This document shows, piece by piece, positions 1 through 64,000 of a stretch of DNA of 64,000 nt (its first letter is position 1; each line of letters opens with the position of its first letter). The notes under the pieces were generated by a model that was not told the DNA's origin, searched no databases, and saw only the letters and a list, made by a program, of their open reading frames with translations. Location of the stretch: contig CP070896.1 of the NCBI GenBank assembly GCA_017084465.1, positions 2,779,001 through 2,843,000 on the forward strand, in the 5' to 3' direction. The position numbers were made by a program, and so were the translations under genes. The DNA is from Lacrimispora xylanisolvens. Its GTDB lineage: Bacteria; Bacillota; Clostridia; Lachnospirales; Lachnospiraceae.

Positions 1-938
1 AGCTTTCTTAAGTACTCCTCTATTTCTTCTTCATCTTTCCAGTCGTGCACCTCTTTCCTTAAGTCTTCCATCATCTCAACTACCTTGATGTTGGCACCGC
101 CATGCTTTGGTCCTTTTAACGATGCAAGAGCTGCGGCTACTACGCTGTAAGTATCCGTGCCGGAAGAGGTCACCACATGGGTTGTAAATGTGGAGTTATT
201 TCCGCCACCGTGTTCCATGTGAAGAATAAGGGCCAGGTCAAGTACATGAGCTTCCACTTTTGAATACTTCATATCAGGTCTTAAAAGTCTTAAAATATTT
301 TCGGCTGTAGACAGTTTTTCATCGGGTCTGTGAATATACATGCTCCCGCCCCGCTCATAGTGATTAAAGGCATGGTATCCATATACAGCCAACATTGGCA
401 TGACGCTGATTAACATCAGACTCTGGCGAAGGACATTTGGCACTGATATATCCCCGGCTTTATCGTCATAGGCTGACAAGGTAAGAATACTCCTGGCAAG
501 GGTGGACATCATATCATGGCTTGGTGCTTTCATCACTACATCCCTGACAAAATTGGTAGGGAGAGTTCTGCTGTAGCCCAGTGTCTGGGAGAAGCGTTCC
601 AGCTGTTTTTTATCCGGCAATTCTCCAAACAAAAGCAGATAGGCGATTTCTTCAAATCCATACCTTCCCTCTTTCACTACTCCGTTTACCAGGTCATAAA
701 TATTATATCCCCGATAATAAAGTTCCCCTTCACAAGGTACCTTCTCTCCGTCTATGGTTTTACTCGACAAGATCTTTGACACTTTGGTCAGACCGGCAAC
801 CACTCCGTTACCGTTCCTATCTCTAAGCCCCCTCTTTACATCGTATTTATCGTAGGATTCTAAGTCAATCCGTTCATCATTTAAACAGATATCTGACCAC
901 TCCTGTACGTTTTTTTCAAATTCTTTCTGATCAATCAT
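1..938 (-). CDS. gltA: Citrate synthase, C-terminus cut by window edge
   Basis: Condenses acetyl-CoA with oxaloacetate to citrate, in the cytoplasm. The reverse strand gives an open frame of about 312 residues that starts MIDQKEFEKNVQEW and leaves the window at position 1. Two family histidine regions are visible: HMEHGGGNNSTF, followed by SSGTDTYSVV, and then GPKHGGANIK. The start ATG at 936-938 is preceded by AGAGGTG. The missing part should be roughly the last third of a clostridial citrate synthase, including the late catalytic aspartate. The gene stands alone, divergent from the TRIC gene. Methylcitrate synthase is possible, since the family cannot be split by eye. Confidence 0.88.
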   Translation of the reverse strand, partial: MIDQKEFEKNVQEWSDICLNDERIDLESYDKYDVKRGLRDRNGNGVVAGLTKVSKILSSKTIDGEKVPCEGELYYRGYNIYDLVNGVVKEGRYGFEEIAYLLLFGELPDKKQLERFSQTLGYSRTLPTNFVRDVVMKAPSHDMMSTLARSILTLSAYDDKAGDISVPNVLRQSLMLISVMPMLAVYGYHAFNHYERGGSMYIHRPDEKLSTAENILRLLRPDMKYSKVEAHVLDLALILHMEHGGGNNSTFTTHVVTSSGTDTYSVVAAALASLKGPKHGGANIKVVEMMEDLRKEVHDWKDEEEIEEYLRK

Positions 939-1123
939 GCAAACACCTCTTTCTGAAAACAGATCATCAAGTTCCGCCGTCTTACCAAATGCCTACCCGC
1001 TCCTTTCCCGCTGTAAAATTATTCCAACTGTTCACTTTTGAACTTTTTCATATAATATATAATTTCAATAAAAAAATCAAGATATATTTTGTGAACAGCT
1101 GTATTTCTCACAGTTTTTGTATA

Positions 1124-1152
1124 TTGACAAACACTCCCACAGCTTTTATACT
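1124..1152 (+). promoter_or_regulatory. Sigma-A type promoter for the TRIC gene
   Basis: TTGACA at 1124-1129 and TATACT at 1147-1152 are separated by 17 bases. The site lies 40 bases before the start codon of the TRIC-family gene, whose ribosome site is GGAGG at 1181-1185. Confidence 0.75.
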
Positions 1153-1191
1153 TGCCTTAATTTCCCTACTTGAAATAATCGGAGGATATCC

Positions 1192-1842
1192 ATGAAAATA
1201 GAATTATCTTTGCTTTTTTTTGTAGAAGCAGTTGGTACCATTGCATTTGCCTCTTCGGGGGCCATGGTAGCCATTAAAAAACAGCTTGATTTGCTGGGTG
1301 TCATTGTTCTGGGTGTCACAACAGCAGTGGGCGGCGGTATGTTGCGGGATATTATTATTGGAAATGTCCCTCCTGCGCTGTTTAAGGACCCGATTTACGT
1401 ATTACTTGCCTTTATTACGGTTATGCTTCTATTTATTACAGTAAGGATGAATCAGAAATTTATTTCCGGCCGTCACATGGAAACCTTTGAAAAGGTCATG
1501 AATATCTTTGATGCAATCGGTCTAGGCGCATTTACAGTAGTTGGTATCGATACTGCTATTTTGGCGGGCTATGGTGATTATCATTTTCTCATAGTTTTTC
1601 TAGGTGTCATCACCGGTGTAGGCGGAGGCATTCTGCGTGATATCATGGCAGGCCAGACCCCTTATGTTCTTAAAAAGCACATTTATGCCTGTGCTTCCAT
1701 TGCTGGTGCCATGCTGTATGCCGGTTTGATGAATCACATCAATGAAGATATTGCCATGCTGGCAGGCGCCGCAACTGTCATTGTAATTCGTCTTCTGGCT
1801 ACCCGTTTTTGCTGGAATCTGCCTACAGCCGTTAAAAAATAA
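1192..1842 (+). CDS. TRIC/YadS-type cation channel family membrane protein
   Basis: A 216-residue integral membrane protein of the UPF0126 family, bacterial homologues of trimeric intracellular cation channels. Two internally repeated halves are visible. Residues around 12-60 carry GTIAFASSGA and TTAVGGGMLRDI, and residues around 95-150 carry GLGAFTVVGI and ITGVGGGILRDI. The repeated GGG-x-LRD signature marks each half, with about seven hydrophobic segments in all. The start ATG follows GGAGGATATCC, and a consensus promoter lies just upstream. The next gene begins 20 bases after the stop, so they are probably cotranscribed. The physiological ion and role in this organism are unknown. Confidence 0.9.
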   Translation: MKIELSLLFFVEAVGTIAFASSGAMVAIKKQLDLLGVIVLGVTTAVGGGMLRDIIIGNVPPALFKDPIYVLLAFITVMLLFITVRMNQKFISGRHMETFEKVMNIFDAIGLGAFTVVGIDTAILAGYGDYHFLIVFLGVITGVGGGILRDIMAGQTPYVLKKHIYACASIAGAMLYAGLMNHINEDIAMLAGAATVIVIRLLATRFCWNLPTAVKK

Positions 1843-1861
1843 TAGAATCAGGAGGTTACAC

Positions 1862-2557
1862 ATGAACCGTTTTCTGCAATATACGTTTGGTATCATTTTC
1901 TCCATCTGCCTTATGGTTGTACTGTTATTCACAGCAGTCGAGGCCGCCGTTTACTGGACTCCCGGGTATTTTGAAAAGGAATATAAAAAATATAATGTAA
2001 CAGAATCAGTTTCCATGAAAATGGATGATCTGATGGATGTTACAAACCAGATGATGGCATATTTAAAGGGTAACCGGACAGAGCTTCAGGTAAATACCAC
2101 AATGGGGGGAGTCCGCAGAGATTTTTTCAGTGCCAGAGAAATTGCTCATATGGAAGATGTTCAGGGACTGTTTTTAGGAGCTATGTCGATCCGTAGAGGC
2201 TGCCTTATGGTAATGGTACTATGCCTCATTATCCTTATGTTATTGAAAATAAGCTGGAACAATACATTTCCCCGGTCAGTTCTAATAGGAAGCGGGTTGT
2301 TTTTCCTTGGATCGGCTGTAATCGCAGGAATTATTTCTTCGGATTTTACAAGGTATTTTATAATGTTTCACCATATGTTTTTTACAAATGATTTTTGGAT
2401 GCTTGATCCTTCTACTGACATGCTGATCAATATTGTTCCGGAAGGTTTTTTCAGGGACACTGTTTTTTATATTGGTTTTCTCTACTTTTTCTCGGTCGTG
2501 ATACTATTAGCGTTATGCGTGTTTCTTATGCGTAAAAAGGGGAAAAATAGCAAATAA
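1862..2557 (+). CDS. TIGR01906 (DUF1461) family integral membrane protein
   Basis: A 231-residue protein with an N-terminal membrane segment (residues about 8-30), an extracellular stretch of about 80 residues containing YWTPGYFEKEYKKY and a RRDFFSAREIAHMEDV motif, then three further membrane helices. This layout and the FFSAREIAHM-V signature match the TIGR01906 family, which is common in Firmicutes. The function of the family is not established. The start ATG is preceded by AGGAGGTTACAC. It lies directly behind the TRIC gene and before the carboxypeptidase, so a short envelope operon is plausible. Confidence 0.8.
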   Translation: MNRFLQYTFGIIFSICLMVVLLFTAVEAAVYWTPGYFEKEYKKYNVTESVSMKMDDLMDVTNQMMAYLKGNRTELQVNTTMGGVRRDFFSAREIAHMEDVQGLFLGAMSIRRGCLMVMVLCLIILMLLKISWNNTFPRSVLIGSGLFFLGSAVIAGIISSDFTRYFIMFHHMFFTNDFWMLDPSTDMLINIVPEGFFRDTVFYIGFLYFFSVVILLALCVFLMRKKGKNSK

Positions 2558-2642
2558 ACTTTACTTGTTACTCAAAATCACCTATACTGTAAATTGATAA
2601 ATTATCTGAAACTGAAGCATAACTATGGAGAGATTATTGAGC

Positions 2643-4189
2643 ATGACCCAATTGACTAAAAAAGTATTAAGTTTCTTCCTGTGTCTGTTTTTGTTCGCAT
2701 CTTCCTTTACAGTAACTGGGAAAGCAGCTGTTGACTGGCCTGACAATATATCAGTACAGGCAGACGGAGCGATCCTGATGGATGGGGATACCGGAACAAT
2801 TCTCTGGGGAAAGAATATACACAACCAGTATTTTCCTGCAAGTATTACTAAGGTAATGACTGCATTGCTGGTGATTGAGAACTGCAAACTGGACGACACT
2901 GTAACCTTTTCCCATGATGCTGTATTTAATGTGGAATCCGGAAGCAGCAATGCCGGAATTAACGAAGGGGACCAGCTGTCTGTAAAAGACTGCCTTTATG
3001 CTCTTTTACTAAAATCTGCCAATGAATCTGCCAATGCGCTGGCAGAACATGTTGCAGGAAGCAGAGAAGCGTTTGCTGATATGATGAATGCAAGGGCAAA
3101 GGAACTTGGCTGCAAAAACACTCATTTTGCCAACCCCAGCGGTTTAAACAACCCGGAACATTATACATCCCCCTATGACATGGCACTCATTGCCAGAGCA
3201 GCCTTTAATAATCCCATCTTTGAAGAGATCGATTCCACCACCTATTATAAACTTCCACCTAATTCCATTAACAAAGAGGGACTTGCCATTTATCCGGGAC
3301 ATAAAATGTTAAGAAAAGGTACTCCATTTTACTATCCTGAGGCAGTGGGCGGAAAAACCGGTTATACCACACTTGCTGGCAATACATTGATTACATGCGC
3401 CGAAAAAAACGGAATGAAGCTCATTACCGTTATACTAAAGGGATCTACTCCCCAATACTGGGCAGACACCAAAAATCTTCTGGAATTTGGTTTTAATAAT
3501 TTTACGTCTTTAAAAGCGGCTGAATACGAAAAAACCTATAGTTCCATTACCAACGATTTAAACTTCAGCGGTCTTTCCATTACAAAACCGGAAGCGCTGG
3601 TACTGGATCCTGACAGCCGAATTATATTACCAAAGAATGCCGACTTTTATGATGCGCAGCCAGAATTAAGTTATGACATATCAAACGATGATCCGGAAAA
3701 TGCAATAGCCAAAATTAATTATCGTTACCAGGACAGAGTAGTTGGTTCTACCTTTCTGGAAATCAACGATTCCCTGGTAGCATCTGCAGTTAAATCAAAG
3801 CTTGATGATGCTCCTTCTACCAAAGCTTCTGAAACGTCTGAAGAGGCTGTAGACGCTTTAGCAGGAAGGGACTCAGCTAAGCTGAAAGCAGACCGGGCAG
3901 CACAGGATTATAGGGAAAAGCATTAAGACCTTTTGAGATCCCCATGTCAGCCTGGCTTGTCCTTGGATGCGTGGGAGCTGCCATTATTATCGGTGGCCTT
4001 ATATCTTTTATGATTTTCAGGAAGCACCAGGAAGAACAAAACTCTCTGATACGGAGGGAACAAAGATTAAAACGTCTGAAAGAATCAGGCGTCTCGGCAG
4101 ATGAATTTGATTCACTTCTTCAACAGCGCCGCGGTATCTATACCTCCAGAAAAAAAGGCTGGAGAAAAGGAAAATTTAAATTCCGGTAA
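2643..4189 (+). CDS. dacF: D-alanyl-D-alanine carboxypeptidase (PBP5 class), frameshifted near its C-terminus
   Basis: Serine DD-carboxypeptidase that trims the terminal D-Ala from peptidoglycan stem peptides outside the membrane. A signal peptide (MTQLTKKVLSFFLCLFLFAS) is followed by the three penicillin-binding motifs: SITK (SxxK), SAN and KTG within GGKTGYT. The frame stops at 3926 after DYREKH. One added base in the GGGAAAAG run at 3913-3920 restores the sequence EKALRPFEIPMSAW and runs into a membrane helix and basic tail ending at 4189, the expected C-terminal anchor of this family. I therefore treat 2643-4189 as one gene with one indel. An ATG at 2625 is possible but has no clear ribosome site. 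The dacF symbol is a best guess among dacA/dacF paralogues. Confidence 0.85.
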
Positions 4190-4201
4190 ATGGGAGGGGT
4201 T

Positions 4202-5288
4202 ATGAAAAAAGTCCTTGTCAAGAAAAGAACTGGTGTGGAACTTTCTGGTTACTATCTTAGCTCTGACCGGAGCAACCATTGTTGCCTATCTGCTGGTCTT
4301 TGTGGGTGGACACACCGCGAATGTAAGTATCGTATATATGATGGCAGTTGTTTTAATCTCCCGTTTTTCAAATGGATATATACCGGGAGTCATAGCATCT
4401 TTCATCAGTGTAATCTGCGTAAATCTGGTATTTACATACCCTTTTATGCACTTAAATTTTACCATGGATGGATATCCCATTACCTTTATTGCTTTGATGG
4501 TGATATCCAGTATTACAAGTGCCACCACAACACATTTAAAATATCAGAATAAAATTATCCATGAACGGGAAAAGCTTTTAATGGAAGCAGAGAAAGAGAC
4601 GATGCGGGCAAATCTGCTGAGAGCCATTTCACATGATCTCAGAACACCCTTAACCGGAATAATCGGTGCAAGTAACTCCTTTCTTGATGCTCAGGATTCC
4701 ATGTCTGAAGAAGAAAAAGTGAATCTGATAAACGGAATCCGTGAAGATGCCAACTGGCTTCTTAACATGGTAGAAAATTTGCTGACAGTCACCAGAATCC
4801 GGGGTACCAAAACACAGATAACCAAATCTCTGGAACCATTGGAGGAGGTAGCCTCCGAGGCAGTCATGCGTTTTCATAAACGTTTTCCTGATACCCACGT
4901 AAGGGTAACAGTACCAGATGAACTGGTTATGGTACCTATGGATGCCACACTGATTGAACAGGTGATTATCAACCTTCTGGATAATGCAGTGTACCATTCA
5001 AATTCCAAAGATCCTGTCAGTTTAACCATCTCCATTGAAGATGGGAACGCCCGCTTTGACATCCGTGATCACGGGGTGGGAATTGCACCAGACAGACTTT
5101 CTACCATATTTGACGGATATACCCCTTCCCCAAACAGCAGTGGAGATTCTCATAAGGGTATGGGAATTGGTTTGTCCATCTGTAAGACAATCATAACCGC
5201 ACATAACGGAACCATAACAGCGGGCAATGAATCACTTGGGGCAATCTTTACTTTTACATTACCATTGGGAGAGAATACTTGTGAATAA
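4202..5288 (+). CDS. KdpD-like sensor histidine kinase (DUF4118 + HisKA + HATPase)
   Basis: Membrane sensor kinase that should phosphorylate the response regulator encoded next. Residues 1-110 form four closely spaced membrane helices (DUF4118, as in the KdpD sensor core). The dimerisation and H-box follows (RAISHDLRTPLTGI), then the N box (NLLDNAVYHS), G1 (DHGVGIAPD) and G2 (GMGIGLSICKTI). The N-terminal KdpD and Usp domains of full KdpD are absent, so K+ sensing cannot be assumed, and no kdp or trk transporter is nearby. The best start is ATG 4202 after GGGAGGGG, which needs one A fewer in the A6 run at 4205-4210 to give MKKSLSRKELVWN. A TTG at 4215 is in frame without correction. It overlaps the next gene by 8 bases. 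Confidence 0.87.
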
Positions 5289-5992
5289 ATTTACAATAGC
5301 AATTATTGAAGACGAAAAGAATATTTCGGGTTTTATTGAAAGCACCCTTCAAAGACATGATTATAAGGTCATCAGTGCAGTGAATGGAAAAGACGGGCTG
5401 GCTATGATCAGTTCCAACTGCCCTGACGTTATCCTTCTGGATCTGGGCCTGCCTGATATAGACGGATTAGATATTATCAAGAATGTAAGAAGCTGGTCAG
5501 CCATTCCTATCATTGTCATTTCTGCCAGAACCCAGGAACAGGAAAAGGTGACAGCCCTCGATTATGGCGCTGACGATTATATTACCAAGCCCTTTGGCAC
5601 CAGCGAACTACTGGCCAGAATCCGTACAGCGCTGCGACACGGCAAGTCCACAGTCAGCACAGTTGATGGTTCTGTGGTGCAGGCTCCGTATCAGTGCAAG
5701 GGGCTTGTAATTGACTTTGCCAAGCGCCTGGTTACTTTAAATGGGCATGTGATCCATTTAACTCAGATAGAATATAAGCTGGTATCCCTTCTTGCAGAAA
5801 ACTCCGGCAAGGTACTTACCTATGACTACATGATCAACCATATCTGGGGACCCTATGCAGACAGCAACAATCAGATTCTAAGAGTGAATATGGCACATAT
5901 CCGGGAGAAAAATTGAAATAAATCCCGGAGAACCAAATTATATTTTTACAGAAATAGGTGTTGGTTACCGGATGCGGGAAAGCGAATATTAA
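5281..5992 (+). CDS. KdpE-like OmpR-family response regulator, frameshifted near its end
   Basis: DNA-binding partner of the preceding kinase. The start GTG at 5281 overlaps the kinase stop (GTGAATAA). The receiver domain shows the acidic pair in IIEDEKN, the phospho-acceptor region VILLDLGLPD and the lysine in YITKPFG. The C-terminal winged helix begins near LVIDFAKRLVTLNG and contains HLTQIEYKLV. The uncorrected frame ends at 5916 after MAHIREKN. Removing one G from the GGG at 5901-5903 gives RRKIEINPGEPNY, then IGVGYRM, and a stop at 5990-5992. This is the normal family ending, so the break looks like a one-base insertion error. A terminator starts at the stop. Confidence 0.87.
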
Positions 5993-6979
5993 GAAGGGGG
6001 AATTGCCCCCTTCTTTTTGTTCAGCTTGCGGACTTTGGTTTTTTCCACCCGTTTTTTCTTTGCCTCGTCCTTTTTTTCATAGATTCCGCCAATTTCATCC
6101 TCACCAATCAGCTTCATGGTCTTTACCACATAAACCATTCCCTCATCATTTCGCCTCAGCCTGATTTTCCCCTTTACATTACCATGAACAGGGCAGCATC
6201 CCAGTGCGGTATATACTTTCTGGTTTACAGAAAACCACCGTATTTTCTTCTTCAGCATCCGGTTGCATTTACAGCAGATCAGATCAGTTACCGTCTTATC
6301 TTCAATGGCAGCCTGCTTTGATTCAAAAGGCCTTGAGATATATTTGGAATATCTGGGGAAGACCAGATAGATCTCTTCCTCTTTATTGGCAGGCAGGCAG
6401 TAATAATCCGTGGACCAGTATGCCTCCACCTTATTAAAGTCCATTTTACTCATAATCCGCCCCGTATAATGAGCATCATCAAGAGCTCTGTGAAACGGAC
6501 GTTCTTCCATGACCCCTGATTCAAAAACAGCAACATCAAGAGACACCCGGTCTCCATCCCCTTCCAGGAGGCTGTATAGTTTTTGGATGTCGTAGTAAAG
6601 AAGGGGTTTTTTAAAGGGATCTGGCAATCCATAATAGGCAATGTTTCGCTGGAGCTCCGTTAGATCCATAGATCCCCATGTACAAAATACGGGATCGTCT
6701 CCACACCAGAGAAAAAACTCTTTCACAGCCTCCTCAAAGCAGATTCCCTCTTCCATCAGCGTCTGTTGGTCCATGTGGGTCACTTCCAGGATCTTTTCAT
6801 GAAGCTCAGTATAGACTCTGGGCTTAATCAGTCTCCTGTATTCTCCCGTTTCTTCCATGGTTTCATTCAGCCTTACTGCTCCGATTTCAATTATCTCAAA
6901 GGGAAAATGGTCAACTGCTTCCTCCTTCCCTCCAGCGTTCTGGTTCCATTCCAGATCCAGTACAATGTAGTTTTTTCAT
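5989..6979 (-). CDS. DEDD-type 3'-5' exonuclease-like protein with zinc-ribbon-like tail; start frameshifted
   Basis: Predicted nuclease of the DnaQ-like fold. The N-terminus reads MKNYIVLDLEWNQN and then IEIGAVRLN once one A is removed from the A6 run at 6971-6976. DLE is the DEDD motif I pair. Later VFCTWGSMDLTEL supplies motif II and HRALDDAHYTGRI the H-x4-D motif III. After the catalytic domain (about 200 residues) come paired cysteines (CCKC and CCPVHG), which may bind zinc, and a strongly basic tail (KKKRVEKTKVRKLNKKK) that could bind nucleic acid. The substrate is unknown. It is the last gene of a minus-strand group with the DUF3006 and metallo-beta-lactamase genes, 13 bases after DUF3006. 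Confidence 0.8.
5991..6018 (+). terminator. Rho-independent terminator of the two-component operon
   Basis: AAGAAGGGGG at 5991-6000 pairs perfectly with CCCCCTTCTT at 6006-6015 around a five-base loop and is followed by TTT. It starts at the response-regulator stop codon and overlaps the last codons of the convergent exonuclease gene. Confidence 0.85.
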
Positions 6980-6992
6980 ATATTCAAATCCT

Positions 6993-7205
6993 TTATTTTA
7001 TGAGTCTGTTCAGTTTCTCTCGCATCTTCTGTCTGCGCCGGTTTGTTTCTTCTTCATCAAATTGGAACGCTCCGTTTATTTTAACCAATACGTCCCCTTC
7101 TCTGGACCCTTTTGGGAGTTCCTTTAAAGGCAGCTTCACCATGGTTCCGCTCTCCTCTTCGCAGATCGCAATCTCCTGTTCGATCCGGTCTATGATATAT
7201 TGCAT
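6993..7205 (-). CDS. DUF3006 family small protein
   Basis: Seventy residues beginning MQYIIDRIEQEIAICEEESG, with the early D-R-x-E and A-I-C-E signature typical of DUF3006. This small domain is predicted to form a beta-barrel and is often encoded beside metallo-beta-lactamase proteins. The C-terminal third is a charged helix (DEEETNRRRQKMREKLN). It sits 26 bases downstream of the ComEC-like gene and upstream of the exonuclease, so all three are probably one transcript. The function is not known. Confidence 0.8.
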   Translation of the reverse strand: MQYIIDRIEQEIAICEEESGTMVKLPLKELPKGSREGDVLVKINGAFQFDEEETNRRRQKMREKLNRLIK

Positions 7206-7231
7206 GGTATTTCCCCCTTCATGCCGGTTCT

Positions 7232-8349
7232 TTATGGATTACAGCTTTTGCACGGCTCTAACCCTTGGTTAATCAGTTCTTCTCTGGTTCCAGTATATAG
7301 CTTCCGGTTCTCCTTTTTTATGGAATCTGCTAGCTTGCAATCCGGAAGGTGGAATTTGCCCGTATTGGTATTTATAATATAATCCTTGTGGGTGTCAGTC
7401 TCATTCTCCCTGGATTCCCCAGCAAGGCTCTCCTGCTGCTCATCCTGCCCGGGAATCCGAAGCCCGGTTCCGTCACTTTCAATTACGATTGTTCCAATCT
7501 GATCCGTCCGCAGAACTTTAATTCCCTGTTTCTTAAATAAATCCATTGTTTCTTTGTGAGGGTGTCCGTAATCATTATTCTTCCCGCATGAGATAACCGC
7601 ATACCGCGGACTAACCGCTTTTATGAATTCCGGGGTTGATGAGGTACTGCTGCCATGATGGGATACTTTTAGTACATCTGCTTTTAGAGGAAATCCACTT
7701 TGCAGCATATCCTGTTCGGCTTCCTTTTCCGCATCCCGCATAAAACAAAGCTGGTTTTTCCGTAAACCAGCCTCATGCCTATGGACCAGTTATTTAAATT
7801 ATCCCCATAATCCCGGTTGGGCGAAATAATCTGAAAAGATGCATCACCCAGACGGTAGCTTTCACCTGCTTTTGGGATGGTAACCTTAATATTCTTATCT
7901 GCAATGGCATCAAGCATCCGCTCATAGATTCTTGTAGTATGCTCTTTTTCCGGAAGCATAACAGTTGTTACATCAAATTCCCGGATAACACCCTCCAGAC
8001 CGCCGATATGATCCGAGTGGGGATGTGTGCCGATTACATAATCAAGTTTTTTTACTCCCTGTGCCTTTAAATAATTAATAACTGTGTCCGTCTGATCTTT
8101 TTCTCCTGCATCAACAAGCATAAAGTGACCATTTGCTTCAATCAGGGTGCTGTCACCCTGACCTACATCAATAAAATGTGCAGCCAGTCCAAAGCCAGTC
8201 TTTTGATCATCAGTCTCATTTCGCACAGCAGTATTTAAATTATCTGATCCGGTTGCTTTATATACGCACCCAGTCAGAAAAATCATACAAAGAACAGCTG
8301 CCAGTGCCAGAATCCTTTTTCCTTTGTTTCCAGCCATATATGTTGTCAT
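7232..8349 (-). CDS. ComEC-like metallo-beta-lactamase lipoprotein, frameshifted
   Basis: Exported lipoprotein with a lipobox (FLTGC) after a hydrophobic signal, then a metallo-beta-lactamase fold: HFIDVGQGDSTLI, metal motif THPHSDHIGG, and SHHGSSTS as in the hydrolase domain of ComEC. The C-terminus carries a small cysteine motif region (FHLPDCKLAD and LEPCKSCNP) resembling the metal-binding domain of Ada. Its role may be extracellular DNA or nucleotide hydrolysis, but that is inference from the ComEC likeness. The frame breaks near 7735-7742: adding one G to the GGG there changes CGMRKRK to CGDAEKEAEQ, which restores the family sequence. The start is one of two ATGs (8355 or 8349), the second being better spaced from GGAG. 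Confidence 0.83.
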
Positions 8350-8443
8350 TTCCATCTGCTCCTTCGTGTTATTATATGATAGAATTCCTCATTCTACAAG
8401 TATTTTCCACGTCCTGCCACACGGCAATCCGTTTCCTTTGCAT

Positions 8444-8473
8444 TAAAAAAACGGACTGCAATATGCAGCCCGT
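8444..8473 (-). terminator. Rho-independent terminator after the cell-wall-binding protein
   Basis: On the minus strand CGGGCTGCA pairs with TGCAGTCCG around a three-base loop and is followed by seven T. It lies 18 bases beyond the stop codon of the gene at 8491-9438. Confidence 0.8.
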
Positions 8474-8490
8474 GCAAATATGATCCATCA

Positions 8491-9438
8491 TTAAGGCAGC
8501 CGAGCTCCGTCAGAACCGACTTTGGCGCCGTCAGGAGTATTACTGTCAGTAAGCATCTGTCCAGTCTGTGTATCACAGTAATACTGTTTCCCATTCCAGT
8601 CGATCCAGCCTGTTGCCATATATCCCTGCGCGTTAAAGAAATACCATTTTCCGTTGATGTTCTGCCAGCTGTTCTTTGAGTAGCTGCCATCTCCATTTTC
8701 ATACCAGCGGCCTGTCTGATCCTGCTTCCAGCTGCCTGCATAGTTTATAAAGTTGGACTTGGCCTGTTCCCCACTGACAAAGTTTGATGATGATTCTACC
8801 CAAGCGCCTTTTTTCTCCGGATTCTTAGCATTTACGGTGCGAACCTGGAATGTGTAGTTTCCTTCTTTTGTCAGGAAGCCTCCCAGCTCCATACTTGTCT
8901 GATCCGTTGTTTTAGCAGTTCCTACACCTTTTCCATCACGATAAAGCTTGACTTCATAGCTTCCTGCTCCCACGCTCTTTGACCAGTTTGCCATATGACC
9001 ATCGGTCCAGTTTAAGGAACTGACTGGCTGGGTAAATTCACCTGCGGAAGGCAAATCTATGGTAACAATCACAGTCTGATTATAATCTTCTTTTTTTTGC
9101 TTTACATAAGTCCCGCCCTCAATGGTATAACTTCCATCCTTAGTGTCAAAATAGTAATCATCCTGACAATGCATGGTTACTTCCAGTCTGGGAACATCAT
9201 TTTCATACCATTGGAATCCGTCATTGATAAATTCGCACTGATCAACTTCAATTTTATCGCCTTTTACCGTAACTTCAGCCTGCTGTTCTGAAATGTTTCC
9301 TCCCAGCACGATATCCGCCGTTACCGTCATTTTTACTGTAGTGATCTTCTTTCTGGAAGCAGCTGATGCAGTGGTACAGTTTACCCCTGTAACCAATGCC
9401 GCCGTTAGCATCAGTGCCATAATCTTCCTCATATTCAT
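8491..9438 (-). CDS. Secreted protein with C-terminal cell-wall-binding (choline-binding-type) repeats
   Basis: A 315-residue exported protein with signal peptide MRKIMALMLTAALVTGVNC and TASAAS at the cleavage region. Residues about 30-200 are beta-rich with no motif I recognise, with a fibronectin-like stretch near TQPVSSLNWTDGHMANWS. Residues about 225-300 hold aromatic glycine-rich repeats: GSWKQDQTGRWYENGDGSY, INGKWYFFNAQGYMATGWI, WNGKQYYCDTQTGQM. Such repeats anchor proteins non-covalently to teichoic acid or other wall polymers. The start ATG at 9436-9438 could also be the internal M at 9432. It has its own terminator. The target and activity are unknown. Confidence 0.85.
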   Translation of the reverse strand: MNMRKIMALMLTAALVTGVNCTTASAASRKKITTVKMTVTADIVLGGNISEQQAEVTVKGDKIEVDQCEFINDGFQWYENDVPRLEVTMHCQDDYYFDTKDGSYTIEGGTYVKQKKEDYNQTVIVTIDLPSAGEFTQPVSSLNWTDGHMANWSKSVGAGSYEVKLYRDGKGVGTAKTTDQTSMELGGFLTKEGNYTFQVRTVNAKNPEKKGAWVESSSNFVSGEQAKSNFINYAGSWKQDQTGRWYENGDGSYSKNSWQNINGKWYFFNAQGYMATGWIDWNGKQYYCDTQTGQMLTDSNTPDGAKVGSDGARLP

Positions 9439-9589
9439 TCAGCATCCCTCACCTTTCTATCTCTTTAATACAGTACAAAATTATGTATACGTGTTTTCAT
9501 TATACCTCATATAAGAGAATTTGTGAATGGTGATGAGCATTAATTCCCACTAGATTTAATTCCGAGTATCTTTAAAAAGCATAGAAAAA

Positions 9590-9636
9590 CAGGACAACAG
9601 AAGAAAAGACCCGTTCTATTTCTTCTAATTGCCCTG
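9590..9636 (-). terminator. Terminator of the alpha/beta hydrolase gene
   Basis: On the minus strand CAGGGCAATTAGAAGAAA can fold back on TTTTCTTCTGTTGTCCTG with small mismatches and is followed by TTTTTC. It lies 19 bases past the stop at 9655. The rest of 9439-9654 shows no gene. Confidence 0.65.
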
Positions 9637-9654
9637 CTATACACGCTATCATAG

Positions 9655-10464
9655 TTACTTTGCAAAATCTGCCAATGCCTGATTGAACTCATCTTTTTGA
9701 TCATAGAACGCGCCATGTCCGCTGAATTCAAATGGCATAAGTACTGAATTTTTAATATACTGATGCTGAATCTCTCCTAATGGGAAGGGGACTACTTTAT
9801 CATGAATTCCATGAATAATCAGAGTTGGTACACAAATTTCTGTCAGATCCTGGAATAAAACCTCCTGAATCCATGTATTTGCAATTTTTGCCGTTGCCCA
9901 GCCAGCCGCCTGCAATCCCACCTGGAAAAACCAATCGGAAAACGGTGCGGTTAAATGCTGGAAGAAGAATATATCTCCAAAATTCCTAAGCATATTAGGC
10001 CGGTCTTCATAAGTTCCGTTTATAATATCCGTTACCGTCTGCACATCAACTCCATAGGGGAAATTCTCTCGTTTGACCAAACTTGGGGCTGCTGCTGCAA
10101 ACAATGCCAGTTTCGATACACCATGCCCCTTATGCCTTGCCATATACCGGATTGCTATGGCACCCCCGGTTGAATGACCCGCCAGTGTAATATTATTTAA
10201 TCCCAATGCATCAATTACTTCCCTTACATCATCTGCAAGTCTGTCGTAGTCATACCCGCAAAAAGGCTTATCCGAATCTCCAAATCCCCGTGTATCAATC
10301 CCTATGCAGCGAAATCCCATGGCCGGAAGCACATCAAACTGATACTCAAACAGCTTACGGCTCCCCGGCCAGCCATGAAGAAACAGGATGGTATTTTCGC
10401 AGTCCGGATTCAAATCCTCCACATAAATGTTGACATTTCCGTCAACAGTGATATAATAACCCAT
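9655..10464 (-). CDS. Alpha/beta hydrolase (haloperoxidase/esterase-like)
   Basis: Single-domain alpha/beta hydrolase of about 269 residues. The oxyanion region LFLHGWPGS, the nucleophile elbow GHSTGG (serine), an acid in HGIHDKVVPF and the catalytic histidine in SGHGAFYDQ are all present and in the usual order. The sequence most resembles non-heme chloroperoxidase and arylesterase-type hydrolases, but the substrate cannot be told from sequence. No signal peptide, so cytoplasmic. I chose ATG 10464 (MGYYITVDG); an in-frame TTG five codons earlier is an alternative. It stands between two other minus-strand genes with its own terminator. Confidence 0.87.
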   Translation of the reverse strand: MGYYITVDGNVNIYVEDLNPDCENTILFLHGWPGSRKLFEYQFDVLPAMGFRCIGIDTRGFGDSDKPFCGYDYDRLADDVREVIDALGLNNITLAGHSTGGAIAIRYMARHKGHGVSKLALFAAAAPSLVKRENFPYGVDVQTVTDIINGTYEDRPNMLRNFGDIFFFQHLTAPFSDWFFQVGLQAAGWATAKIANTWIQEVLFQDLTEICVPTLIIHGIHDKVVPFPLGEIQHQYIKNSVLMPFEFSGHGAFYDQKDEFNQALADFAK

Positions 10465-10599
10465 AATCTCATTTCTCAACCTTTTTGGTTTATACTATTC
10501 CAAAAATGCAAGTCCGGTACATGATTATTCTATAATTTCAAATTTTTTATAATTCCCCTTTGTATTTATCCAGTCTGGAATGAAAGAAATGACTTTTTT

Positions 10600-11349
10600 T
10601 CAGGCGAAATCTTTCTGTTTTAAAAAATCTGATTCCCAGATATTAGTCTCATTTGACGCTATAGGAATATCTGCTTCAAATAAATCCGGATATCTGTTGA
10701 GGAGAGATTGAAACTCTGATTCTTTATTGGTGATATGCCCCTGAATTAAAGTCTTTAAACGCTGGGAATCTTTTTTAATAATTAATTCAATCATTGTCTT
10801 ATGCTGTTCCAGATTCTGGTTTAATGTGGTCATATCAGATAAAGACAACAGCCGGATCCGTGAATAATGTCCCGACATATTTAATACAGTATTAAGGCAA
10901 AACTGATGCCCTGTTACCTTAAAGGGAACGCTGTGCATAATATCATCCCAAACCAAAAACTCTCTGGCATCAAAAAGTTTGATGGCTCTTTCCTGAGCTT
11001 TCATTGCATCTCTCATCTCTTCTAAATCTGATTCCTGGTAGATTTCCAAAAACTCTTCAACCACACGCTCTTCAATACAGGATCGTAAAAATCTTTCATC
11101 CTTTACACGCGCAGCATTTATCTTCGAAACAATGGTTCCTTTCTTTGGGATTGTTACCACAAGCCCTTCCTTTTCCAGCTGTATTAATGCATCACGAATT
11201 GGAGAACGGCTTACATTTAAAAACTTCTCAAGTTCATTTATATTAATCGTTTCTCCTGGCTTAATATGAAGATCAAGGATCTTTCTGCCTATAAAATCAT
11301 ACACTGTTTTATCAGCAGCCAGGCTTGTCTGAATCTCCTGTTTTCCCAT
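10600..11349 (-). CDS. GntR-family (FadR/FCD) transcriptional regulator
   Basis: A 249-residue regulator. The winged helix-turn-helix occupies residues about 12-75, with ELEKFLNVSRSPIRDALIQL, and wing residues KKGTIVSKI. The C-terminal FCD ligand-binding domain follows, including SCIEERVVEEF and a late histidine pair in the metal and ligand pocket region (ELIIKKDSQRLKTLIQGHI). FCD-type regulators usually respond to sugar acids or other small organic acids. It is transcribed divergently from the dehydrogenase-TRAP operon and is the obvious candidate to control it; inverted repeats lie in the shared 256-base gap. Confidence 0.88.
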   Translation of the reverse strand: MGKQEIQTSLAADKTVYDFIGRKILDLHIKPGETININELEKFLNVSRSPIRDALIQLEKEGLVVTIPKKGTIVSKINAARVKDERFLRSCIEERVVEEFLEIYQESDLEEMRDAMKAQERAIKLFDAREFLVWDDIMHSVPFKVTGHQFCLNTVLNMSGHYSRIRLLSLSDMTTLNQNLEQHKTMIELIIKKDSQRLKTLIQGHITNKESEFQSLLNRYPDLFEADIPIASNETNIWESDFLKQKDFA

Positions 11350-11374
11350 TTTTGCTCCCTTCCATGATATATAT

Positions 11375-11396
11375 TAATTAAAATACATGTTAATTA
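11375..11396. promoter_or_regulatory. Inverted repeat before the GntR gene
   Basis: TAATTAA at 11375-11381 and TTAATTA at 11390-11396 form an inverted repeat with an eight-base gap, about 26 bases before the regulator start codon. It is a candidate autoregulatory operator. AT-rich sequence makes a chance match possible. Confidence 0.35.
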
Positions 11397-11491
11397 TATA
11401 ACAACTCTTTTTCATTTTCAAATTCTATTTAATATCCGTTTTTGGGTATTGTTCACAAACTTTTATCCTTACATTTAGTATATTTGGTAAA

Positions 11492-11520
11492 TTGACACTT
11501 CCTAAAATAAATGATATAAA
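11492..11520 (+). promoter_or_regulatory. Promoter of the dehydrogenase-TRAP operon
   Basis: TTGACA at 11492-11497 and TATAAA at 11515-11520 with a 17-base spacer, 85 bases before the dehydrogenase start, which has AAAGGAGGG as ribosome site. Confidence 0.7.
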
Positions 11521-11532
11521 ATTAGTGTAATC

Positions 11533-11569
11533 TGATATATATCACTTATATATTATTGAAATATATCAA
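11533..11569. promoter_or_regulatory. Two adjacent palindromes downstream of the promoter, candidate GntR operator
   Basis: A perfect palindrome TGATATATATCA (11533-11544) is followed by TTGA-N6-TCAA (11556-11569). Both start within 50 bases downstream of the -10 box, where repressor binding would block transcription. Assignment to the divergent GntR protein is inference from position. Confidence 0.45.
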
Positions 11570-11605
11570 ATATGATACAATTAATATTTTACAAAGGAGG
11601 GTTAT

Positions 11606-12636
11606 ATGAAACAAATTTCAGTAAAGGCTCCATTTCAGTACAATATTGAGGAGGTGGATTGTCCAAAGCCATCAAAAAGGGGAAGTTTTGATTAAAATGA
11701 AAGCGGCGGGTGTATGCGGATCTGATTTTCATTTATTTTTGGGTGAAAATCCTATGGCTCAGTTCCCCCGTATTCCAGGTCATGAAAACGCTGGTATTAT
11801 TGAAGAGGTAGGGGACGGTGTGACAAAAGTAAAGAAAGGGGACCATGTAGTTGTTGATCTGGTTGTAGCCTGTGGATCCTGCAAACAGTGTAAAAGCGGC
11901 AGGCGAAATGTCTGCAAAACAGTAAAGGCCAGAGGAGCAGCTGTAGATGGGGGCTGGCGGGAGTACTTCGTTGCAGCCGAACATGAAGTTTACCTGCTGC
12001 CCAAAGATATGCCTTTTGAGGAAGCTGCACTGATCGAGCCTTTTGCAATAGGCGGTCACTGCACCAAAAGAGCTGGTGTACAAAAAAGTGATGTGGTACT
12101 GGTTTTAGGTATGGGGACAATTGGAACCATTATACTGCAGGTTTGTAAAGAAAAAGGCTGTACCGTTATATGTGCTGATATAAAAGATAACTTTTTTGAA
12201 AAGAGCCCAGGATTTTGGTGCAGATTTTATTATTAATACCAAAACCGAGAATTTATATGACAGAATACAGGAATATACAGATGGGGATGGAGCAGACGTA
12301 ATATTTGATGCGGCCGGCTATCCTGGCTCACTGACCATGCTTCTGCAAAAGGGAATTCCTGCTAATGGTGCCCGTATTGTACCTCTTGGTTTCTGTACAT
12401 CTGAGGAAAACATTACACAGAGCATGATTAACGGAAGAGAACTCTCTATTATTGGAACCCGCATGTCATCTGGACAGTTTGAACCAACTATAGAAAAATT
12501 CAAGAGGAGAGCTTATCAGCTTAATGGTTTGGTTAGTGACATCATATCAATATCAGATATTGACAGGGTATTTAGAAATATGCAGAACCCACCAGAAGAT
12601 ATGGCTAAAATGGTAATTTTGTTTGGGGAGTTATAA
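11606..12636 (+). CDS. Zinc-dependent medium-chain alcohol/polyol dehydrogenase, two frameshifts
   Basis: NAD(P)-dependent oxidoreductase of the MDR family. It starts MKQISVKAPFQYNIEEVDCP. The catalytic zinc ligands appear in GVCGSD and GHENAG, the structural-zinc cysteines in CGSCKQCKSGRRNVC, and the nucleotide-binding turn in VLGMGTIGTI. The frame must be corrected twice. One A less at 11679-11683 gives PKPSKGEVLIKM, and one T less in the T6 run at 12192-12197 gives DNFLKRAQDFGAD. The corrected product is about 343 residues, normal for the family. It resembles sorbitol, L-threonine or sugar-acid dehydrogenases. Being the first gene before a TRAP transporter, it may oxidise the imported substrate. 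Confidence 0.85.
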
Positions 12637-12666
12637 ATCATTTAAAGTGTATGAGGAGGAGTTATC

Positions 12667-13714
12667 ATGAAAAAAACGAATTACAGCTATTATATTGTCC
12701 GCAATTACAGTATTTTCACTTGGTGCCTGTCAGAACGGGGGCGGATCCGGCAGTGCTGCGAAAACTGCTGCCAAGGCAGAATCCTCTCAAAAAACGGTGG
12801 CAATCAAAGTTGGAGATAACTGGAGTTCAACACATCCAATGGCAGCTGCTCTGGACAATGTTTTTAAACCAATGGTTGAAGAAAAAAGCAACGGCAGTAT
12901 TAAGGTCGAACTTTATCATTCCGGAACATTGGGTAACGAGGGTGATTTATGGGATGGAGTCCGAAATGGAACAATTGAAATAGCAATTGTAGGAACACCA
13001 ATGAATCAGGAATATACAACTATGCTGATTTCCGACTGGCCTTTCTTATACCGGGATTTAGATCATGCAAAAAAAGTATGGACAGGCAGTATTGCAGAAG
13101 ATATGAGCAATGAATTCCACGAAAAGTTTCCCACTACCTATATGCTGGGCTGGGGGCCAAACAGTGCAAGAACATTTACAAGCAACAAGCAGCTTACCAG
13201 CGTTGATGATTTTAAAGGTCAGAAGTTCCGTATGCCCAGTAATCCGATTCATATGGGTATTGTAGAAAATCTTGGCTCATCCGCCCAGGTAATCCCTCTT
13301 GGGGAATTATTCTCTGCACTTGAGACAGGGGTAGTTGATGGACAGGATAATGGAATGGTGACGGTTATCAGCGAAGCTTTTTACGAGGTACAAAAATATA
13401 TCTATGAGACAAATCATATAATTTCAACTCTTGAAATTGTTGCCTCTGCAAGCTTTATGGATGGGCTAAATGAAAACCAGCAGCAGATAATCCGGGATGC
13501 AGCCAAGGCTTCCTGTGAAACAGCATGGGATCAGTACATAAAAAGTGTAGATACGGACCGTCAGTTCTTAAAAGATCATGGTGTAACGGTAACAGAATGT
13601 ACAGCTGAGGATAAAGCAAAAATCATTGAACAAATCAAACCTCTCACGGATAAACTCTATTCTGAGAACCCGTGGGCAATCGATTTAACAGAAAAGATTA
13701 AATCAGTACAATAA
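12667..13714 (+). CDS. dctP: TRAP transporter solute-binding lipoprotein (DctP family)
   Basis: Extracytoplasmic receptor of a tripartite ATP-independent periplasmic (TRAP) transporter. With one A fewer in the A7 run at 12670-12676 the N-terminus becomes MKKRITAIILSAITVFSLGAC, a lipoprotein signal with lipobox LGAC. The mature part shows the family region RTFTSNKQLTSVDDFKGQKF followed by RMPSNPIHMG, which includes the conserved arginine that binds the substrate carboxylate, and later ETGVVDGQDNG. The ligand is probably an organic or sugar acid. It lies 30 bases behind the dehydrogenase and 33 before dctQ. Confidence 0.9.
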
Positions 13715-13747
13715 TATAACGCTGATTCATATTTGCAGGAGGTGCCT

Positions 13748-14266
13748 ATGAGCCGGCTATTAAATGCCCTCTTTAAAGGAATTGAAGTTTTAATATCCAC
13801 TGCGCTTGCAGTGATGATTATACTTGTTTTTACTAATGTAATTTTACGTTTTATTTTTGATACTGGTTTTGCATGGTCAGAGGAGGTTGCGCGGATCAGC
13901 TTCATCTACCTGGTTTATTTAGGTTCAATAGAAGCAATGCGGGATAACCGTCATCTTATGATTGATTCCATTCTGATCCGTCTATCGCCTGTAGGTCAGA
14001 AACTCTTTTACACATTGATACAAGTACTTATTATATGGTTGATGATTTCTCTTACAATGGGTAGTTATGGGCTCATGCTGCAAAATTACCATAACAAATG
14101 GGTTGCAACCGGTCTCCCTGTATGGGTTATATACCTTTCCGGATTTATTATGGGGATATCCATCTTACTACTGGCTGCAGGAAATATTTTTAAACTATGG
14201 GTATTAAAACACACAGTAAAAGATCTGATAACCCCGCAGGATGAAAGCGTCGCAACGCTTGAGTAA
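13748..14266 (+). CDS. dctQ: TRAP transporter small membrane subunit (DctQ family)
   Basis: A 172-residue protein with four membrane helices, the standard DctQ layout. FAWSEEVARISFIYLVYLGS, the W-x-E-E signature of the family, is present at residues about 47-66. The start ATG 13748 follows AGGAGGTG with ideal spacing. The stop lies 9 bases before the dctM start, so translation is probably coupled. It bridges the binding protein and the large permease. Confidence 0.9.
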   Translation: MSRLLNALFKGIEVLISTALAVMIILVFTNVILRFIFDTGFAWSEEVARISFIYLVYLGSIEAMRDNRHLMIDSILIRLSPVGQKLFYTLIQVLIIWLMISLTMGSYGLMLQNYHNKWVATGLPVWVIYLSGFIMGISILLLAAGNIFKLWVLKHTVKDLITPQDESVATLE

Positions 14267-14275
14267 GGAGGAACC

Positions 14276-15565
14276 ATGTCAATCTTAATTTATTTTTTAG
14301 TATTTCTGATCGGTGGAATTGCTACTGGTCTTCCCATTGCATTTGCACTTATTCTTTGTGGAGTTGCCACTGCAATGGTACTTGGCGGCAACAATGTTAA
14401 TCCTCAGATTATAGCAGCCCAGCTCATGCGGGGAACCGACAGTGTCACCATGATGGCCCTTCCCTTTTTTGTTCTCGCGGGGGAACTGATGAACAGAGGC
14501 GGGCTTACAAACCGGATTATCAAGTTCTGCAATATTTTCGTGGGACGCTTCCGGGGCGGACTTGGATATGTGACCATATTAGCCTGTCTGATGTTTGCAA
14601 GCCTTGTAGGATCAGCGGTTGCAAGTACAGCTGCACTAGGTGCAATCCTGATTCCCATGATGGTAGATTCCGGTTATGACCGTGCAAAGTCTGCCGGCCT
14701 GGTGGCAAGTGCAAATCTTGTGGCACCCATTATGCCGCCTTCTATTCCCATGATCGTATATGGTGTGGCCGCCGGGTGCTCCATTAAGTCGCTGTTTCTG
14801 GGCGGGATTGCCCCTGCAATTTACTTAACAATTATTATGTGCGGTGTCTGGTTTATTGTTACCCGCAAAGACAACTTAAAAGCAGATACAACAAAATATT
14901 CCGCTCAGGAAATCTTAAAGATATTTATTAACGGTTTATGGGCATTGTTATTGCCCCTTATTATCTTATTTGGTCTCAGAGGTGGTATACTGCTACGGAA
15001 GCTGGTGTAGTTGCGGTTGTCTATGCCATTGCTGTGGGTATTTTTTGTTTACAGAGAACTTAAATTTAAGGATTTAATTAAGTCCTTCGTATCCGCCGCT
15101 AAAATGTCCAGTGTCGTTATGTTCCTGGCTGCCACTGCCCAGGTTGCCGCTTATATGATGACCATATCCCGCATTCCTCAGATGCTCACGGAATCATTAC
15201 ACGGACTTACAGAACATCCGGCACTGCTTAACTTAGTCCTTCAGGTTATCATTATCATTATGGGAACTTGCATTGATGTTGTTCCAACTATACTAATTAT
15301 GACTCCCATCATGCTGCCATTAATTCATGCTGCGGGTATAGATCCTATCTATTTCGGAGTCGTTTTCACCCTTGCTAATGTTCTGGGGCTTACCTCCCCA
15401 CCTGTAGGTCCTGTATTAAATGTGGCCTGCGCTACAGGAAAGGTAAGTATGGAAAAGATTATCAAACCGGTCATACCCTATTACATATTACAGGTCATTC
15501 TTGTATTTGCCCTTATCTTCTTCCCGCCGTTAGTAACTGTACCATTGAAATGGTTTGGTGGTTGA
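14276..15565 (+). CDS. dctM: TRAP transporter large permease (DctM family), two frameshifts
   Basis: The ion-coupled transport subunit, with about twelve hydrophobic segments. The N-terminal half includes LPFFVLAGELMNRGG and SANLVAPIMPPSIPMIVYG; the C-terminal half includes ADPIYFGVV-like DPIYFGVVFTLAN and LTSPPVGPVLNV. The frame breaks at 14985-14992, where one missing base restores GGI-TATEAGVVAVVYAIAVGI, and again in the T6 run at 15043-15048, where one T less restores GIFVYRELKF. The corrected protein is about 430 residues, the usual DctM size. It ends the operon. Confidence 0.88.
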
Positions 15566-15599
15566 TCGGTCTTTCATTTTCCAATTGAGTCCACAAAAA

Positions 15600-15632
15600 A
15601 AGGTACCGAATACCATTATGGTTTCGATACCT
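15600..15632 (-). terminator. Terminator downstream of tRNA-Arg
   Basis: AGGTACCGAA pairs with TTCGATACCT and the inner ACCAT with ATGGT. On the minus strand the hairpin is followed by a run of seven T. It lies five bases beyond the tRNA 3' end. Confidence 0.75.
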
Positions 15633-15637
15633 TATCC

Positions 15638-15711
15638 CGTTCCCGAGGTGATTTGAACACCCGGCCTACCGCTTAGGAGGCGGTCGCTCTATCCAGCTGA
15701 GCTACGGAAAC
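15638..15711 (-). tRNA. tRNA-Arg, anticodon CCT
   Basis: The minus strand gives a full cloverleaf: acceptor GTTTCCG pairing with CGGGAAC (one G-U), D arm GCTCAGCTGGATAGAGC, anticodon stem CCGCC/GGCGG-type with loop CTCCTAA (anticodon CCT, reads AGG), and T arm CGGGTGTTCAAATCACCTCG. The discriminator base is G and no CCA is encoded. Confidence 0.93.
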
Positions 15712-15794
15712 ATCTCTGTGCTGCAGGCAACCTGCAGCACAGTTCAAAACTTATTATATTCAAATATAAAGAATTCGTCAAGTCATTCTTGGAT

Positions 15795-16683
15795 TTATTC
15801 CTCTGATTCCTTGAATTTTACAGTTCCCTGCATCCAGATCTGTCCTTTGAATCTGCGTCCGACTTCCGGTGTTCCCGTTAAGTCTTTTTTCGCGATACAG
15901 ACATGAAAGATTAAATCACTGCACTCAAGAGTAAAATCGTATACCTCTTCTTCTGTAATATGGTTCTTCATCTCATCAATTTTTTATGATTTCACCAATT
16001 ACAGAATACTGATCGCATTCTACGCCGCACGGCATAAAGCATGAATCAATAATCGAATACAAGTCTTCCTTCATAACCCGTCTTGACGCCTGGGAATAGA
16101 GATCAATATCTTCGATGGTTAATGTCTCCATCGCATCTTCATCGCCGTTCTTAGCCGCCTCTAACAGATTATTGCGGTCCTTTGCGGCTACTCTTGCTTT
16201 TTCCCTTTGCTTATCTGACTTCTGAATGGGAAGAAGAACCTTACCGCTGACTGCAAGACCCGTAAGGCATGAATAACTGGTATCCATGGAATGATGGTCT
16301 ATGATCCGTTCTCTGCATTCAAAGGAATTGTCTATATAAAAAATCAGAGAAATTCCAACTTTATATTCGTCTAAAAGCCCGGCGTAGGTTTCCCGTTCTG
16401 TGTGACGCTGTATGGAGCATGATACTTCTGAAGTTATATCACTGCTTTTTAAATATGGGTAATAGTACATTCTTTGAAACTTTCCATCCCGGTCCATCTC
16501 TCCATAGATGGCAATCCCCATTCCGGGCGCCACTTCTCTTCGGATTTCGCACAGATTGGACTCTTCGTCAATCTGTATCCTTTTTACATCGGACAGATCT
16601 TCACAGAGCTTATCTAACAGCTTATCAATTTCCCTGTCTTTTTCATAAAGACTGAAACCTATGGTTCTTAAGAATTTATGCAT
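15795..16683 (-). CDS. DUF3881 family protein, frameshifted near its C-terminus
   Basis: A protein of about 296 residues of a family common in Lachnospiraceae. It starts MHKFLRTIGFSLY after AGGTGATGATTCT. There is no signal peptide or membrane segment. The visible frame ends at 15976 after VIGEIIKN. Removing one A from the A6 run at 15980-15985 continues as IIKIDEMKNHITEEEVYDF and later RRFKGQIWMQGTVKF, stopping at 15795. The continued sequence keeps protein-like composition, so one indel is likely. The function is unknown. It stands between tRNA-Arg and gdhA. Confidence 0.8.
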
Positions 16684-16826
16684 AGAATCATCACCTGCTT
16701 TCTGTTTTTCTAAGATAATTTTCAGGAAAACAATAAGGCGAAGAATACTCCGCCTCAAGCCTTACGGTTTATTATATACTAAAACATTTGAGAATTCCAG
16801 TAAAATTTTTGATGTTAATAAATTCA

Positions 16827-16857
16827 GGTCCGTACCTTCCAAAAAAAGGTACGGACC
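16827..16857 (-). terminator. Hairpin after glutamate dehydrogenase
   Basis: GGTCCGTACCTT at 16827-16838 and AAGGTACGGACC at 16846-16857 form a perfect 12-bp stem starting six bases past the gdhA stop. The T-tract after it is weak (TGAATTTATT). Confidence 0.7.
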
Positions 16858-16862
16858 CGGTC

Positions 16863-18253
<1,391 letters not shown>

Positions 18254-18270
18254 TTATTCCAAATGTTAAA

Positions 18271-18304
18271 ATAAGGCCGGAACCCCTTAAAGTTCCGGCC
18301 TTAT
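18271..18304 (-). terminator. Terminator of the giant surface-protein gene
   Basis: ATAAGGCCGGAAC and GTTCCGGCCTTAT form a perfect 13-bp stem with an eight-base loop; the minus-strand product continues TTTAACATTT. It lies 70 bases past the stop at 18374. Confidence 0.85.
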
Positions 18305-18373
18305 CTCCCCGCCATAACTTTTTAAAATTATAGCAAGTTAATTTAGTAAAGTCAATAAACCATTTCCTATTAT

Positions 18374-21300
18374 TTACTTATCTGGCTTCTTTTTTTTATT
18401 AACAGCTGCATAGAGTGCCAGCATGAAGCCCGACAGTGCCACCATCACCTTTCCAGCATTGGACTTTCGTTCCCCTGTCTTAGGTAATTTTGCCAGAGGC
18501 ACATTCCCATCATCAATTGTAACGAAATCCACCTGGGTGTCTCCCGGCATATTTGCCAGCGGCACCGGATCCGGTATAATAGTTACTGTACTTTGAGGAG
18601 TTCTTGGACCAGGACCATCATCATCTCCCCCACCCCCTCGGATTCTTTCATCCTGTATGGTAATTGTAAAGCTATTGACGCCGTCAAGAGTCAGAGGTGT
18701 AATACTGGAGTTAATCTGATATCCGTATGGTGCTCTCGTCTCCACAAATGTATACGTGTCTGCTGGCAGACGTTTTATTGAATATTGACCGCTACTGTCT
18801 GTTTCAAATCTGGTAGCTTCTTTTTCATTGGCTGTATATCCGGCAAAGGAACCATTATTCAGTTTCACATAACCGTCTTTAGAGGCCTTCACAATAAATT
18901 CTGCCCCGCCCAGTCTGATATCTGCAAACACCGCATTGGTCTTAACTACAACCACCTTAGATGGCTGATTTTCAACTGCCCCCTTGGTTTTTTCAAATAA
19001 AGTAGGTTTCACATAAAGCTCACTGGTTTCAGACTGGCTTAAGGTAAATTCTCTGCTCCATGGCTGAGTCCCCAGTAAATATCCACTAGGCGCTTTTGTC
19101 TCTGTGATACGATACGTTCCATAAGGCAGGTTTGTAATCACTGCCTTCCCTGAAAGGGTGAAGACAATGGAACTGCCGGTTACATTATCTGATGTCCAGG
19201 ATGCTCCGTCAGAGGCTGCCAGATTCCGATAACTGTCCCATGCTCCCGGCACCATAGTAGATACATTGGTAAGCGTAAATTCCGCCCCAGCCAGCCTTTT
19301 ATTAGTATCTTCACTGTCTACCTTTTCCAGGCTCATGCTTCCTTTACTGATCTGATTTGTTACGGTTAAGCTTACCTCAGATCCGTTGTCTACCGAAACT
19401 GCCTTGCTGTTATCCTTTAGAATGCTTACCTTCCCTTTTTCATCCACTCTGATATAGAACGGTTCAATGGAATCATAACGGTCAGTGGCAGCCTCTCTGA
19501 TCTGGTAATCTCCGTGTTTTAAACCAAGGCTTAAAGTACCGTCCTCGCCTGTAACAAAAGTACCGTTTCCGGCATCCGGCAGGGTGTGGAACCGGTTGGC
19601 TCCGAATACGGATAAAATTCCGTTATCCTCATACTTACCAGGTCCCAGGATATAAAAGCTGATTCCGCTTATGCTTCTTTTCAGATTATCTGTCTTCTTC
19701 AGCTTAATAACAAACTGTGCCCGGTCATTGACTACCTGGTTATCATCGTTAAGCTTAGCATTCTTTTGGTCTGCAGACAGAGTAAATTCAAATTCTGCTT
19801 TCCCGTTTAAGCTTAAATAACCCTCCGGTGCTTTTTCCTCTTTTAGCGTGTAGGTACCATAAGGTATATTGCCAATATCAACGTGACCGCTTAACGCCGT
19901 AAATCTAATGCTGTCTCCGTCTTTTTGTACATCCCTGATTCCCATGGCTTCCAGTTCTTCCACACTGGTTTTAAGCAGCTTATCAGCGAAATCTTCATAT
20001 GTCCCTTCTATCTGTGTGGTTCTCTTCGTTAAAGAGAATTCCGCTGACGGAAGAAGTTTCTCTGTTACTCCATCCACCTTGTCAAAGGTCAGGTTTCCGG
20101 TTCCATAATCATTGAAGACAAGTTCACTTCCATCTGTTGTTACGGTGCTGCTTTCACTGTCTGCCTTTAAGGTGACTTCATAGACCCTGCTGCCGGCTTC
20201 ATATCCCGCCGGTGAAACCTTCTCTTTCACATAATAAGTTCCAAGAGGAAGCATCTGTGACTCACCCAATCCGTCAATTCCAGTTGTGATGGTACCTGCT
20301 AATGCCGTTAATTCCTGATCAGAGTAAATATCGAACACTGCTCCGGAAAGATGCATTTCATGGTTGTGGGACGCAGCCTTGTTAATACGTATTTTAGCCC
20401 GCTCTCTTGCATCAAACACCTGGATCCTGTCTGTATTACCAGCTTCCAGTACGGAAACTTCCGTATCCGCAGACACACTGTAGTTTTCCGGGGCTTTTAT
20501 TTCTTTTAATACATAGTTTCCTGCAGGCAGACGTTTTACCGTTACTGTACCGCTGCTGCCTGTTGTAAAGGAAGATCCCTCCTCTTTTTTGTCTGTCAGA
20601 CCGATAAAGGAGTTATTGCCATCAAGGCTTACATACTTTCCTTCAGGTGTGATTAGAATGAATTCAGCATTGGAAAGCAGAGCATTTGTTGACTTATCCC
20701 GTTTCTCAATTGTCAGTTCATGAGGTGTGTTGATAACTGCCTCATTTCCTGTCAGACTGATTCCTTCCGGTTCTTTCAGTTCAAACTCTTTTGTAAACCC
20801 ATAATCACCGCCGAAGAGATATCCACTAGGTGCCTGAGTCTCCTTCAGTGTATAGGTTCCGTATGGTATCTGGGTCAAACTTCCCTGTTTGGAATCTCCC
20901 AGGCCGTCTATACGGAATGTTACGGAGAGGACATCTCCATTGGTTTTAGTCGTAACGTTAGAAACACCGGATCCTGTCACATTATTTAAATATTTTTTAA
21001 ATGCTCCATTAACCAGTGACGTACCGCTGAGTTCAAACCACGCTCCCGTAATAAGACTCTTACTTTCCCCATCCATTTTCTCAATCACAATGGGTGCAGT
21101 CAGCACGTTGTTTGTTACAACCACATTGATTTTCTTCTGTTCCTGACTATCAAGAACAATATCCGGCCTGTCTTTTGCGTTTAACAGTGATACCGCTCCA
21201 TCCTGGCCGATTCTGACATAAAACGGCTCTATTGCCTGATATCCAGGAGATGGAAGCTCTGTAATCTCATAATCGCCGTAAGGCAGATTCCAGGTTACAA

Positions 21301-24300
21301 CGCCATCCTCACCGGTCTGTTTCACTTCATAACCGGTATTGTCCGGATCATTTACTTTAAACTTGTTTCTGCTAAATGGATTCCAGGTATTGCTTACATA
21401 TTTCCCTGGCCCTGAGATGGAAAATGAGATACTCTTTACTGCTTCATTTCCGGCGTTATCCGCCTTTCTGATGCTTAAACTGTATTCTGTTCTGGTATTC
21501 TCAATAGCATTTCCTTCTATGTTGTTTAATTGTGCCTGCTGCCCATCCGAACTGATTTCAAATGCAGTTTCTTCCAGTTTCTTTGAAATATCATATCCGT
21601 CAGCAACCTGGATTTCTGAAAGAGTATAGCTTCCAAGTGGTATTCCCGTAATATGAACTGATCCGTCAGTAACTTTAAAACTAACGCCCTGACTGTTCTC
21701 TTTCACATCAAATATTCCCATGGTTGCAGAATCTTTCTTCATTGATGCAATCATAGCATCCCATGCATCTTTCACCACATCACTCTTTTTATTAATCTGG
21801 AATGAAGCACCGGCAATTTTCTCTTTGGTGATCCCGTCAATCTTTGTAAAATCAAGTGAACCGGCTATATAAGAATCCTCTACTGTAACCGTACTTGGAA
21901 TGGGATCAGCCTCTGTCTTAAACTCTTTACTCTTAAGAACCCATGCCTTTTGACCCTGTACCTGATAGGAATCCATTGCTTCCATATCACTGGAGACAGC
22001 ATCAGAAAGCTGATAACCTGCGGGAGCGCCATCCTCAACAATGATATAGTTCATGTAATACAGAAGCTCTCCTGCATTCCACACTGCATCACCGTCGGTA
22101 AGCGTTGTTTTACCTTCCGAAACCGGAGTCTTCAGCACGTTTGTATTAGTAATTTTTGTATTACGTAAGGAATCCATTTCCTGGTTTGTAAAAGGACCAT
22201 ATACCGTAAAATGAGCTCCTTCAACCGGGTTTTGGGCTTTGTTTGTTTTCTTTACTGTTACACTTCTGTAAGGTACAAAGCCTATGTCCTTGGTTGTATC
22301 GAATTCCCCTGCTGTTGACCATAAGAAGAAATCTTCTGAGGAATATCCGTTTTTCGTTTCATTAAAGTTGCTGTCACGGCTTTCATCGTAATTGGCTCCA
22401 CCCTCCAGCAATGTCTTTGGAATTCTGGATCTGCCAGCTTTTTTATTTTCTCCATCCGGCAGCATATTTGGCTTAGCAAGTTTTAATATCAGATCTTCAA
22501 AGCCTTTCGGCATAGTTCCTTCGCTCACTTCAATTTGATAATGAGCCGGATCATCACCCTTTAAGCTGTTTAATTTCAGTGATGTACCGCTGTACCATTT
22601 ATCCTGTATACTTTCCGTGATCTCTGAGTCAGGGAGATCGTAAGGCTTAGCAGGAGTCAGGCTGTCAAATAAGAATCTGGCATCTCCGGTTCCCGGTACC
22701 ATAGAGGTCTGATCATCCCCATTTTTACTAAACTTCAACAGGCTGACCTTGAAGTAACCACTTTGTAACAATGGGTACAGGTCGGTAAGCAGATGATCCT
22801 TGTTAACACTTTCATTCTGTATTCCGTTGTTGTCATCATCAATCCAGATTCGTCCTGATACCTTTACTTTTCCAGGAACCAGAAGCACCTGAACGGAATT
22901 GCTGGTCTGTACCTGTGAAAATGGTTTTTCTATACTCTCAAGACTTGCTTCTTTATAACTATAGGCTGTTGCAAAATCATTCACAGCATATCCGTAAGCA
23001 ACATCCTCCAGCTCTTTTGCCGTACTGTAGGGCACAACAGTCTTGTAGGTAACAACCAGATTTTCTCCTGGCGCCAGATAAAATTCAGGATCAGTGATCT
23101 TAATGCGGATGGCTGTTGGATCACTGGAACTTCCCGACCAGAATCCGGAAGAGTTGTTATTTAACATAGCATTCTTTCCGGCATTTGCCGTATCCCGATT
23201 ATCAAATGTTTTATTGGAATACGAAATCTCATAGTCAAAGCCCTGAACTTTTCTTCCTGAACTTCCGGTATCTTTTCTGTTTTCAATTTCAATGGACTGA
23301 ATACTGTCATATTTCAGGCGGAAATCACTGAGTCTTTCAAAATTACCTGTACTGTAATCTCCTTTAACCGGCAGAACATCCATAAGCTGCAACTGGCTGA
23401 CATAATCCTGAGCCGATGCATTATTTACCATAAGCCGGTATAATACGGTTCCATCATACTGAGTGAGTTCGGTATCCTCTGCTGACTTCGCCACCTTACC
23501 TGTGGTAGTTCCGGAAACGTATCTGGTATCCAAATTACCTTTTACTTCTTTATAAAGCTGGATACCCGTTCCGGTGCTCATGGTATTCTCGGCAGAATCG
23601 GAAGCATAACCGTAACTGCGGTATTTTTCATCCGGTAGCTGAGCGCCGGACGGTAAATCATTGCTGGGCCACTTGGTACCTGAGCTGGTATTAATCATAA
23701 AGGAGGCACCGGTATGGTTCAGCGAAAATGCCGGCTGCAGCACATCGCTTGTTACAAACAGGGTGTTTAAAATGTTCTTACCATAATTAATTATATTTCC
23801 TGCAATCTTTGCTTTTACCGATACTGTAACAGACTCTCCTTTTTGCAGATTCCCGTTCAGACGTATAAACAGTGTCTCACGCCCTGTTTCAGGGTCCACT
23901 TTCCGGACTGTCTTATCAATCGTTACACCAACAGGCGCCCGATCCAGTGCGACCGCCGTCAGCAGTCGTTCCTCTCCGGAAGTCTCTCCGGAAACGGATA
24001 CTCCTAAAGGAACCAGATCTACAAGAACCGGTTTCTGGATAGGTGCAATTCCGGTATCACTGCTGGTGGTTGCATTGGTTACTGTAAGCGTATAGGTAAG
24101 TATATCACCTGGCTGTACTCCCTTAACAGGATTTACATTTTTACTTACTGACAGGATTGGAGCCTGGCTTTGAACTACGGAAATATCGCATAATGCTTCT
24201 GTCTTGCTGGCATCCTGACCGGTATTTAAGGTTCCATTTACATCCCACTTCCGGTATTTCATAGATACATCTGCTTTGTTACGAATAAATTTAATATCCT

Positions 24301-27300
24301 TTTTGTAGCTTCCGTCAGCAAGTGTTGCATCCTGACGATTCAGTTTTGCTGTAACAGCAATGGTTCCAGGTACAAAATCCTGCCCCAGTGAATAAGCGTT
24401 TTTGGTAGATCCCTTTAACGTCTCATCCCGGTAACTGATTTTAAATGATTTTACTTTCCTGCTGCCAGCAGGTTTTATCTCACCAATTTCACCATCCCCG
24501 GACACACTTACGGTCTGCACCGTTCCAATCTGGCTTTCGTCAAATCCATAGAAGGTAACATCTGCCATAATGGTTCCTGTTCTTCCTTCCTTCAGTCGGT
24601 TTACCTGAGCGGCTTTTCCTGGCTTAACAGAAAGAATAGTATATTTTTCATTGGTGTATTCTTTTTCATCAAGAACATTTTTACCTGAATCCAGCATAGT
24701 CAGTCCCTGGTCAGTGACTTCGTACTGATCAAGAGGTATTGTATTAACTGCTCCTGGTGTAAGGGTGTAGGTAACCACCTGACCGTCATTCCACCATAAA
24801 TCTTTTAAAGAAGTAGTCTGAGTGGACTTTTCAAGGTTTACTCCTGTCTTCTGCTTAACGTTAGTAAATTCTAAGGGCGACGGAATATTTCCTTTTTCAA
24901 TGGTTACTTCCTTTTTATAAACAGTTCTGTTGTCATCCGGATTAATTACATATCCATCTGTATTTGGCGTAATAGCTGTCTCTTCTATCTCATAGGTTCC
25001 GGGAAGCAGCATAACTGTGGTTCCGCTTTCACCATAAGGTACTGAAACAATATCTCCCGCCTGTTTTCCAGTTTCTTTATTTGTTACCTTTACAAATGCG
25101 TTTATGGCAGAGGACGGATTATCCTGTTTATTTACATCATTCTTAAACAGTTTTAATGGCAGCGCTTCCTGATTATGAACCGTAAACTGATAGACTCCCG
25201 GTGCTTTGGTATTACGATCAGAAAGCACGTATAAATTAAGGTTCCGTATGGTCTCGCCATTCTTATTTAAATCTGCGGTTACGGGAAGAATGGATCCACT
25301 TCCGCCATCAAAAGCCTCCAGCCTGAAGGTATAAAATCCATGATCCTTTACAGGCACTTCATATAACCCGTAAGAATATCCAGATTCCTGTTTCAGACCC
25401 CGGAATGAAAGTTTACCCTGGGCGTCGGTGGTTCCCTCTGTTACATAGTTCCAGGTATCGCCGGCTTCTTTTATAAAGCTCAAAGATGATTCCCGCTTTT
25501 TCGGCCTCTGTTTTACCGTCTCCACTGTATTTGGTAATCTGGAAATCAATGCCGCCCTGATTTTCTACGGTAATCTCCGTAGTCTTTCCGGTCTCCGCTG
25601 TCAGTCCCTGTTCCGGAACTGCTGTCCCAATGGTCAAATATCCCAGAGGAGCATTTGTTTCTTTCACATAATAAGTTCCCGGATTGAATTTCTTTGTAGA
25701 TAATAATAACTCATAAATACCGCTTGTTCCGATCTCTTTAAAATCACCTACATAGGATGTCAGTGCCTGATCGGAATATAAGCTGAATCCAGCACCGGTC
25801 AGCTTCTTTGAAGAATCTGCTGCATCAACTTTTATTATGCGTATTTTTGCTTTTGCATACTGATTTTCAACTCCTACTGCAACCGGAGTCTTGGTGGTAA
25901 AATCAGAATTCGTTCCCACCTGGATATAACCATCAGACCATAGTTTTCCATTGGTTACACCGGTTTCTCCAGTCAGCATCCAGTCTGGGTTTTCCCGCTC
26001 TTTTACATAATAGGCTCCGCCTTCCGGATTCTGAGCCAGCTGAACTTTACCTTCTGCGGTATAATAGCCCTCTGCTGCCGCAAAGTTATGAATCGTTACG
26101 GTAGCTGGCTGGTTCTTCTCATCATATACCGGCTTGTAGGCCTTTTGCGCATCAGAGTAAGTATAAACATCAAACACAACCTGAGATGGAAGTTTATCTT
26201 TAATATCCTGATCATTTATAAACCCATCTCCAAAAATAAGTTTCTTTGTTATTGTCAGAGTAACCTTTTGCCGGTTTTCAAAGGTTACTTCCGTATTTTG
26301 ATACGTTCCGGTCATATCACCGGTCACAGCCACTACTAACGGTGCGGTATCAATGGTATATCCCTCTGGTGCTTTTGTTTCTGTAATGCGATACCAGCCT
26401 GGCTGACAGTTTTTAAGGATATAAGAACCATTCCCCTGATCTTCCAGAGTTTTTGTCAAAGCTGTAAAACCATCTACTGGTTTGTCGTAAGCAGGATCTT
26501 CTACATTCCGCAGAACACCTCCGTCTAAATCCGTACCTGGACGGAACTTCATGTATTCCAGGCGGAACTCTGCTCCTTTCATGGAATCACCGCTTTGCTT
26601 ATCCTCACCATCTGTCTTATGTAATGTGATCTGTGCGAGTCTTGGGTTTCTAACCGTCAGTGCAGACAGAGGTCCTGTTATTCCATCAGCAACCGGAACC
26701 AGAGTTACTTTGTTGCCGTCTGCAACCGGCTTATAACCAACAGATACGGAATGTTGTTCGAAATAATAATCCGTTGCTGTATTTTCAGCGCTGCTTCCCA
26801 GTTTCTCACTGAGTACAGTATAGGTGCCGCTGTCAAGTCCGTTTAATACAGCAAGATATCTTCCGTCTCCCTGCTTTTGTGTGACAGCTGTGACCTGACT
26901 GCCTGATGGAGTCTTTAATGTAAATGTAATACCAGAAAGTCCTTCTGGCCGCTCTCCGTTCCATGCTGTTTCAATCTCAAGCATTGGCTTTTGCGGATTG
27001 TAAACAGGTACTGTCAATGACGTACTGGCTACGGTAAAATACCTCCAAAGCCCGTTGCTACCGGTATACATGGTAATATATTGTTTGTTCTGTTCCGTAG
27101 TCAGCGTTTCCTTCATTCTATAGAGACCGGAAGGAAGTCCGCCGGGTATTAAAATCTTACCGGTACTGTCTGTTGTATAAGTGCCGTATTTCTTATAGTC
27201 ATATCCAGATGCATTCCATTGATATTGCCAGACTTCAAATGCAACCCCAGAAAGAGATGTTTTCTGAATATTCATCCCGTCTAGTTCGTCATCTGTTTTC

Positions 27301-30300
27301 TGGAATGTGCCTGTATCCGGGAGTATATCCGTATTTCTTAAGAGTTACCGGATATTCTTTAGAGACCTTGTTAATCAGCCTGAATTCAGATGCTTTCCCA
27401 GAGTCCCAGAAATACTGCTCATCTATATAATCCTTACTAATTGGTACTGTCACATTTAAAACATGAAGTGTTGAATCCATTGTAACCTTAGATGGTGCAT
27501 AAATCTCTTCCAGTCCCAGAACCAGCTTAACCGGGTCTCCTTCCGTGTTATATTGAAGGATATCTTTTGGAATCTTACCCAGTTCAGTAATTTTATTACT
27601 TACTTCATCAAGCCTGATTGTTTTTGAAAGTGCATAACCAGTTTTATGAGTACCATCAGATTCCAATCCTGTTTCCACTACATCAATCGGCAGAAGTTTT
27701 TCATTATTTTCCGGATTCAGCAGCCATATCTGGAATTTTGCTCCGCCTAGCAGACTATATTGCTTTTCTGCAGTTTCCAGCCATTTATTTAAGGCAACCT
27801 GAAAATGATAATTTTCAAGTCCCGTACCTCCGCCAGAATGCTGATTGGTAACGACTGCTATCTTTTCATTTCTTCCACTCTGATAAGAGTGACGGATTTC
27901 ATCATAACCGCTATATTCCGAATGATCCGGTACAAATACGGCAGCGATTTTTCCGCCTTCTTCCAGAAGATATCCCGGTGCGGCCTGATCCTCAACCAGC
28001 CAGTATACATATCCATCATCCAGAATTGTAGTATCAAACTGCCCATCCTGGCGTTTACCTGTCTGGGGATCAATCCGGGTGCCGCTCTCATATTGGCCTT
28101 CTGTCTCAAATCTGCTTCCATCCGCTAAATCTTTCATCTGGATGGTGGCTAAATTCCTGGTGTCATCAAGCATCTTATAAAGTGTAAATCTTGCACCGTT
28201 TACCATGTGGCGTTCATCATGGGTTCCTCCGCCAAAGGTTATCCCATCACAGGTCTTCCATACGTTAAACTGAACCCAGGATTTATAGTTGAAAATTGGA
28301 TCCGTATACCTGACCAGTGAATCTACATTGGCAGGAAGGTCTTTACCACTAAATACAACTGCATTATAGCGGGTCTGTAAATCTGCCACAGACAGACTCT
28401 TTGCAGGCTGACCATTCTCAAGTGGAAGCGGTTCTTTATTGCCCATATTTAATTCAAAAGGCAGCCTGGATTCACCCTTTGTGGGAACCCGTACTTCAGC
28501 CACATAATATGTATCTTTACGGTCAATATCGTTAAATGTGGCAATACCATCAAATTCATTTGTTACCTGTACCTGCACAAAATCTGCAATACCTGGCTGA
28601 TCCCGGTTCACTTTATAAAGAGCCAGGTTTACATTTCCTAACGCCCTGTTTACCTCATAGAACTGATCATTCCAGCCATCACGCCAATATTTCTGGGTAC
28701 GAATGGTCAATTTGGGCTCATCTTCAATAATAAGCGGCGCGCCTATTGCCTCTCCGTTTACAGTGGAAATAGTCTTTCCTTCTGTTAATGTGGTGGTCAG
28801 AATATTATAAGACGGAAGGTATCCTGAAGGTGGAGTAATTTCAGCAATTACATAAGGTATCCTGATACCGCTGTCATCAAAATACGCAGTTTACTGCTGT
28901 CGAAAATCACCTGACCGTTAGCCCCGGATGTCTTTGTCTGAATGGGGTTTTTAATACTATTTGCCCAGTCAGCTTCATGGAACTGAGATCTTAAGTAGAT
29001 TCCAAAAACAGCACCACTTACCGGTGTTTTTCTTAAAGCATCCTGTTTGGTAACCATTACTCTGCCATAGTTCTGATAATTCTCCAGAGACTTGGTTCCA
29101 TTCAGATAAATATTCGTATTTTTCTCAGCTGTCGACTCTGCCGCAGTTACAGTCGCAGGCCCGTAGTAAACCGCCCCATTCTGAATAATGTAACCATCAT
29201 ACTGTCCATCTGCCTTGTTTTTTAGCAGAAAAAGTGGATTAATAATATCCGACCCAAGAATTTCCTTAAAATAATAGGTCCCCGGTGCCATAACCGTATC
29301 TGTATTGGATACGATTGTATTTTTGTTATCTGGAAGGGTAACTGCTCTAAAATGATCTCCATCTTTCTGATACACTTCAAATGTGATCTTTACATTATTA
29401 TCCGTGCTTCCATTTGAATTATATTTTATCTTTTTTAAATTAACTGTTTTATAAGGCTTATTATAAAATTTTAAGTGAGTGGTTGTAGCCTCTTTCGGAT
29501 ACCAGAACCATTCTTTCAGCTGTTCCCTGTTTATAGGGCCACTGGGAGTTGTAAACTCACTGATTGCTGATCCAACATAATTATCCGGAGCCTTTACTTC
29601 TTCTACCCGATACTTTGTTCCTGGATCCAGAGAGACAAATGTACCATCAAGAGTTACGTCTCCCTTAAATACTTCCACACCATCTGTAACCCTGGTAATT
29701 CGAAATGTTGCTGTTATTCTTTTACTGTTATCCGTTATGTCATACTTATGAAGCCAGTAGGGCACTTTCTGAGGTATGTTATATGCCTTTACATTAGTAT
29801 CTGACTCCTGCTGACAGTATAGGGACCAATGAGAGGTGTTTTTATGCCATTAACAATTGCGTCATCAATATTTTTTCCTGTCTCATCTGCTTCCAGGCGA
29901 TCTGCACTTCCTGATTCACTCCAGTAGTAATCTTTGGTAATATCCAGATTACCAACAGTAATGATACCATTTTGATCTGTGGTATAGATTTTTCCAGGAG
30001 TTACTTCGCTGTAATTATTCTGATTTTTATCAGCTGCATACAACTTAAACTGATAACCGGCATTGGAATTACCTGTATTAATCCAGCCGGATGCCCACTG
30101 GTTTCCAAAGGACCAGGTTTCTTTCTGAAGCTTAAGAATCGCCTGCCTGTTATTTTTTATTTCAACTGAAGTTGTTTTTTAATGGCACCAGTGTAAATTC
30201 TTTACAGAGATAAGTTTTGCTGTTTTTTGTTTCAGTAGTAAAACCGCTTCCTGCAGGATTTCCATCCGAATAACCATCCGGAAGTTCCTCCACTACCCGG

Positions 30301-33300
30301 TAGCGAATCACGCGGTTACCATTGTCATAAACAGGAAGAACTGCTTCAAAACCACTATTACCATCCAGTGAATAGGTTTCCTTTGAATCTACGGAAACTC
30401 TGGTCCAGCTGCTGCCATCAGCAGTCGTTTCCAACCAGAAATGGTTATCAAAATTCCCTTTATACTGTTGCGGAACGGACTGATAAGTCCCATCATCCTT
30501 TTGGAGCAGTTTAGTTACCTGAACCTTTGCCTGATTTAAAGTATTAACAAGATAATTGCTGTCTTCCTTTAAAACAGATGTTTCCCCTCTTTTAACAGTA
30601 ACCGGGTACTCCCTGGTATCAATAATATACCCGTTGGCACTTTTTTCCTTAATTACGTATTCACCTGGAGTAACGGGCTTAAAACGTACCAGACCATTTC
30701 CGTCTGACTGAACCGTTGTTACCTCAGTTAATGTACCGTTGTTTTTTGTATAAAGTGTAAACTGCGCACCACTTAAGGCGTTTAAATCGTTTTCCTTTGC
30801 GTCTACGGTGCTCCATATCCGTGCCTTTTTATAAAATTCAATTGCACCTTTTCCTACAACGTTATTAACGACTTTAACTTCTTTATTCTCTCCAGCCTTA
30901 ATGGTAAACTGAATCTCCTGGCTGTCTTTAAAGGTCTTAGAATCCGCAATTGCATAACTGTATTCTGTTCCTGCAGGCTTCTTTCCTTCCTTAATCACAT
31001 AAATACCAGGATCAGCCTGAATCTGAATATACCCTCTGTCTCCGGTTGTATAGGAGATTGTTTCACCAGATTCACTGGATGGATTAACAGCTATTGTTCC
31101 TTTTTGGATACCTTTCCCGTTTGGATCTAACACAGTATAGTTGTCATAAGGTGTCTGGTTTCCCTGAGTATCAACCGAATAAATCTCAAATTCAGCAGAT
31201 CCGGGATATTCCTTTTCCATTGTCAGATCATACGGTTTTAAAACGCCAATTCCTTCATCCAGCATTTTAGTTATCTGAATGACTGCTGGTTTATTAACCT
31301 CATGAACCGCTACCGCAGATTCAGAATCATCTTTCATAACCTGGCTGGTTCCCAGCTTTACATATTCCAGATGTGCCTGGTTTAAAACAGTAAATACTGT
31401 AGAATCATTGGCACGAGGATCATTGTATTTTAAAACAAATGGTTCAAATGGATACCTGGCTGTAACCAGATAGGAACTGTAGGTAGGTGCCAGATCCGAT
31501 ACATAAATATGATCAGCCCCGTTTTGCCCCTGTGTCTTATGACTGTTTATTACAATAGAACCATCTTCCTTTTGATCTACAGGAATGCTGTTTCCATCGC
31601 CCCATTTTGCTATGACAGATACAGGCTTCATCTCTGCGGGAGCATTGGGTGTTGTTATAGATAGTTTATCCGTAATATGGAAGGAACCTTCTTTAAATCC
31701 GGTACGTCCATAGGTCTGATAAACCGTGCCATCAGGCTGTCTTGATATCTCCCCCTGGTTTCCGTACATTCCCACTTCTATCATGTAAGTAATGTCTACG
31801 TATTGGGGATTCCCCTGATTATCATTAATGATATCGTAAGACTGATCCGTAGGATAAACTCTTTTTTTAATATGCCACTGATCATCAGATATCAATTGAA
31901 GCTGAGTCTGGGATGGCTGTGTAGCATAAGTAACCGTTGAAATATTACCTGGATAAGTAACTTTATCTTTATCCGTTTTATCCGCAACCTTAACATCAGC
32001 ATGAAATGCAACGCTGTTGTCTGGCAGGGTAAAGTTTTCTCCTACCGCTCTTTTACCATTTCCGTCTATGTAAGCGTTTATTATAATATTATCCGATTTA
32101 CCCGGACGTATGGAATGATTTTCGTCGCCTGCCTGAATTTTATAAACGCTTTTCTCACTGTCTGAAGTTTCAAGTTCCACTTTATCTTTCTGCTCCTCCA
32201 GTGTGATTCCAGCAGGAACAGTAAAATAAATGACAGCATTTTCATAAGTATCAAACAAAGACAATTTGCCGCCTGCTGCATATTCATAAAGAGGAGCAGC
32301 CTGCATGGTATAAGTAATTGTATAAGTAAAGAGTTTCCCTGCCTTGATTTCTCCGGTCATACTCTGGGCAAGGTTTATTTCTACCGTTTCTTTTTTATCT
32401 GTGGCATCTTCTCCATAATAGCTTAATGCTGTTTCATAGGGTGAAAGCTTCGCCTCATCGCTTACTTCCATATTCAATAATGTGATACCATAGCTTGGAA
32501 CTACCATAGAGAACGAAGGTTGAACAAATAAGGAAGTCAGGCTAAAGCCATTGTCTTCTTCACTGCTAACGCCCATTAATGCAGACTTTTCATCACCAGA
32601 TAATACCTTTCCATCTCCAATAGACACAATATCTGCACTGTCAAATTGTTCCGGCGCATTAACTGCCTCTGAAGGAGTGGCAACAGTCTCCTGTGCTTCT
32701 GAAAGCACTGGAACCTGGTGTCTGGAGATAGAGAGCTGCTGACTACCTATTTCATTTTTGCTTACAGTCAGCTCATCACCAGATACGGAATTACCGGAAT
32801 CTTTACTACCTTCCTCCGGCTCAGCTTTTTCTGTTTTTACCTCATCCTGTTTATCATCCTCTGTCTTTTCTTCTCCAGTCTCATCTGAGATGGATTCATG
32901 GGAGTCATCTTTACCTGCCTGTGTTTCAACGGCTTCCGATTCATTCTCCGTTGATGAGGCAGCTTTGGTTTCTGAATTTCCAGTACTGCCCTCATCCTTT
33001 GTACCTGAAGTGGTTTCAGTAACCTGTGTTTCAGCAGCCGTTTCTTCTATTGTCTCTGCTTTTGTTCCTGCTGCCGCAGCTGCTCCTGTAGAACCTCCAG
33101 TTGAATTATCCAAACCATTCTGCAGTGTGGCTTCCTCTGAATTCTCTCCCACAACCGCATACTCATCCATCTGGGCATCTGTGACAACAAAATTATCACT
33201 TACTATCCTGAGACGGAATTCGCATTCCCGGTCTTTATAACCATTTACACCAATAATCTGAACGCTTTGAAGAATAGATTCCTGTTTAATACGGTCTGAT

Positions 33301-33746
33301 TCATCACTTTCAGAAAAGGGCTCATCACCAAGAACATCGGAAACAACCACAAGGTACATGGCCTTACCTTCTTTTTTCTGAAGAATTAAGGTTTTTCCTT
33401 CCAGCTCTTCATACAATTTTTCCGTAACCAGATCTTTTTGTTCCCCTTTAAACGGAATCAGATCTTCTTTTAATTCAGGTCTTCTGTCAGCATCCTTTTT
33501 AAGGACTTTTTCTATGGCAGACTGGGTGATTTTGACATCAATAACCTGTTTTGCCTGTGATGGCGTTGCTTCTGACGGAGATGCCTTGGACGCATTGGAT
33601 GGACTAGCCGTATTTCGTTCTGTATACTCTCCCGCATAAACCGTAATTGCGGTAAGCTGTGATACATTTCCCGAGACAATGGCAATTGTTAATAACCAGG
33701 CAAGTACCCGCTTAAAACGATGTATTTTTTTCATTGCTCCCTTCAT
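18374..33746 (-). CDS. Giant LPXTG-anchored CnaB/SpaA-type surface protein (about 5,100 aa), five frameshifts
   Basis: Secreted cell-wall protein. Start ATG 33746 follows GGAGGG. The signal is MKKIHRFKRVLAWLLTIAIV, followed by SPSNASKASPSEATPSQAK and a Ser/Thr/Glu-rich stretch (about 33.1-32.5 kb). Many CnaB-like beta-sandwich domains come next (G-x-Y-x-[VI]-x-E-x-x-A-P-x-G-Y endings such as YRITETKAPEGY, TLKETQAPSGY). Mid-protein segments resemble DUF11 (GDILTYTLTVTNATT) and SdrD-B (RIWIDDDNNGIQNE). The C-terminus is Pro/Gly-rich, then LPKTG (18473-18487), a hydrophobic helix and KKKKPDK: a sortase signal. Five one-base breaks near 30176, 29826, 28886, 27325 and 25480 each rejoin continuous domain sequence when corrected, while 25.4-18.4 kb reads uninterrupted. 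CnaB domains often form Lys-Asn isopeptide crosslinks. The role is probably adhesion or a stalk. No sortase gene is in the window. Confidence 0.85.
18650..20105 (-). repeat. Second, diverged copy of the A-B-C-D block
   Basis: Same order and almost the same length as the block at 20410-21870. A' starts LTFDKVDG, B' holds ISFYILGPGKY and IEPFYIRVDEKG, C' holds YRITETKAPSGYL, and D' holds KLNNGSFAGYT and IKRLPADTYTFVE. The copies are clearly related but diverged at the protein level, which indicates an old internal duplication. Confidence 0.75.
20410..21870 (-). repeat. First copy of a four-CnaB-domain block (A-B-C-D)
   Basis: Within the giant gene, four consecutive CnaB-like domains occur. A starts near LDFTKIDG, B contains ISFSISGPGKY and IEPFYVRIGQDG, C contains TLKETQAPSGYL, and D contains SLDGNNSFIGLT and VKRLPAGNYVLKE. 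Boundaries are approximate. A fifth domain (about 20.4-20.1 kb, INKAASHNHEMHLSG) separates this from the second copy. Confidence 0.75.
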
Positions 33747-34112
33747 TTCCACACCCTCCTATATATTTTTTACTCTTTCTAAATTCGTCTTCTATTTTAA
33801 GCCATGAGATGGCAATATTTCCCTCTTTCTCAGTATACATGAGACCGGTTACAAGCCAGTTATTTTTGGTTACATAATCATTTTTAACCAATTAATTTTT
33901 ATGCTTGTTTTCTCACTACTTTGTATGCTTTTTTCCTTAATTCAAGTACATTTTTCATCACTTTTTAACACAAAATTATAACTTGATTCTAACTGTTAAC
34001 TTAACATATATTCGTTGTTTACATTTATTGTTCTGTGTGATAAAAATAACATAAATATGTTTTTTTTAGTTTTATAATTATCAAGCACGGGGATATTAAA
34101 AAAGGAGAGGTC
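33747..34112. other. AT-rich intergenic region upstream of the giant gene
   Basis: This 366-base stretch separates the divergent giant surface-protein gene and a small ORF. I see the GGAGGG ribosome site of the former, the AAAGGAGAGG site of the latter and many A/T runs. I see no convincing sigma-A promoter, riboswitch or terminator. Confidence 0.5.
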
Positions 34113-34258
34113 ATGACTGTTGAAGAAAAAATGAGAATTGCTATTGAAGAAGGCGCAAAATCATTACAAAATGGGGAATTTTATTAAAGAAATACATTGA
34201 AATAAAAAAAGAAGGCGCTTTAACTGATTTTTGTAAAACATTAATTAATTTAGGATAA
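34113..34258 (+). CDS. Small ORF of about 48 codons, unknown, one frameshift
   Basis: Starts MTVEEKMRIAIEEGAKSLQ after a strong ribosome site (AAAGGAGAGG). As printed it stops after 27 codons. Adding one T to the T4 run at 34180-34183 continues as FLLKKYIEIKKEGALTDF and ends CKTLINLG at 34258. The product would be a short, charged, mostly helical peptide with no signal or membrane segment. I do not recognise the family. The ribosome site and plausible composition support a real gene, but a 27-codon version or a non-gene cannot be excluded. Confidence 0.4.
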
Positions 34259-34359
34259 TATTTACTAATTCTGTTGCCATCTTGACAGAAAGCCTGTTTA
34301 ATTCTAAAATAGATCCAACTGACTAATTTCTAATTACAAAAAAAGAAGGTCTTAAACAT

Positions 34360-35226
34360 ATGATACAAGATATATTCCCCCACGTATTTCATAACGAATT
34401 TGAAGTAAAATCACCTGCTGAAGACAGCTATTTTTTCTATTTTTCAGAAGGGAGCATCTGTCTGACAGAAGGCAAATCCAATACAATTCCCCGATTCTCC
34501 GCATTAGAAGATGAGGTTAGAAACCGATTCATGTCCCATTGTGATTATTTATTTTCCATCGATCAGATGGTTTTTTTTCTGGTAGACGAAACCAGCGTAT
34601 CACTGGCGGATACCCCCGGTATCAGTCTTTTGAAAATTAGCATATTGCGGGAATTAACCCCCATGTGGGTGTCTTTTTCAGCTGTGTGTGCCTCACAGCT
34701 TCATCGCTTCTATTTATCTAACCGCTACTGCGGTTGCTGCGGATCAGAGATGATTAAAAGCAAAAAAGAACGGTCTATGGTTTGTTCCTCCTGCGGTAAC
34801 ACCGTCTATCCAAAGATTGCACCCGCAGTCATTGTTGGCATCATACACGACGGAAAGCTGCTGCTTACGAAATATGCAGGCAGGGAATATACACGCTATG
34901 CACTTCTGGCTGGTTACACAGAGTTTGGTGAAACCTTAGAGGATACGGTAAACCGGGAAGTCATGGAGGAAGTTGGTCTGCGCGTAAAAAATATACGGTA
35001 CTATAAAAACCAGCCATGGGGCTTTTCAGATTCCATTTTGATGGGCTATTGGGCCGAGCTGGATGGTTCTCCACAAGTCACGCTGGATGAAACAGAATTA
35101 TCCACAGCTGTCTGGATGGCTCCTGAGGATATCCCCGACGATTTTACCAATATCAGCCTGACCCATGAAATGATTCTGTTATTTAAAAATGGTAAAATAA
35201 ACGAAACCCAGGGGGAAAAAGCCTGA
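34360..35226 (+). CDS. nudC: NudC-type Nudix hydrolase (NADH pyrophosphatase family)
   Basis: A 288-residue enzyme expected to hydrolyse NAD(H) or to remove NAD caps from RNA. The zinc ribbon is CGCCGSEM followed by CSSCGN (two Cys pairs), then YPKIAPAVIVGI. The Nudix box GYTEFGETLEDTVNREVMEE fits the G-x5-E-x7-RE-x2-EE pattern. The NudC-specific downstream motif appears as NQPWGFSDSIL, close to the usual SQPWPFP. The N-terminal 110 residues are poorly conserved, as in the family. The stop abuts the stop of the convergent DUF3267 gene. Confidence 0.9.
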   Translation: MIQDIFPHVFHNEFEVKSPAEDSYFFYFSEGSICLTEGKSNTIPRFSALEDEVRNRFMSHCDYLFSIDQMVFFLVDETSVSLADTPGISLLKISILRELTPMWVSFSAVCASQLHRFYLSNRYCGCCGSEMIKSKKERSMVCSSCGNTVYPKIAPAVIVGIIHDGKLLLTKYAGREYTRYALLAGYTEFGETLEDTVNREVMEEVGLRVKNIRYYKNQPWGFSDSILMGYWAELDGSPQVTLDETELSTAVWMAPEDIPDDFTNISLTHEMILLFKNGKINETQGEKA

Positions 35227-35248
35227 TCAGGCTTTCCTTCCTGGGTTT
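35204..35248. terminator. Bidirectional hairpin across the nudC and DUF3267 ends
   Basis: An outer stem AAACCCAG/CTGGGTTT (35204-35211 and 35241-35248) encloses an inner stem AAAGCC-TGATCA-GGCTTT. It covers both stop codons, which face each other at 35226/35227, so the terminator lies inside the coding ends. Confidence 0.65.
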
Positions 35249-35859
35249 CTGTAAAAGGTTGCATATCCATTTGCAATAAGAATTCCATCTTTAGGAACTT
35301 GTGATAGTATTAATATTACATTTAACACATCTACACACGCTCCTCCAGCATTAAATATACTTAGAAAAATGAAATAACCAGTTAATCGACCGAAAACAGC
35401 TAAAAGAAATGGTACTGCAAATGAGAGAATGAAAAGCGGCATAAGTGATATGACAACCATTCTTTTTCTGGTAAGGATTTCTTCCGTAAATACAAAACCA
35501 AACAGTCCATTAAATCCCCAATAAGTCTTATCTGAATTTCTTATTCCTGGTATAAATGCCGCATGAATCAACTCATGAATGAGAAGGTATAAAATCATTC
35601 CTAAGAGATAATATAAAACCTCTATTCCTATGGTAATTTCCAGGGAAAACCCCTGCTGTCCGGATAGCAGATTTTTTAATGGCGGGTATAAAAAATAACA
35701 CCATACTGCTGCGGATAACATCAGGATTAAACTAATTGGCATAGACCATAAAATTGCTCCCGATACAGACTTTGGTTTTTTTAAACGAAACCAGCCTTGC
35801 TCTTGCAGTTTTCTGGTTGTGTCTTCATTCTCCAGTGGTATTTTCTTAATAAATTTCAT
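35227..35859 (-). CDS. DUF3267 family membrane protein with HExxH motif
   Basis: A 210-residue integral membrane protein with four to five hydrophobic segments. LLIHELIHAAFIPGI in the second half contains the HExxH zinc-protease motif inside a membrane helix, and a later segment includes NAGGACVDVLNV, similar to the second metal region of intramembrane zinc peptidases. DUF3267 proteins are predicted metallopeptidases, but no substrate is known. The start ATG 35859 is preceded by GAGGTGAC. It is monocistronic, convergent with nudC. Confidence 0.82.
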   Translation of the reverse strand: MKFIKKIPLENEDTTRKLQEQGWFRLKKPKSVSGAILWSMPISLILMLSAAVWCYFLYPPLKNLLSGQQGFSLEITIGIEVLYYLLGMILYLLIHELIHAAFIPGIRNSDKTYWGFNGLFGFVFTEEILTRKRMVVISLMPLFILSFAVPFLLAVFGRLTGYFIFLSIFNAGGACVDVLNVILILSQVPKDGILIANGYATFYRNPGRKA

Positions 35860-35983
35860 AGTTTGTCACCTCAATTATTGCATAATAGTTCTTATATATT
35901 ATATATCGCTTTGCGACAATATTAAACAGTGATATTTCGGGTTTTTTTTTAACGTATATAATTTCAATAACAAAGGAGTTTTT

Positions 35984-36791
35984 ATGAAATTAACCGTTTT
36001 AGTTGATAATAATACATTAATTGATCAATATCTTTTAGGAGAGCCTGCTGTCAGTTATTATATTGAAGATGAAGATGAAAAAATACTGTTTGATACAGGA
36101 TATTCTGATGTGTTTATCCATAATGCAGAAAAACTACATATAAATTTAGCTGATATCACAAAAATCGTTTTTTCTCATGGTCATAATGATCACACAGGTG
36201 GGTTTCATTTCTTAAGTGAACAATATGATTTATCTCATGTTGAACTTTTTTCCCATCCGGATGTTTTTAAGTTAAAGATAGAGTCTGGTGAAAATATCGG
36301 TTCTAATCTTACAGAAAATACGGTAAACAAAATCTGTCATTTATCTGTCACAAAACATCCGGTTTCTATTAGCAATAATATAGTTTTCTTAGGAGAAGTA
36401 CCCATTACTCATTCTTTCGAGGCGAGAGCCCCCATAGGGGAGAAAGAACTATCCCACAGTTGTTATCTCGATGATTACGTGATGGACGATTCTGCACTCG
36501 TTTATAGATGCAGCAAGGGGATCTTTATTATTACAGGCTGCTCTCACAGCGGTATCTGTAATATTATCGAATACGCTAAAATCGTTTGTAAAACAGAAAC
36601 TGTCTTAGGAGTAATTGGAGGTTTTCATCTTTCAAACAGGCACAAGGCTCGAGCAGACAATTCAGTATTTTCTCGATAATAGCATTCAGGAATTATACCC
36701 TTGCCATTGCGTCTCTTTTAAAGTTAAAGCCGAAATAAACAGCCGCATCCCCATCCATGAAGTAGGTGCTGGACTGACAATTACTATTTAA
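35984..36791 (+). CDS. Metallo-beta-lactamase-fold hydrolase, frameshifted near its C-terminus
   Basis: Cytoplasmic metallo-hydrolase starting MKLTVLVDNNTLIDQYLLGE after AAAGGAG. The metal motif is FSHGHNDHTGGF (HxHxDH) and further ligands appear in GCSHSGICN and GGFHLSN. This arrangement fits the group annotated as 7,8-dihydropterin-6-methyl-4-aminobenzene phosphate synthase-like. The printed frame ends at 36679. Removing one base near 36641 continues QTIQYFLDNSIQELYPCHCV and ends with EVGAGLTITI at 36791. The corrected length is about 269 residues. The substrate is unknown. Confidence 0.83.
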
Positions 36792-36799
36792 CATTTGAC

Positions 36800-37276
36800 T
36801 TACGACAGCGTTGCAGCCCATTTTGCCGCGCTGTCAATGCTCTCGGGATTTTTCTTAGGTTCCACAAATGCAATTTCACCTACAAATTTATTCTCCGGCA
36901 AAGCCTCCTTTAGCTTTGCAAAACACTTTGCTGCACCTCCCCCGCCATGGCTTGCAAATATTGCAATTTTTTTATTAACAATTTTATAATCGTTAACAAA
37001 ACTTCTGATAGGTGGAGCAAATGATCCGGCCCAAACCGGAGTTCCGATGATAATTGTTTCATATCGACTCAGATCAATGCTTTCGTTTGTTAACGTCGGC
37101 TTATCTCCAAAAACAACACTCTTTCCGCCCCAAAAATACTTTCCAATTCCCTCAGTCGGATACTTCTTACTAGTCTTTAATTCAACAACATCCGCATTTA
37201 ATGTCTCTCCAATTTTTTCCGCTATCAACTTTGTATTACCATCAAATGAAAAATATACAACTAAAGCACTCTTCAT
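36800..37276 (-). CDS. Flavodoxin family protein
   Basis: A 158-residue flavodoxin. The phosphate-binding loop is YFSFDGNTKLIAEKI at the N-terminus, followed by IIIGTPVWAGSFAPP (flavin ring loop) and FASHGGGGAAKCF. It probably carries FMN and acts as a small electron carrier or reductase. Its start overlaps the stop of the PadR gene by one base (TAATG), so the two are cotranscribed and the regulator probably controls both. Confidence 0.88.
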   Translation of the reverse strand: MKSALVVYFSFDGNTKLIAEKIGETLNADVVELKTSKKYPTEGIGKYFWGGKSVVFGDKPTLTNESIDLSRYETIIIGTPVWAGSFAPPIRSFVNDYKIVNKKIAIFASHGGGGAAKCFAKLKEALPENKFVGEIAFVEPKKNPESIDSAAKWAATLS

Positions 37277-37835
37277 TATGATTCCCCTTTCTCAATTATA
37301 ATTTTCTTTGCTTCTAAAGCCCAATCCTTCATTGCAGAATAAACATGTACACCACACAGCGCAGTCAGGTGGCTATAAGTACAATCCATCCCTTCACCCA
37401 TTAACTGGCTAAGATTCTCCATACAGTCTTTCATTTCTTTTACCAGTTCTTCATTTCTCCTGATAAAATCATCCAGATGTCCGATTAATACTTCCGATTC
37501 AGTATTCTCTCCAAAAGAAATCTTAAGTAGTATTTCATAACGTAGCTTTTCAATCTCCGGTTTCTCGCGCAACCACTCCGAAAGTTCTTTTCTGCCTGCA
37601 TCGGTAATGCTGTATACGATTTGTCCCCGTCCGTTAACATGTTCTCCTTTGTCCGGGCAGACAGCTAATCCCTGGGCAACCAGTACCTTTAAAGTGGGAT
37701 ATATCTGTCCATAGCTTTCCTGCCAAAAGTGACTGTATTCATTTTCAAGCCATTTTTAATAGTGTAACCAGTCAGCGGCATACGGGCAAGCATTCCCAGT
37801 ATTACATATTTTGACTTTCCAGTGTTCTCTTTCAT
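37276..37835 (-). CDS. PadR-family transcriptional regulator, frameshifted
   Basis: Start ATG 37835 follows AGGAGGTATACAA. The N-terminal winged helix reads KYVILGMLARMPLTGYTIKK, then, after adding one A near 37754-37757, WLENEYSHFWQESYGQIYPT and the wing segment GRGQIVYSITDAGRKEL. The C-terminal helical domain (about 37.57-37.28 kb) is the dimerisation part, as in AphA-like PadR proteins. Size after correction is about 186 residues. It is first in a two-gene operon with a flavodoxin, a common setting for redox or phenolic-stress response, though the inducer is unknown. Confidence 0.85.
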
Positions 37836-37863
37836 TTGTATACCTCCTGTTTTATATAGCATA

Positions 37864-37892
37864 ATGATATATCATATTGATATATAAATCAA
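37864..37892. promoter_or_regulatory. Tandem palindromes before padR, candidate operator
   Basis: ATGATATATCAT (37864-37875) is a perfect palindrome and is followed directly by TTGATATATAAATCAA (37877-37892), whose ends are inverted. The pair lies about 30 bases before the PadR start, a typical autoregulation position. The AT-rich context lowers certainty. Confidence 0.45.
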
Positions 37893-38034
37893 GTAAAAAT
37901 TTAATAAATTTTGATCCATCTGCTTATGGAATAAAGAGAATGGTAATAAACTAGCACCTATGATATAATATCCACCAAAAGACAGTAAATTAAATACCCG
38001 GATACAAAAAGATTTTTTTAAAGGCGGCGACAAA

Positions 38035-38865
38035 TTGACAAATAAAAAAACAGAAAACAAATACGCTGATTACGCGTTAAAACTAAAAATAGATTGCAAA
38101 AATTGCAGCGGTTTATGCTGTGTTTCTTTATACTGCACAAAGACAGATGGATTTCCTGCAAACAAAGAGGCTGGGATCCCGTGCACATATCTGGACTCTG
38201 ATTATGGATGTAACATACATTCCAAGCTAAGTGAAAAAAATTACAAAGGTTGTATCGCTTATGACTGTTTCGGTGCGGGGCAAAGAGCCACTCAACTCTG
38301 TCTGAAAAATGGCACCTGGAAAACAAATCCCAAACATGCAGACATGATATTCGAAACGTTTATGATTGTATTTCAGCTCCATCAGATGCTATGGTATTTG
38401 GTGGAAGCATTTCAGTTAACATCTGACAATAAATTGAAATCAACCATAGATGAACTGATACAGGAAAATGAACAGATAGCAGAAATGCTTCCAGAAAATT
38501 GTTCAAAGACAGACCTTTCAGCATACCGTTTAAAAGTAAATACCGTTTTAAAACAAATAAGCACTGCAATTTCAATCAGTACATCAACAAGCAGGCATTC
38601 AGACATGATGTATCTGGGCAAAAACTTTAAAAAAGCAAATCTGGACGGAATAGATTTCAGTATGTCACTTATGATTGCATCCAATTTTACAGGGTGCAGT
38701 TTGAAGAAAACCAATTTTTTAGGTGCTGACATCCGTGATGCCAACGTTAAAGATACCGATTTAAGTGAATGTATATTCTTAACACAGATGCAGATCAACT
38801 CTGCAATTGGAAACAAAAACACCAGACTGCCGGACAAATTATGTCGTCCGGCAGCCTGGTTCTAA
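38035..38865 (+). CDS. Pentapeptide-repeat protein with N-terminal cysteine cluster
   Basis: A 276-residue protein. Residues about 17-75 hold many cysteines (CKNCSGLCC, then C-x-Y-L, GCNIH, GCIAYDC), similar to zinc- or Fe-S-binding YkgJ-type clusters. A helical middle follows (residues 95-190). Residues about 205-260 are five-residue repeats (FKKANLDGIDF, GADIRDANVKDTDL), which fold as a right-handed quadrilateral helix. The start is TTG at 38035 with AAAGGCGGCGA upstream. Some pentapeptide proteins protect DNA gyrase, but this one has only about 10 repeats and an uncommon fusion, so I give no function. Confidence 0.8.
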   Translation: MTNKKTENKYADYALKLKIDCKNCSGLCCVSLYCTKTDGFPANKEAGIPCTYLDSDYGCNIHSKLSEKNYKGCIAYDCFGAGQRATQLCLKNGTWKTNPKHADMIFETFMIVFQLHQMLWYLVEAFQLTSDNKLKSTIDELIQENEQIAEMLPENCSKTDLSAYRLKVNTVLKQISTAISISTSTSRHSDMMYLGKNFKKANLDGIDFSMSLMIASNFTGCSLKKTNFLGADIRDANVKDTDLSECIFLTQMQINSAIGNKNTRLPDKLCRPAAWF

Positions 38866-38893
38866 CAATGTTAAATAGTATGAAATTGAAAAA

Positions 38894-38932
38894 AAGAGAA
38901 CAGATTTGAAAAACTCCAAATCCATTCTCTTT
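38894..38932. terminator. Bidirectional terminator between the pentapeptide gene and adhE
   Basis: AAGAGAA..GATTTG pairs with CAAATC..TTCTCTT. The minus-strand side is followed by seven T (adhE), the plus-strand side by TTATT. Confidence 0.75.
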
Positions 38933-38980
38933 TATTGTCCTGTCAAAAGATCCTGTTATGATCTCTTTCCCGGTTTATAT

Positions 38981-41596
38981 TTATTTACCGTAGTAAGCTT
39001 TTAAATACATTTCCTTAATTTCACTGAACAGCGGGTATCTTGGGTTTGCACCGGTACACTGATCATCAAATGCATTTTCAACCATCTCGTCAAGTGTATC
39101 TAAGAAATACTTCTCATCTACGCCGTAATCTTTAATAGTTGCCTTAATGCCTACTGCCTTCTTTAATTCCTCTACCTTAACAAGGAATTTTTTGAATACT
39201 TCCGCATCATCCTTGCCTTCCACTCCACAGAAGCGTGCGCATTCTGCATATCTTGCCAGTGTATGGGGATACTGATACTGTGGGAATGTTCCCATCTTAG
39301 TCGGTACTTCAGAAGCATTAAACTCCATAACCAGAGTGATTAACAGTGCATTTGCCACACCATGAGGAATATGGTGATAAGCTCCTAATTTATGAGCCAT
39401 AGAGTGGCAAACTCCTAAGAATGCATTGTTAAATGCCATACCAGCCATACAGGAAGCATCAGCCATCTTGCATCTTGCTTCAACATTAGTTCCATCGTTA
39501 TAAGCGGTTGGAAGGTATTCAAATACATTTTTCATAGACTTCAGTGCAAGACCGTCCGTATAGTCAGAAGCCATGACTGAAGCGTATGCTTCCAGTCCGT
39601 GAGTCAGAACATCAATACCAGAAGCACTGGTCAGACCCTTAGGCTGGCTCATCATATTGTCTGCATCTACGATAGACATATTAGGCATTAACTGGTAATC
39701 TGCAAGAGGATATTTTACTCCAGTATTCTGATCTGTAATAACTGCGAAAGAAGTTACTTCAGAACCTGTACCGGAAGAAGTTGGGATTGCTACAAAATAA
39801 GCTTTCTCGCCCATTTTCGGGAATGTGTAAACTCTCTTACGGATATCCATAAAGCGCATTGCCATATCCTGGAAATCCACTTCCGGATGCTCATACATAA
39901 CCCACATGATCTTGGCAGCATCCATAGCGGAACCGCCGCCCAGCGCAATAATTGTATCTGGCTGGAATGCCTTCATAGCTGCAGCACCGGCCTCAGCGTT
40001 TGCAAGAGTCGGATCAGGCTGAACATCTGAGAATACAGTATAAACGATACCCATTTCATTGAGTTTGTCAGTAATTGCCTTGGTATAACCATTCATATAA
40101 AGGAAAGAGTCTGTTACTACAAATGCTCTCTTTTTGTTATAAACATCTTTTAACTCACTAAGCGCAACTGGCATACAGCCTTTTTTGAAATAAACTTTCT
40201 CCGGATTTCTGAACCACAGCATGTTCTCTCTCCTCTCAGCAACGGTTTTAATATTCAGCAGATGCTTCACACCTACATTTTCAGAAACAGAGTTTCCTCC
40301 CCAGGAACCGCAGCCCAGAGTCAGAGATGGCTGTAACTTAAAGTTATAAATATCACCGATACCGCCATGAGAAGATGGTGTATTAACCAGAATACGGCAG
40401 GTTTTCATTGCAGCTGCATGTTTGGCCATCTTTTCAGTTTCATTCACATTCACATACAGAGAAGCTGTATGGCCATAACCACCGTCTGCAACCAGCTGTT
40501 CTGCCTTTTCGATTGCCTCATCAAAGGTTTTAGCCTTGTACATAGCCAGAACTGGAGACAGCTTTTCATGTGAAAATTCTTCCTCAAGATGTACGCTTTC
40601 CACTTCACCAATTAAGATCTTAGTTGATTCCGGAACTTCCACACCAGCAAGCTTGGCAATGGTATGAGCTTTCTGACCAACAATCTTTGCATTTAACGCA
40701 CCATTGATAATAATGGTTTTACGTACTTTCTCAATCTCATCGCCTTTTAAGAAGTAGCAGCCTCTTGCTGCAAATTCCTTCTTAACCGCGTCATAAACCT
40801 TTTCAAGAACAGTAACAGACTGCTCAGAAGCGCAAATCATACCGTTATCAAATGTTTTGGAATGAATGATGGAGTTGACTGCCATCTTAACATCTGCTGT
40901 ATCATCAATGATAACCGGTGTATTACCTGCACCAACGCCCAGAGCCGGTTTGCCGGAGGAATAAGCTGCTTTTACCATTCCAGGTCCGCCTGTTGCAAGA
41001 ATGATATCTGCACTTCTCATAACCTCGTTGGTTAATTCAAGTGACGGTACATCAATCCATCCAATAATCCCTTCTGGAGCTCCCGCTTTAACAGCTGCAT
41101 CAAGAACTACTTTAGCTGCTGCTATAGTACAGTTCTTTGCTCTTGGGTGTGGGGAAATGATAATTGCATTTCTGGTTTTTAAGCTGATTAAGGTTTTGAA
41201 TATAGCAGTTGAAGTCGGGTTTGTAGTCGGAATAACTGCTGCTACCAGTCCGATAGGTTCTGCAATTTTCTTTATTCCAAATGCTTTATCTTCTTCAATT
41301 ACACCGCAGGTCTTTGTATCTTTATAAGAATTATAAATATATTCAGCTGCATAATTGTTCTTAATTACTTTATCCTCTGCAACGCCCATCCCGGTTTCTT
41401 CGACAGCCATCTTTGCAAGAGGGATTCTTAATTTATTTGCAGCACTGGCTGCTTCATAAAAGATTTTATCAACCTGCTCCTGAGTGAAGGTTGCGAATAC
41501 TCTCTGAGCTTCTCTCATTGCCTCCATTTTTGCGATCAGGGTATCTACACTATCAATTATCTGGGGAACCTTAATCAGTTCTTCTTTTTTTGCCAT
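38981..41596 (-). CDS. adhE: Bifunctional acetaldehyde-CoA/alcohol dehydrogenase
   Basis: Two-step reduction of acetyl-CoA to ethanol with two NADH, a main fermentative route. The intact protein has 871 residues from [10 protein letters not shown], with ATG 41596 after GGAGG. The N-terminal half is a CoA-acylating aldehyde dehydrogenase: catalytic cysteine in [10 protein letters not shown] and nucleotide region [12 protein letters not shown]. The C-terminal half is an iron-dependent alcohol dehydrogenase: [15 protein letters not shown], and iron ligands in [17 protein letters not shown]. AdhE typically assembles into long spirosomes. It is monocistronic with a consensus promoter and a strong terminator, and is one of the few long genes here without a frame break. 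Confidence 0.96.
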
Positions 41597-41674
41597 CTTG
41601 AATTTCCTCCATTTTATAAGTATCAATCCCATTGGTTACTTGATCGATATTTTTTTAACGATCTTTATGATCTT

Positions 41675-41703
41675 ATTATATTCTATCGTTATTTTTTTGT
41701 CAA
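41675..41703 (-). promoter_or_regulatory. Consensus promoter of adhE
   Basis: On the minus strand TTGACA (41703-41698) and TATAAT (41680-41675) are spaced by exactly 17 bases, a full consensus match. Transcription would begin about 70 bases before the adhE start codon. Confidence 0.8.
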
Positions 41704-41740
41704 TGTGAGAACTCACAAAAATATACATCAATCGATATAT

Positions 41741-41827
41741 TTTTTTATCTAATTTTTATAAATATTTTTTTACTTATATAAGGATTGGTCTCAATCTTAT
41801 AAATCTTATAAAACAAGGGTTTATAAG
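41741..41827. promoter_or_regulatory. Repeated AT-rich elements between adhE and coaW
   Basis: The 449-base gap (41597-42045) contains no gene. ATCGATAT followed by T runs occurs twice, at about 41643-41650 (between the adhE -10 and start) and 41733-41740 (upstream of -35). CTTATAAA (41796-41803) and TTTATAAG (41820-41827) form an inverted repeat. These could be binding sites for a regulator of adhE, but no match to the Rex consensus is convincing. Confidence 0.3.
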
Positions 41828-42045
41828 GGTTGTTAATGATTCAGAATAATCAATAAACCGCTATATCCTGTTTTTTCCTTATTTTTACCTCAATTAAAAT
41901 AAAGAAATAATATGATTCTGCCCTGGTTCTATGAACACATTTAAGAACTTGGCATTTACCTATAAATATGGTATAGTTAGCCTTACTACCTGCTATAATA
42001 AGGTCCGGGCAGGTTAATTAGATAAGGTGATTTAAGGGGACATAT

Positions 42046-42888
42046 ATGAAAATAACCATTGGAATTGATCTTGGAGGAAGTACAACGAAGATTGTAGGAT
42101 TTCAGGATCATAAATTGAAAATACCCACATTTGTGAAGGCAGATAATCCCATCGCTTCTCTATTTGGTGCTCTGGGTAAATTTATCTATGATAACAACAT
42201 TCAGTTAAATGAAATAGAAAAAATTATGATTACAGGGGTAGGAAGTGCATATGTAGAGCAACCTCTTTATGGTATTCCAACTTTTAAGGTGAATGAATTT
42301 ACCTGTAATGGATTAGGTGGTCAGTATTTTACCGGATTAAAGGATTTAATCGTGGTAAGTATGGGTACCGGTACTTCACTGGTACAGGTGAATGGAGATT
42401 CCATTGTTCATACCGGAGGTATTGGAATCGGGGGAGGAACCATCCTGGGACTTTCAAGCCTTTTATTAAAAACCCAGGATATCTCTCATATCATGGATCT
42501 GGCCAGCAGAGGAACTTTAAGTAATATAGACTTACAAATTCAGGATATTTCAAGAACTCCTCTTCCAGGGCTGCCATTATCTGCGACAGCATCGAACTTT
42601 GGAAAAGTGAGAGGTTTTGTATCAGATGAAGATATTGCAATCGGTATCATTCATATGGTACTCCAGGTAATAGGAAAATCCGCTATTCTTTCTTCATTAA
42701 ACAGCAATATTAATGACTTTGTTATGACAGGGAATCTTTCTAAGTTTCCTCAGTGCAGGGAGATCTTTCAATCCCTGGAGACCATGTTTGATGTTCACTT
42801 TATTATTCCTGAACAGGCTGAATACGGTACTGCCATCGGTGCTGCTCTCACAGAAGAGCATCATTTGGAGATGACAGAGATCCGTTAA
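42046..42888 (+). CDS. coaW: Type II pantothenate kinase
   Basis: Phosphorylates pantothenate in the first step of coenzyme A synthesis. The 280-residue ASKHA-fold protein has the phosphate-1 loop GIDLGGSTTKIVGF, the adenosine and ATP region VVSMGTGTSLVQV, and GGIGIGGGTILGL. This is the short bacterial CoaW type related to eukaryotic PanK, unlike CoaA or CoaX. The start ATG follows AAGGGGA. It is a single gene, divergent from adhE and abutting a convergent PNPOx-like gene. Confidence 0.9.
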   Translation: MKITIGIDLGGSTTKIVGFQDHKLKIPTFVKADNPIASLFGALGKFIYDNNIQLNEIEKIMITGVGSAYVEQPLYGIPTFKVNEFTCNGLGGQYFTGLKDLIVVSMGTGTSLVQVNGDSIVHTGGIGIGGGTILGLSSLLLKTQDISHIMDLASRGTLSNIDLQIQDISRTPLPGLPLSATASNFGKVRGFVSDEDIAIGIIHMVLQVIGKSAILSSLNSNINDFVMTGNLSKFPQCREIFQSLETMFDVHFIIPEQAEYGTAIGAALTEEHHLEMTEIR

Positions 42889-43281
42889 TTAAAACATAAT
42901 TTCTTTCTTTACACTGGTAAGGGACTGGATTACAGCTTTGGCATTTTGTAAATAGAATACTTCCATTAAGTTATCGTCAACCGAATACATTCTGCTTAAA
43001 GCTGATCCATACTCTTCCATCATTGCTACTCTCGCTTCTCTTCTGGAATCTAAAACAGCTTCACACTGAAGCCGGATCCAGGTCCCGTGGTTCATTCCGC
43101 TGATTTCAATTTTAGGGTTCATCATTTGATCAAATACCGGTTTTTTATTGTTGGTAATAATATAAATCTTTCCTTCAAACTGACACACAGCTCCAAAGGG
43201 GCGTACTCTTGCCTGATCCCCGTCACAGGTAGCCAGATAAAACGTTTTGCATTCCTTTAAATACTGAAGTACTTCTTCCAT
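42889..43281 (-). CDS. Pyridoxamine 5'-phosphate oxidase-like FMN-binding protein
   Basis: A 130-residue split-barrel protein: FYLATCDGDQARVRPFGAV and GKIYIITNNKKPVFDQM match the FMN-binding half of the PNPOx/NimA-like superfamily. It lacks the full length (about 210 residues) and C-terminal arginine region of true PdxH, so vitamin B6 synthesis is unlikely; such proteins often bind flavin or reduce small compounds. The stop touches the coaW stop. The start ATG is preceded by GGAAGAGGAGAAATCAAT. Confidence 0.83.
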   Translation of the reverse strand: MEEVLQYLKECKTFYLATCDGDQARVRPFGAVCQFEGKIYIITNNKKPVFDQMMNPKIEISGMNHGTWIRLQCEAVLDSRREARVAMMEEYGSALSRMYSVDDNLMEVFYLQNAKAVIQSLTSVKKEIMF

Positions 43282-43328
43282 ATTGATTTCTCCTCTTCCT
43301 ATTATAATGTTTCATAAAACATATATAT

Positions 43329-43356
43329 AAAAAACACGGTAAAAACCGTGTTTTTT
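43329..43356 (-). terminator. Terminator behind the par operon and DUF4446
   Basis: AAAAAACACGGT pairs with ACCGTGTTTTTT around four A. On the minus strand the stem directly follows the DUF4446 stop codon (43355-43357). Confidence 0.8.
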
Positions 43357-43861
43357 ATGAATGATATCCCAATGCCCGTTCCAGAGCTTCTTTTTCTTCA
43401 CTTCCAAGAAGTACTTCTGTTTCTCCTCTTTCTACTTCTTTAATGTATACATAACATCCTTCTCTGCTATGAACTGAGTTCAGTACAAATCCACTGTTTG
43501 TATAATCCAATAATGACATAGCAAAGCTTAAATTACCTCCCATGCCTTTAAATGCGTTGTATTTTACAAGACCAAACTTCTGGAATGCACTTCTATAGTT
43601 TTTATTCGTATTTCTCAGAGAGTCTTTATTCGCACGATCCTCTGATTTTAACTGGGCAATATCTTCCATCTGTTCCATAATAATGCCCTCAAGTGTCTCC
43701 GCATCTTTACCTCTCATAAAAAAATCATATCTGCGATACAATTTTTTCATTTGTATCATACAAATAATTACGACAATTAGTAATATTAGTGTAAGCGCGG
43801 ATAATCCAATGATCAAAAAGGCTGGATCAATCGGCAGCTGATTTAATATACTGTTATCCAT
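43355..43861 (-). CDS. DUF4446 family membrane-anchored protein
   Basis: A 168-residue protein with one N-terminal membrane helix (LIIGLSALTLILLIVVIICM) and a cytoplasmic part. The latter has a coiled-coil-like linker (QMEDIAQLKSEDRANKDSLR) and a compact domain (FQKFGLVKYNAFKGMGGNLSF, then SMLDYTNSGFVL-like LLDYTNSGFVLNSV). This fits DUF4446, often encoded next to parB in Firmicutes. It is 24 bases behind parB and is the last gene of the par operon. The function is unknown; a link to chromosome segregation is inferred from position only. Confidence 0.85.
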   Translation of the reverse strand: MDNSILNQLPIDPAFLIIGLSALTLILLIVVIICMIQMKKLYRRYDFFMRGKDAETLEGIIMEQMEDIAQLKSEDRANKDSLRNTNKNYRSAFQKFGLVKYNAFKGMGGNLSFAMSLLDYTNSGFVLNSVHSREGCYVYIKEVERGETEVLLGSEEKEALERALGYHS

Positions 43862-43885
43862 TCTTTCGTCCTCACTTCCATGATG

Positions 43886-44830
43886 TTATCTTATGGATTC
43901 TAATAACTCTACTATTCTTTCCAATTCTGCCTCAGAATAGTACTCAATTTCAACTCTTCCTTTATTTTTATCTTTTCGGTTAATGCTGACTTTGGTACCC
44001 ATGGCAGTTTTCATTCGATCTTCCAGCTCCCGGAATATCAGTGAAATACTTTCATCCTCTTCTTTTACTTCCTTTGGATCTTTCTTTTTTGATAAGGATT
44101 TTACAAGTTTCTCTACTTCCCTAACACTCATATTTTCAGCCACGATCTTACCAGCAAGCTGATATTGCAAATCTCCATCTTCCACTGCCAGTAAAGCTCT
44201 TGCGTGACCGCTGCTAATCTGATCCTGTATCAGCATTTCCTGAATTCGTTCGTCCAGCTTTAATAATCGCATACTATTAGTTATGGTAACCCGATTTTTA
44301 GCTACACGTGCTGCTATTTCTTCCTGCTTCAAACCAAATTCCTGCATCAGGATAGAATAAGCTCTGGCTTCTTCAATAGGATTTAAATCTTCCCTTTGAA
44401 CATTTTCAATCAATGCTATTTCCATGGATTGCTGCTTTGTATATTCACGAATTACTACCGGTACTTCTTTTAAGCCAGCCAGCTTCGCTGCCCGCCATCT
44501 ACGTTCACCGGCGATGATTTCATAGTATTCGCCTTTTTTTTGCACTAAAAGTGGTTGTAATACACCATACTCCTTCATGGATTCAGCTAATTCTACTAAT
44601 GCTTCTTCCCGGAATTCCTTCCTTGGCTGATTATGATTAGGCTCAACCATTGAAATTTTCAAAAACATCTCTTTCCCAGCTTCCGAATCAACTTTCTCTT
44701 TTTCCGGCGCTGGAGTTGTATGTTCTGATTCTTTATGATTCTTCATTTCCTGCTCTTCTGCAGCAGATTCCATTACTTCATCTCCAAAAATTGCGCCAAG
44801 GCCTTTCCCTAAACCTGTTCTCTTTGCCAT
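43886..44830 (-). CDS. parB: Chromosome partitioning protein ParB (Spo0J)
   Basis: Binds parS sites near the origin, spreads as a CTP-dependent clamp and loads SMC. The 314-residue protein starts AKRTGLGKGLGAIFGD, the usual ParB N-terminus that contacts ParA. GERRWRAAKLAGLKEVPVVI is the ParB/Srx CTP-binding core, and IALIENVQREDLNPIEEA the following box. The helix-turn-helix lies around KQEEIAARVAKNRVTITNSM. The C-terminal dimerisation part ends LERIVELLESIR. Three perfect parS sites lie within about 3 kb. The start is two bases after the parA stop. Confidence 0.95.
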   Translation of the reverse strand: MAKRTGLGKGLGAIFGDEVMESAAEEQEMKNHKESEHTTPAPEKEKVDSEAGKEMFLKISMVEPNHNQPRKEFREEALVELAESMKEYGVLQPLLVQKKGEYYEIIAGERRWRAAKLAGLKEVPVVIREYTKQQSMEIALIENVQREDLNPIEEARAYSILMQEFGLKQEEIAARVAKNRVTITNSMRLLKLDERIQEMLIQDQISSGHARALLAVEDGDLQYQLAGKIVAENMSVREVEKLVKSLSKKKDPKEVKEEDESISLIFRELEDRMKTAMGTKVSINRKDKNKGRVEIEYYSEAELERIVELLESIR

Positions 44831-44832
44831 AT

Positions 44833-45603
44833 CTAGATCTCTTCTCCTCTGCTGATAACTTCTGCCGCCAGTAACCGGTAGCTTTCTGCCCCCGCTGATC
44901 TGGAATCATATAAATTGATCGGCATTCCATGGCTGGGAGCCTCTGCCAGTCTGACATTTCTGGGTATGATTGTTTTATAAATATTTTGATTTAAATTGTT
45001 TTTTACACTTTCAACAACTTCCAATGAAAGATTTGTTCTTGCATCATACATGGTAAATACGACTCCCTCCATCTCAAGGGAAGGATTTAATTTCTTTTTC
45101 ACTAAATTTACTGTCTTTAATACCTGACTAAGGCCTTCCAATGCATAATATTCACACTGGATGGGTACTAGAACGGTATTCGCTGCTGTTAAGGCATTAA
45201 TTGTCAATAGACTCAATGACGGAGGACAATCTATAATAATAAAATCATAGTTTTTCTTGACTTTTTCAAGATATGACTTAAGGAGTATCTCCTTATTCTC
45301 AATTTCCAGCAGCTCAATTTCAGCTCCTGCCAGATCCACGTTTGATGGCAATAAATCCAGATTTTCCTGAACGTTAGGTATCAAACATTCTTCTATCTCA
45401 CATTCTCCAACCAACAGATCATAAACAGTACGTTCAATTGTTGATTTTTCCATACCAAGTCCGCTGGTTTCGTTTCCCTGTGGATCAAAATCCACAGCTA
45501 ATACCCGTTGTCCTGACTCTGCAAGACAAGCTGATAGGTTTATTGCGGTCGTTGTTTTACCAACTCCGCCCTTCTGGTTTGCTATCGCGATGATTCTTCC
45601 CAT
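44833..45603 (-). CDS. parA: Chromosome partitioning ATPase ParA (Soj)
   Basis: A 256-residue Walker ATPase that works with ParB in origin segregation and, in Bacillus, also regulates DnaA. The deviant Walker A box is KGGVGKTTTAINLS (with the signature lysine), DFDPQGNETSGLG is the A' motif, and FIIIDCPPSLSLLT is Walker B. The start ATG 45603 (MGRIIAIANQ) follows CAGGAGAAAA. It is first in the parA-parB-DUF4446 operon. A parS site lies 110 bases upstream of its start. Confidence 0.95.
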   Translation of the reverse strand: MGRIIAIANQKGGVGKTTTAINLSACLAESGQRVLAVDFDPQGNETSGLGMEKSTIERTVYDLLVGECEIEECLIPNVQENLDLLPSNVDLAGAEIELLEIENKEILLKSYLEKVKKNYDFIIIDCPPSLSLLTINALTAANTVLVPIQCEYYALEGLSQVLKTVNLVKKKLNPSLEMEGVVFTMYDARTNLSLEVVESVKNNLNQNIYKTIIPRNVRLAEAPSHGMPINLYDSRSAGAESYRLLAAEVISRGEEI

Positions 45604-45712
45604 TTTTAATTTTCTCCTGTTACAACGTCCGGAAATGCAGTTCAAATTAGAGTATAACATACTTTATTTTTTCCTATGGTTTCAAGTAAAAAAATACAGA
45701 AATTACAAAAAA

Positions 45713-45728
45713 TGTTTCACGTGAAACA
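45713..45728. other. parS site 1
   Basis: TGTTTCACGTGAAACA, a perfect 16-base palindrome identical to the ParB-binding consensus, in the gap between parA and the alpha/beta hydrolase gene. Confidence 0.95.
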
Positions 45729-45827
45729 TTCTTCCAAGTTTAAGAATAAATTAATATGTTTGACGTTGTAAGTCCATATCGATTATATTATAATAAGAAG
45801 AGATTATCCGCACTCAGGAGGTATATA

Positions 45828-46782
45828 ATGAAAACTAAGAGTAAATTACTGACTCTGCTCATCCTTTCAGCAAGTACAGCTGCCGCAACTGCAGTTATTA
45901 ATAAATTTGTTAAACTCTCTGCATCTTCTAAAAATATCTTATCAGATGCAAAGTCCTTATGTTACAAATGGAGATTCGGTAATATCCATTATACGAAATC
46001 TGGCACAGGGAAACCACTTCTTTTAATCCATGATCTAACTGCTTACTCTAATAGTTATGAGTGGAACAGCATGATTTCATTGTTGAAAGAACAGTATACC
46101 GTATACACCATTGATCTTCTGGGATGTGGTCGTTCAGAGAAACCCGATCTTACCTATACTAATTATCTCTATGTACAGATGCTCTCTCTCCGATTTTATT
46201 AAATCAGAAATTGGGCACCGAACCAATGTAATTGCTACCGGTGCTTCATCAGCACTGGCTCTTATGGCATGTAATAATGCTCCAGAATTATTCGACCAGA
46301 TTATGCTCATTAATCCAGAAAGTCTAATGACATGTAGCCAGATACCCAATAATCATTCCAAAGTATATAAATTCATTTTGGATCTGCCCATTTTAGGTAC
46401 TCTCCTCTATCATATATCAGTGAGCAAGCAATCTATATCAGAAGAATTTAGTAAAAATTACTATTTCAACCCTTATTCCGTAAAGAGCTCAATCATAGAT
46501 GCATATTATGAATCCGCTCATTTAGGAGAATCACCAAAATCTCTGTATGCCAGTGTAAAGTGTAATTATACGAAATGTAATGTAACCAATGCACTGAAAA
46601 AAATCAACAACAGCATCTACATTACTGGTGGTGAGGAAATGGATCACATTAATGAAGTTATTTCCGAATATCAAAAGTATAACCCAGCTATTGAAAGTTC
46701 TCTGGTATCAAAGAGTAAATATCTTCCACAATTGGAGAATCCTAACAGTCTGTATCAATTAATTCAAATGTACTTTCTATAA
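45828..46782 (+). CDS. Alpha/beta hydrolase with N-terminal membrane or export segment, frameshifted
   Basis: Starts MKTKSKLLTLLILSASTAAA after GGAGG; the hydrophobic N-terminus suggests a membrane anchor or signal. The hydrolase part shows LLLIHDLTAYSNSYEW (oxyanion loop, D in place of the usual G) and DLLGCGRSEKP. The frame breaks in the CTCTCTCTCC stretch at 46181-46190. After it the sequence continues SDFIKSEIGHRTNVIATGAS, where G-A-S-S replaces the usual G-x-S-x-G nucleophile elbow. A late histidine is not obvious, so catalytic activity is uncertain. The corrected length is about 318 residues. It is the only plus-strand gene between 43 and 53 kb and is flanked by parS sites on both sides. 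Confidence 0.72.
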
Positions 46783-46787
46783 AAAAA

Positions 46788-46803
46788 TGTTTCACGTGAA
46801 ACA
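46788..46803. other. parS site 2
   Basis: Perfect copy of TGTTTCACGTGAAACA, six bases past the alpha/beta hydrolase stop. Confidence 0.95.
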
Positions 46804-46831
46804 TTCCTACAGAGATAGATTCTCTACTGGA

Positions 46832-46847
46832 TGTTTCACGTGAAACA
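46832..46847. other. parS site 3
   Basis: Third perfect copy of TGTTTCACGTGAAACA, 44 bases centre-to-centre from site 2 and six bases beyond the rsmG stop codon. Confidence 0.95.
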
Positions 46848-46852
46848 TTTTA

Positions 46853-47584
46853 TTATTTTAAAGGCTCTTTTGATGGTAATCCTGCTTTTCTCGGATACTT
46901 TTTGGAAATTCCATTTACTTTATTAATTTTGATCAATGATCTCTCTGCCTCAGTACCTGGCAGTAAAAATCGTTCTGTATCTTCTATTTTTCCACCTAAT
47001 AGAAAAACCGCATGTTTTGCTTCTCCCAACTCCTCTTCTATCTTTCCAGATTTGTATGGTATAAAACATCCACCTACTTTCACAAAAGGCATGCAATATT
47101 CTGATAAAGTGCTTAAGTTGGCTACTGCTCTGGAAACACAAAGATCATATCGTTCTCTATGATTAATATCACGACCTAAATCTTCCGCTCTTCCATGAAT
47201 TGCACAGATGTCATCCAGACCTAAATTATTAATCACTTCATTAAGAAAATTTATTCTTTTATTCAAAGAATCCATAAGCGTAATTTTAAGTTGTGGATAT
47301 GCTATTTTTAATGGAATTCCAGGAAAACCAGCACCTGTACCAACATCAATTATGCTATAGTCCTCAGTACCCAGATTATCTACAATCTTTATCAGAGATA
47401 AGCTATCAACGAAATGCTTCGATATAACTTCTTCCATCTCTGTAATTGTAGTGAGGTTCATTACCTTATTCCATTCCACTAATATTTCATAATATTTATA
47501 AAATTGCTCCAATTGATTTTTTTCCAAATTAATAGATAATAGACTCAATTCGTTTTGAAACTTTTCATAGAAAGCATCTGTCAT
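46853..47584 (-). CDS. rsmG: 16S rRNA (guanine-N7) methyltransferase RsmG
   Basis: Methylates G527 of 16S rRNA using S-adenosylmethionine. The 243-residue protein has the SAM loop IIDVGTGAGFPGIPL, and before it VMNLTTITEMEEVISKHFVDS, typical of RsmG (GidB). CVSRAVANLSTLSEY is also conserved. It is the last gene of the mnmE-mnmG-rsmG group and starts 10 bases behind mnmG. Loss of RsmG gives low-level streptomycin resistance in many bacteria. Confidence 0.95.
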   Translation of the reverse strand: MTDAFYEKFQNELSLLSINLEKNQLEQFYKYYEILVEWNKVMNLTTITEMEEVISKHFVDSLSLIKIVDNLGTEDYSIIDVGTGAGFPGIPLKIAYPQLKITLMDSLNKRINFLNEVINNLGLDDICAIHGRAEDLGRDINHRERYDLCVSRAVANLSTLSEYCMPFVKVGGCFIPYKSGKIEEELGEAKHAVFLLGGKIEDTERFLLPGTEAERSLIKINKVNGISKKYPRKAGLPSKEPLK

Positions 47585-47594
47585 ATTTCCTACC

Positions 47595-49494
47595 TCACTC
47601 CTTCTGATCTGTATTTTTATGAAACTTCAACTGTTCTAAGTAAACCAGAAGTACGGAGATGTCTGCTGGAGAAACACCTGATATTCTGGATGCCTGTCCA
47701 ATAGACAAGGGCTTATATAAATTCAGTTTCTGGATGGCTTCTCTTCTCAATCCTTTTACATCTGCATAATCGAATTCTGCCTGCAGCTTTCTGTTTTCCA
47801 GTTTTTTATACTGTGATACCTGTTGCTTCTGTCTGCGTATATATCCTTCATACTTAATATTGATATCTACCTGTTCCATTACATCATTTGGTAGTGATAA
47901 ACGATTGGTATCGATATCAGTTAACATAATATAATTAAGTTCTGGTCTGCGCACTAATTCCGCCAAAGTTGTTCCTGTTTAACGGCGTGCTCCCGTGCTT
48001 CTCCAAAAACTCCTGTACTTTACTGGATGCTCCGATATTGGTCGATTCCAGACGTTTGATTTCTAATTCAATTGCTTCTTCTTTATTTAATAATTCTTTA
48101 TATCTTTCATCACTGATCAAACCAATCTGATGTCCAATTCCCATTAAACGCAGATCTGCATTGTCCTGACGAAGAAGAAGCCTGTATTCTGCTCTTGATG
48201 TCATCATACGGTATGGTTCCAGATTCTCCTTGGTAACCAGATCATCAATTAAAACACCGATATATGCCTGTGAACGATCTAAAATGACAGGCTCTCTTTT
48301 AAGGATCTTCATGGCAGCATTTACTCCTGCCATAAATCCCTGAACAGCTGCTTCCTCATAACCTGAACTTCCGTTAAACTGTCCACCGCTGAATAAACCG
48401 CTGACTGCTTTAAATTCCAAAGTGGCATACAGCTGTCTGGAATTAATACAGTCATATTCAATCGCGTATGCATTTCTCACGATCTTTACATTTTCCAGCC
48501 CGGGAACCGTTCTGTACATGGCATACTGGACATCCTCAGGAAGGGAACTTGACATTCCTCCCAGATACATTTCATTGGTGTAAAGGCCTTCCGGTTCTAC
48601 AAATACCTGATGACGGTCTTTATCCGGGAACTTTACCACTTTATCCTCGATGGATGGGCAATATCTTGGTCCTGTACCTTCAATTGCGCCGGAATATAAA
48701 GGAGAACGATCCAGGTTATTCCTGATAATCTCGTGTGTGCTGCTATTTGTATAAGTCAGCCAGCAGGATATCTGTTCCTTCTGGATGGATTCCGGATCCG
48801 TTGAAAAGGAAAACGGCACTACTCTCTCATCGCCCAGCTGCTCCTCCATTTTAGAAAAGTCAATGCTTCTTTTATCCACTCTGGCTGGAGTACCCGTTTT
48901 AAAGCGCCTCATTTCGATTCCATTGGCCTTTAAGGAATCAGTTAAGTGATTGGCTGCCTGTAGTCCATTAGGGCCTGTATAATTGCTTACATCACCGTAA
49001 ATGCACCTTGCTCTTAAATAGGTGCCTGTGGCCAATACGGCGGCCTTACAGCGGTATACAGCACCGGAATGTGTTTTAACTCCAGTCAGAATCCCATTTT
49101 CTGTTATTATTTCAGATACTTCTGCCTGCCGTATGGTCAGATGATCTGTATTCTCTAAGATTCTCCTCATAGATCTTGAATAATCCTGTTTGTCTGCCTG
49201 AGCTCTTAATGAATGGACTGCCGGGCCTTTAGACTGGTTAAGCATCTTTGACTGAATAAATGTCTTATCAATGTTTTTCCCCATCTCTCCGCCTAACGCA
49301 TCCAGCTCTCTCACCAGATGGCCTTTTGAGCTTCCACCAATATTGGGATTACAAGGCATCAGCGCAATACTGTCTACACTGACAGTAAACATAATTGTCT
49401 CAAGGCCCAGCCTGGCGCATGCCAGGGCAGCCTCACAGCCAGCGTGACCAGCACCGACTACCACTACGTCATAAGACTCCTCTAAATACTGCAT
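47595..49494 (-). CDS. mnmG: tRNA uridine modification enzyme MnmG (GidA), frameshifted
   Basis: FAD protein that, with MnmE, installs carboxymethylaminomethyl groups at U34 of certain tRNAs. The N-terminus has the dinucleotide fold [21 protein letters not shown] minus its flanks, then [17 protein letters not shown] and GTYLRARC. The frame stops at 47935. One added A in the A3 at 47976-47978 region turns [10 protein letters not shown] into [18 protein letters not shown] and continues to the C-terminal MnmE-binding helical part ending NTDQKE. The corrected size is about 633 residues, normal for MnmG. It follows mnmE by 23 bases. Confidence 0.94.
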
Positions 49495-49517
49495 TTTTAT
49501 CTCCTCTTTTCTGATCC

Positions 49518-50902
49518 TTACTTACCCATACAGAATTTACTGAATATTTCTTTGACCAGATCATCTTCTATAGATTCTCCCAGTATAATTCCAAGCTGCT
49601 CATATGCATCCATTAAGTCTATTGAGTAGAAGTCCTCAGCCATCCCCGTCATGTATGCTTTGTTCCACCATAGAAAGACTTTTAAATGCTTCTTCCAGTG
49701 CATTCTTCTGTCTTACATTAGTGATATAAACCTGATCATTAAAATCAATTTCACCCTCATAGAACATGGTCTTAATCTCATGCTCCAGATCCTCTATGCC
49801 AGAACGGTTTCTGGCAGAAATTGTAATCACCTTATGTCTGGTTCTCTCATTTAATAAATCCGGTGTAACAACCATGGATAAATCTGATTTATTTAAAACA
49901 ATCACTGCTTTCCTGCCTTCAATAAAAGATAATATGTCTTCATCATTCTCATCAAGGGGGCAGGAACCATCCACCACATAGATAATTAAATCAGCGCCCT
50001 CTGCCGCCTGCCTTGCTTTTTCAACCCCTATTTTCTCAACTACATCTTCCGTATCACGGATTCCAGCCGTATCTATCATATTAAGGCTTAAATCTTCTAA
50101 CATGATCTGCTCCTTTAATGTATCACGGGTAGTTCCGGCAATATCTGTAACAATTGCCCGATCTTCACCCACAAGAACATTAAGAAGAGAGGATTTACCA
50201 GCATTGGGTTTTCCCATAATGACAGTCTCAATCCCTTCTGAAAGCACTCTTCCATTCTCTGAAGAACGGATCAATCGCTTCAATTCTTCCTTTATAGGCA
50301 TAATCCCCTGAAGCAGAGTTTCCTGATAACCATCCAGAGAGATATGCTCCGGATCATCAAGTGCCGATTCGATAAAGGCAATATGATATATAATCGTCTC
50401 TCTCTCGCAGTGCACGGACTCGCTTGGAAACTGCACCATCCAGCTGACTGACAGAAGACTTTAAAGCATATTGATTTTTCGCATTAATTACATCAATGAC
50501 TGCCTCAGCCTGAGTTAAATCAATTCTTCCGCTTAAAAATGCCCGTTTGGTAAATTCCCCCGGTTCAGCCGGTCTGGCTCCGTACTTTAAAACAGTCTCC
50601 AGTATCTTTTTCGTAACCAGAACTCCTCCATGACAGTCAATCTCAACGGTATCTTCTCCCGTATAACTGCCCGGCCCTCTCATGAGCAGAACCAGAACCT
50701 CATCAATCAGTTCCTCACCATCATAAATAAAACCGTAATGAATCGTATGAGATTTCTCATCAGAGAGCCTCTTCACACGTTTCCCTTTTCCTTTAAAAAT
50801 CCTGTCTATAATCTGAAATGACTCCTCGCCACTGATCCTTACAATTCCAATCCCGGAACTGGACATCGCTGTGGCAATCGCCGCTATTGTATTCATCTTC
50901 AT
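49518..50902 (-). CDS. mnmE: tRNA modification GTPase MnmE (TrmE), two frameshifts
   Basis: GTPase partner of MnmG. The N-terminal folate-binding domain starts [20 protein letters not shown] and contains [20 protein letters not shown]. The G domain has [12 protein letters not shown] (G1), DIAGTTRD (G2), DTAGIRD (G3) and LNKSDLS (G4). The C-terminus ends FCMGK, the C-x-GK motif. The frame breaks near 50398-50408: one A fewer in GAGAGAGA gives [13 protein letters not shown]. It breaks again near 49646-49650: one G fewer in GGGG gives [10 protein letters not shown]. The corrected protein is about 461 residues, the expected size, so these are probably sequence errors. Confidence 0.94.
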
Positions 50903-50947
50903 ATTCTACCACCTGTTTTACACCAGTCAATATACTGGCGTGAGAAA

Positions 50948-50981
50948 AGGGTTGAGGGTGCCTTCCGCAGCCCCAACCCTC
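50948..50981 (-). terminator. Terminator after jag
   Basis: On the minus strand AGGGTTGGGG pairs with CCCTCAACCCT (one bulge) and is followed by TTTTC. It lies 13 bases past the jag stop and separates the rpmH-jag operon from mnmE. Confidence 0.75.
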
Positions 50982-50993
50982 ATTGTTGTTTGA

Positions 50994-51659
50994 CTATTTA
51001 TCTCTATCCTGATATCGTTCTTTTTTTACATGTTCCTTTTTCAAGGATATTACCACATGTCTGAATGGTTCTTCCCCATCACTTCTGGTAACAACAAATT
51101 TGTCATTCTGAAGTGCGGAGTGAATAATTCTTCTTTCATACGGATTCATAGGCTCCAGAGATACTGGTCTTCTGGTACGCTTCACTTTGTAAGCAATATT
51201 CTTAGCCAGTGTTTCCAGAGTCTCTTTTCTGCGCTCTCTGTAATTTTCCGTATCCAGTTTCACGCGAATATAATCTTCGCTTTCTTTATTAACAACAAGA
51301 CTTACCAGATACTGCAAAGAATCCAGAGTCTGTCCTCTTTTTCCAATCAGAATTCCCATGTCATCACCAGACATATTGATGGAAAGTTCACGCTCTCCCT
51401 GATCAAATGCGGCTTCCATAGAAACTCCTAAATTCATTGCACCAAATACATCGGAAAGAAAGGTCATTGCCATGTCCTCCAAGGTTTCTTTCTTCCTTGC
51501 GCGGATGACAGCAGGCTTTGAACCGATAAATCCCAGAATACCATTACTACCTTTATCAACAATCTCATACTCCAGTTTATCACTGGTTGTTTCCAGTTGG
51601 ATTAATGCTTTTGTAATCGCCTCATCAACGGTTTTTGCTGAAACTGTAATCATATCCAT
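50994..51659 (-). CDS. jag: Jag/KhpB RNA-binding protein
   Basis: Cytoplasmic RNA-binding protein (221 residues) linked to cell elongation and envelope control in Gram-positives. The Jag-N domain is at the start (MDMITVSAKTVDEAITKAL and GSNGILGFIGSKPAV), the KH domain in the middle (GILIGKRGQTLDSLQYLVS, the G-K-R-G loop), and the R3H domain at the end (PYERRIIHSALQ and SDGEEPFRHVVI). It is encoded directly behind yidC, the usual Firmicute order. Confidence 0.95.
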   Translation of the reverse strand: MDMITVSAKTVDEAITKALIQLETTSDKLEYEIVDKGSNGILGFIGSKPAVIRARKKETLEDMAMTFLSDVFGAMNLGVSMEAAFDQGERELSINMSGDDMGILIGKRGQTLDSLQYLVSLVVNKESEDYIRVKLDTENYRERRKETLETLAKNIAYKVKRTRRPVSLEPMNPYERRIIHSALQNDKFVVTRSDGEEPFRHVVISLKKEHVKKERYQDRDK

Positions 51660-51671
51660 AGGTCACCCCTC

Positions 51672-52951
51672 CTATTTACTGTGCTTTTCATTGTACTTCG
51701 AAACCATACGTGCCTTGGCAGAAATGCTGTTGGGATCTGAAGTTGTGCTTTGATAGTAATCGGTAGAAGCCTTTACCTGCTCCTTTGCTTTTTCTATTTT
51801 AGCATTCAGTTCCTGCTCTGCTTTCTCATTGTTAGCCTGAAGATTCTTAAGGTTAGCAGTAGCATTCTGAGAAACACGCTGAGGTGGAAGACCTTTTTTC
51901 GCACGCTTTTTATTTGCCTTATCCAGATTCTTCTTAATCATCTCATCCATATCAATGCGGTTTAAATGACGGTTGATTAAAACCTGCTGAATGATCTGGA
52001 ATACACTGGAAGCAATCCAGTAAATACCAATACCAGACGCAAATGTAAAGCAGAAGAATACGGACATTAAAGGCATTACTGTATTCATGCTCTTCATAGA
52101 TTGTGCCATAGCATTACTCTCATCTGCTCCGCTCTGAGGCTGATTCACTGTCATAAGCTTTGTACTGAACCACTGGCTGGCACCAGCAAGAATAGGAATC
52201 AGGAGTGCAAGGCTTAAATGAAAACCGCCACCAGTTGGGAAAATAACACTGGCTGGTGTTGATGCCAGGTTAATCCCCAGGAAGGAGTTCATATGCTCAA
52301 TCTGAGCAGCATTGGTAGTAATGGTATCCTGGATGGTTGGATAAAGAGCCTTTAAAGCATTCCACTGATCCGGATTTAACTGGTATAAGAAATCCACCAT
52401 TCCATTACTGGTATTTAAATCTCCGATTCTTGATAATGTGACCTTATGATCAGCTGCAAACTGTGTCAGCTGCGCAACATGATCACCACCAAGAGAAGTA
52501 ATTGCAGTCACTACATTGACAAAAACAGCCTTAACACTCTGTACGTAAGCAGGAATATGATAAATTACCTGATAAAGAGCGAACAGAATTGGCATCTGGA
52601 TTACCAGCTGAACACAGCCTCCAGTCATGGATGTTCCGTATTTCTCATAAACTGCCTGCATTTCCACGTTCTGTCTTCTCATGGATTCCTGGTCAGTTTT
52701 ACCTTTATACTTTGCCTGTACGGCGGAAATTTCCGGCTGCATAACGCTCATCAGTTTTGATGATTTCTGCTGTTTTAATGTCAGCGGAAACATTAAAAGC
52801 TTTGTCACAAGAGTAAACAAAATAATACATAAACCAATATTCTGGATTCCAACTGCTGATGTCATCTGAAAAGCAAATCCATGATCACACCCAGAAAAGT
52901 TGCAAATGGTCCCAGAAAACCTCCTACCTTAGTGAGTACTAAGAATTCCAA
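51672..52951 (-). CDS. yidC: Membrane protein insertase YidC, frameshifted near its start
   Basis: Inserts membrane proteins with or without Sec. The N-terminus reads EFLVLTKVGGFLGPFATFLG and GVIMDFAF once one T is added to TTT at about 52876. The start is TTG 52951 after GAGGAGGT, or a nearby codon. The core has NIGLCIILFTLVTKLLMFP, the charged arginine-containing hairpin QMQ-like EMQAVYEKYGTSMTGGCVQL, and ASGIGIYWIASSVFQIIQQ. No lipobox is visible, unlike SpoIIIJ of Bacillus. A charged C-terminal tail of about 100 residues follows (NKKRAKKGLPPQ and a coiled stretch), longer than in the shortest homologues. It lies 19 bases behind yidD. Confidence 0.92.
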
Positions 52952-52970
52952 TGAACTACCTCCTCATCAT

Positions 52971-53186
52971 TTACGGAACTGGATCATAACCGCCTTTTGC
53001 AAAAGGATTACAACGAATAATTCTTATGCAAGCCAAAAACGTACCTTTTAACACACCATACTTTTGCAGTGCCTCAATGGCGTATTGAGAACACGTAGGT
53101 GTGTATATACAGTGAGTTCTTATCTTCAGAGGAGATAAAAATTTCTGATATCCTCTGATCATTAATATCATGATTTTTTTTACCAT
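52971..53186 (-). CDS. yidD: Membrane protein insertion efficiency factor YidD
   Basis: Seventy-one residues with the YidD signature: [20 protein letters not shown], then [14 protein letters not shown] and [13 protein letters not shown]. Cytoplasmic, membrane-associated helper of YidC. It begins 4 bases behind rnpA and precedes yidC, as in many bacteria. Confidence 0.95.
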
Positions 53187-53190
53187 AAGA

Positions 53191-53538
53191 TCACTTCGAT
53201 TCTTTTTTTAAAATGTTATGAAGTCCGCACAAGTGCAGATATGCACTTTCGATTGTCTTGTATTTTTCTTCTTTTGCCGATGTTCTCACAACGACCACGA
53301 TGTCTAACCCTGTCTCAATCATATCTTCATGAAGCCTGAAGCTTTCTCTGATTAATCTGGTTATATGATGCCTGATAACACTGTTTCCTACCTTCTTGCT
53401 CACCGAGATACCGATTCTTGTATCCGGCCTGTCCGTCTTTAAAACATACATGACAAGAAGTCTGTTAGCAAGGGATTTTCCACTCTGATATACTTCCCTG
53501 AAATCCCTGTTCTTTTTAATCGAATTAAAATGTTTCAT
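53191..53538 (-). CDS. rnpA: Ribonuclease P protein component
   Basis: Protein subunit that helps the RNase P RNA cut the 5' leader of pre-tRNA. It has 115 residues: [20 protein letters not shown], then [20 protein letters not shown]. The usual R-N-R-x-K-R core reads R-H-H-I-T-R here, a variant that keeps the first and last arginines. [16 protein letters not shown] ends the domain. The start ATG 53538 lies 72 bases behind rpmH, the standard linkage. Confidence 0.94.
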
Positions 53539-53610
53539 TCAACTCTTTCCTTTTCCGTTTTTCTGGAATTTGAGAAAAGAAAAGGCCACAATTACTTGCG
53601 GCCTGGTCCA

Positions 53611-53745
53611 TTAAGCTGATAATTTTGCTCTTCCTTTTGCTCTTCTGGCAGCTAAAACTTTTCTTCCGCCGGGAGTGCTCATTCTGGCTCTGAAACCATG
53701 AACTTTTGATCTTTGTCTCTTTTTTGGCTGGAACGTCATTTTCAT
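53611..53745 (-). CDS. rpmH: 50S ribosomal protein L34
   Basis: A 44-residue, strongly basic protein, [20 protein letters not shown] then [19 protein letters not shown], ending AKLSA. This is the full-length L34 sequence. ATG 53745 follows AGGAGGTGTCCG. It heads the rpmH-rnpA-yidD-yidC-jag operon and has a near-consensus promoter. It is read in a different frame from a longer but spurious overlapping frame. Confidence 0.96.
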
Positions 53746-53834
53746 AATCTACGGACACCTCCTCTTGTTACAATAGCTTATCATAGGCAATATGATGAAA
53801 CATATTGAGACTATTTTAATTAAACATCATACCA

Positions 53835-53863
53835 ATTATATAGAACAAACCATGGTTCGTCAA
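53835..53863 (-). promoter_or_regulatory. Promoter of the rpmH operon
   Basis: On the minus strand TTGACG (53863-53858) and TATAAT (53840-53835) with a 17-base spacer, about 90 bases before rpmH. A plus-strand TATAAT at 53923-53928 may serve the GH43 gene, with a weak -35. Confidence 0.75.
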
Positions 53864-53992
53864 GGGAAAAATATAAGTTTTCATCATACTTCTAATATTT
53901 TCCACATTCCCGGATTATGCAGTATAATAAATAAAACTATTTAATTTCCCAATGGGGATTCTAGGAAGAATAAAAAAGGATGGGTTAATACA

Positions 53993-54877
53993 ATGAAAAG
54001 TGAGCAAATCAATATCAGAGATCCATACGTACTGCTGTCTGACGGAATCTATTATATGTACGGAACCAGAGCAGAAACCTGCTGGATGGCCGCCACAGGC
54101 TTTGATTGTTATACCAGCACGGACTTAATTGAGTGGGATGGTCCCCATGAAGTTTTTCACAAGCCAGAAAACTTTTTTGCCGACCGAAACTGCTGGGCCC
54201 CTGAAGTTCACTGTTATCAGGATTCCTATTTTATGTTTGCTACATTTAAAGATACTAAAAATCATGGCGGAACTGCTATTTTAAAAGCAGACCATCCACT
54301 GGGACCATTTACCTTATTCAGCCAGAATCAAATAACTCCTACTGATTGGGAGTGTATTGATGGAACTTTTTATGTAAGTTCTGATGGAACTCCCTATATG
54401 GTTTTTGTTCATGAATGGGTTCAGATATCGGATGGCTCCATCTGTGCAGTAAAGTTAAGCAGCGATTTAAGCCATGCCATATCAGAGCCTGAACTTTTGT
54501 TTCATGCATCGGAAGCCAAAAGCTGGGTCGTTACAATTGAAAATAAAAACAGGCCAGGCAAGCATTATGTTACAGATGGTCCATTCCTTTACCGGACAAC
54601 AAACGGCCGTCTTCTTATGCTTTGGTCAAGTTTTGGAAACGAAGGTTATACCCAGGCCATAGCCTATTCTGATAATGGAGATATTACTGGCAACTGGATA
54701 CAGCAGGATCAATTGCTTTTTGAAAAAGACGGAGGCCACGGAATGATCTTTAAAGATAAAAAAGGAACGCTTATTCTTACCCTCCACACACCCAATGAGC
54801 ACAAAAAAGAGCACCCCGTTTTCTATCGGCTGGAAGAACTAAATAATACCCTTACTGTTAAAGGGCTATATCAATGA
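53993..54877 (+). CDS. Glycoside hydrolase family 43-like enzyme
   Basis: A 294-residue five-bladed beta-propeller glycosidase, probably acting on arabinose- or xylose-containing oligosaccharides. The catalytic base region NIRDPYVLLSDGIYYMYGT (Asp10) and the second acid in CIDGTFYVSSDG (Asp123) are clear. The third position appears as YVTDGPFLYR, with D where many GH43 members have E-G-P; a neighbouring acid may serve. There is no signal peptide, so it acts inside the cell on imported sugars. It overlaps the AraC gene by four bases (ATGA), so it is first in the glycan operon. Confidence 0.83.
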   Translation: MKSEQINIRDPYVLLSDGIYYMYGTRAETCWMAATGFDCYTSTDLIEWDGPHEVFHKPENFFADRNCWAPEVHCYQDSYFMFATFKDTKNHGGTAILKADHPLGPFTLFSQNQITPTDWECIDGTFYVSSDGTPYMVFVHEWVQISDGSICAVKLSSDLSHAISEPELLFHASEAKSWVVTIENKNRPGKHYVTDGPFLYRTTNGRLLMLWSSFGNEGYTQAIAYSDNGDITGNWIQQDQLLFEKDGGHGMIFKDKKGTLILTLHTPNEHKKEHPVFYRLEELNNTLTVKGLYQ

Positions 54878-55735
54878 AAGAAGTCATTTTTGCAGGAAAA
54901 TGTCAGGGCATCGGCGTAAGCCATGTATCCAGAGACTGTGATCTGGCTGAAACCATTGGATTTTATAAAAATGAATATCAGATTTATTATATTTTAAATG
55001 GAGAACGTTTTTTTTATTATGGCAACCAAAGCTACCGGATGGGAAAAGGCACGCTGACCTTTATTGACAAGAAACTCATTCCTTTTACCAATGTAATCGG
55101 TGGAAATTATCATGAACGGATTCTGATTGAACTGGAAGAGTCCTGGCTTCGACTTGCAGGCAATGCAATGGAGCTTAACCTTTTGGAATTTTTTCAAAAT
55201 AATCACGGTGTTCTGCAGCTGGACGAAAAGCAGCAAAGCATTCTGGAAAGAAAACTGTTCCGGATGGAATCTGCATTGAAAAAACCAGAAACCATACGGT
55301 GCAACAGAGGTTAAAAATCAACTGTTTTCTTTATTTCTTATGATACTAAATGGAGCCGGTGTTAAACCAGAGGTCTATTATATGCCAAAGAGAAAAATGA
55401 TGCGCTACGTAAAAGTTGCAGAAATCATACAGTATATCATGATTCATTATTCAGAAATCTTTGGTTTAGAAGATCTGGCCAGCATATTTTATTTAGATAA
55501 AAGCTATTTAAGCCGTATATTCAAAGAAGTCACTAATTTTACTGTCAATGAATTTATCAATTGCCAGAGAATTGAGCAAGCCAGAATTCTCCTTCTTGAC
55601 GAGAAACTCACTATGGAAGATATCTCTCAGAAACTGGGATATGAACGGTTGTCTTACTTTGACCGTGTTTTTAAAAAATATACGGGTTTATCCCCTCTTC
55701 AATACAGAAAATCAAAGAAATATAATGATGTTTAG
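54874..55735 (+). CDS. AraC-family transcriptional regulator, frameshifted
   Basis: The N-terminal cupin-like sensing domain contains YYILNGERFFYYGNQSYRMG, usual for sugar-sensing AraC proteins. The frame ends at 55314 after ETIRCNRG; shifting near 55290 gives PYGATEVKNQLFSLFLMIL, which leads into the C-terminal double helix-turn-helix: GLEDLASIFYLDKSYLSRIF and MEDISQKLGYERLSYFDRVF, then KKYTGLSPLQYRKS. The corrected length is about 287 residues. It lies within the operon after GH43 and before the ABC genes and most likely activates them. Confidence 0.85.
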
Positions 55736-55905
55736 TCAATATAGTGCAAATTATAGGTTTTTTTTGATGTATTGGGGCTTTCCTCCAAATGTATTGTGAT
55801 TGTGTTTGATTAATAGTAAAATGTAACCATACAAAAACAAATCCGGATTTTATAATTGGTACATTTACACAATATTTTATAATGCAATCATAATTAGGAG
55901 GAACT

Positions 55906-57222
55906 ATGAAAATCAAAAAGCTTACTGCACTGTTTTTATCCGGCCTGATGACTTTTTCCCTTGCCGGCTGTTCCCGGAAGCAAACCTTCCGCTTCTGCAG
56001 AGACCGTTTCTAAGGATACAGGAAAACAGATAACTCTACGAATGGCCTGGTGGGGTTCTCAGACAAGACATGATGCCACGAACAAGGTTATTGAGCTCTA
56101 TGAATCACAAAACCCCAATGTGCATATTGAAGCAGAATTTTACGATTTTGACAGTTACTTTACCAAGCTGGATACTTTGGTAGCCGCTGATGATGTGTGG
56201 GATATCTTTCAGCTGGGGGGAAATTTTCCAAAATACATTAAAAATATAGAACCACTGGATGGTTACATAAAAAGACGGAATTATTAATACCAGTGATACC
56301 ACCGAAAATTTTCTGGCAACAACAAAGGACAACAACGGTTCTCAGATTGGATTATCAATTGGCACTAACACCTATGGAATTGCTTATGATCCGAGTTATT
56401 TCAAAAGGCCGGCTTAGCTGAACCTGATAATGACTGGACGTGGGATGACTGGAAAAAAAGACTGTATTACCATTAAAGAAAAACTTGGTATCTACGGAAG
56501 TTCAAAGGTTGACCATTTTATAGCAGGTGTAACCATGCGTGCATCACAAACAAAAAAAAAGATGCGAATTTCTTTAAGAAAACCAATGATGGAATCGAAT
56601 CTGAAGATCCGGCACCCTTTGCCGATTACTTAAAATGATCAAAGAACTGACAGATGACGGCGCCTATCCGGATGCCGGGGCGATAAAGGAAATCAAGGAC
56701 ATAGAAGGGGATTATCTGGTTACCGGGGATGCAGCAATGACCTGGGTTTCCTCCAATCAGGTTTCTTCCATTGTTCATGCCTCTGGCAGAAATATTAAAA
56801 TTGCACCAGTACCAAGACTAACGAAAAATGGTCCTTATGGAATGGGAGTACAGTCTTCCCAGCAGCTTTGTATCTCCAGTAATTCCAAGGCAAAGGAAGA
56901 AGCCGCTAAATTCATTAACTTTTTTGTCAACGACATAGAAGCTAATAAAATATTAAACGGAGAACGGGGAGTTCCTATTATGTCAAAGGTAAGAGAAGCT
57001 GTCGTTTCCCAGGCAGATGACTCCGGTAAAATCATTTATGATTTTGTTGATAAAATAGGAAATTTTCCAAAAGAAGACAGCAATGTTATTAGCCCTGATC
57101 CAAAAGCTGAAATTGAAGATCAATATAAGCTTCTGATTGAAAAAGTACAATATGGTGATGTATCACTAGAAGATGCTGCAAAACAATTGCTGGATTTTTC
57201 CAAGTCAAAATTTCAGCATTAA
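55906..57222 (+). CDS. Carbohydrate ABC transporter substrate-binding lipoprotein, about six frameshifts
   Basis: The start ATG follows TAGGAGG. The signal is MKIKKLTALFLSGLMTFSLA with lipobox LAGC. Corrected segments read GSKPSASAETVSKDTGKQI, LRMAWWGSQTRHDATNKVI, GYIKDGIINTSDTTENFLA, KKAGLAEPDNDWTWDDWKK, KKDANFFKKTNDGIESEDP and GDAAMTWVSSNQVSSIV. Together they form a family-1 extracellular solute-binding protein of about 437 residues. Breaks lie near 55975, 56270, 56404, 56450, 56558 (an A9 run) and 56632. This density exceeds that of other genes here, so genuine decay is possible, but the restored sequence stays well conserved, which argues for sequencing error. The permeases follow. Confidence 0.78.
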
Positions 57223-57291
57223 GGATCATTAAGAGGCAGGTAAGGATTCTCTTTGCCTGCCTTTCCTATGGAAAAAAGGAGGTAATAATCA

Positions 57292-58198
57292 ATGAACGAA
57301 CTAAAAACTAACTGGAAAAAAATCCTCTATCATAACAATACCGTAGGTTATATTTTTTCCTTCCCCTTTCTATTCGGATTTTTTGCATTTACATTAATTC
57401 CAGTACTGGTATCCGTATATTATTCCTTGACCAACTACAAATTGGGGCAAAGTCCGGTATTTATAGGACTTGAAAACTATAAAAACCTGTTCTCAGATGA
57501 CCGCTTCTTAAATTCAGTAAAAGTCACCCTTATTTATGTCATCACTTCCGTTCCATCCAAACTGATTTTTGCCCTTTTTTATTGCATATCTTCTGACTCA
57601 GAAACACAGTGGTGTAACATTTTACCGGTCTCTCTATTATGTTCCATCCCTGATTGGAGGAAGCATTGCCGTAGCACTTGTCTGGAAAACCATTTTTTCA
57701 AGAAAAGGACTGGCAAATACCATTCTTGCCTCTTTTGGTGTTCCAAAACTATCCTGGCTGGGGGAACCCCATCTTGCAATGGGAATACTTGTCCTCATGT
57801 CCATTTGGCAATTCGGATCATCTATGATTATTTTTGCTGCCGGATTAAAAGAAATATCTCCAACTTATTATGAAGCTGCTGAAATTGATGGTGCAAACAA
57901 ATGGCAGCGCTTTATAGCAATAACACTCCCCTGCCTCTCTCCCATTATTTTATATAATCTGATTATGCAAACCATAACTGCCTTCATGGCTTTTACCCAG
58001 GCTTTCGTCATTACACAGGGCGGCCCCAACGATTCCACTAATTTCTACGCACTTTACGTTTACAATCATGCCTTTAAATGGTCCAATATGGGATATGCCA
58101 GTGCCATGTCCTGGGTCATGCTGGCTTTAATAAGCATTATTACATTCCTGCTTTTTAAGACATCAAAATTCTGGGTATTTACAGAAGCAGACCAATAA
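57292..58198 (+). CDS. Sugar ABC transporter permease (MalF/UgpA type), frameshifted
   Basis: Six-helix inner-membrane permease. It starts MNELKTNWKKILYHNNTVGY after GGAGG. The first helices include SFPFLFGFFAFTLIPVLVSV. The frame breaks in the T6 run at 57574-57579; one T fewer gives ALFIAYLLTQKHSGVTFYRS. The cytoplasmic EAA loop is YYEAAEIDGANKWQRFIAIT, which contacts the ATPase. It ends KTSKFWVFTEADQ. It pairs with the next permease. No ATPase gene is in the operon, so a shared MsmX-type ATPase encoded elsewhere is likely. Confidence 0.87.
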
Positions 58199-58211
58199 GG
58201 AGGATCATGAC

Positions 58212-59061
58212 ATGACAAACAAACATAAAATACAGGCTTCTGTTTATCATTTATTCGTCTGTGTTCTTGGATTGGTGATGATTTATCCGGTTCTCTGGAT
58301 GGTCAGCGGTTCGCTTAAGAATAATGCAGAAATTTTAAATGGAGGTATGAACTTAATTCCACCCCAATGGAGATTTTCTAATTTTTTTTACTGGTTTTCA
58401 GGGTTTTGGCGGCATTACCTTTCAAACCTTTTTTTTTTTTCCAATTCATTTTTTTGTTGCATCTGTATCTACGCTTGCAACGGTTCTCTCATCATCCTGT
58501 GTTGCCTATGCCTTTTCCAGGGTGAGTTTTAAAGGGCGAAACATCTGGTTTATGTCTATGATCTGTACCATGATGCTCCCATCCCAGATAATTCTGGTAC
58601 CTCAATATATTATTTATAACAAACTTGGTTTAGTCGGAACTTATCTCCCACTCATACTGCCCCATTTTTTCGGTCAGGCTTTTTTCATCTATCAGATGAT
58701 GCAATTTGGTTCCGGTATCCCAAAAGACCTTGATGAGGCTGCAATTATCGACGGGTGCAGTAAATATTCAATATTTACCAGAATTTTTTTACCTCTTTTG
58801 AAACCATCCATTGTAACCACCGTCATCATTCAGTTTTACTGGAAATGGGATGATTTCATGTCTCCCATGATTTATTTAAGCAAACCCCGGATGTATACCG
58901 CATCTGTGGCAATAAAAAATTTTGCTGATTCCACCTCCACAACCGATTATGGAGCAATGTTTGCCATGTCCACACTTTCATTAATACCAGTATTTTTGAT
59001 CTTCTTATTTTTTAATCGTTATCTGGTGGAAGGAATCAGCGGAAGTGGGATCAAAGGTTAA
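58212..59061 (+). CDS. Sugar ABC transporter permease (MalG/UgpE type), at least two frameshifts
   Basis: Second permease, starting MTNKHKIQASVYHLFVCVLG. The frame drifts in the T8 run at 58384-58391 and the T12 run near 58431-58442. Corrections restore NFFTGFQGFGGITFQT and NSFFVASVSTLATVLSSSCV. The EAA loop is LDEAAIIDGCSKYSIFTRIF and the C-terminus is RYLVEGISGSGIKG, the typical MalG-like ending with VxGLTxGAVKG-type residues. It is separated by 13 bases from the first permease and 23 bases from the glycosidase gene. Confidence 0.86.
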
Positions 59062-59084
59062 TATACATACAGAGAGGAAAAAAC

Positions 59085-60520
59085 GTGAATATCCAAACCA
59101 GTGTATCATTTCAGACTTCTAACGAACTTTTGCAGAAACTAATGGATTCAGCACAAAAGAAAACGTTAAACAACTTAAAAATGTTTGAGAACCGCCTCGT
59201 TCTGATCGAAGGAGGCGGTTACGAAAAAATATGGCTGGAAACCCAGCCTATGGGCGGAGAAATGTATGCCAAACGTAACATGGAAGCCGGAATTAATAAT
59301 CAGCTCCTTTTTTATGGAGCACCAAAGAGCGGATGGCCGAATGCCCGGAAGCATTGCCTTAATTAACAACCGGATCACTCCCCAGTTTGATAAATTCCAA
59401 GGCTTTTGTTTCCCCTCTTCTGCCCTTAACATGTATTACTTAATGGGAAAAGATAAAGAGTATCTGACACTTCTTTACCTCACTCTGGAAAAATTTGACT
59501 CCTATTTATGGAAAACCAGAGATTCAGACGGTGATGGCTGTCTGGAAAGCTGGTGCAAGTATGATACAGGGGAAGATCATGCACTTCGATACCAGGATGC
59601 TCCCGACTCCTGGAGTAAAGAAACTCCTCCCACAAATTGCACAGCAGTTCCCATGGCTTCTCTGGATATTATGAGTTTTTCCTACTCTGCCAGAGAAACC
59701 CTATCCATTATCAGCTCTATTCAAGGTAATGAAGACCGTAAGAACCAGTGGAAACGACAGGCATCGGCCATCCAGAAAACAATAAAAGATTATCTCTGGG
59801 TCGAATCAAAAGATGCCTGCTTTGACCGGGATAAAGACCATAAAACTATGAATGTTTTATATCACAATAATTTAAGAGCAATGTACTGGAACAGTTTTAC
59901 AAAGCCCATGGCAGAACGTTTTGTCAAAAAACACTTATTAAACCCAGAAGAATTCTGGACGTATATGCCACTCCCCTCCATTGCGGTAAATGATCCTCTT
60001 TTCCGTAACATAAAAACAAATAACTGGAGCGGACAATGTGAAGCCCTTACCTACCAAAGAGCCATACGGGCTCTTGAAAATTATGATTATGATGATCTGA
60101 TTCCCAAACTGGGTAAAAAACTGTTTCATTCCATTGGAGATTCCTGCGTTTTTGTGCAGCAGTATGATCCCTTTACATGCTCACCTTCCCTGATATCCCT
60201 GGATGGTCTCCAGGATTCCTATGGCCCTGCCATGTTATCTGTTATGGAATATACCTCCCGTATGTTGGGAATCCATATAGAGCAGGACCACATCTTTTGG
60301 GGAACATGCAACGGATATGAAAGTGACTATGAACAGATCTGGGGGGAATCATTCATTTAAAATTATAAATCATGAAAAAAAAGCTCAGGCCTTCGTCGAC
60401 GGAAAAAAAGTTTTCGAATCAGGAAAAGACTTAAAAATTATAACGGATCTTTCCGGTAATCTTCTTTATATAAAGCAATTTGCAGCTGATGCTGATATCA
60501 GGAGCATAAAAACATTCTAA
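59085..60520 (+). CDS. Six-hairpin glycosidase (GH63/MGH1-like), two frameshifts
   Basis: Intracellular (alpha/alpha)6-barrel glycosidase of about 477 residues; no signal peptide. Visible features are RMPGSIALINNRITPQF, TRDSDGDGCLESWCKYDTGE (acidic patch near the active site), YHNNLRAMYWNSFTKPMAER, and NWSGQCEALTYQRAIRAL. The N-terminal frame (59085-59366) joins the main frame when one T is removed from the T run near 59308-59313. The C-terminal tail (NHSFKIINHEKKAQAFVDG) joins when one G is dropped from GGGGGG near 60341-60346. I cannot fix the substrate; linkage to GH43 and a sugar transporter suggests a plant-derived oligosaccharide. Confidence 0.72.
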
Positions 60521-60539
60521 ATAGCCCCTAAAAAAAACA

Positions 60540-60572
60540 AAGTCTCCGGTATCATTCAATGACCGGAGACTT
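60540..60572. terminator. Bidirectional terminator between the glycan operon and the ECF gene
   Basis: AAGTCTCCGGT pairs perfectly with ACCGGAGACTT. T-rich tails follow on both strands (TTTTATATT on plus, TTTGTTTTTTT on minus). Confidence 0.85.
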
Positions 60573-60611
60573 TTATATTCATATATTATGAAGCGTATAA
60601 ATGTAATGTAT

Positions 60612-61241
60612 TTAATTTCTCATAACCTTAAAAAGTGCCTGAGTGATGGCAACCGTTAAAATTCCTGCTACAATCGCCTCTGGAATTCCGTTCATACAGA
60701 TGATACCAATAATTACGGAATAAATTCCCTCAGTCAGCCCCTTAGCCGCCTGACCGTACTCTTTGCCAAAAAGAAAATAAATCAGATTCATTACCAGCAA
60801 TGTGTTGGTTAATGATCCGGCAACGCCTGCCGCTGCAAGAGCCACTGTCGTTCTCATCTTACTTCCCTTTAAAGCTTTTAATACTCCCCTGAATACATAA
60901 TATGCCACGATTCCAATGAGAATTCTTGGCACCATACAGATAATCAGGCTTCCTAAATTGCCTCCGTACTCTCCCATCTTTACAAATGGTGAAAATACAA
61001 ATGAGGTTGCATTGGGCATGTTGGTGTTTTTCCACAGACTTGTCAGCCCAAAAATCATTCCCAGAAATCCGCCATATTTTGGTCCAAGTATAATGGCTCC
61101 AATAATGACCGGAACGTGAATGATGGTGGCGTTCATAAATCCCAAAGGAATATATCCAAATGGGGTAAACGCCATGATGATGATAAGGGCAACAAAGATT
61201 GCAGCCAGTACCATGTCGCGTGTTTTGTTTCCAGTATTCAT
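60612..61241 (-). CDS. ECF transporter S component (vitamin uptake)
   Basis: A 209-residue membrane protein with about six helices, the substrate-binding S subunit of an energy-coupling factor transporter. AAIFVALIIIMAFTPFGYIP and the A-I-F-A-L start pattern are typical for the family, and NATIIHVPVIIGAIILGPK and GLTSLWKNTNMPNA match the group often annotated for pantothenate or related vitamins. I leave the substrate open. The shared ATPase and T subunits are not in this window. The start ATG 61241 follows AGGAGG. Confidence 0.82.
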   Translation of the reverse strand: MNTGNKTRDMVLAAIFVALIIIMAFTPFGYIPLGFMNATIIHVPVIIGAIILGPKYGGFLGMIFGLTSLWKNTNMPNATSFVFSPFVKMGEYGGNLGSLIICMVPRILIGIVAYYVFRGVLKALKGSKMRTTVALAAAGVAGSLTNTLLVMNLIYFLFGKEYGQAAKGLTEGIYSVIIGIICMNGIPEAIVAGILTVAITQALFKVMRN

Positions 61242-61309
61242 ATTTTTCCTCCTGTGCTACTGTTCTTTTATAAGATACAATGCATCTGGTTACAACTGCA
61301 TTATACATA

Positions 61310-61699
61310 ACTGAACTTTATCCGTCAATCCTGTCTATTAAATCGACATTTCTTTGTTAATTTACATAAAGTTATCAACATTATGGGGATAACTTGTGGA
61401 AAACTCTCTGGATAGTATCTTGATAACCTTTTTTTGTACACATGCCTGTCCTAAAGCTTTTGGTAAAATCAATATTTCCCGGATGTGAATAACCAGAGTT
61501 TTAAAATGGCGTTTTTTGTGGACAACTTTCCCTCTGGATGCTTATCAACAATCCATACACAGCTAATTCACAGGCCTTTCACACACTTATCCACAATTTT
61601 TTACTATTATCATTGAAAATTATTACAAAATAGTATAGAATGAACAGTAGATTGGGCTAATGCGCATATTTGCATTTTAATAGATGTAGGAGACATACA
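61310..61699. other. oriC region upstream of dnaA
   Basis: This 390-base gene-free stretch between the ECF gene and dnaA is AT-rich and contains DnaA-box-like sites. TTATCCACA at 61587-61595 is perfect. TTATCAACA at 61372-61380 and 61544-61552, TGGGGATAA at 61384-61392 and TGTGGACAA near 61519-61527 each have one mismatch. With the boxes behind dnaA this forms a bipartite origin. Confidence 0.8.
61613..61641 (+). promoter_or_regulatory. Likely dnaA promoter
   Basis: TTGAAA (61613-61618) and TAGAAT (61636-61641) with a 17-base spacer, 58 bases before the dnaA start. The perfect DnaA box ends 18 bases upstream, in the right place for autoregulation. Confidence 0.55.
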
Positions 61700-63077
61700 A
61701 TGTTAGAAAAGTTAAAAGAAAAATGGGACGAAATCTTATTGAATTTAAAAGAAGAACACGAAATTACAGAAGTTTCTTTCAAAACCTGGCTTCTCCCGCT
61801 AAAAGTTCATGCCGTTGACGGTGAAAAGGTAATCGTCTCGGTACCGGATGTAGAATTTCTGGGATACATCCGCAAAAAATACGGGTTTCTTCTAAAAATA
61901 ACCATAGAAGAAGTGACTGGTTTTGAATGCAGCGTCGATTTTGTTGTGGAAAATCAGATTCAAAAAAGAAGCAGCTCCCGCTCCTGCAGGTAATACACTG
62001 ATAACCAATACGGTAAATTCGGTCAGTCAGTCCGCAATCATAAACGCGAATTTAAATCCGAAGTACATATTTGATACCTTTGTTGTAGGTGCCAATAATA
62101 ATCTGGCACATGCAGCATCCCTGGCAGTTGCAGAATCCCCTGGTGAAATTTACAACCCTCTTTTCATCTATGGAGGTGTGGGACTGGGTAAAACTCACTT
62201 AATGCATTCTATCGGTCATTTCATATTAAAGAATAATCCGAATGCAAAGGTTCTCTACGTGACCAGTGAGAAGTTCACCAACGAGCTAATCGATGCGATC
62301 CGAAACAAGAACAACTTCTCTCCTACTGAATTCAGGGAAAAGTACAGAAATAACGATGTTCTTTTAATCGATGATATCCAGTTTATCATTGGTAAAGAAA
62401 GTACACAGGAAGAATTCTTCCATACATTTAACGCATTATATGAATTGAAAAAGCAGATTATTATTTCATCTGATAAACCGCCAAAAGAAATCGAGACATT
62501 GGAAGAACGTCTCCGATCCCGTTTTGAATGGGGTTTAACAGTGGACATACAGTCTCCCGATTACGAAACCAGAATGGCCATTCTTCGCAAAAAAGAAGAA
62601 ATGGAAGGCTACAATATCGACAACGAAGTTATTAAATACATAGCTACCAACATCAAATCCAACATCCGGGAGCTGGAAGGCGCCCTGACAAAAATCGTAG
62701 CACTCTCACGCCTTGATAATAAGGAAATCACCGTTGAGCTGGCTGAAGAAGCCTTAAAAGATATTATATCACCTAATGATAAACGGGAAGTAACCCCAGA
62801 ACTGGTGATTCAGGTTGTTGCTGACCATTATGGTCTGACACCTCTTGACATCTGTTCTCAAAAGCGTAACAAGGAAATCGTATATCCACGCCAGATTGTG
62901 ATGTACCTTTGCCGTGAGATGGTTGGAACTCCACTGCAGATGATTGGAAAATTCCTTGGCGGAAGAGATCATACCACCATTATTCATGGTATTGAAAAGA
63001 TCTCAGCAGAGACTAATAAAAACGAAACCTTAAGCAATACCATAGAGATCTTAAAAAAGAAGATTAATCCACAATAG
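61700..63077 (+). CDS. dnaA: Chromosomal replication initiator DnaA, frameshifted
   Basis: AAA+ initiator that binds DnaA boxes and melts oriC. It starts [20 protein letters not shown] after AGGAG. Domain I runs to about residue 88 ([17 protein letters not shown]). The frame breaks in the A6 run at 61963-61968; one A fewer gives [18 protein letters not shown] in linker domain II. Domain III has Walker [17 protein letters not shown] and Walker [15 protein letters not shown]. Domain IV binds [15 protein letters not shown]. The corrected product is about 458 residues. Since dnaA is essential, the break is very likely a sequence error, the best internal evidence for that reading of the other frameshifts. 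Confidence 0.96.
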
Positions 63078-63335
63078 GATGTGAATCACATGTTAATTTC
63101 ATGTGGATAATCAGGGGTCTCAAAAGGGGTCTCATTGTTCTGTGGATAACCTTCCATTTTTCCTCACGTTTTGTGGACGTTATTCACATTGTTATGAACA
63201 GGACAACTTTAGGCTTTATAACGGTTATTAGGGCTTTTACACAAACCCACAGCCCCTACTACTAATACGACGAAATTAATCTATATTATTTATCTATTTA
63301 TTGTTATTTTGAGAGCAAAGGAGTTATCAACAATT
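63078..63335. other. DnaA-box cluster between dnaA and dnaN
   Basis: A 258-base gap without a gene. TGTGGATAA at 63102-63110 and 63141-63149 and TTATTCACA at 63180-63188 match the DnaA-box consensus, and TTATCAACA near 63325-63333 is a one-mismatch site by the dnaN start. It is probably the second half of the origin, where unwinding usually occurs. Confidence 0.8.
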
Positions 63336-64000
63336 ATGAAACTGACATTTAAGCAGGATGCCATTTTAAATGGTATTAATATTGTATTAAAAGCAGTTCC
63401 CAGCAAAACAACCATGTCCATCCTGGAGTGCATCTTTATCGATGCCAGTGGATCTGAAATTAAACTCACTGCCAATGATATGGAGCTTGGTATTGAAACA
63501 AAGGTGGAAGGAACCATCCTGGAGCGGGGAAAGATTGCTTTAGAAGCCAAACTTCTTTCAGAAATTGTAAGAAAGCTGTCCTCTTCCGGTGATTCCATGG
63601 TAACAATTGAAAGCGATGAAAAATTTACAACAACAATTTCCTGTGACAACTCTATATTCCATATACAGGGCCGGGATGGGGAAGAATTTGCATACTTACC
63701 TTATATTGAGCGTGATCACTATATCTGCTTGTCCCAGTTTTCCTTAAAAGAAGTCATCAGGCAGACCATATTTTCCATCGCACCCAATGACAGTAATAAG
63801 ATGATGACAGGAGAACTGTTTCAGGTTACAGGAAACCAGTTAAAAGTGGTTTCTCTGGATGGTCACAGAATCTCCATTCGAAATATTGAATTAAAAGATA
63901 CCTATCGTGATATAAAAGTCATAGTTCCTGGCAAGACTCTAAATGAAATCAGCAAGATACTTGGCGGAGATAACGAAAAAGAGGTTCTTATTTTCTTCAG
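63336..64000 (+). CDS. dnaN: DNA polymerase III beta subunit (sliding clamp), cut by window edge
   Basis: Ring clamp that tethers the replicative polymerase. It starts MKLTFKQDAILNGINIVLKA after AAAGGAG, and SILECIFIDASGSEIKLTAN matches the first clamp domain. About 221 residues are visible, covering domain I and most of domain II (MMTGELFQVTGNQLKVVSLD, then GHRISIRN). It leaves the window in frame. It follows dnaA in the classic dnaA-dnaN order. Confidence 0.96.
   Translation, partial: MKLTFKQDAILNGINIVLKAVPSKTTMSILECIFIDASGSEIKLTANDMELGIETKVEGTILERGKIALEAKLLSEIVRKLSSSGDSMVTIESDEKFTTTISCDNSIFHIQGRDGEEFAYLPYIERDHYICLSQFSLKEVIRQTIFSIAPNDSNKMMTGELFQVTGNQLKVVSLDGHRISIRNIELKDTYRDIKVIVPGKTLNEISKILGGDNEKEVLIFF

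Follow-up and report, generated by a model that had tools for sequence, protein, structure and literature searches.

Six reading frames along one giant gene

The window analysed in this work is a stretch of 64,000 nucleotides from Lacrimispora xylanisolvens, whose genome of 5.63 Mb is assembled as a single contig with an estimated completeness of 89.5%. The minus strand of the window carries six consecutive open reading frames (Table 1), which had been predicted, from the letters alone, to be parts of one sortase-anchored surface protein. All six are present at the predicted places, and they tile the intact protein of a relative (L020, 5,126 aa stop to stop) from end to end, in order and gap-free, with 92–95% identity and overlaps of 1–3 residues. 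The same gap-free order was obtained against two distant relatives, L024 (45–64% identity) and L034 (45–60%), with overlaps of 1–7 residues, and our alignments indicate that the tiling of the six pieces along one protein is not attributable to chance. The start codon is an ATG with GGAGGG upstream, and it lies at position 33746, which coincides with the end that the original prediction had given to the gene. The prediction that the junctions rejoin within domains is borne out at the break between pieces 3 and 4, which cuts through one SpaA domain. No Rfam family was found at gathering score over positions 33500–34500; a promoter scan returned 29 sites, fewer than in shuffled sequences (mean 38.0), and a terminator scan returned 18, slightly more than in the shuffles (13.7, sd 3.6).

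Table 1. Position in the window of the giant gene, its six pieces and the domains assigned to its product
Feature	Position	Strand	Remarks
Whole giant surface protein gene region	18374..33746	minus	six frames here; one frame of 4,356–5,204 aa in 18 fully read relatives
Piece 1	30162..33758	minus	signal peptide, N-terminal domain, Ser/Glu linker, head, first CnaB domains; L020 residues 1–1193
Piece 2	29789..30178	minus	weak SpaA match, slightly below Pfam cut-off; L020 residues 1193–1316
Piece 3	28848..29849	minus	SpaA, the last domain running on into piece 4; L020 residues 1314–1626
Piece 4	27289..28890	minus	SpaA; L020 residues 1626–2146
Piece 5	25413..27344	minus	SpaA, 3 Pfam stretches; L020 residues 2146–2764
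Piece 6	18374..25564	minus	end of CnaB array 1, centre, CnaB array 2 (10 Pfam SpaA stretches), anchor; L020 residues 2762–5126
Signal peptide	33633..33746	minus	by eye: basic start, hydrophobic core
Ser/Glu-rich linker	32547..33149	minus	50–270 aa across 18 relatives, strongly variable; approximate limits
Conserved head region	31197..32561	minus	about 455 residues
CnaB/SpaA array 1	24914..31241	minus	slots 1–17, 10 confident; across pieces 1–6
Central region	22265..24913	minus	about 880 aa, weakly DUF11-like in part; approximate limits
CnaB/SpaA array 2	18683..22261	minus	slots 18–27; includes a four-domain block duplicated long ago
Doubled LPXTG anchor domain (NF033073)	18386..18586	minus	LPKTG at 18473–18487, hydrophobic stretch, basic tail

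Domain architecture and isopeptide triads

The product would begin with a signal peptide, followed by an N-terminal domain that matches no Pfam family at E ≤ 0.1, a variable linker, the conserved head, a first array of CnaB/SpaA domains, the centre, a second array, a Pro/Gly stretch and a doubled anchor domain, in which the predicted LPKTG signal was recovered. Over the six pieces, Pfam finds SpaA in 17 stretches (E ≤ 0.01), the one in piece 2 falling slightly below the family cut-off. Five seed domains of the window served to build a profile, which was then iterated on the relatives and defined 27 domain slots, 20 of them with E < 1e-3 in at least 16 of the 18 copies and seven weak. Solved CnaB proteins match piece 6 (for example 6fwv, E 2.4e-11). 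The protein is poor in Cys (0.1%) and Arg (2.7%) and contains 7.6% Lys.

For the head, Pfam gives nothing better than E 0.08, and profile searches of the PDB with the head and the centre returned no match at E ≤ 1; two AlphaFold models (mean pLDDT 46.8 and 31.8) were unusable. DUF11-like and SdrD-B-like segments had also been predicted. The former survive as a weak similarity in the centre, where PF01345 exceeds its cut-off in L020 and 8 of the 18 relatives match at E ≤ 1, but in the window's own piece only the TIGR01451 repeat model appears, under its cut-off (18 vs 24 bits). The SdrD-B family is not among the domain matches, its sole trace being one D-x-D-N-N-G-x-Q motif.

According to passages of a report on such proteins (PMC8092201), the isopeptide rule is a Lys–Asn/Asp bond with a catalytic Glu. 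Lys, Glu and Asn/Asp are kept at 20 of the 20 confident CnaB slots, in all the copies holding the position (16 to 18 of 18), a count that leaves out the seven weak slots and for which many of the Lys and Asn/Asp positions had been chosen by eye beforehand. In the profile alignment, whose rows also served to train the profile, Glu is found in 356 of 356 rows and Lys in all 270 rows with a residue. The residue at the Asn/Asp position changes from one to the other between copies in slots 4, 11 and 16 (20-slot numbering), an exchange compatible with isopeptide chemistry. The conserved triads support the isopeptide-stabilised stalk that had been foreseen as a possibility, and suggest that isopeptide bonds would form in the CnaB domains.

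A core gene of the genus Lacrimispora

A profile of the head matches 24 of the 25 genomes of the genus, including all 22 of high quality. The exception (G005, 82% complete) carries, at the end of a contig, the C-terminal part of the gene (88% identical to residues 3822–5115 of L020). Twenty stretches of the genus were examined; 18 of them span the gene, and in the other two it is truncated by the limits of the stretch or contig. That leaves five genomes: the source genome, three in which the gene is contig-cut or partly matched (G008, G020 and G021) and G005. In all 18 fully read copies the gene is a single open frame with no stops, and it occupies the same genomic place, where its 3΄ end adjoins gdhA in every copy and its 5΄ side faces a NUDIX gene in 17 of the 18; in six wider comparisons the synteny extends further. 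The dN/dS values of seven intact pairs (0.12–0.17) point to constraint. Thus the single gene proposed for the six frames is what the relatives carry, and our comparisons indicate, at the level of sequence, that it belongs to the core genes of Lacrimispora. A tRNA-Arg (cct) lies at 15637–15712 of the window, on the minus strand.

Among named genomes, the N-terminal piece was found at seven loci, three in Lacrimispora (xylanisolvens, amygdalina and defluvii) and four in MAGs with other labels. Outside the genus, the first piece gave weak matches, confined to the SpaA part, in 2 of 36 genomes, and plasmid records searched with the head gave no match. In the family, the head was detected in 3 of 397 sampled genomes, namely two of the genus (the source and G017) and G252, of another genus, where the match (E 1.5e-23) is on a short contig. 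In this last locus (L070, G252:C154) the head region, 28% identical, follows a signal-peptide-like start and an acidic linker and is truncated where the contig stops. A search of the order with the centre was positive in 7 of 392 sampled genomes, of which five belong to the genus; in the other two (G246 and G515), from outside the genus, the centre matches within other giant open frames of 4,032 and 6,507 aa with main alignments 24–28% identical. The 6,507-aa frame (L068 and L069, G515:C9), from another family of the order, contains SpaA domains and, close to its start, a long EPAEEE repeat.

A predicted stalk of near-constant length

Counted from the first Met, the lengths of the 18 copies lie in the range 4,354–5,189 aa. 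Outside the linker, 16 of the 18 species copies measure 4,913–4,938 aa, and 15 of these 4,913–4,925, with linkers of 188–270 aa; pairwise identity is 56–99% among the 16 and goes down to 53% among all 18. In the two remaining copies, L036 and L037, the corresponding lengths are 4,304 and 4,686 aa, with most of the shortening in array 2. When domains were compared across species in five of the 18 copies, the top match fell in the corresponding slot 338 times out of 372, and L036 or L037 took part in 32 of the 34 exceptions. Slots 19–22 and 24–27 of array 2 (27-slot numbering) are mutually related and form an old duplicated block of four, one copy of which is missing from L036. The closest paralogous domains inside L020 are about 24–42% identical. 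The same-slot matches and the low identity of the paralogues argue that each domain is ancient and has been retained individually, and that, in these comparisons between species, the repeat number has hardly changed.

A repeat-variable adhesin was rejected on the grounds of little repeat turnover and a near-constant length outside the linker. The pattern indicates instead a stalk of fixed length, which was unexpected.

Proposed role of the protein

We propose, with considerable confidence, that this Lacrimispora core gene encodes a wall-anchored CnaB chain of about 5,100 residues that would hold an N-terminal head off the wall, and that the breaks in the source copy are most likely errors. The protein (562 kDa in L020) would be exported through its signal peptide and would fold outside the cell into some 27 CnaB-like β-sandwich domains, most of them with an internal Lys–Asn/Asp isopeptide bond, while its C terminus would be attached to peptidoglycan, most likely through a class B sortase. 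A CnaB domain measures about 4–5 nm, which gives for the predicted rigid chain a length of the order of 100–200 nm, at which the head would be kept at a fixed distance from the wall. The head, in which no known adhesive domain was found, would have a putative ligand that may perhaps be a polymer of plant or gut origin, the surface of a host or another cell. It is a tentative and somewhat doubtful idea that the roughly 4,919 residues are under length selection and act as a ruler that sets the wall-to-head distance, with anchoring by the class B sortase, a strategy that would be the opposite of the 'periscope' one.

The near-constant length outside the linker, the few signs of repeat turnover, the fixed genomic place of a core gene and the dN/dS given above would also suit a structural spacer of the wall or surface layer, that is, a fixed-length coat whose head would attach to neighbours or to polymers of the cell itself and not to a foreign ligand. 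This is the main rival, and we consider it unlikely: Pfam lists neither an S-layer homology nor a wall-polysaccharide-binding domain in the protein, and the head, at the N terminus, lies farthest from the anchor, which is the layout of an adhesin. A stalk that presents its head away from the wall is the reading that we retain.

Origin of the frame breaks

Five frame breaks are present in the assembly as given, and taken at face value they would mean that in the source strain the gene is a pseudogene in decay or codes for several shorter, separate proteins. We asked how often the neighbouring genes are broken, using as probes the ORFs of a close relative (G018) of at least 130 aa, with more than 75% identity and at least 85% covered (genes failing these limits were dropped and are uncounted). 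By this measure 10 of the 34 other genes that passed sit in more than one piece in the window, which adds 12 pieces over 33.1 kb (0.36 per kb), and the giant gene, with five joins in 15.4 kb (0.32 per kb), is broken at the same rate. The enzyme gene gdhA, a single 444-aa frame in G018, is in two pieces in the window, and its dehydrogenase domain crosses from one frame to another. Frame-changing alignment gaps inside the giant gene numbered five in three of four comparisons (one of them pooling two relatives, with 13.6 kb covered) and ten in the fourth, against G018, which outside the gene gave 45 in 43.4 kb, intergenic sequence included.

The completeness of the source assembly compares with 98–100% in 21 of the 24 other genomes of the genus. 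The pieces, besides being 92–95% identical to an intact relative, have dN/dS values of 0.125–0.140 against three relatives, similar to those of the intact pairs, and one of the breaks cuts a domain. Because ordinary neighbours, gdhA included, break at the same rate, sequencing or assembly error is most likely the simplest account of the breaks in the source copy, and we regard a true pseudogene, or separate proteins, as quite improbable. Ordinary genes, gdhA among them, are split across frames at 15979–18199 of the window and elsewhere, and the record appears rich in frame errors.

Relation to known surface proteins

The protein is of a known kind, as sortase-anchored SpaA stalks (PMC8286594) and much longer LPXTG giants (PMC3778203) are described in portions of the literature. 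In the passages of PMC8286594 that deal with them, fibrillar adhesin-like proteins have 1–73 stalk domains, a range that covers the approximately 27 of the giant protein, and those with SpaA stalks share with it a signal peptide, an N-terminal distal region, the SpaA stalk and a C-terminal sortase anchor. The definition used in those passages asks for stalk domains, a surface anchor and at least one known adhesive Pfam domain, and the first two are found in the giant protein. It differs in that its head is an orphan by sequence, with no adhesive Pfam domain, and none was found in the pieces, the N-terminal domain, the head or the centre, as judged without that survey's list of 27 domains.

The original prediction had placed the size far above that of typical adhesins; this is not exceptional, since the available text of PMC3778203 reports LPXTG giants with 74-kb genes. 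These, such as the Adlercreutzia proteins AEQU_0093 and AEQU_1251, are likewise very large sortase-anchored putative surface proteins low in Cys and Arg, but they are about five times longer, and the published giants are described there as Lys-poor, unlike the protein studied here with its Lys content given above. Periscope Proteins, as presented in parts of PMC9704523 (see also PMC8201768), are similarly single-chain rods that project a head from the wall, but they have highly identical repeats and variable length, whereas here the closest paralogous domains (in L020) are about 24–42% identical and the length is nearly fixed; neither high-identity tandem repeats nor length variation were found in our comparison, which is between species. 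Proteins of the TIE type, such as 6fwv, also combine CnaB domains, Lys–Asn/Asp bonds and a catalytic Glu, according to the passages of PMC8092201 cited above, but the giant protein has far more domains, and no thioester domain was matched by Pfam in its pieces, head or N-terminal domain. In Clostridioides difficile (C. difficile), CD2831 is described, in sections of PMC4591827, as a CnaB-containing putative adhesin anchored to peptidoglycan by the class B SrtB, so that both systems would pair a CnaB putative adhesin with a clostridial class B sortase. CD2831 differs in its PPKTG signal (LPKTG here), its collagen-binding domains, its size (seen at 120–155 kDa) and its control by a c-di-GMP riboswitch, as those sections report, while the sequence upstream of the giant gene has no Rfam match.

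No description of the giant protein was found in the open-licence full-text literature, searched by title and start of abstract, and one may be in print elsewhere. As far as the papers searched show, what is new is a genus-wide core member of near-fixed length. Six apparent gene fragments thereby become one very long gene, conserved throughout an anaerobic genus. The 18 full-length orthologues form a natural set for a surface protein built of repeats, and because these repeats hardly turn over, selection on stalk length becomes a directly testable question. The head, for its part, offers for study a domain family without recognised fold or ligand.

Anchoring and sortases

The NF033073 anchor model is over its cut-off in the giant protein, and the PF00746 anchor model has no match in the genome. 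Window-wide, no sortase gene was found. The genus-wide class models were of class B only, and with them 59 matches were obtained, 42 over the cut-off and 17 under it, at least one over it in each of the 25 genomes; in nine of the 25, PF04203 detects a single sortase, each time one with a class B match over the cut-off. The source genome has two sortases; the class B model is the best match for each, over its cut-off in one and under it in the second. Because a class B enzyme is present in all 25 genomes and is the sole sortase in nine, it is likely the one that anchors the giant protein.

A covalent pilus subunit, polymerised by a class C sortase, was rejected as most improbable: CnaB domains are common to pilins, and the NCBIfam SpaH/EbpB major-pilin model (NF033902) is over its cut-off on piece 6 (144.5 vs 95 bits, as the sum of seven stretches) and matches pieces 4 and 5 below it, but a pilin motif of the YPK type is absent from all six pieces and its stricter forms from all 18 relatives, the window is without a sortase, nine of the 25 genomes have only the class B enzyme, and the best NF033902 stretches fall late in the model (positions 374–501 of 540), so we read the match on piece 6 as probably reflecting shared CnaB domains.

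Other proteins with related features were seen in these genomes. A second protein with a doubled LPXTG anchor (L058, G000:C1, around 4500987) is followed by genes that, by eye, look like those of a response regulator and a sensor kinase. In three relatives (G006:C1:1474883, G014:C1:4334748 and G015:C1:4324271) the end of another doubled-anchor protein, in frames of 3,260–3,278 aa, lies some 13 kb past that of the giant gene. Two more runs of SpaA domains, split over several open frames, lie in the same genome at G000:C1:4548940–4553199 and 5576101–5583204, the first about 12 kb from the sortase at 4565427, and these are probably other large CnaB proteins.
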